In this document: piece by piece, positions 1-24,965 of the stretch
How the letters are laid out: each line of letters begins with the position of its first letter
How positions within the stretch are numbered: position 1 is the stretch's first letter
IMG/VR virus record: IMGVR_UViG_3300042934_001313
Coordinates: 1-24,965 of that record
Reading direction: 5' to 3' (one strand)
DNA length: 24,965 nt
Origin: a virus
Translations under genes and position numbers: made by a program
Notes under the pieces: generated by a model
The model's input: the letters and a program-made list of their open reading frames with translations, nothing else
Database searches by the model: none
What the model was told of the DNA's origin: nothing

Positions 1-537
1 ATGTACCCATCACCACAAAATATTTATCTGCGACCTTTTGAGCTCAGCGACGTATCTGCGTTTACCACTGCGGTTAATGCCTCGCTGGATAGCCTTATCC
101 CGTGGATGGTCTGGGCGCATCACGATTATCAGCCTCATGAAGCAGAAAGCTGGATCCGCTTTACCCACTGGCAACGGATGAAAGAGGAAGCGGAAGAGTT
201 TGCCATCGTTGATCAGCGTGACCAGCTGCTGGGGGGCGCAGGAATACGCTTTGCCCGTCATCCGGGTGACACCAGCGCAATTGGCTACTGGGTTCGCAGT
301 GATGCACAGCGTCAGGGAATCGCCAGCCGCGCGGTGGCCGCGTTGCTGCCGCTGGGGTTTTCACGCCCAGAGACCCGGGTGATTGAGATTCTGGCAGCAG
401 AGGATAACCTGGCCAGTCGGGGCGTGGCTGAGAAGTGCGGTGGTCAGTTCATTGGCTGTCGCTATGGCCTGATTGTCTTAGAGGAAGGGCCGGTTAATAC
501 CGCGATTTATCATTTTCAGCGGCCGGACGACGGTTAA
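1..537 (+). CDS. GNAT-family N-acetyltransferase, RimJ/RimL-like (probable host gene)
   Basis: A 178-aa protein of the GNAT fold. Its N-terminus (IYLRPFELSDVSAF) is the usual opening of RimJ/RimL-type enzymes, and residues about 93-118 (IGYWVRSDAQRQGIASRAV) hold the Q/R-x-x-G-x-G/A acetyl-CoA pyrophosphate loop. Such enzymes transfer acetyl groups from acetyl-CoA to protein N-termini or small amines; the substrate cannot be told. The ATG is the first base of the window, so its ribosome-binding site and upstream context are not visible. It lies outside the phage gene order, before a terminator and the integrase, so I take it as the host flank at the left prophage junction. It could instead be prophage cargo, but no phage gene precedes it here. 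Confidence 0.85.
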   Translation: MYPSPQNIYLRPFELSDVSAFTTAVNASLDSLIPWMVWAHHDYQPHEAESWIRFTHWQRMKEEAEEFAIVDQRDQLLGGAGIRFARHPGDTSAIGYWVRSDAQRQGIASRAVAALLPLGFSRPETRVIEILAAEDNLASRGVAEKCGGQFIGCRYGLIVLEEGPVNTAIYHFQRPDDG

Positions 538-565
538 CTGCAGGCAGCAAGGTTGGCAGTGACAT

Positions 566-599
566 AAAAAAGGGGCTGGCAGATGCCAACCCCTTGTTT
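566..599. terminator. Bidirectional hairpin terminator between acetyltransferase and int
   Basis: GGGGCTGGC (572-580) pairs with GCCAACCCC (585-593) across a 4-nt loop, extended by AA/TT at both sides. Read leftward, the stem is followed by a run of six T, a good intrinsic terminator for transcripts leaving int. Read rightward the tail (TTGTTTG) is weaker but could end the acetyltransferase mRNA. Confidence 0.75.
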
Positions 600-746
600 G
601 CTATTAACTTTTAGATGTCGCGTTAGCGATACCTTAGTTAAGACGCTTTTTCACGACACCATTGATACATAAGCTTTTTATTTATAAAACAGTTAGTTAG
701 TTCTATATCTGGTGCAACCAAATGCGAGCACGTACAAGCTGTGTAG
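600..746. other. Intergenic gap expected to contain attL
   Basis: In P2/186-type prophages attL lies just outside the 3' end of int, which here is the 147 bases between the terminator and the int stop codon. The stretch is AT-rich and without a gene. I found no tRNA 3' end and no match to the P2 core sequence as I remember it. Without attR, which is outside the window, the core cannot be defined. Confidence 0.4.
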
Positions 747-1778
747 TCAATTTGTGGACATCAAACTTGTCAGAGGATTAAGCGCCGCCGCTTCTTCTAA
801 ATGGTCTGGAGCAAAATGAGCATACTTCATGGTTTCACGGATGTTAGCGTGACCGAGTATTCTTTGAAGCACCAGAATGTTGCCACCGTTCATCATAAAA
901 TGGCTGGCAAAAGTGTGCCGTAGCACATGGGTCTTCTGACCTTCTATAAGCTGGATAGTAGTAGTAGCCAGCATCTTCTTGAAGTCCTGATAGCATGGCT
1001 TAAACATCCTGCCCTGCCGTTCCTTTAGCTCGTCATAAAGCCATGCCTGGATAGGAACCGTTCTGTTTTTACCGCCTTTAGTTTTAAAGAATGAAAGTTT
1101 ATTAGGTGATAGCTGTGAACGGGTCAAGGTTTCCGCTTCAGTCCAGCGCGCACCAGTAGCCAGGCAAACTTTGCATATCATCTTTAAGTCTGGCTTTCCG
1201 TAAAGCTCGCAGCCATTCAGAAGTTCTGTGATCTGCCTTAAGGTAAGCCATGACATTTCCTTTTCGTCTTCCCGGAACGTCCTGACTCCTTCCAGTGGGT
1301 TAGGTAAAGACCATTCCCCTAATCGCTTCAGTTCATTGAAAACAGCGGCAAGATAGTTTTGCTCTCTGTTGACAGTAATAGGCTTTACTTTCCACTTTGA
1401 TTCATCGTCGTGATAGCCATTAGAAATTTTACCCTTCAAGCGCTGGTCACGATAATGCGCCCAATCTTTTGCCGTCAATTGAGAGGCTATCGGATCACCT
1501 AGTCCGGCACACACAATATCTAATTTAGCCTTACGAGATTTGACGGCCTTGAGCGACTGCCCATGCAGAGAATCCCAGAGATTTATCAGCTCACTAAGCT
1601 TGCGGCGATCCTCCTTCTCTTTTATCCACGGTTTGTTTCCGGCCTCAGCGCGCGTGTAATCTTCAAAAGCTACCGCTTCACCTTTTGTCGCAAAGCTTTT
1701 CCTGACACGTCGACTGCCGCGCCCATCTAAATAAAAATCAGCTATCCATTCACCAGAGGGTGATTTCTTGATTGCCAT
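747..1778 (-). CDS. int: Phage integrase, tyrosine recombinase (P2 Int-like)
   Basis: A 343-aa site-specific recombinase that integrates and, with Cox, excises the prophage. The catalytic set is complete: Arg211 in ATGARWTEAE, a lysine in TKGGKNR (Lys234 or Lys237), His284 and Arg287 in HVLRHTF, His310 in LGHANI and nucleophile Tyr319 in MKYAHF. The N-terminus MAIKK matches P2 Int, which favours the ATG at 1778 over a TTG nine bases upstream. The C-terminal stretch RILGHANIRETMKYAHFAP is close to P2 Int and the length (P2 about 337) agrees. It is transcribed leftward behind cI with a gap of about 70 bases, and ends before a terminator that works in that direction. No sign of damage. Confidence 0.97.
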   Translation of the reverse strand: MAIKKSPSGEWIADFYLDGRGSRRVRKSFATKGEAVAFEDYTRAEAGNKPWIKEKEDRRKLSELINLWDSLHGQSLKAVKSRKAKLDIVCAGLGDPIASQLTAKDWAHYRDQRLKGKISNGYHDDESKWKVKPITVNREQNYLAAVFNELKRLGEWSLPNPLEGVRTFREDEKEMSWLTLRQITELLNGCELYGKPDLKMICKVCLATGARWTEAETLTRSQLSPNKLSFFKTKGGKNRTVPIQAWLYDELKERQGRMFKPCYQDFKKMLATTTIQLIEGQKTHVLRHTFASHFMMNGGNILVLQRILGHANIRETMKYAHFAPDHLEEAAALNPLTSLMSTN

Positions 1779-1850
1779 TTTAACCAACCCAAAGATTTAC
1801 ATAAATTTATAACGGAGCTTTCAGTAAAAGATTAAATAAAAGCTATTCAC

Positions 1851-2708
1851 CTACCTTATTTTTTTGATGATAAAGTTTACGCTACCTTTCGGTGTAACAT
1901 CTGATACTGAGCATTCGAAAGATGCAGACTCGCTAGAAAGTTTTAACTTATTCCCCGGAAGTCGGACGACATCATAAATGTCTGCAAGTCCGTCTATGCT
2001 AATAAGCCACATTCCATTACTTATGGTTTGAGACGAAGTATCTAAACAAAATATATCACCACCTTTATCTACTACGATGTGATCATTAATATTTTCTAAA
2101 AATAACGATGCATCACCGTGCCAGTATCCATTTTCAACTAACTGACCATTTGATAAATAATATTTTTGAATTTTTATGATTCCGTCTTCTTCACCCGCTT
2201 GAGGCAAATCCTCTGGATACATTGAGCCGTAGCCAGTTGCTAGCCAATATAGTGAAGCGCCAGTATCCAGCGCGCACGCGATTACTACTTCACCGGGAAA
2301 GTGTTCTCTTCTAAGCCAGGCGCTCATCGTTCCAGAAGGTATACCTAAATGCTCGCCTAATTGTTTCTGCATTGTGAAGCCATATGCATCCATAAGCCTT
2401 TTAAGAATGACCTTCCCACCTGATGACTGCATAACCTCCAATAACCGTTCCCCGGTGATCGAATGGCTAGCAATTGTTCTGCGTTCTACTTTTGCATCAT
2501 CGCCACATACCAGCCATCTTACATCTGCACCTGTATCAAGGGCGCACATCACTATGTAATCGCCAGGTAACTTGCCGCGTTTAATCCAGTTATGGATTGT
2601 TCCCACAGGCATATTTTTAAGTTCTGCATAAGCCTGCTGCGTTCTAACCCCATAAGAAATAAGAATTCTTGTGAGAATTTCCCGTACATTTTCAAACACG
2701 CCGCTCAT
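1851..2708 (-). CDS. cI: CI-type lysogeny repressor with duplicated N-terminal DNA-binding domain
   Basis: A 285-aa repressor of the 186 CI family. The C-terminal part (about 178-285, with SNGMWLISIDG, RLPGNKL and FECSVSDV) matches the oligomerisation domain of 186 CI. Unlike 186 CI (192 aa), it has two N-terminal Bac_CI_repr-type domains. Copy 1 (about 6-71) contains LPGDYIVMCALDTGADVRWL and copy 2 (about 94-162) contains FPGEVVIACALDTGASLYWL. Copy 2 is the more 186-like (DAYGFTMQKQLGEHLGI). The C-terminal half reads as a 186 CI-type domain, and I see no S24 peptidase region, so RecA-stimulated self-cleavage is not expected. It is divergent from cox across 121 bases that hold the early promoter and repeated CAATTGACC boxes, its likely operators. 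Confidence 0.93.
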   Translation of the reverse strand: MSGVFENVREILTRILISYGVRTQQAYAELKNMPVGTIHNWIKRGKLPGDYIVMCALDTGADVRWLVCGDDAKVERRTIASHSITGERLLEVMQSSGGKVILKRLMDAYGFTMQKQLGEHLGIPSGTMSAWLRREHFPGEVVIACALDTGASLYWLATGYGSMYPEDLPQAGEEDGIIKIQKYYLSNGQLVENGYWHGDASLFLENINDHIVVDKGGDIFCLDTSSQTISNGMWLISIDGLADIYDVVRLPGNKLKLSSESASFECSVSDVTPKGSVNFIIKKIR

Positions 2709-2725
2709 AAACCCCCTTAAAAATC

Positions 2726-2757
2726 CAATTGACCCGTTTACAACAGATCAATTGACC
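2726..2757. promoter_or_regulatory. Direct repeat CAATTGACC x2, candidate CI operator
   Basis: CAATTGACC occurs at 2726-2734 and again at 2749-2757, 23 bp apart (about two helical turns). The pair straddles the -35 and spacer of the early promoter. Equal spacing on one helix face and overlap with the promoter suit operators for CI or Cox. Which protein binds is inferred. Confidence 0.5.
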
Positions 2758-2765
2758 AGTATTAT
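2737..2765 (+). promoter_or_regulatory. Early lytic promoter driving cox-cII-...-A
   Basis: TTTACA (2737-2742), a 17-bp spacer and TATTAT (2760-2765): five of six consensus bases in each hexamer with optimal spacing. It points into cox, whose start is about 57 bases past the expected start of transcription. I see no equally clear promoter for cI on the opposite strand. Confidence 0.65.
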
Positions 2766-2829
2766 CCGTATCAAGTTAACAAATGCACGCCAATGCACCA
2801 GACTTACTACCAACGGGAGATAATCACTT

Positions 2830-3054
2830 ATGAGTCCTCAAATTACAATACCGAGCGGCCCCGATCTGATGACATATGAACAGTTTGCGCAGGCTTATGG
2901 TTACAGCCTTCGCACTGTGAAGCAGATGGTTGAAGACGGTGATCTGCTTGTTATGCCACGTAAAAAAGTTGGTGGTGCCGCACGCATCAACATGGTTGCC
3001 TTCCGCGCGCGTTTGCTCGCTCAAGGTGTCAATTGCCGCTACGTCGCTGCGTAA
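2830..3054 (+). CDS. cox: Cox-like excisionase and regulator
   Basis: A 74-aa basic protein with a helix-turn-helix-like segment (MTYEQFAQAYGYSLRTVKQM, residues 14-33) followed by a wing (LLVMPRKKVGGAARINMVAF). This is the layout of the P2 Cox/186 Apl excisionases, which bind DNA to direct excision with Int and repress the lysogenic promoter. GGGAG at 2816-2820 supports the ATG at 2830. It is the first gene of the rightward early operon, opposite cI, as in P2. Confidence 0.85.
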   Translation: MSPQITIPSGPDLMTYEQFAQAYGYSLRTVKQMVEDGDLLVMPRKKVGGAARINMVAFRARLLAQGVNCRYVAA

Positions 3055-3089
3055 CAACTTAATTATTTAAGTTGAGCAAAGGAATGACC

Positions 3090-3599
3090 ATGTTTGATTT
3101 TAAGACTTCCACCCATAGCCACTATGACGACGCCTGCCGCAAGTTTGCGCTGTCCCACAATATGGTGAATCTGGCCCAGCAAGCGGGCATGAAAGTGCAG
3201 ACTCTTCGTAACAAACTCAATCCTGATCAGGTGCATCAGCTGACCGTTCCTGAAGTGCTGCTGCTTACTGATCTGACCGAGGACGCAACGCTGATGGATG
3301 GGATGCTGGCGCAGCTGCACTGTCTGCCGTGTGTTCCTGTCAATGAACATGCCGCTGAAAAATTTCCGGCATATGTGCTCAATGCTTCCGCTCAGGTCGG
3401 GACGCTTGCTGCCAGTGCTGCTAATCACGCCAGCATTACTACCTCATGCCGTCGCGGGATCGTTGAAGCTGCTAATACCGGCATTCGCTGCATGATGCTG
3501 GCGGCCCTCGCGGTCCAGACTCGCGTCCACTCTACCCCTGCGCTGTCGGGTACTGCTGATGTGTTAAGTGGTATCGGTGCATCTATCGGGATGGTGTGA
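3090..3599 (+). CDS. cII: CII-like lysogeny establishment regulator (CP76 family)
   Basis: A 169-aa protein that follows 186 CII along its length: MFDFKTSTHSHYDDACRKFA, then a helix-turn-helix around QAGMKVQTLRNKLNPDQ (residues about 33-50), LLLTDLTEDATL and C-terminal SGIGAS. In 186, CII activates the promoter that starts repressor synthesis. In-frame TTG (3072) and ATG (3084) starts exist, but AAAGGA at 3078-3083 sits 6 bases before the ATG at 3090, and that start gives the family N-terminus and the 186 length. It follows cox by 35 bases in the same operon. Confidence 0.9.
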   Translation: MFDFKTSTHSHYDDACRKFALSHNMVNLAQQAGMKVQTLRNKLNPDQVHQLTVPEVLLLTDLTEDATLMDGMLAQLHCLPCVPVNEHAAEKFPAYVLNASAQVGTLAASAANHASITTSCRRGIVEAANTGIRCMMLAALAVQTRVHSTPALSGTADVLSGIGASIGMV

Positions 3600-3602
3600 A
3601 AT

Positions 3603-3791
3603 ATGGCCTTTTCAGTAGCTCCGCTTCTGAAGCGGCAAAGCCCGTCCCACGCATACGGCCACGGCTGGATTGCGGCAGATAAAGGCAGGCGCTGGCATCC
3701 GGCAATTTCACAGGCCGAACTGCTGGCAGAATTAACCGGTAAGAGGAAAGAATCATGGGTTACAAAGCTGAGAGTATCACTGTTCAGATGA
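3603..3791 (+). CDS. Fil-like small early phage protein
   Basis: A 62-aa basic protein with the pattern APLLKRQSPSHAYGHGWIAA followed by KGRRWHPAISQAELLAELTG. The YGHGWI...G+RWHP signature is that of the short Fil (filamentation) family coded just after cII in 186-like phages; 186 Fil blocks host cell division when made. The assignment rests on this motif and on position. The gene starts 4 bases after cII and its 3' end overlaps the next gene by 37 bases, which suggests translational coupling. Confidence 0.7.
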   Translation: MAFSVAPLLKRQSPSHAYGHGWIAADKGRRWHPAISQAELLAELTGKRKESWVTKLRVSLFR

Positions 3792-4093
3792 ACGCGGGGC
3801 AGCGTGCAAGTGCGCTTAATCATATCTCTGCGCTTCGTACCATGATGTACGGCGATTGCAGCCACGAACTCAAACGCTTTATCGCAGATATGCGTAATAA
3901 GCGCGATCACCAGGCTGAACAAAATGGCCGCGCACTGAGCGCAATATTCTTCCTGGCAAATATCAGCAAAGAACGTCACAGCGTTGATTTCAGTGAACTG
4001 ACGAGTGACGAATTAACGGCGCTGATTAGCGCGATGAATCACTTAAAGGCAGTCGTGAGTTTATTTCCAAAGAATCTGACGTTACCTAATTAA
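3755..4093 (+). CDS. Small early phage protein, probably DUF5347-like
   Basis: A 112-aa, largely helical protein: MNAGQRASALNHISALRT, then LKRFIADMRNKRDHQAEQNG, then ALSAIFFLANISKERH. The pattern resembles DUF5347 proteins of P2-like prophages as I recall them; no biochemical role is known to me. GAGGAAAG ends 6 bases before the ATG and supports the start inside the fil-like gene. Its position between fil and the TraR-like gene suggests a role in early takeover or replication, but nothing in the sequence shows it. Confidence 0.7.
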   Translation: MGYKAESITVQMNAGQRASALNHISALRTMMYGDCSHELKRFIADMRNKRDHQAEQNGRALSAIFFLANISKERHSVDFSELTSDELTALISAMNHLKAVVSLFPKNLTLPN

Positions 4094-4126
4094 TTAACCC
4101 AACGAAATTAAATGGTGTAAACCCGC

Positions 4127-4144
4127 CGGGCATTTTTTTGCCCG
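4127..4144. other. U-loop hairpin in the leader of the DUF2732-like gene
   Basis: CGGGC (4127-4131) pairs with GCCCG (4140-4144), extended by an A/T pair, around a T-rich loop; a second short stem CCC-GCC-GGG overlaps it at 4122-4130. It is the only structured stretch in the 69-base gap before 4163 and ends about 20 bases before that gene's start. It is not a standard terminator because the T run is in the loop. A remnant or regulatory hairpin is possible. Confidence 0.3.
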
Positions 4145-4162
4145 AATTCAGGAGAAAGTGAA

Positions 4163-4390
4163 ATGCGAAATATCGAGACCCGTAATTTTAAAGCCGATGA
4201 GGACGCGCTAGCCGTCCTGCTGAGTAAGGCCAAAACCGAACAGCGTAGTGATGATGCGCTGTCCGTTTCTATCCGCCTGGCCGCACTGGCAATTCATGCC
4301 CGTAAAAATGAAATGTCCGCAGCGGAAATCATCGAGTTGCTGGATAAAGAGGCGGAACGCTTTGAGAACCAGGCGCAGGAGCTGCACTGA
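4163..4390 (+). CDS. DUF2732-like early phage protein
   Basis: A 75-aa acidic helical protein (LAVLLSKAKTEQRSDDALSV, then SIRLAALAIHARKNEMSAAE) with the RLAALA-H pattern of DUF2732 proteins found before the zinc-finger gene in P2/186-like early operons. Its function is unknown. AGGAG lies 8 bases before the ATG. The stop codon shares its A with the next start (TGATG), so the two genes are coupled. Confidence 0.75.
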   Translation: MRNIETRNFKADEDALAVLLSKAKTEQRSDDALSVSIRLAALAIHARKNEMSAAEIIELLDKEAERFENQAQELH

Positions 4391-4617
4391 TGGCTGACTC
4401 AATGGATCTGGTACAGCAGCGCGTGCAGGAAGAGCTGGCGCGCAATCTGGCTAACGCTACTCACCGCCCGGCAGGGGCGAGTGAGTTTTTCTGCCTGTCG
4501 TGCGGTGAGGAAATCCCGGAGAAGCGCCGCCGCGCACTGCCGGGCGTTTGCCTCTGCGTGACCTGCAAAGAAATAAGTGAGCTGAAAAGCACGCATTACA
4601 AAGGTGCAGCGTTATGA
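4390..4617 (+). CDS. TraR/DksA-family zinc-finger protein
   Basis: A 75-aa protein with a helical N-terminus and a C4 zinc finger: Cys35-x2-Cys38, 17 residues, Cys56-x2-Cys59 (FFCLSCGEEIPEKRR...CLCVTC). It is a typical phage TraR-like protein. Relatives lack most of the DksA coiled coil and bind the RNA polymerase secondary channel, mimicking DksA with ppGpp to reprogramme host promoters. An extra Cys54 lies just before the second pair. It overlaps both the upstream gene (1 base) and the dam start (4 bases, ATGA). Confidence 0.88.
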   Translation: MADSMDLVQQRVQEELARNLANATHRPAGASEFFCLSCGEEIPEKRRRALPGVCLCVTCKEISELKSTHYKGAAL

Positions 4618-5414
4618 AAGCTATCCTTAAATGGGCTGGCAGCAAGTCCGGCCTGATGCCTGAACTGATTAAGCATCTGCCTGCCGGTGATCGTCTGGTT
4701 GAGCCGTTTGCCGGTTCATGTGCGGTCATGATGAATACGGATTACCCGGCCTATCTGGTGGCGGATGTTAATCCCGATCTGATCAACCTCTATCGTCAGG
4801 TTAAAGAGCATACGCGCCCGTTTATTGTCGTGGCGTTATCGCTCTTTAATCAGAACAAAACGGAAGAGAGTTATTATCAGGTCCGCGAAGACTTTAACTT
4901 CAACGCGGCGCTACCACTGCTGGAACGCGCTGCGCAATTCCTCTACCTGAACCGCCACGGCTACCGTGGCCTTTGCCGCTATAACAAGCGCGGCGAATTT
5001 AATAATCCTTACGGCCATTACAAACAGCCATATTTCCCGCTGGCTGAAATCGAAGCGTTTGCCCTGAAGGCACAACGCGCGACGTTTGAATGTCTGGGCT
5101 ACAGCAACACTCTGAGCATGGTCCGTGCCGGTGATGTCGTGTACTGCGATCCGCCGTATCACGGCACATTCACCGCATATCACACCGATGGGTTTAGCGA
5201 CGATGATCAGCACTCGCTGGCCTGCATCCTGCTGGGCATCTCTGAACGTAACCCGGTCATCGTTTCAAACAGCGACACCCTGTTTACCCGCAGTATCTTC
5301 CGAGAATTTGACCTGACAAAAGTCACTGCCGCCCGCTCTGTTGGCGTGGCTGCGGGTGAAGGCAAGCGCGCATCTGAAATCATCGCAGTGCGTCACATGA
5401 GTCTGGCGGTGTAA
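4614..5414 (+). CDS. dam: Phage DNA adenine methyltransferase (Dam-like)
   Basis: A 266-aa D12-class adenine-N6 methyltransferase. The AdoMet motif is [11 protein letters not shown] (about 28-38), preceded by [11 protein letters not shown] (the K-W-x-G-x-K opening of Dam), and the catalytic motif is DPPY at 179-182. GATC specificity is inferred from the family. In this phage group such enzymes protect viral DNA or affect replication timing. It overlaps the TraR-like gene by 4 bases (ATGA) and its stop codon (TAATG) overlaps the start of A by 1 base. Confidence 0.93.
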
Positions 5415-7783
5415 TGACTCAGGTTTTCGCATATCCCTGGAATGCCCCTAAAAAGGCAATCAATCCACAGCTGGACCCGGCGGAAGTTGCGCCGGTGTCC
5501 GCGCTTTCAAACCTGATCAGTCTTTATGCTGCAGATAACGAGCAGGAGCAGCTGCGCCGTGAGGCAATGAGTGATGAGGTTTGGGACCGCTACTTTTTCA
5601 ACGAGTCCCGCGATCCTGTCCAGCGTGAAATTGTGCAGGACAGAATTGTCAGCCGGGCAAAGATGGCCCGCGAACAGCAGCAACACAATCCCGATCTGGT
5701 TATCGTGGCCGATGTCAGCGCCCAGCCTTCGCACATCAGCAAGCCTCTCATGGAGCGCGTTAAGTTCTTTCATAATCTCGGCAGGCCGCAGGCTTATTCA
5801 CGTTACCTGCGCGAAACCATCCGGCCCTGCCTTGAGCGGCTGGCCCGCGTGCGCGAAAGCCAGATTTCAGCCTCCTTCCGGTTTATGGCCGGTCATGACG
5901 GGCTGGACGGCCTGCTGGCGTTGCCTGAAATGAACCAGAATCAGGTCAAGCGTTTATCTACGCTGGTCGCTGCGCACATGAGCATGTGTCTTGATAAGGC
6001 CAGCGGCCATCTGTTTGTCAGTGACGACGTGACGCCGGAGCAGGTCCGTCAGGCATGGGAGATTGTTGCAGCTGAAGCGATGCGCCTGGACGTAATCCCC
6101 CCGGCCTTTGAGCAGCTGCGCCGCAAAAAGCGCCGCCGCAAGCCCGTACCTTATGATCTGATCCCGCCCTCGCTGGCCCGTATGCTCTGCGCGGACTGGT
6201 GGTATCGCAAGTTATGGCAGCTACGTTGTGAATGGCGTGAAGAGCAGCTGCGTGCTGTCTGCCTGGTCAACAAAAAAGCGTCCCCCTACGTCAGCTTTGA
6301 AGCGGTAATCCATAAGCGTGAGCAGCGCCGGAAGTCTCTGGAGTTCTTCCGCTCACATGAGCTGGTAAGCAATGAAGGCGATACGCTGGATATGGAAGAC
6401 GTGGTGAATGCCAGCAACAGCAATCCGGCTCACCGCCGCAATGAAATGATGGCCTGCGTTAAAGGGCTGGAGCTTATCGCGGAAATGCGCGGCGACTGCG
6501 CCGTGTTTTACACCATCACCTGCCCGTCACGATTCCACGCAACGCTTAACAACGGCAGGCCCAATCCGAAATGGACCACGGCAACGGTACGCCAGAGCAG
6601 TGATTATCTGGTCGATACGTTTGCCGCCTTCCGCAAAGCCATGCATAAAACCGGTATGCGCTGGTATGGCGTGCGGGTTGCAGAGCCGCATCACGACGGC
6701 ACCGTACACTGGCACCTGCTGTGCTTCATGCGCAAAAAAGAGCGCCGTTCAGTCACCGCACTGCTGCGGAAATTCGCCATTCGCGAAGATCGCGAAGAGC
6801 TTGGCAGCAATACCGGGCCACGCTTTAAAGCTGAGCTGATTAACCCGCGCAAAGGTTCACCGACCAGTTATATCGCTAAATACGTCAGTAAAAATATTGA
6901 TGGCCGTGGCCTGTCTGATGAAATCAGTGCAGAAACAGGTAAATCACTGCGTGACAGCGCAGAGAACGTCGGGGCGTGGGCGTCACTTCATCGCGTTCAG
7001 CAGTTCCGCTTCTTTGGCATTCCGGGCCGTCAGGCTTACCGGGAACTGCGCCTGCTTGCCGGGCAGGCGCTGAGAAATCAGAGCGATAAAAAAGCAGGTG
7101 CGCCGGTGCTTGAAAACGCGCAGCTGGACGCCGTGCTGGCCGCTGCAGATGTGGGCTGCTTTGCCACCTACATCATGAAGCAGGGCGGCGTGCTGGTTCC
7201 ACGTAAACATCACATCGTCAGAACTGCTTACGAGCTTAACGACGAGCCAACCCCTTACGGCGATCACGGCACCCGCATTTATGGCATCTGGTCCCCGTTA
7301 GTAGCGGGCCGTATCTGCACGCACGCAACAAAGTGGAAGATGGTCCGTAAGGCCGTTGACGTTCAGGAGGCGACAGCCGACCAGGGCGCTAGCGCCCCTT
7401 GGACTCGTGGCAATAACTGTCCCCCTGATGAAAAACTGAACATTTCAGGGGGCATTCCGGTATCTGTTGAACCTATAGAGCCGGTTGAAACGCCTCTGTA
7501 TGGTCCGGCAGATTTCGACAACATGACCAGAAAACAGCGCCGGGAACTGCTGGCGCGTCTCCGGGTGGTGAAGCCGCGCCAGAAAAAAAGTTATAAGCAG
7601 GAAATTGACGACGATCAGCGGGCGCTTTTGGTTGCGGAGTTGCAGGTAAGAGGATTTACAGGTGAGGAAATGGAAATAAACCTGCTTCTGGCCGGTGGCA
7701 GTATCAATTCTGGCGCGGGCATGAGAATTTTTTACCGGAACGGGCGGCTGCAGGAAGACGATAAGTGGCGTCAATGGAACTGA
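5414..7783 (+). CDS. A: Replication initiation endonuclease gpA (rolling circle)
   Basis: A 789-aa homologue of P2 gpA (761 aa), the cis-acting HUH nickase that starts rolling-circle replication and stays covalently linked to the 5' end. The HUH motif is His432-Trp-His434 in [13 protein letters not shown]. The two catalytic tyrosines are Tyr486 and Tyr490 in [13 protein letters not shown], matching P2 Tyr450 and Tyr454. The basic stretch RRKKRRRK (about 236-243) may bind DNA. The C-terminal part is shared with P2 ([10 protein letters not shown] matching APRSPVNNC), and that segment encodes the origin. It is the last gene of the early operon. Confidence 0.97.
7384..7452 (+). other. ori: Candidate replication origin (gpA nick region) inside gene A
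   Basis: P2 ori lies within gene A, in the codons for APRSPVNNC. The matching codons here are 7394-7420 (APWTRGNNC), and the DNA keeps much of the P2 sequence, ending AAy-AAC-TGT. They are flanked by a perfect 14-bp palindrome GGGCGCTAGCGCCC (7384-7397) and an 8-bp inverted repeat CCCCCTGA (7421-7428)/TCAGGGGG (7445-7452), structure that coding needs do not explain. The exact nick position is not determined. Confidence 0.6.
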
Positions 7784-7941
7784 ACTAATAAAGCTGGCAT
7801 AAGCGAAGCCGCTAACGGCAGGTAGTACACGCTTTATCCAATCAAAATAACGGCTTGGAATCACTGGAAATCGCAGTTTTCATTTTCAGATTAAGACCGA
7901 TTGAAGGAAAAAACATTTCACATTTCTTAACGCATCTACTA

Positions 7942-7957
7942 CTGTATGGTTATACAG
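7942..7957. promoter_or_regulatory. LexA (SOS) box
   Basis: CTGT-ATGGTTAT-ACAG: both conserved half-sites are perfect with the standard 8-bp spacer. It lies 24 bases upstream of the 61-aa gene and the DinI-like gene. A weak promoter overlaps it (TTAACG at 7927-7932 with TATACA at 7951-7956). LexA should repress this pair of genes until DNA damage, as at the p95 promoter of phage 186. Confidence 0.85.
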
Positions 7958-7981
7958 TCTTTAGAGTAAAGGGAGGGTTAG

Positions 7982-8167
7982 ATGGACACTCAAGATTTGG
8001 CACCGATAAACCGTAAAATGGCTTGTGTTCAGTTCATTGCTGAGGTGTCGCTTATAGCTAATTGCAAGCAATCTGATATGAAATTGGCGATGAGTATCAT
8101 CGCTGAGTTAGCGCATTCGAGCGGTGAAAAAGTCCCTGATGATGAGATTTTTTACGTTGCTGAATAA
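7982..8167 (+). CDS. 61-aa SOS-controlled protein of unknown function (candidate antirepressor)
   Basis: A 61-aa protein starting MDTQDLAPINRKMACVQFIA, then helical (LIANCKQSDMKLAMSIIAEL) with an acidic end (KVPDDEIFYVAE). I do not recognise a family. A strong GGGAGG sits 5 bases before the ATG, so translation is likely. It is the first gene after a perfect LexA box and just before a DinI-like gene, the place where phage 186 has its antirepressor gene tum. At 61 aa it is much shorter than 186 Tum (about 146 aa) and shows no clear similarity, so an antirepressor role is inferred from position only. Confidence 0.65.
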   Translation: MDTQDLAPINRKMACVQFIAEVSLIANCKQSDMKLAMSIIAELAHSSGEKVPDDEIFYVAE

Positions 8168-8180
8168 CTGAGGAAATTTT

Positions 8181-8372
8181 ATGCGTATAGAACTCATTCT
8201 CGGTATGAATCCGAAAATTAGCCAGTCGGCAATGGTTGCATTTGATGCCGAGGTCAACAGGCGTGTAGCTGCTCTTTACCCTGATGCCGAGGTGCAAGTG
8301 AGTCAGGGGGGCCAGACACGAATCGAAATGGCGGGCATAATGAGCGATGAAGACAGGAAACGAGTAAGCTAG
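8181..8372 (+). CDS. dinI: DinI-like protein, truncated by an in-frame amber codon
   Basis: A 63-aa DinI-family protein: MRIELILGMNPKISQSAMVAF, VNRRVAALYPDAEVQV, then SDEDRKRVS. DinI (81 aa in E. coli) binds RecA filaments and tunes the SOS response. The frame stops at TAG (8370-8372), but reading on to 8414 gives LLQNVWDDDSWSR, which matches the C-terminal DinI helix ILQETWESADDW. The gene therefore looks full length except for a nonsense change. GAGG 7 bases before the ATG supports the start. It is probably co-transcribed with the 61-aa gene from the LexA-controlled promoter. The short product may be inactive or altered. Confidence 0.8.
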   Translation: MRIELILGMNPKISQSAMVAFDAEVNRRVAALYPDAEVQVSQGGQTRIEMAGIMSDEDRKRVS

Positions 8373-8464
8373 TTGCTACAGAACGTTTGGGATGATGATA
8401 GCTGGTCACGTTGAGAACTTCTGGCTCTTCAAGCACTACGAGATACTTACTGCTCATTGCCATG

Positions 8465-8480
8465 GCATTAGTTATAATGC
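8465..8480 (+). promoter_or_regulatory. Methyltransferase promoter -10 inside an inverted repeat
   Basis: A perfect TATAAT (8473-8478) lies 27 bases before the methyltransferase ATG. It sits inside the inverted repeat GCATTA-GTTA-TAATGC (8465-8480), next to the palindrome TGCCATGGCA (8458-8467). No good -35 is seen, so the promoter may be weak or depend on an activator. The repeat could be an operator for self-regulation, but no controller protein is coded nearby. Confidence 0.45.
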
Positions 8481-8505
8481 GTCCATGATTTTAGGGAGAC
8501 ATTCA

Positions 8506-9441
8506 ATGCCAACGGTAGTATCACTTTTTTCAGGTTGCGGCGGTTCAGATGCAGGTGTCATCAATGCTGGCTTTAACGTTTTGATGGCCAACGACATTCT
8601 GCCCTACGCACGTGATGTCTATCTTGCTAACCATCCTGAGACTGATTATGTTTTAGGCAGTGTTACTCAAATTGAACATTTCCCAAAAGCAGATTTGCTG
8701 GTCGGTTGCTATCCATGTCAAGGATTTAGTCAAGGGGGTGTAAGGCAAGCCGACAGAAAAATTAACACTCTTTATTTAGAATTTGCTCGCGCCCTAAACC
8801 ATATAAAACCTAAAGCATTTATCGTTGAAAATGTTTCAGGAATGGTGCGTAAGAATTTTGATCATTTATTGAAAGATCAAATACGCGTCTTTACTGAGGC
8901 AGGCTATAAAGTCCATTATCAAGTTCTTAATGCAATGGATTTCGGTGTACCTCAAGAGAGAAAACGCATATTCATAGTTGGAATAAAAAATAATTTGGGA
9001 GTGGAATTTAGCTTCCCTAAAGCAACACACGGTGTTGGAAATAAATCTTTCACTACAATTGGTGATGCTATAGGTCACATGCCTGAATGGCCTATAGGGG
9101 AATATTACGATTACGATTTTCATTGGTATTATATGTCTAGAAATCGTAGGCAGAATTGGGATCAGGTATCAAAAACTATAGTGGCTAATCCCCGCCATAT
9201 GCCCCTTCATCCAATCAGCCCATCTCTTGAGAAGGTCGGGCCTGATGAATGGAAGTTCACTGCAGATCTGCCGGCAAGACGTTTCAGTTTCAGAGAGGCG
9301 GCCGTTCTACAAGGCTTTAATGAACTATCATTCCCTCCTACAGAAAAGGGAACTATGAATATGAAATATACGGTTGTTGGTAATGCTGTACCGCCTCCAT
9401 TATTTGAGGCGGTAGCAAAGGCGTTACCAAATATTTGGTAG
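8506..9441 (+). CDS. DNA cytosine-5 methyltransferase (cargo island 1)
   Basis: A 311-aa C5 methyltransferase with motifs in canonical order: I SLFSGCGGSDAG (6-17), IV GCYPCQGFS with catalytic Cys71, VI ENV (108-110), VIII QERKR (150-154), IX RRFSFREAAVLQGF and X GNAVPPPL. The target-recognition part between VIII and IX is short (about 100 residues); the target site cannot be read from it. AGGGAG 7 bases before 8506 sets the start; an in-frame ATG at 8392 lacks a good site and overlaps old dinI sequence. The gene is AT-rich beside the GC-rich backbone, which suggests recent acquisition. It probably protects DNA against the convergent nuclease gene, whose stop codon is only 4 bases away. Confidence 0.94.
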   Translation: MPTVVSLFSGCGGSDAGVINAGFNVLMANDILPYARDVYLANHPETDYVLGSVTQIEHFPKADLLVGCYPCQGFSQGGVRQADRKINTLYLEFARALNHIKPKAFIVENVSGMVRKNFDHLLKDQIRVFTEAGYKVHYQVLNAMDFGVPQERKRIFIVGIKNNLGVEFSFPKATHGVGNKSFTTIGDAIGHMPEWPIGEYYDYDFHWYYMSRNRRQNWDQVSKTIVANPRHMPLHPISPSLEKVGPDEWKFTADLPARRFSFREAAVLQGFNELSFPPTEKGTMNMKYTVVGNAVPPPLFEAVAKALPNIW

Positions 9442-9445
9442 CTTA

Positions 9446-10372
9446 TTAACGGTAAGACATGCCAAATGTTTCGACCACGTAGGGCTGGAGAGGAAGATCG
9501 TTGATTATGTCATTCTCTCTAGCCAAATTTATAAGTCTTAACCTGTCAACAAAAACTGCATTACCTATATCTGCCTTATAGGCCCAATCCCCGTCCATCC
9601 AGCGTAGGTCCTGTGGCAGAAAATAATAAGTTGCCCATGGATGAGTCACTGGTAATCTAGAGCCAAGTTTCGCATACGATGCTTCAAGCTGCTTAGCAAC
9701 CCATTCCTTTTGTGAGCAACCACATTGAACAAAAGCAATAGGAATTGCATCTCTTTCATCACCCATTGGATGCCAGGCTATAATATCTAACCCCCCATCA
9801 CCATGATCACCAACTTTAAAGTCTCTTTCTTTGATGCCAACTGATGTGCAACGGATGTCACTTGCTATGGAGCGATATTTTTCAAAAAGTGACCCACGGT
9901 ATCTAGCTTCTTCACCACCGCCCGCCCAATTTGGAACTACTTGTGTGCCTCTTGGCATCAAAGAACTGAAAATAGGTAAACTAATAACCTCAAACGAACG
10001 GGTAATTTCTGATCTTCTTGCTCTAGGAACATACTTAATATTCGCACAAAGAAGTAGAGACAAATACATATGTTGGTTAGGATTTAGCTCATCTAAATTT
10101 TGGTCTAATACGATTATTTCATCTAGGTCATCACTAACTTTAAATGGGTAACTGTCTCCAAAAATCACCTGTCGTTGTATAACAAAGTCGATTGCTAAGC
10201 GCCACTTAGCCTGAGACTGCTCGCGTGTGAAAGTTTCAGGCTGATTGCGCATTACACTATCAAGTTCACCTCTATTAAAACGCTTGTCTGGGTGAACAAT
10301 AGCTCTAATCTCAATAAAATCCGCCCAAAAAAACTCATCATTTAGAGGTAAAGATTCAAGATTATTCAGCAT
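9446..10372 (-). CDS. PD-(D/E)XK-like restriction nuclease (cargo island 1)
   Basis: A 308-aa protein whose C-terminal half has a nuclease-like core: GDHGDGGLDIIAWHP (Asp192, Asp196) on one strand and IAFVQCGCSQKEW (Gln216-Cys217, Lys222) on the next. This is the D...QxK arrangement of Mrr-like PD-(D/E)XK nucleases, except that the usual lysine after Q-C is Gly218 and a lysine appears four residues later. The N-terminal about 150 residues (FFWADFIEIRAIVHPDKR at the start) are unrecognised and may bind partner or DNA. It follows the ParB-like gene by 2 bases (TGA-AT-ATG), so the two are coupled and probably act together. I infer DNA cleavage of unmethylated invader DNA; the family match is from motif alone. 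Confidence 0.72.
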   Translation of the reverse strand: MLNNLESLPLNDEFFWADFIEIRAIVHPDKRFNRGELDSVMRNQPETFTREQSQAKWRLAIDFVIQRQVIFGDSYPFKVSDDLDEIIVLDQNLDELNPNQHMYLSLLLCANIKYVPRARRSEITRSFEVISLPIFSSLMPRGTQVVPNWAGGGEEARYRGSLFEKYRSIASDIRCTSVGIKERDFKVGDHGDGGLDIIAWHPMGDERDAIPIAFVQCGCSQKEWVAKQLEASYAKLGSRLPVTHPWATYYFLPQDLRWMDGDWAYKADIGNAVFVDRLRLINLARENDIINDLPLQPYVVETFGMSYR

Positions 10373-10374
10373 AT

Positions 10375-11454
10375 TCAGTCGTCCTCACGGGCACTTCTAA
10401 TGTGAGTTCGGATTTTCTTAGCCATTTCAAAAAGCTGATTTGCCGACTCTTCATCATCGGACTCATATTTCTGTAGTTTAAGAAGCATATTCCATACAAC
10501 TCTTAAACGGGCGGACGCCATCTGCATAGCTTCTTCTAAAGCTTCTTGCTGACCGTTAGTGTAAAGATATGCCTGATCCATATCTCCTGTTTCTCTCAGA
10601 ACACTTACCGCATCATCGTTTTCAACAATCTTTGCAATATCTTTTATTCTGCGAGACTCTCTTATAATAGTTCTTCCTTGCTGATCTCTTACAAAACACC
10701 AAGCAAATAAATCCTTGAGGTTATCCTCTTCTATTTTTGGGGTGTCAAAGTCTCTCTTATCTTCAAGACCAAGCCATTCAGTTATAGATGTGTAACTTAA
10801 TGAGGTGGTAATATATGAGAATTCAACATCATTTTCATCCATCTTCAAGTTGAAAAATCTTTTCTCTTGCGCAGTTTCATACATTTTCAATGCGGTTAGT
10901 AGTGCACCGACATAATGAGGCTTGCTACCTATTTCACGAGCAAGATTTTTTAATATTTCTTCTTTTGGCGTGTTAGAATAAAATTCTTCACAAAGCTCTT
11001 TTAAATATTTTGCTTTAGAAAGTGAGTCCCATTCTTTGACGCCAGTAATGTGCCTATAACCTATATAGCGTAATACTTCTTCTCTTGAAGAATATACTAG
11101 ACATGGTAATTCATCGGGCTTATTAGTCGTATCGTTTTTTATATCTTCAACACTTTTGCTTTTTCTCGCAGGAGCATTTAGCTCACCATTCAAAAGCTTG
11201 ACGGCTGCTAGTCGTCTATTGCCCTCAGCAACTACTCGCCGGTCACCATCTTCAAAAACTAACAGTGGTTCACCAGGGAAGTAGCCCTGTTGACCAATTG
11301 ATAGCATCAAATCGTGAACGCTTTCGTCGTCTAACATTTCTTCGATAACAGCTGAGTCGCTACTGGCATCATTCAGCCTATAAAATCTGGGATTTTTAGG
11401 GTCAAAAGAGAGGATGCTAGTTTTGATGAACTCTATGTTTTTTGGCTGTGACAT
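10375..11454 (-). CDS. ParB/sulfiredoxin-fold protein (cargo island 1, NTP-binding regulator?)
   Basis: A 359-aa protein with an N-terminal ParB/Srx domain: NPR at 21-23, GQQGYFPGEPLLVFEDGDRR (54-73) and the signature VAEGNRRLAAVKLL (75-88), the EGNRR loop that binds nucleotide phosphates in this fold. Then REIGSKPHYVGALLTALKMY (about 167-186) resembles the helix-turn-helix after ParB N-domains. The C-terminus (about 290-359) is helical and charged. Chromosomal ParB partners and parS sites are absent. Proteins of this fold also occur as NTPase switches in defence systems such as DndB- and GmrSD-related ones. Coupled to the nuclease gene, it is likely the sensor or loader. RBS AAGGGA is 5 bases before the ATG. 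Confidence 0.78.
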   Translation of the reverse strand: MSQPKNIEFIKTSILSFDPKNPRFYRLNDASSDSAVIEEMLDDESVHDLMLSIGQQGYFPGEPLLVFEDGDRRVVAEGNRRLAAVKLLNGELNAPARKSKSVEDIKNDTTNKPDELPCLVYSSREEVLRYIGYRHITGVKEWDSLSKAKYLKELCEEFYSNTPKEEILKNLAREIGSKPHYVGALLTALKMYETAQEKRFFNLKMDENDVEFSYITTSLSYTSITEWLGLEDKRDFDTPKIEEDNLKDLFAWCFVRDQQGRTIIRESRRIKDIAKIVENDDAVSVLRETGDMDQAYLYTNGQQEALEEAMQMASARLRVVWNMLLKLQKYESDDEESANQLFEMAKKIRTHIRSAREDD

Positions 11455-11483
11455 GACATTCCCTTGTGAAGGATTTTGTTACC

Positions 11484-11513
11484 AGTTTAAGTCCATGTTT
11501 GGGCTTTTGTCAC
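11484..11513 (-). promoter_or_regulatory. Promoter of the ParB-like/nuclease operon
   Basis: On the minus strand GTGACA (11508-11513) is followed after 18 bp by TAAACT (11484-11489): five and four consensus bases. It lies about 30 bases before the ParB-like ATG and points at it. It is independent of the phage early and late promoters, so the cargo could be expressed in the lysogen. Confidence 0.5.
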
Positions 11514-11550
11514 TAAGAGCTAAGTCTCATGAAAGATTGCATGGCTATGC

Positions 11551-11652
11551 TGCATGAATACGCATGATCCCAGAAGGATCGTTTACCCTCTGGCCCGCCA
11601 GTACTGGCGGGCTTTTGTTGATGTCATGCAGGTGCATGAAAACCACTGCATA
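11551..11652. repeat. TGCAT-type repeats next to cos (candidate terminase-binding sites)
   Basis: TGCATGA (11551-11557), GCATGA (11562-11567), TGCATGAA (11633-11640) and TGCATA (11647-11652), with a further GCATGG at 11539-11544. P2 has similar TGCATGAA motifs just left of cos. They are candidates for recognition by the gpP/gpM terminase. The two nearest cos are 14 bases apart. Confidence 0.45.
11593..11616 (+). terminator. Rightward intrinsic terminator before cos
   Basis: A perfect 20-bp palindrome GCCCGCCAGT/ACTGGCGGGC (11593-11612) is followed by TTTT. No rightward gene ends just before it now. Without cargo island 1 it would end the A and SOS-module transcripts, so it is probably the ancestral end of the early region. 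Confidence 0.7.
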
Positions 11653-11661
11653 AAGCGGGCA

Positions 11662-11680
11662 GGCGTGGCGGGGCTACGAG
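11662..11680. other. cos: cos site (19-nt cohesive end)
   Basis: GGCGTGGCGGGGCTACGAG aligns with the P2 cohesive end GGCGAGGCGGGGAAAGCAC (11 of the first 12 bases identical). The next bases, CGCGCGCTGATGGGGG, match P2's TGCGCGCTGACGGTGG. It lies between the terminator and Q, where P2 cos lies. This is where terminase cuts concatemers into linear virion DNA. The P2 sequence is from memory. Confidence 0.8.
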
Positions 11681-11767
11681 CGCGCGCTGATGGGGGCAGA
11701 TGGTCAGAAAGCGGCGCAATTTCCGGGCCGCTGGCGTGTCGCTGGCATCAGGTCAGGTCTGTGGGCG

Positions 11768-11805
11768 AAAAAAAATAGCGCCCCGCATGATGGTGCTGGG
11801 GCGCT
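11768..11805 (-). terminator. Terminator of the P-Q operon
   Basis: Read leftward, AGCGCCCC (minus strand of 11798-11805) pairs with GGGGCGCT (minus strand of 11777-11784) around a 13-base loop, followed by a run of eight T (11768-11775). It starts 21 bases after the Q stop codon. P2 has a similar hairpin at this place. Confidence 0.85.
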
Positions 11806-11825
11806 CTGGTGGGGTGTCTGGTGAA

Positions 11826-12884
11826 TCAGTCGGGGCGGCGGTCGTCTGTCAGGTCGAGAGTGTAAGGGGCGAAGCGTATAACTTCCTCACCCAGCCAGCT
11901 GTTCAGTTCTTCAAAGCGTTTTTGCAGTGGCATTAACTCGTTGCGCACAAACACCTTGCTGGCCTTTTCCACATCACCGAACCCACCCGTGTTGCTGGGG
12001 ATAATCCCCATCAGCTGCGGCGGCACACGATGCACGGTCAGCATGTCGTCGCGGCTCACGTTCTTGATGTTCAGAAACTCATCCTTTGCCGCCACCTCTG
12101 ACAGCGGGATGATCTGGATGCCATCCTTTTTCCCGTTCGGGCTGTACATAAACAGGTTACGGAAGTTGCCAGGACCCTTCGCGCTTTTCATGGCGCTGCG
12201 GATGTTGTCCACGTCCTGCTGGCTCTGCGCCGGGTCGGTCATGTACATGATGAAGCCCGCATGGCTGCCGTTCAGGTAGTACTTGCGGCGGAACAGCGTA
12301 GCCGACTCGTTCAGTAGCGCCGACGGGATGGCCGACAGATAGCCCGGCAGGCCGTAAATCTCCTGATTGATATCCGGCTCCATCAGGTGAAACACGCTGC
12401 CCTTCTCGAATTCATAAGGCTCCGTGCTGATGCCATAGTGCGCATACCAGTATGTCTCCAGGTCGAGTCCGCGCCGGGTGAACTTTGCCAGCGACGGCTC
12501 CAGCTTCAGCGCGTTACCGAGGCGGCTGGTCCGCTTCTCCAGGTAGGCATTACCGAAAATCAGGTAATCCAGCGCAAAGCGGCTGAACGCCTGCTGACTC
12601 AGCAGGCGGTGAGGGATAAAGGTACTTGCCAGAATATTGCACTTTACGCTGATAGGTGAGCTGTGATGCACGGCGGCGCGGAACGTGCGCGCCAGCCCGT
12701 CAACGCTCACGGGTGGTTCATACCAGCGATCATTAGCTATGCATTCCACGTAGTCCAGCAGTTCGCGACGGTCCAGCACCGGGATCGGGTCGCCAAAGGT
12801 AAACGCCTCCGACGCTGCCCCGCTGGTCATGTTATCTGGCTGCGGCACGGGCTGCGTGCGGGTGCGGTTCCTGCGTTTGCTCAT
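11826..12884 (-). CDS. Q: Phage portal protein gpQ
   Basis: A 352-aa portal protein like P2 gpQ (344 aa). It forms the dodecameric ring at the capsid vertex through which DNA enters. Matching segments include FLNIKNVSRDDMLTVHRVPP and LMGIIPSNTGGFGDVEKASK, then LMPLQKRFEELNSWLGEEVI near the end, and FRRKYYLNGSHAGFIMYMTD in the middle. The N-terminus is a basic, disordered RNRTRTQP segment. Its start codon overlaps the stop codon of P by one base, giving a P-Q operon read toward cos and ended by the terminator at 11768-11805. Confidence 0.96.
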   Translation of the reverse strand: MSKRRNRTRTQPVPQPDNMTSGAASEAFTFGDPIPVLDRRELLDYVECIANDRWYEPPVSVDGLARTFRAAVHHSSPISVKCNILASTFIPHRLLSQQAFSRFALDYLIFGNAYLEKRTSRLGNALKLEPSLAKFTRRGLDLETYWYAHYGISTEPYEFEKGSVFHLMEPDINQEIYGLPGYLSAIPSALLNESATLFRRKYYLNGSHAGFIMYMTDPAQSQQDVDNIRSAMKSAKGPGNFRNLFMYSPNGKKDGIQIIPLSEVAAKDEFLNIKNVSRDDMLTVHRVPPQLMGIIPSNTGGFGDVEKASKVFVRNELMPLQKRFEELNSWLGEEVIRFAPYTLDLTDDRRPD

Positions 12885-14650
12885 TAATAAATCTCCACAA
12901 TGTTCTGCGTGTGTGCCGCCTGTCCCTGCAGCGGTTCGTTTGCCAGCGCGTGCATGGTCGCCCAGGCTAAATCGCCGTGGCTGACTTCCTCGCTGCGGCT
13001 GGTTTCATAGGTCGGACGGTTGCCGCTGGCCGTGGTGGCCTTGCGGATAGACATAAACGACTGCGCAATGTCGAGGTGGCTGGCGTCAAACTCCAGCCGC
13101 CCGCTGGCGATGGTGTCGTAAGCCTTCAGCACCAAGGCGTTCTTAACGTTCGGGTTATAGACAAACTCCTTCACCTGCGGGAAAAACGCTTTGACGTTTT
13201 CATACACGCCCAGCCCGACGCCGGTGGAGTCGATGCCGATATAGGTGACGTTATACTGCTGCGTCAGCGTCCTGATGGCGTCAGCCTGCGCCCGGAAGTC
13301 CATTCCGCGCCACTGATGTCGCTCAAGGATACGGAACTTACCGCCCGGCACGGCAGGCGGTGCCATGACAACGCACCCGGCGCTGTCGCCGTTCTGCGTT
13401 CCCTTCGCAGGGTCGTAACCGATCCAGACCTCTTTCCAGCCGAACGGGCGCAGCGCCAGCGCTTCAAAGTCGGTCCAGACTTCCCAGCTGTCCACCATGC
13501 ACTTCTGCAGCATGGCCAGCTGGAACACTGACGCCAGATCGTCCATAAAGACGCACATCAGCAGGTTCTGATAGTCCTCCGGGCTGTAGCGCGTGCGCAG
13601 CTGCTCCAGGTCAAACAGGTCACAGCCGCCGCGCACCGCATCTTCAACCGTGACGATCTGGCGAAACTGGCCGTCTTCACAGAGTCGGCCGGCGGCCAGT
13701 GAGTGATGACTGAGATCGAGATCAACCCGATCAGCTTTGGCCCGGCCCTTGTTGAACTGCGCGCCGGACCAGAACGGATAAGCACTGTGCGTCAGGCTGG
13801 ACGGTGTGGAAAAGTAGGTTTCACGCCACTTCTTGTGCAGCGCCATGCCGGACGCCACTTTCTGCAGTTCCTGAAACTTGGGGATCCAGAAATATTCATC
13901 CAGGTACAGATTGCCGTGATAGCTCTGTGCGGTGCGGGCGTTGGTACCTAAAAAGTACAGGCACGCGCCGTTGCTGAGCGTCATCGGGTCGCCCTTCAGG
14001 TCTACGTCCACCTCGCGGGCAAACTCAATAATGTACTGCTTGAAGACGTGCGCCTGCGCCTTACTGGCTGACAGGAAAATCTGATTGCGCCCGGTGGTCA
14101 GCGCATCGATCAGCGCCTCGCGGGCAAAAAAGAAGGTCGCACCAATCTGGCGAGACTTCAGCAGATTGCGTACCGAATATTTATTACCGGCTTCCCACCA
14201 CTGACGCTGATAGCCGAACATCGAGCTGTGGAAAACCTCCTGCAGCTTCTCGATCTGTTCGTCGCTGAAAAGGTTCTTTTCCGGGGGCTTACGCGGGCCT
14301 TTGTTCCGGTTCTCCACGTTCGGGTTCAGGTCCGCTTCATTGCCGCCGTTGCTGAATTTACCGATCCGGGCGTGGCGCTCGGACTGACGCGCCAGCAGAT
14401 CGATTTCCTTAAAGTCCTTCCCTTCTTTCTGCTCCTTCATGATGAGCTGGCAGTAGCGTGCGGCGGTGGTCAGCTGCATCTGATCCAGCGGGCCATAGTC
14501 GCCCCACTTATCGCGCTTTTTCCAGCTGTGAACGGTTGCGGGTTTCTCTCCCAGCATTTCAGCAATGCGGGCGATGCGGTATCCCTGAAAGTACAGCAGT
14601 AAAGCCTGCCTGCGGGGATCGAGGTCGTCGGGGGCGGGTGTCATGTTCAT
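12884..14650 (-). CDS. P: Terminase large subunit (ATPase) gpP
   Basis: A protein of about 588 aa like P2 gpP (590 aa). The N-terminus has a helix-turn-helix (RIARIAEMLGEKPATVHSWK), then KEGKDFKEIDLLARQ. The ATPase motor has the Walker A-like KSRQIGAT (about residue 165) and a Walker B region NLYLDEYFW. The C-terminal RNase H-like nuclease region shows WIGYDPAKG, IGIDSTGVG and SHGDLAWATMHAL. It drives DNA packaging from cos. The start is uncertain: the frame opens at an ATG at 14689, and ATGs at 14650 and 14644 fit the P2 length better. None has a good ribosome-binding site. Divergent from O. Confidence 0.95.
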   Translation of the reverse strand: MNMTPAPDDLDPRRQALLLYFQGYRIARIAEMLGEKPATVHSWKKRDKWGDYGPLDQMQLTTAARYCQLIMKEQKEGKDFKEIDLLARQSERHARIGKFSNGGNEADLNPNVENRNKGPRKPPEKNLFSDEQIEKLQEVFHSSMFGYQRQWWEAGNKYSVRNLLKSRQIGATFFFAREALIDALTTGRNQIFLSASKAQAHVFKQYIIEFAREVDVDLKGDPMTLSNGACLYFLGTNARTAQSYHGNLYLDEYFWIPKFQELQKVASGMALHKKWRETYFSTPSSLTHSAYPFWSGAQFNKGRAKADRVDLDLSHHSLAAGRLCEDGQFRQIVTVEDAVRGGCDLFDLEQLRTRYSPEDYQNLLMCVFMDDLASVFQLAMLQKCMVDSWEVWTDFEALALRPFGWKEVWIGYDPAKGTQNGDSAGCVVMAPPAVPGGKFRILERHQWRGMDFRAQADAIRTLTQQYNVTYIGIDSTGVGLGVYENVKAFFPQVKEFVYNPNVKNALVLKAYDTIASGRLEFDASHLDIAQSFMSIRKATTASGNRPTYETSRSEEVSHGDLAWATMHALANEPLQGQAAHTQNIVEIY

Positions 14651-14696
14651 GCAGCCAAAATACGGCCCCGCCGCTTCCTTTTCCGCCATCCCTCAT

Positions 14697-14714
14697 TGTG
14701 TGGTTTCCCGCACA
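14697..14714. promoter_or_regulatory. Ogr/Delta-type late activator site between P and O
   Basis: TGT (14697-14699), 12 bases, ACA (14712-14714), within the longer dyad TTGTG...CACAA. TGT-N12-ACA centred near -55 is the P2-family late promoter element recognised by the zinc-finger activators Ogr and Delta. From its centre, transcription of O would begin near 14761, past a -10-like CATAGA at 14753-14758. It may also serve P on the other strand. Confidence 0.65.
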
Positions 14715-14792
14715 ACGTCCGCGCGTTGTTTCGATACCCCTGCCGCCGCAACCATAGAGCCTCACAGAGTTTTACTGACCGGAGCTTGGACA

Positions 14793-15650
14793 ATGGCAAA
14801 GAAAGCAAAGCGTTTTCGTATCGGGGTGGAAGGTGCCACCACGGACGGGCGCACCATCGAGCGCAGCTGGCTTGAGCAGATGGCGGCAAATTACAGCCCT
14901 GAGCTGTACACCGCCGTGATCAACATGGAGCACATCAAGGGCTACACGCCAGACAGTCCATTCCGTCGCTTTGGCGTAGTGGAAGCGCTGGACGCTGAAG
15001 AAATCAGCGATGGTCCGCTGAAGGGCAAGCTGGGGCTGTACGCCCTGATCAACCCGACTGACGAGCTGGTCACGCTGACCGGCACCATGCAGAAAATCTT
15101 TACCTCTATGGAAATCCGCCCGGAATTCGCGGACACCGGCGCGGCCTATCTGATTGGCCTGGCCGTGACCGACGATCCGGCCAGCCTCGGCACGGAAATG
15201 CTGCAGTTCAGCGCCAGCGCCGGGGCGAACCCGCTGGCAAACCGTAAGCAGCATCCTGACAACGTTTTCTCTGCCGCTGAAGAAACCCTGATTGAGTTTG
15301 AGGACGTGGCCGACGTAAAGCCCGCCCTGTTTACCCGCATCAAGGCGATGTTCAGCAAACAGCAGCAGACCGACGCGGCCCGCTTCAGCGACGTGCATCA
15401 GGCGGTTGAGCTGATTGCCACCGAGCAGCAGGACCTGAGCGCGCGCATTGAAACGGCGCTGAGCGAACAGGCCGACAGCCTGAAATCACATTTCAGCAGT
15501 GCGCTGGGTGAGGAAGTGCTGAAGCGCGAAAAGCTGCAGGCGGACTTTACCGAACTGCAGCAGCAGCTGAGCCGGGAAGATGGCCGCCAGCAGGTCCGCC
15601 CGCGCACGCAGGGTAACGGCAGCGGCGGCGAAGTGCGCACCGACTGCTGA
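14793..15650 (+). CDS. O: Capsid scaffolding protein and protease gpO
   Basis: A 285-aa protein like P2 gpO (284 aa), an internal scaffold and maturation protease. The serine protease triad is visible: Asp18 in TTDGRTIERSW, His47 in NMEHIKGYTPDSPF and Ser105 in KIFTSMEIRPEF (P2: Asp19, His48, Ser107). The second half (about 185-270) is a coiled-coil-rich scaffold (FTELQQQL). GGAG at 14781-14784 supports the ATG at 14793; the frame is open to 14643 but that part overlaps P. It begins the rightward late operon O to S. Confidence 0.96.
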   Translation: MAKKAKRFRIGVEGATTDGRTIERSWLEQMAANYSPELYTAVINMEHIKGYTPDSPFRRFGVVEALDAEEISDGPLKGKLGLYALINPTDELVTLTGTMQKIFTSMEIRPEFADTGAAYLIGLAVTDDPASLGTEMLQFSASAGANPLANRKQHPDNVFSAAEETLIEFEDVADVKPALFTRIKAMFSKQQQTDAARFSDVHQAVELIATEQQDLSARIETALSEQADSLKSHFSSALGEEVLKREKLQADFTELQQQLSREDGRQQVRPRTQGNGSGGEVRTDC

Positions 15651-15694
15651 TACAGCGGCGGCAAACCTTTTTAACGAACAGAGAAAGCGAAGCG

Positions 15695-16867
15695 ATGAAA
15701 AATACTACCCGTTTTAAGCTGAATGCTTACATGTCGGTGCTGGCAGAAATCAACAAGATTGATCTGTCCGCCCTGAACAGCAAATTCACCATTGAGCCGT
15801 CCGTGTCGCAGACGCTGGAAAGCAAAATTCAGGAGTCGTCCGCGTTCCTGCAGGCCATCAACATCATGCCGGTCAGTGAGCAGAGCGGCGAACGGCTGGG
15901 GCTGGGGATCGGCACCACTATTGCAGGCACCACCGATACCACCCAGAAAGAGCGCGAGCCGACCGATCCGACCTACATTGACGGCGACGGCTACAAATGC
16001 ACGCAGACCAACTTTGACACGGCGCTGCCTTATTCAAAGCTGGACATGTGGGCGAAGTTCAGCGATTTCCAGGTGCGCATCCGTGACGCCATCGTGAAGC
16101 GTCAGGCGCTGGACCGCATCATGATCGGCTTCAACGGCCTGAAGCGTGAGAAAACCTCCAACCGCGTGCAGAATCCGCTGCTGCAGGACGTGAACATCGG
16201 CTGGCTGGAAAAAATCCGCCAGGAAAAACCGGCGCAGGTGCTCGGTCAGCACATCGGTGACGACGGCAAGGTGGTGTCGGACAAAATCACCGTGGGTAAA
16301 AACGGCCTGTTCCGTAACCTGGACGCCGTCGTGATGGGTGCGGTATCGGAAAAAATCGGCGTCCAGTATCAGGACGACACCGAACTGGTGGTTATCTGCG
16401 GACGCCAGCTGCTGGCTGATAAGTATTTCCCGCTGGTCAATCAGAGCCAGCCCAACACTGAAGCGCTGGCCGCTGATCTGATCATCAGCCAGAAGCGCAT
16501 CGGCGGCCTGCAGGCGGTCCGCGCCCCGTACTTCCCGGCGAATGCGCTGCTGATCACCCGCCTGGATAACCTGTCCATCTACTGGCAGGAAGAAACGCGC
16601 CGCCGCTCGATCATCGACAACCCGAAACGTGACCGCATCGAAAACCTTGAGTCGGTTAACGAAGCTTACGTGGTCGAGGACTACGACTGTACCTGCCTGG
16701 TGGAAAACATCGAGCTGCTGGAGCAGGAGCCGGAGAAAGAGCCGGGCGAAATGAGCGAAGCGGAAATCGCACGCATCGCCGCCGTGGCGGCCAGCGTGGT
16801 GAAGTCCATGAGCGGCGCGGGTGACTCAACCGGCAGCGCTGGCGCTGACCAGAACGCCGGAGCATAA
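15695..16867 (+). CDS. N: Major capsid protein gpN
   Basis: A 390-aa HK97-fold capsid subunit. It follows P2 gpN (357 aa) through TRFKLNAYMSVLAEIN, FTIEPSVSQTLESKIQESSA, VVICGRQLLADKYFP, IISQKRIGGLQAVRAPYFPA and NAYVVEDY. In P2 it is cleaved near the N-terminus by gpO. The C-terminus (about 338-390) is a longer acidic, Ala/Gly/Ser-rich tail (EQEPEKEPGEMSEAEIAR) than in P2, perhaps exposed on the capsid. The start at 15695 gives the family N-terminus; only a weak AGAAAG lies before it. Confidence 0.96.
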   Translation: MKNTTRFKLNAYMSVLAEINKIDLSALNSKFTIEPSVSQTLESKIQESSAFLQAINIMPVSEQSGERLGLGIGTTIAGTTDTTQKEREPTDPTYIDGDGYKCTQTNFDTALPYSKLDMWAKFSDFQVRIRDAIVKRQALDRIMIGFNGLKREKTSNRVQNPLLQDVNIGWLEKIRQEKPAQVLGQHIGDDGKVVSDKITVGKNGLFRNLDAVVMGAVSEKIGVQYQDDTELVVICGRQLLADKYFPLVNQSQPNTEALAADLIISQKRIGGLQAVRAPYFPANALLITRLDNLSIYWQEETRRRSIIDNPKRDRIENLESVNEAYVVEDYDCTCLVENIELLEQEPEKEPGEMSEAEIARIAAVAASVVKSMSGAGDSTGSAGADQNAGA

Positions 16868-16870
16868 ACC

Positions 16871-17515
16871 GTGACTAATCCTTTCCGCGCGCATACGCGC
16901 TTTATTCAGGCACAGGAGGCTGCCCGGTCGGGCGGCAGTGGCCGCAGCACAAAGGGCTATGACCTGATGCTGCTGCAGCTGAACGAAGACCGCCGCCGCC
17001 TCAAGGGCATTCAGTCCAACGTCCGAAAGGCCGAAATCAAGGTGGAGGTGCTGCCGAAGTACGCCGCCTGGGCTGAAGGCGTGCTGAGTGCGGACGGCGC
17101 GCAGCAGGACGACGTGCTGATGTACGTGATGCTGTGGCGCGTTGACGCCGGTGACTATGCCGGTGCGCTCGCGATTGGCCGCCACGCGTTGAAGCACGGC
17201 TGGGCGATGCCGCTGGGAAGCCGCACCACGGCGACGGTGCTGGCCGAAGAAATTGCTGACGCGGCAAAGGCTGCCATCCTGGCAAAGACGCCTTTTGATC
17301 CGGCCCTGCTGCTGGAGGCGCTGGAGGTGGTCGACGCTCACGACATGCCCGATCAGTCGCGCGCCCGTCTGCACAAGTCCATCGGCTGGGTGCTGACGGA
17401 AAGCAGCCCGGCGTCCGCGCTGAACCATCTGAAGCACGCCCTGCAGCTGGACGATAAATGCGGCGTTAAAAAAGACATTGAGCAGCTGGAGCGGAAGATC
17501 CGTAACGCCAGCTGA
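16871..17515 (+). CDS. M: Terminase small subunit (endonuclease) gpM
   Basis: A 214-aa homologue of P2 gpM (247 aa), the cos-cleaving subunit that works with gpP. Shared stretches are DVLMYVMLWRVDAGDYAGAL, ALKHGWAMP, MPDQSRARLHKSIGW and CGVKKDIEQLERKI. It uses a GTG start 3 bases after N. The protein ends right after the conserved LERKI; the basic Lys/Arg tail of P2 gpM is missing. The operon runs on to L. Confidence 0.93.
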   Translation: MTNPFRAHTRFIQAQEAARSGGSGRSTKGYDLMLLQLNEDRRRLKGIQSNVRKAEIKVEVLPKYAAWAEGVLSADGAQQDDVLMYVMLWRVDAGDYAGALAIGRHALKHGWAMPLGSRTTATVLAEEIADAAKAAILAKTPFDPALLLEALEVVDAHDMPDQSRARLHKSIGWVLTESSPASALNHLKHALQLDDKCGVKKDIEQLERKIRNAS

Positions 17516-17614
17516 TAACCGGACGTGCCCACGCGCGGGGCGGCACGGGGTGGCGACAGGCAGCGCCGCATCAAAACCCCGTCCACCGCCCACCTATTCA
17601 GGAGTAACAGAGCA

Positions 17615-18079
17615 ATGGAATTTATCGCGCCACAGAAGGCGACGGCAGCGCCGGACATCATCCCCAATAACTCATTCTGGCCGGATGTCGATCTGGCGAA
17701 GTTCCGCAGCGTTATGCGCGTTGACGGCACCGTGACGCAGGAGCGTCTGCGTCAGGTGGTGCTGACCGCAATGGCAGAGGTCAACGCGGAGCTTTATCCG
17801 TGGCGTGAGCGGCAGGAGCTGGCCGGGCATAACGGCCTGGCCGACGTTCCGGCTGAGAAGCTGGCCGGTGAGAGCGTGCGACTGCATCACTACATGAATG
17901 CGGTGTGGTGCTGGACGCGCGCGGTGCTGAACGAGCGCTATCAGGACTTTGACGCCACAGCCTCAGCCGTGAAGCGCGGCGAAGAACTGAATGATGCCAG
18001 CGGCGACCTGTGGCGCGATGCGCGCTGGGCTATCAGCCGCGTGCAGGACATGCCGCACTGCACCGTGGAGCTTATCTGA
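17615..18079 (+). CDS. L: Head completion/stabilisation protein gpL
   Basis: A 154-aa homologue of P2 gpL (169 aa), which stabilises filled heads. Diagnostic segments: NNSFWPDVDLAKFRSVMRVD, LRQVVLTAMAEVNAELYPWR and LWRDARWAISRVQ. GGAG (17601-17604) before the ATG at 17615 sets the start; an upstream open frame to 17525 is GC-rich noncoding spacer. Its stop overlaps the X start by one base. Confidence 0.93.
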   Translation: MEFIAPQKATAAPDIIPNNSFWPDVDLAKFRSVMRVDGTVTQERLRQVVLTAMAEVNAELYPWRERQELAGHNGLADVPAEKLAGESVRLHHYMNAVWCWTRAVLNERYQDFDATASAVKRGEELNDASGDLWRDARWAISRVQDMPHCTVELI

Positions 18080-18282
18080 TGAAAGTGCGTGCGCAGCAGT
18101 ATGACACGGTGGACGCACTCTGCTGGCGTCACTACGGGCGCACGCAGGGGATGACGGAACAGGTGCTGCAGGCAAATCCGGGGCTGGCGGAGCACGGCCC
18201 CCTCTTACCGCACGGGCTGGAGGTGGAGTTGCCGGACGTGACAACGACGGCCACCGTGCAGGCCGTCCAGCTTTGGGACTGA
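18079..18282 (+). CDS. X: Tail protein gpX
   Basis: A 67-aa protein, the same length as P2 gpX. The sequence MKVRAQQYDTVDALCWRHYG followed by GMTEQVLQANPGLAEHGPLL and LEVELPD is a small LysM-like fold found in tail protein X; it is thought to act in tail assembly. The start sits in TGATG with the L stop, so it is translated by coupling. Confidence 0.93.
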   Translation: MKVRAQQYDTVDALCWRHYGRTQGMTEQVLQANPGLAEHGPLLPHGLEVELPDVTTTATVQAVQLWD

Positions 18283-18285
18283 ATC

Positions 18286-18498
18286 ATGTGGGAAAAAATC
18301 AGCACCTTTATCACCTGGTGCATGGCGGTAGTAATGGCGTGGCTGGGCGGCATGGACCTGAAGGACATGTCCACCGTGGCCGGGGTATTCATCGGCCTGC
18401 TGATGGCGCTTATCAGCTGGTACTACAAACACAAAACCTATCAGCTGCTGCTGAGCGGGCGCATCACACGGGGTGATTATGAATCTGCAGATCGTTAA
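18286..18498 (+). CDS. Holin (HP1-like class, two membrane segments)
   Basis: A 70-aa membrane protein with two hydrophobic segments, about residues 7-21 (FITWCMAVVMAWLGG) and 30-46 (VAGVFIGLLMALISWYY), and a charged C-terminus (HKTYQLLLSGRITRGDYESA). Size and layout match HP1-type phage holins rather than P2 gpY (93 aa), but it occupies the Y position. Holins set the lysis time by depolarising the inner membrane. For a SAR endolysin this also triggers its release. The 3' end overlaps the endolysin start by 20 bases. Confidence 0.85.
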   Translation: MWEKISTFITWCMAVVMAWLGGMDLKDMSTVAGVFIGLLMALISWYYKHKTYQLLLSGRITRGDYESADR

Positions 18499-18988
18499 GC
18501 GCTGCGCCGTGGGCGTGGTGCTGGCGCTGGCCGCCACCCTGCCCGGCTTTCAGCAGCTTCACACCTCCGTGGAGGGGCTGCGGCTGATTGCCGATTATGA
18601 GGGCTGCCGCCTGCAGCCGTACCAGTGCAGCGCGGGAAAGTGGACCGACGGGATCGGCAACACGTCCGGCGTGGTGCCGGGTAAGTCCATCACGGAACGG
18701 CAGGCGGCGGGAAATTTCATCACCAACGTGTTACGCACTGAGGCGGCACTGGCGCGCTGCGTGGCGGTCTCCATGCCGCAGCATGTTTATGACGCGCTGG
18801 TGTCGCTGGCGTTCAACGTCGGCACCGGCAACGTGTGCGGCTCAACGATGGTGGCGCTGCTGAAAAAGGGCCAGTGGCGCGATGCGTGTTATCAGCTGCC
18901 GCGCTGGGTGTACGTGAAAGGCGTATTCAATCAGGGGCTGGATAACCGGCGCGGGCGTGAACTGGCATGGTGCCTTAAAGGAATATAA
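18479..18988 (+). CDS. K: SAR endolysin (GH24 lysozyme), P1 Lyz-like
   Basis: A 169-aa muramidase that cleaves peptidoglycan. Residues 9-27 form a weakly hydrophobic, Ala/Gly-rich signal-anchor-release segment (CAVGVVLALAATLPGF). The catalytic pattern is E-8aa-C-5aa-T: Glu41, Cys50 and Thr56 (YEGCRLQPYQC, then WTDGIG). Cys9 in the SAR segment plus Cys43 and Cys50 reproduce the set that keeps P1 Lyz inactive in the membrane through a Cys44-Cys51 disulfide until isomerisation with Cys13. NVGTGNVCGSTM and NRRGRELAWCLKG are typical GH24 ends. The ATG at 18479 is preferred to the GTG two codons upstream. Confidence 0.93.
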   Translation: MNLQIVKRCAVGVVLALAATLPGFQQLHTSVEGLRLIADYEGCRLQPYQCSAGKWTDGIGNTSGVVPGKSITERQAAGNFITNVLRTEAALARCVAVSMPQHVYDALVSLAFNVGTGNVCGSTMVALLKKGQWRDACYQLPRWVYVKGVFNQGLDNRRGRELAWCLKGI

Positions 18989-18992
18989 GCGC

Positions 18993-19418
18993 ATGAAAAA
19001 TGTCGTCGTGATGGTTCTTTTTTTCCTGGGAATTGTGTTGTGGCAGTCGTGGAATCTGCACAACGCCTATCAGAAGATTCACGCGCATGAGGCAGTCATA
19101 GAAACCCAGGGCAAAAAGCTGAGCCAGAAAAACAGCCAGCTGATTGCCCTGAATATCCTGACGCAGACCAGCAGCCAGGCGCAGACGCAGCTTTACGCCG
19201 CCGCCGAACGCAACGGCCAGCTGCTGCGCGACCGGCAGAGAAAGATTGAGGAACTGAAACGTGAAAATGAAAACCTTCGCCGCTGGAGTGATACCGCTCT
19301 GCCTGATCCTGTTGTCCGGCTGCGCCAGCGACCGGCCCTCGCAGGTGGTGAATCTTACCGTCAGTGGCTGTCCGAAAATCACCCGTTGCCAGCTGGACCC
19401 GGCAGGACCGCGCACTAA
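18993..19418 (+). CDS. lysB: Inner-membrane spanin subunit LysB (Rz-like)
   Basis: A 141-aa protein of the same length as P2 LysB. It has one N-terminal membrane segment (VVVMVLFFLGIVLW, residues 4-17) and a long periplasmic coiled coil (about 25-95) with KIEELKRENENLRRW. As i-spanin it links to LysC to fuse the inner and outer membranes at the last step of lysis. AAGGA lies before the ATG at 18993, and the gene starts 4 bases after K. The P2 gene lysA, normally between K and lysB, is absent. Confidence 0.9.
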   Translation: MKNVVVMVLFFLGIVLWQSWNLHNAYQKIHAHEAVIETQGKKLSQKNSQLIALNILTQTSSQAQTQLYAAAERNGQLLRDRQRKIEELKRENENLRRWSDTALPDPVVRLRQRPALAGGESYRQWLSENHPLPAGPGRTAH

Positions 19419-19551
19419 CGGCGATCTTCTGGCACAGATTGAGGAAACAGAGGCCGCCTGGGCGGCATGTGCCGGTAAGGTCGATACCATCATCAGCTGT
19501 CAGGAAAAAGACAATGAACAAGCCGCAGTCCTTACGCAGCGCCCTGAATAA
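19261..19551 (+). CDS. lysC: Outer-membrane spanin lipoprotein LysC (Rz1-like)
   Basis: A 96-aa lipoprotein coded out of frame within the 3' half of lysB and running into R, the nested spanin arrangement of P2. The signal peptide ends in the lipobox LLSGC, so Cys21 (from the GTG) would be lipidated; the mature part holds SGCPKITRCQLDP and further cysteines (AACAGK, IISCQEK). GAGGAA at 19248-19253 is 7 bases before the GTG at 19261; an ATG at 19267 is the alternative. It is the o-spanin partner of LysB. Confidence 0.88.
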   Translation: MKMKTFAAGVIPLCLILLSGCASDRPSQVVNLTVSGCPKITRCQLDPAGPRTNGDLLAQIEETEAAWAACAGKVDTIISCQEKDNEQAAVLTQRPE

Positions 19552-19945
19552 GTCGGTCCCCTACGTGGCCAACAACCCGGATCGCCTGCACCTGTTCGTG
19601 GACAGCGGCCAGCTGATTGCCACGTCAGCCGCGTCCCTGTCGTGGGAGTACCGCTACACGCTGAACGTGGTGATCACCGACTTCACCGGCGATCAGAATT
19701 TGCTGATGGCACCGGTGCTTTTGTGGCTGCGGGAAAACCAGCCCGACGCGCTGCAGAACAGTGAGGCGCGTGAAAGGCTGTTTTCGTTTGAGGTCGATAT
19801 TCTGGCGAATGACCGCTGTGACATCAGCATGGACCTGAAGCTGACCGAGCGCGTGATAGCCACCATTGAGGACGGCAAAGCACGCATTGAGGCTATGCCG
19901 GAACCTGAAGTACCGGAGGAATTCTGGACGGTGAAGCATGGCTGA
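19514..19945 (+). CDS. R: Tail completion protein gpR
   Basis: A 143-aa homologue of P2 gpR (155 aa), needed for tail completion. Matches: MNKPQSLRSALNKSVPYVANNP, cut here as MNKPQSLRSALNK, then RLHLFVDSGQLIATSAASLS, YTLNVVITDFTGD and WLRENQPD. The C-terminus (EVPEEFWTVKHG) is shorter than in P2. The start lies inside lysC (38-base overlap) and the end overlaps S by 8 bases, so all are coupled. Confidence 0.94.
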   Translation: MNKPQSLRSALNKSVPYVANNPDRLHLFVDSGQLIATSAASLSWEYRYTLNVVITDFTGDQNLLMAPVLLWLRENQPDALQNSEARERLFSFEVDILANDRCDISMDLKLTERVIATIEDGKARIEAMPEPEVPEEFWTVKHG

Positions 19946-20381
19946 ACTGCATGAAGTGGATGCCTGGCTGGCTGCGCTTCTCTCACAGCTGGAACCGACA
20001 GCCCGGAAAAAGATGCTGCGCGAGGTGGCGCGCGACGTGCGCCGCATTCAGCAGGCAAACATCACAGCACAACGTTCCCCGGACGGCACCGCATGGGAGC
20101 CGCGCCGCGTCAGCGCCCGCAGCAAAAAAGGCCGCATCCGTCGCGGCATGTTTGCGAAGCTGAAAACTACAAAGTATCTAAAGGCAAAGACAGACGCAGA
20201 CGCTGCTGAGGTTGCCTTTATTCCGGGGGTGCAGAAGTTGGCCCGCGTTCACCACTACGGCCTGCGGGACCGGGTAAGCCGTCGCGGCCCGATGGTAAAA
20301 TATGCTGAACGTCTGCTGCTGGGGGTAAATACAGACGTTAGGAAAAAAATCGAGCATATACTAATGAGTTGGCTAGATTGA
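19938..20381 (+). CDS. S: Tail completion protein gpS
   Basis: A 147-aa protein like P2 gpS (150 aa). Matching parts are LAALLSQLEPTARKKMLREV, QRSPDGTAWEPR, SKKGRIRRGMFAKLKTTKYL and LARVHHYGLRDR. It acts with gpR at the head-proximal end of the tail. It is the last gene of the O-S operon and is followed within 20 bases by a hairpin terminator, after which cargo island 2 begins on the other strand. Confidence 0.94.
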   Translation: MAELHEVDAWLAALLSQLEPTARKKMLREVARDVRRIQQANITAQRSPDGTAWEPRRVSARSKKGRIRRGMFAKLKTTKYLKAKTDADAAEVAFIPGVQKLARVHHYGLRDRVSRRGPMVKYAERLLLGVNTDVRKKIEHILMSWLD

Positions 20382-20400
20382 GTAACTACTTTATTTTTAA

Positions 20401-20425
20401 CCCCCTCAGCCCTTAGCTAAGGGGG
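20401..20425. terminator. Hairpin between S and the 179-aa cargo gene (bidirectional terminator?)
   Basis: CCCCCT (20401-20406) pairs with AGGGGG (20420-20425), and the 14-bp palindrome CCCTTAGCTAAGGG (20410-20423) gives an alternative fold. It sits between two convergent gene ends with T/A-rich flanks, though neither side has a long T run. It probably insulates the late operon from the cargo. Confidence 0.6.
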
Positions 20426-20428
20426 GTG

Positions 20429-20968
20429 TTATTCAGCTTCTTTTTTTGAGTGCTTTCTTAATATAATATTAGACCAGTCTTCAAGGCTTCTATCATCGAT
20501 GCTCTTTGAAGGTGTATCAGACAAAAGCATCAAGACTTCACCATGAAGACTTTTTAATTTATCTATACTTAGGGACTCACAGTATAAACAAAATGAATTA
20601 ACTAATCTTTGACGATTTTTTTTGTCCAATAGCTCTGGGTTTATGTAATTCTGATTGAATAGAAATAACTTAACGTCACTTATGCCTTGAAGGTAATGCT
20701 TATCACTCAGAACGGATTTGATTTCTTTTATTAAATCCATTTTAGGTTGATGGTCTTTTTTCACACTGTTAGCACTTGCTCTATATTCTCTTCCTTTAGT
20801 CGGCCCAAGTTTTTTTTGGAAATCAGTCGCATCAGATAAAGAATTGACGAAATTTAGATCTTTTAGCTTATCCAAAGAATCGATGAAATCTTTTTCGCCA
20901 TACTTAGCAATGAGTGAAAAAATCTCAGCCAGTATAGTATAATATCTTTTTTCTTTGGTTTCACTCAT
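20429..20968 (-). CDS. 179-aa protein of unknown function, partner of the ParA-like ATPase (cargo island 2)
   Basis: I do not recognise this protein. It is AT-rich in sequence, lysine-rich and largely helical: YYTILAEIFSLIAKYGEKDF, FQKKLGPTKGREYRASANSV, DLIKEIKSVLSDKHYLQGIS and LINPELLD-like NYINPELLDKKNRQR. It has no membrane segment, signal peptide or obvious catalytic motif. It starts 1 base after the ParA-like stop codon with AGGG about 8 bases before its ATG, so it forms a two-gene operon. By position it could be the effector or adaptor of the ATPase. It is not a ParB: I see no ParB signature or helix-turn-helix. Confidence 0.7.
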   Translation of the reverse strand: MSETKEKRYYTILAEIFSLIAKYGEKDFIDSLDKLKDLNFVNSLSDATDFQKKLGPTKGREYRASANSVKKDHQPKMDLIKEIKSVLSDKHYLQGISDVKLFLFNQNYINPELLDKKNRQRLVNSFCLYCESLSIDKLKSLHGEVLMLLSDTPSKSIDDRSLEDWSNIILRKHSKKEAE

Positions 20969-20969
20969 A

Positions 20970-21815
20970 TTAAAGCCCTATTTTTTTTGCGAACTCATTA
21001 GCAAACTTTCTGAAATTAGCAGCTGAAGTGGACCTTGCATATGAAGTTCTAAAGATTGGCTTACCTTCTCTAGCACCTTTCGGGTATGATTTTGAATAAA
21101 GTATCTCAGAATCAAAGACATTCCAGCCATTTAATGATGCTAATTTTTTTACACTGGTTTTGGATTTCAATTCTTCAGGTTCATAACCTGAGCATGCATT
21201 AAACACAATCCCAGCCAATTGAAGCTTGGAGTCATCATGTTCACTTAAGAAATCATTCATTGAATTTACTAATAATGGCAAACCTATTGTAGACAAATAT
21301 TCAGGCTTAACAGGCACTAAAATATAATCACTAGCCAGATAAGCGGCTGTCGTTAGTATTGACTCAGTAGGTGCACAGTCTATTATTATAATATCGTACT
21401 TGTCCTCTACTTTTTTCAAAGCCTTTTTAAGTAATTCTACTTTTTGATTTGGGCTTTTAAGCGAAAGTGCAAGCTCGAGTCTGGAAGGCAATAGATCAAT
21501 ATATTTACCAGAAGTAAATGTTACCGCTCTCATTATCGCATCGGCTGTTTCAATTTTTTTTGGTTTACCTAAAGGAGTGCGGGTGTGCTGTTCAAATATT
21601 TCCCAGACGGTTGGCTTCCCTCCATCCAAAATATTCTCTTGGTATTTTTGAGTTCCTACCAAGTATTGACTTGAATTAAACTGGGGGTCTAAATCAACAA
21701 CTAAAACATTTTTGTTCCAATTATTATAACATGCATAATGCCAAGCTAAATTAATAGTAAGAGTAGACTTACCAACTCCACCCTTCATATTTATCAAAGA
21801 GATAACCTTCGCCAT
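20970..21815 (-). CDS. ParA/MinD-type ATPase (cargo island 2)
   Basis: A 281-aa deviant Walker ATPase. Motifs: KGGVGKST at 11-18 with signature Lys11 and Lys16, A' VVDLDPQFNSSQYL (Asp41, Asp43) and Walker B IIIIDCAPTES (Asp146). It has no N-terminal helix-turn-helix, as in small ParAs. Such ATPases form ATP-dependent dimers on DNA or membrane and position a partner. No ParB or parS-like repeat lies next to it, and a chromosomally integrated prophage has no need of partition. The ATG at 21815 is chosen for AAGGA just before it and a standard ParA N-terminus; the frame is open to 21893. The start region faces the V promoter. Confidence 0.85.
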   Translation of the reverse strand: MAKVISLINMKGGVGKSTLTINLAWHYACYNNWNKNVLVVDLDPQFNSSQYLVGTQKYQENILDGGKPTVWEIFEQHTRTPLGKPKKIETADAIMRAVTFTSGKYIDLLPSRLELALSLKSPNQKVELLKKALKKVEDKYDIIIIDCAPTESILTTAAYLASDYILVPVKPEYLSTIGLPLLVNSMNDFLSEHDDSKLQLAGIVFNACSGYEPEELKSKTSVKKLASLNGWNVFDSEILYSKSYPKGAREGKPIFRTSYARSTSAANFRKFANEFAKKIGL

Positions 21816-21848
21816 AGTTTGTTTCCTTACAGAGATATAGTCAATGAT

Positions 21849-21866
21849 TGTGTGATTAGCTGCACA
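21849..21866. promoter_or_regulatory. Ogr/Delta-type late activator site before V
   Basis: TGT (21849-21851), 12 bases, ACA (21864-21866), inside TTGTG...GCACAA, the same form as the P-O site. It should activate the V-H tail operon. Its centre is only about 56 bases from the V ATG, so the mRNA would start within a few bases of that codon. It also lies just upstream of the ParA-like gene on the other strand. Confidence 0.6.
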
Positions 21867-21913
21867 AGGCAGCATCATCGATTTTATTGTCAATGTCCAA
21901 TAGATTTTCAGTA

Positions 21914-22492
21914 ATGAATATACAACTTAATGAAATCATGCGCCTCATCACCAACCTGATCCGCACCGGCATAGTTTTTGAAGTGGACCCGGTGAACTGG
22001 CTGTGCCGGGTGAAAACGGGCGATCTCGAAACCAACTGGATTAACTGGCTCACCCTGCGTGCCGGGAGCACCCGCACGTGGTGGAAACCCACCGTCGGGG
22101 AGCAGGTTGTGCTGCTGAGCCTGGGCGGCAACCTTGAAACCGCCTTTGCGCTGCCCGCCATTTATTCCGAAGCCTTCCCGCCGCCCGACTATTCGGACGA
22201 CGGCACCACCACCGTTTTTAAGGACGGCGGCTGGTTTCAGTACGAGCCGGAAACCGGCCAGCTGCTGATCAAAAACATCAAAAGCGTGCGCATTGAAGCG
22301 GCGGACGGCATTCAGCTGATCACCGATGCGCTGGGGATAGAGGCCAGCCAGACACGGATCAACGGTGATACCACGATGAACGGCGATGTGACACACGGCG
22401 GCGGTTCAATGAGTTCTAACGGCGTGATTGCTGATAAGCACTTACACGACAAAGTTAAGAGTGGCGGCGATATGTCAGGAGGCCCGCAATGA
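21914..22492 (+). CDS. V: Baseplate spike protein gpV
   Basis: A 192-aa homologue of P2 gpV (211 aa), the trimeric spike at the tail tip that pierces the outer membrane. The OB-fold part has LIRTGIVFEVD, WINWLTLRAGSTRTWWKPTV and GEQVVLLSLGGNLETAFALP. The beta-helix follows (about 110-170). The tip has HGGGSMSSNG and DKHLHDKV, whose His-x-His is the iron-binding apex motif. The start is uncertain: the ATG at 21914 fits the P2 N-terminus, but no Shine-Dalgarno is seen there or at the in-frame ATG at 21887. Confidence 0.94.
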   Translation: MNIQLNEIMRLITNLIRTGIVFEVDPVNWLCRVKTGDLETNWINWLTLRAGSTRTWWKPTVGEQVVLLSLGGNLETAFALPAIYSEAFPPPDYSDDGTTTVFKDGGWFQYEPETGQLLIKNIKSVRIEAADGIQLITDALGIEASQTRINGDTTMNGDVTHGGGSMSSNGVIADKHLHDKVKSGGDMSGGPQ

Positions 22493-22845
22493 TGTATCTC
22501 GGCATGAACCGCGACACCGGCGAAGCCATTACCGACATCGATCACATCCGGCAGAGCATGCGCGACATCCTGATCACCCCGGAAGGCAGCCGCATCGCCC
22601 GGCGTGATTACGGTTCGCTGCTGTCGGTGCTGATTGACCAGCCACAGAACGACGTGATCCGCCTGCAGGTAATGGCGGCAGTGTATGTCGCCATCAGCCG
22701 CTGGGAACCTCGCGTGAGGCTGAGCACCGTAAACCTTACCAGCGACTTTGACGGCTCTATGGTGGTTGAGCTGACCGGCCAGCGGGATGACGGTTCGCCG
22801 GTTGCCATGTCTGTACCAACGGGGGTGAACAGTGGCAGTAATTGA
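22489..22845 (+). CDS. W: Baseplate wedge protein gpW (gp25-like)
   Basis: A 118-aa protein like P2 gpW (115 aa), of the T4 gp25 fold that joins sheath and baseplate. Typical parts: TGEAITDIDHIRQSMRDILI, TPEGSRIARRDYGSLLSVLI and DQPQNDVIRLQVMAAVYVAI. It overlaps the V stop codon by 4 bases (ATGA) and J by 14 bases. Confidence 0.95.
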   Translation: MMYLGMNRDTGEAITDIDHIRQSMRDILITPEGSRIARRDYGSLLSVLIDQPQNDVIRLQVMAAVYVAISRWEPRVRLSTVNLTSDFDGSMVVELTGQRDDGSPVAMSVPTGVNSGSN

Positions 22846-23746
22846 CCTTTCCCAGCTGCCCGCACCGCAGATTATTGAGGTGCCGGACTTTGAATCGCTG
22901 CTGGCTGAGCGCAAAGAGGCGCTGATTGCGCTTTATCCGGCGGATGAACAGGCCGCCATGCGCCGCGTGCTGGCGCTGGAGTCTGAGCCGATTGTGAAAA
23001 GCCTGCAGGAAAACACCTACCGCGAAATCCTGCTGCGCCAGCGCATTAACGAGGCGGCGCAGGCGGTGATGGTGGCCTACGCCATCGGCAGCGATCTGGA
23101 CCAGCAGGCCGCCCGCAATAACGTGAAGCGCCTGACCATTACGCCAGCTAATCCCGACGCGGTGCCGCCAGTGGATGCAGTGATGGAATCAGACGACGCA
23201 CTGCGCGTGCGCGTGCCGGAGGCGTTTGAGGGGCTGAGCGTGGCCGGACCGACGGGCGCGTATGAGTTTCATGCCAAAAGCGCCGATGGGCGGGTGCAGG
23301 ATGTGTCCGCCATCAGCCCGTCACCGGCGACAGTACTGATCACTGTCCTGAGTCGCGAAGGTGACGGCACGGCGGCAGCGGATTTGCTGACTACAGTGGA
23401 CACAGCACTGAGCGCCGACAGCGTGCGCCCGGTGGCCGACCGTGTGACGGTTCAGGGGGCGACTATTCGCAACTACAGCGTGAAGGCCAGGCTGCACCTG
23501 TTCGACGGCGTGGCCGCCGGTCCCTGCCTTGAGGCGGCAAACGCTAATCTGGCGGCTTACCTTACTGAACAGAAAAAGCTGGGGCGCAGCGTGCGGCGTG
23601 AGTCCTACGGGGCGGTGATGCGTGTGGCCGGTGTGGACTGGGTGGAAATCACCGAACCGGCGCAGGACATCATCATGGACCGCACGCAGGCGGGTTACTG
23701 CACCGGTACGGACATTTCCGTGGCGGGCGATCAGGGGGTGACATGA
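22832..23746 (+). CDS. J: Baseplate assembly protein gpJ
   Basis: A 304-aa homologue of P2 gpJ (302 aa), a baseplate wedge protein of the Mu gp47/T4 gp6 type. Matches include DLSQLPAPQIIEVPDFESLL, ALESEPIVKSLQENTYREIL, RLTITPANPDAVPPVDAVME, FEGLSVAGPTGAYEFHAKSA and VRPVADRVTVQ. A GTG start is used inside the W coding region. The end overlaps I by 4 bases. Confidence 0.96.
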   Translation: MAVIDLSQLPAPQIIEVPDFESLLAERKEALIALYPADEQAAMRRVLALESEPIVKSLQENTYREILLRQRINEAAQAVMVAYAIGSDLDQQAARNNVKRLTITPANPDAVPPVDAVMESDDALRVRVPEAFEGLSVAGPTGAYEFHAKSADGRVQDVSAISPSPATVLITVLSREGDGTAAADLLTTVDTALSADSVRPVADRVTVQGATIRNYSVKARLHLFDGVAAGPCLEAANANLAAYLTEQKKLGRSVRRESYGAVMRVAGVDWVEITEPAQDIIMDRTQAGYCTGTDISVAGDQGVT

Positions 23747-24354
23747 GCAACAGCAGCCTGATGCCGCCCGGTTCGTCTGCGCTGGAGCGCCGCCTGGCGC
23801 AGGCGTGCAGCGGGATTTCCGGGCTGAACGTGCCGCTGCGCGACCTGTGGAACCCGGCCACCTGCCCGGTGAGCTTTCTGCCCTATCTGGCCTGGGCGTT
23901 TTCGGTGGACCGCTGGGACGAAAGCTGGGCGGAGAGCGTCAAACGGCAGGTGGTGAGCGATGCGTTTTATATTCATCAGCACAAAGGCACCATCAGCGCC
24001 ATCCGCCGCGTGGTGGAGCCGTTCGGCTTCCTGATCCGGGTTATTGAGTGGTGGAAAACCAATGAGCCGCCCGGCACGTTCCGGCTGGACATTGGCGTGC
24101 AGGACCAGGGAATTACTGAAGAAACCTATCAGGAGCTTGAGCGGCTGATCAGCGATGCAAAACCCTGCAGCCGTCACCTGCTGGGAATGTCCATCAACCT
24201 GCAGGTCAGCGGTGAAACACGCATGGCAGCAGCCAGCTATGACGGTGATGACCTGACCGTTTACCCGTACACCCCGGAAATTATCTCCGTCAGCGGCGCG
24301 GTTTATGGCGGCGCGGCGGTACACGTTATTGATCTGATGGAAGTGGGACCATGA
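23743..24354 (+). CDS. I: Tail protein gpI
   Basis: A 203-aa homologue of P2 gpI (176 aa), a baseplate periphery protein that bears the fibres. Signature segments: LMPPGSSALERRLAQACSGI, LRDLWNPATCPVSFLPYLAW, VDRWDESW and HQHKGTISAIRRVVEPFGFL. The extra length is at the C-terminus (AASYDGDDLTVYPYTPEIIS). It overlaps J by 4 bases and shares an ATGA with H. Confidence 0.94.
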   Translation: MSNSSLMPPGSSALERRLAQACSGISGLNVPLRDLWNPATCPVSFLPYLAWAFSVDRWDESWAESVKRQVVSDAFYIHQHKGTISAIRRVVEPFGFLIRVIEWWKTNEPPGTFRLDIGVQDQGITEETYQELERLISDAKPCSRHLLGMSINLQVSGETRMAAASYDGDDLTVYPYTPEIISVSGAVYGGAAVHVIDLMEVGP

Positions 24355-24965
24355 CACAAAAATACTATGCGATCGTAACCAACCTGGGCGCGGCGAAGAT
24401 TGCCAACGCTGCCGCGCTCGGTACAAAACTGAACATCTCACATATGGCCGTGGGGGATGGCGGCGGCACGCTGCCGACGCCGAACGCCAGCCAGACAAAG
24501 CTGGTTAACGAGGTGCGCCGCGCCGCTATCAATTCGATGAGCATTGATGCGGCCAATGCCAGCCAGGTGATTGCTGAGCAGGTGATCCCTGAAACGGAGG
24601 GTGGATTCTGGATCCGGGAAATGGGGCTGTTTGATGCGGACGGCACGCTGATTGCAGTGTGTAACACGCCGGAAACCTACAAGCCCGCGCTGCAGGAGGG
24701 CAGCGGACGCACACAGACCGTGCGCATGATTCTGATCATCAACAGCACCGACGCCATCACTCTGAAGATTGACCCGTCCGTGGTGCTGGCAACGCGGAAG
24801 TATGTGGATGACAGTATCCTGACGGTTCGCCAGTACGCGGATAAGTTACTGGCGGATCATCTTGCGGCTGAAAACCCGCATGATCAGTACCTGCTGACAG
24901 CGAATGCGCTGGCAGAAATCAAAGACGCCGATCTGATTGCTGAGCTTCTCAAAAACCTCGGTTTA
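24351..24965 (+). CDS. H: Tail fibre protein gpH, N-terminal part (cut by window edge)
   Basis: The first 205 codons of a tail fibre gene with no stop before the edge. The N-terminal attachment domain follows P2 gpH: TNLGAAKIANAAALG, HMAVGDGGGTLPTPNASQTK, VIPETEGGFWIREMGLFDAD and ETYKPALQEGSGRTQTVRM. After ATRKYVDDSI comes a helical stretch and ENPHDQYLL, the NPH-x-QY motif common in fibre shaft segments. The receptor-binding part and any chaperone gene (G) are outside the window. The ATG overlaps the I stop by 4 bases. Confidence 0.95.
   Translation, partial: MTQKYYAIVTNLGAAKIANAAALGTKLNISHMAVGDGGGTLPTPNASQTKLVNEVRRAAINSMSIDAANASQVIAEQVIPETEGGFWIREMGLFDADGTLIAVCNTPETYKPALQEGSGRTQTVRMILIINSTDAITLKIDPSVVLATRKYVDDSILTVRQYADKLLADHLAAENPHDQYLLTANALAEIKDADLIAELLKNLGL

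What the first reader, a model, noticed from the sequence alone, without database searches (positions are those of the whole stretch)
8465..11513. Possible new defence system: C5 methyltransferase + atypical PD-(D/E)XK nuclease + ParB/Srx-fold protein
Three AT-rich genes form an island in the A-cos interval, where P2 carries the phage-exclusion genes tin and old. The methyltransferase has all C5 motifs. The other two are coupled (2-bp gap): a nuclease-like protein (GGLD...VQCG...K) and a protein with a ParB-type NPR/EGNRR nucleotide-binding fold. Seen: motifs, coupling, position and base composition. Known: ParB/Srx-fold and related NTPases act as switches in some defence and modification systems, and this phage site is a cargo hotspot. 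Inferred: a restriction-modification system whose nuclease is controlled by CTP or ATP through the ParB-like protein rather than by a standard helicase motor. I do not recognise it as a named type.
Basis: partly seen in the sequence, partly recalled or inferred. Interest (0 to 1): 0.85.

Follow-up and report, generated by a model that had tools for sequence, protein, structure and literature searches.

The report
ParB-linked phage-borne restriction-modification cassette
A P2-like phage carries a three-gene cassette, a DNA-marking enzyme plus an inseparable pair made of a cutting enzyme and a ParB-like switch protein, that looks like a widespread but apparently undescribed kind of DNA restriction system against competing phages.

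Summary
In the A-to-portal cargo site of a P2-like phage lie a C5 methyltransferase (8506-9441 +) and, convergent to it, two coupled genes: a nuclease-like protein "NU" (9446-10372 -) and a ParB/Srx protein "PB" (10375-11454 -). The same triad is in phages WPhi (orf98/orf96/mth) and 12474III. NU models as a restriction-endonuclease fold (closest MspJI); its catalytic lysine has moved to K227, shown by near-perfect alternation with the usual QxK lysine. PB models as ParB/Noc. Across 58 families PB is always followed by NU, and 53 have a DNA methyltransferase next door: C5 in 36, D12 adenine in 14, N6/N4 in 3. PB and NU co-evolve (r=0.93); the methyltransferase is exchanged, but within its class. 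In 5,426 E. coli genomes one methyltransferase occurs 139 times, always with one of two very different PB-NU pairs. No Pfam, NCBIfam or PADLOC model hits NU; no paper found describes the triad. The nearest named system is PD-lambda-5 (ParB protein plus D12 methyltransferase, without this nuclease). Best reading: a restriction-modification system with a two-subunit ParB/PD-(D/E)XK effector. Control by CTP/ATP is untested.

The parts
8506..9441 (+). C5 cytosine DNA methyltransferase (M.HaeIII type, predicted GGCC); longest ORF from 8392
   Evidence: PF00145 4.5e-64; full-length match incl. target-recognition region to M.HaeIII 1dct 6e-46; TRD block SRNRRxxWxxxSKTIVANxRHMPLHP shared by most partners
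9446..10372 (-). NU: restriction-endonuclease-fold subunit, D196 / Q216 / K227 (migrated lysine), E128 in a core helix; N-terminal helical domain
   Evidence: phrog_3984 1.8e-111 only; AF2 pLDDT 89.2; Foldseek MspJI prob 0.98-0.99, BsaWI 0.85; profile-vs-PDB best hit MspJI over GDGGxD...Q; residue survey
10375..11454 (-). PB: ParB/Srx-fold protein (NPR, EGNRR) with HTH and C-terminal helical hairpin
   Evidence: phrog_3694 3.7e-136; PADLOC PD-Lambda-5_A over residues 10-168 only, 1e-22; AF2 pLDDT 86.8; Foldseek ParB-CDP 6sdk 6e-6, Noc, Spo0J, Srx
10373..10374 (-). 2-nt gap coupling PB to NU (one operon)
   Evidence: PB-NU adjacency kept in every family not cut by a contig end

Best explanation
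A phage-borne restriction-modification cassette with a two-subunit effector. The C5 methyltransferase marks self DNA (predicted GGCC). PB, a ParB/Srx-type DNA- and probably nucleotide-binding protein, and NU, a PD-(D/E)XK nuclease with a migrated catalytic lysine, act as one complex: PB recognises or loads on DNA lacking the mark and directs or licenses NU to cut it, so that a lysogen destroys incoming unmethylated phage DNA. Shown here: gene identities, predicted folds, catalytic residue pattern, obligate PB-NU pairing, linkage to methyltransferases and its match to methylation class. Inferred: PB and NU form a complex, methylation protects from them, and the target is phage DNA. Speculative: a CTP/ATP switch or sliding clamp as the trigger.
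For: Pairing: PB is followed by NU in every family not cut by a contig end. PB-NU identity matrices correlate at r=0.93, against 0.42 for PB-methyltransferase. Linkage: 53 of 58 families have a methyltransferase within 2.2 kb (C5 36, D12 14, N6N4 3). Class match: one branch (97% SH-aLRT) separates C5-linked from N6/N4-linked pairs, 3 changes among classes, although methyltransferases are swapped within the C5 class. E. coli: the methyltransferase is in 139 of 5,426 genomes, 103 with the WPhi pair and 36 with the 12474III pair; the pairs are only 21-32% identical, the methyltransferases 98%. Active nuclease: of 97 distinct NU sequences all keep D196; 92 have K227 without K218, 3 K218 without K227, 1 both, 1 K227 with Q216 lost; none lacks both lysines. 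Folds. Setting: gpA-portal hotspot; D12 versions sit there too.
Against: No activity data. Foldseek for NU is E 3e-3 with global TM about 0.3, so only the core is matched. In one plasmid (L093) no methyltransferase is seen within about 7 kb, and Z1-linked loci (L091, L092) lack an obvious one. MspJI, the nearest relative, is a modification-dependent enzyme, which could point the other way. The methyltransferase-class pattern rests on few switches and could partly be common descent. Some methyltransferase calls rest on BLAST to seeds, not on Pfam.
Confidence: 0.62

Rival explanations
1. Guard or abortive system: the methyltransferase mark keeps PB-NU silent, and loss of the mark (phage antirestriction, DNA turnover) releases NU, which destroys host and phage DNA and kills the cell.
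For: PD-lambda-5, the closest named system with the same ParB N-domain and a methyltransferase partner, is described by its discoverers as a compacted RM+Abi system (PMC9519451). It would explain why the methyltransferase never appears without a pair, and the pair never without it, in E. coli.
Against: The effector here is a DNA-cutting fold rather than the PD-lambda-5 C-terminal domain, to which NU shows no similarity. The pattern is equally that of plain restriction-modification.
Confidence: 0.18
2. Modification-licensed effector as in SspE or type IV systems: PB-NU needs the methylated state, or reads a foreign modification, to become active, and cuts DNA that is differently modified.
For: ParB/Srx-fold proteins are NTP-driven restriction effectors in modification-linked systems such as GmrSD (PMC12839542) and SspE. 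NU's nearest nuclease is the 5mC-dependent MspJI.
Against: An enzyme cutting 5mC would attack its own methylated host. The profile match to MspJI covers the nuclease motif only, not its N-terminal modified-base domain. PB-NU also partners with adenine methyltransferases.
Confidence: 0.1
3. NU alone is the restriction enzyme and PB is a transcriptional regulator of the operon (a controller-protein analogue).
For: PB has a helix-turn-helix after the ParB domain and is the first gene of the operon. Many type II systems use controller proteins.
Against: PB and NU co-evolve tightly (r=0.93) and are never separated in intact loci, more than a regulator needs. No system-specific repeat was found upstream of PB: the TGCAT repeats are also next to cos in P2, which lacks the cassette.
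Confidence: 0.07
4. Not defence: the methyltransferase protects the phage from host restriction and PB-NU is a phage partition or DNA-processing function.
For: ParB-like annotation; phages often carry protective methyltransferases.
Against: The same pair is found in bacterial chromosomes beside lepA and sulfate-permease genes (L104, L102) and inside a type I restriction operon (L088). There is no ParA beside it. It sits in a site known for defence cargo.
Confidence: 0.03

Closest known systems
PD-lambda-5 (Vassallo et al. 2022, PMC9519451; PADLOC PD-Lambda-5_A/_B)
   Same: First protein has the same ParB N-domain with NPR and EGNRR; second gene is a D12 DNA methyltransferase; validated against phages; described as a compacted prophage version of RM+Abi.
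   Different: Two genes, no NU homologue; its ParB protein carries a different C-terminal half; methyltransferase is D12, here C5. PB matches the PD-Lambda-5_A models over residues 10-168 only.
Phage WPhi orf98/orf96/mth and 12474III gp04-gp06 (annotated as unknown)
   Same: Same three genes, order, orientation and phage site.
   Different: 54-67% (WPhi) or 27-29% (12474III) identical in NU and PB; no function recorded.
Type II restriction-modification (M.HaeIII-like)
   Same: A M.HaeIII-type methyltransferase next to a restriction-fold nuclease.
   Different: The nuclease matches no PADLOC model and is obligately paired with a ParB-fold protein.
MspJI
   Same: Closest nuclease domain by sequence profile and by fold.
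   Different: QxK lysine replaced by G/A with K227 instead; no standalone modified-base domain recognised; paired with a methyltransferase and PB.
SspE / GmrSD (ParB/Srx-fold DUF262 with HNH)
   Same: ParB/Srx NTPase fold tied to a nuclease in modification-linked defence (general knowledge; PMC12839542).
   Different: Those carry HNH nucleases; here separate subunits with PD-(D/E)XK and a ParB/Spo0J-type fold. No DUF262 or HNH match.

Membership tests
Restriction-modification (type II-like) | DNA methyltransferase with intact family motifs | tested here: met
   PF00145 4.5e-64; M.HaeIII full-length alignment
Restriction-modification (type II-like) | Linked nuclease of a restriction fold | tested here: met
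   AF2 + Foldseek to MspJI/BsaWI; D/Q/K pattern. Fold and residues only, no activity
Restriction-modification (type II-like) | Nuclease and methyltransferase act on the same site; methylation protects | not testable with these tools
   Needs plating and digestion assays
Type I/III restriction | SF2 helicase motor subunit in the cassette | tested here: not met
   No helicase in the window cassette; L088 has one only because the pair sits inside a type I operon
PD-lambda-5 | PD-Lambda-5_A over its full length | tested here: not met
   PB matches over residues 10-168 against 440-500-position models
PD-lambda-5 | PD-Lambda-5_B D12 methyltransferase | tested here: not met
   Window methyltransferase is C5; B in L214 is D12
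Druantia type II | DruM methyltransferase together with the other Dru proteins | tested here: not met
   DruM2 model matches at 2e-109, but NU has no PADLOC hit and PB hits no Dru model
GmrSD / SspE type IV-like | DUF262 plus HNH | tested here: not met
   No such Pfam match for NU or PB
ParB partition protein | ParB nucleotide-binding fold plus HTH | tested here: met
   Foldseek and profile alignment
ParB partition protein | Adjacent parA / parS partition locus | tested here: not met
   Neighbours are NU and a methyltransferase; the ParA-like gene at 20970-21893 is 9 kb away
ParB CTP/NTP switch | Binding and hydrolysis of CTP or ATP | not testable with these tools
   NPR and EGNRR invariant and aligned to the ParB GERR box; ligand cannot be told

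The most novel reading that the evidence does not exclude
A new mechanistic type of restriction-modification: PB is a nucleotide-switched ParB-style DNA clamp that loads at unmethylated sites and activates the NU nuclease, replacing the helicase motor of type I/III enzymes; together with PD-lambda-5 it would define a family of ParB-gated, methyltransferase-linked defences with interchangeable effectors and interchangeable modification chemistry.
Probability: 0.28. Interest if true: 0.85.

Novelty: new variant of a known kind. Interest (0 to 1): 0.64.

Why it matters
If true, a defence cassette found in 2.6% of complete E. coli genomes (two families) and in roughly 1% of genomes sampled around two bacterial seeds has been overlooked because two of its three proteins match no curated family outside PHROGs. 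It would add a ParB/Srx-coupled nuclease to the restriction enzymes, link the validated but unexplained PD-lambda-5 to a wider family, and give a direct test of how ParB-type switches read DNA methylation. Its parts swap the modification chemistry (5mC or amino-methylation) while keeping the effector, which is useful for asking how an effector is matched to its mark.

Tried and rejected
Idea that ATGCA/TGCAT repeats upstream of PB are a PB operator: rejected, phage P2 with old/tin has 5 copies beside cosR. Idea that PDC-M38A is a PB-NU fusion: rejected, its second half (positions about 370-715) behaves like a common ATPase-type domain, ringing in most genomes. Idea that PD-Lambda-5_A carries a fused NU: rejected, no similarity. 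No fused PB-NU protein found. GGCC is mildly under-represented in the window (121 observed, 145 expected): not informative. Promoter and terminator scans gave no more than chance. Literature searches found no description of the triad; the library holds open-access papers only, and REBASE could not be searched.

Full report
Observation. The window is a fragment of a P2-like phage held as a virus record. Between the replication gene A (5414-7783) and the portal-like gene (11826-12884) lies an island of 37-44% GC between flanks of 55-60%. It holds three genes: a C5 methyltransferase on the plus strand (ORF 8392-9441, probable start 8506) and, convergent to it with 4 nt between the stops, NU (9446-10372) and PB (10375-11454) on the minus strand, 2 nt apart.

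What the genes are. The methyltransferase matches PF00145 and aligns end to end with M.HaeIII, including the target-recognition region. The block SRNRRxxWxxxSKTIVANxRHMPLHP is shared by most partners of the family; M.HaeIII arginines 225, 227 and 243, which I recall as the GG contacts, fall in it, so GGCC is the predicted target (inference). NU matches no Pfam, NCBIfam or PADLOC model and only PHROG 3984 and, weakly, PHROG 14650, both of unknown function. Its AlphaFold model is confident (pLDDT 89.2) and Foldseek puts restriction enzymes first: MspJI (probability 0.98-0.99), BsaWI (0.85), then weaker SgrAI and FokI. A profile of the family, searched by sequence alone, also ranks MspJI first, over GDGGxD...Q (E 0.088). 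PB matches PHROG 3694, and the PADLOC PD-Lambda-5_A models over its first 168 residues only; its model (pLDDT 86.8) matches CDP-bound ParB, Noc, Spo0J and sulfiredoxin.

Catalytic residues. NU lacks the QxK lysine of the MspJI type: it has QCG. Across 97 distinct NU sequences D196 is kept in all. 92 have K227, nine residues downstream of the lost lysine position (218), and no lysine at 218; three have the canonical K218 and no K227; one has both; one keeps K227 but has lost Q216. No sequence lacks both. The three canonical ones and the one with both belong to one clade, all with a D12 methyltransferase gene upstream. This alternation is what a migrated catalytic lysine leaves behind and argues that NU is an active nuclease. 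It is an inference from sequences, not an assay.

Linkage. Homologues were collected from viral contigs, genomes, phage and plasmid records. PB is followed directly by NU in every family whose contig continues (in the L091 group the script's ORF choice hid NU, which searches show). After reduction to 58 families (75% identity), 53 have a DNA methyltransferase within 2.2 kb: C5 in 36, D12 adenine in 14, N6/N4 in 3; Pfam confirms examples of each class. The five others are a contig end (L174), a locus whose C5 gene is 3.5 kb away (L085/L090), two pairs in one fragment beside a Z1 gene (L004), and a Persicobacter plasmid (L093). Some loci are plainly bacterial: beside lepA (L104), beside a sulfate permease (L102), and inside a type I operon HsdM-HsdS-D12-PB-NU-AlbA/Fic-HsdR (L088). 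The pair was found in 3 of 369, 4 of 395, 5 of 398 and 2 of 296 sampled genomes (each count includes the seed genome, and the samples overlap).

Evolution. Within the C5 class PB and NU identity matrices correlate at r=0.93, PB and methyltransferase at 0.42. WPhi and 12474III methyltransferases are 98% identical while their PB are 32% and NU 21%; conversely L128 and L144 have PB-NU close to those of their neighbours but a different C5 methyltransferase. In 5,426 complete E. coli genomes that methyltransferase occurs in 139, always with the WPhi pair (103) or the 12474III pair (36), and the pairs occur in 103 and 36 genomes, never without it. On the tree of PB+NU one branch (97% SH-aLRT) separates C5-linked from amino-methyltransferase-linked pairs, with 3 changes of class in all. 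So methyltransferases are exchanged, but within a chemistry: the pair seems matched to the kind of mark. Few switches underlie this, so common descent is a partial alternative.

Mechanism. The simplest account is restriction-modification: the methyltransferase protects self, and PB and NU together cut unmarked DNA. Complex formation, protection and phage targeting are inferred. That PB uses CTP or ATP as a switch is possible, since NPR and EGNRR are invariant and align with the ParB GERR box, but nothing here tests it. A guard or abortive mode is the main rival because PD-lambda-5 is described as RM+Abi.

Known or new. PD-lambda-5 was examined in a genome copy: its A protein has the same ParB N-domain and a different C-terminal half with no similarity to NU, and its B protein is a D12 methyltransferase. 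The window system fails both defining tests for PD-lambda-5 but shares its logic. It also fails Druantia II, GmrSD/SspE and partition-locus tests. The triad itself is visible in the deposited WPhi genome, but without a function; the searches made found no paper on it. I therefore call it a new variant of a known kind: a restriction-modification system with an unrecorded ParB/PD-(D/E)XK effector pair, related to PD-lambda-5.

Noticed in passing
window 20429-21893 (-): A second AT-rich island (32-37% GC) between tail gene S (19938-20381) and baseplate V (21887-22492): a ParA-like ATPase (AAA_31, 3e-37) and a 179-aa protein with no Pfam family, 1 nt apart; possibly another cargo or defence module.
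   Followed up: partly
window 4614-5414 (+): A D12 (Dam-like) adenine methyltransferase just upstream of gene A.
   Followed up: no
window 11540-11650: Array of ATGCA/TGCAT repeats between the presumed cos region and PB; also beside cosR in P2 without the cassette, so a phage feature.
   Followed up: yes
L088:2557-14468: PB-NU inserted in a type I restriction operon together with a D12 methyltransferase and an AlbA/Fic-like protein.
   Followed up: partly
L041, L004, L091, L092: PB-NU next to Z1-domain genes (in L041 also Vsr and a C5 methyltransferase): a possible larger assembly.
   Followed up: partly
PADLOC PDC-M38A (PDLC04607): A candidate defence protein whose first half resembles PB and whose second half behaves like a common ATPase-type domain: perhaps a further effector type on the same ParB sensor.
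   Followed up: partly
L078:6001-8142 and L146 (contig IMGVR_UViG_2945748529_000005): NU is split into two pieces about 0.9 kb apart in an otherwise intact triad, as if interrupted by an insertion.
   Followed up: no
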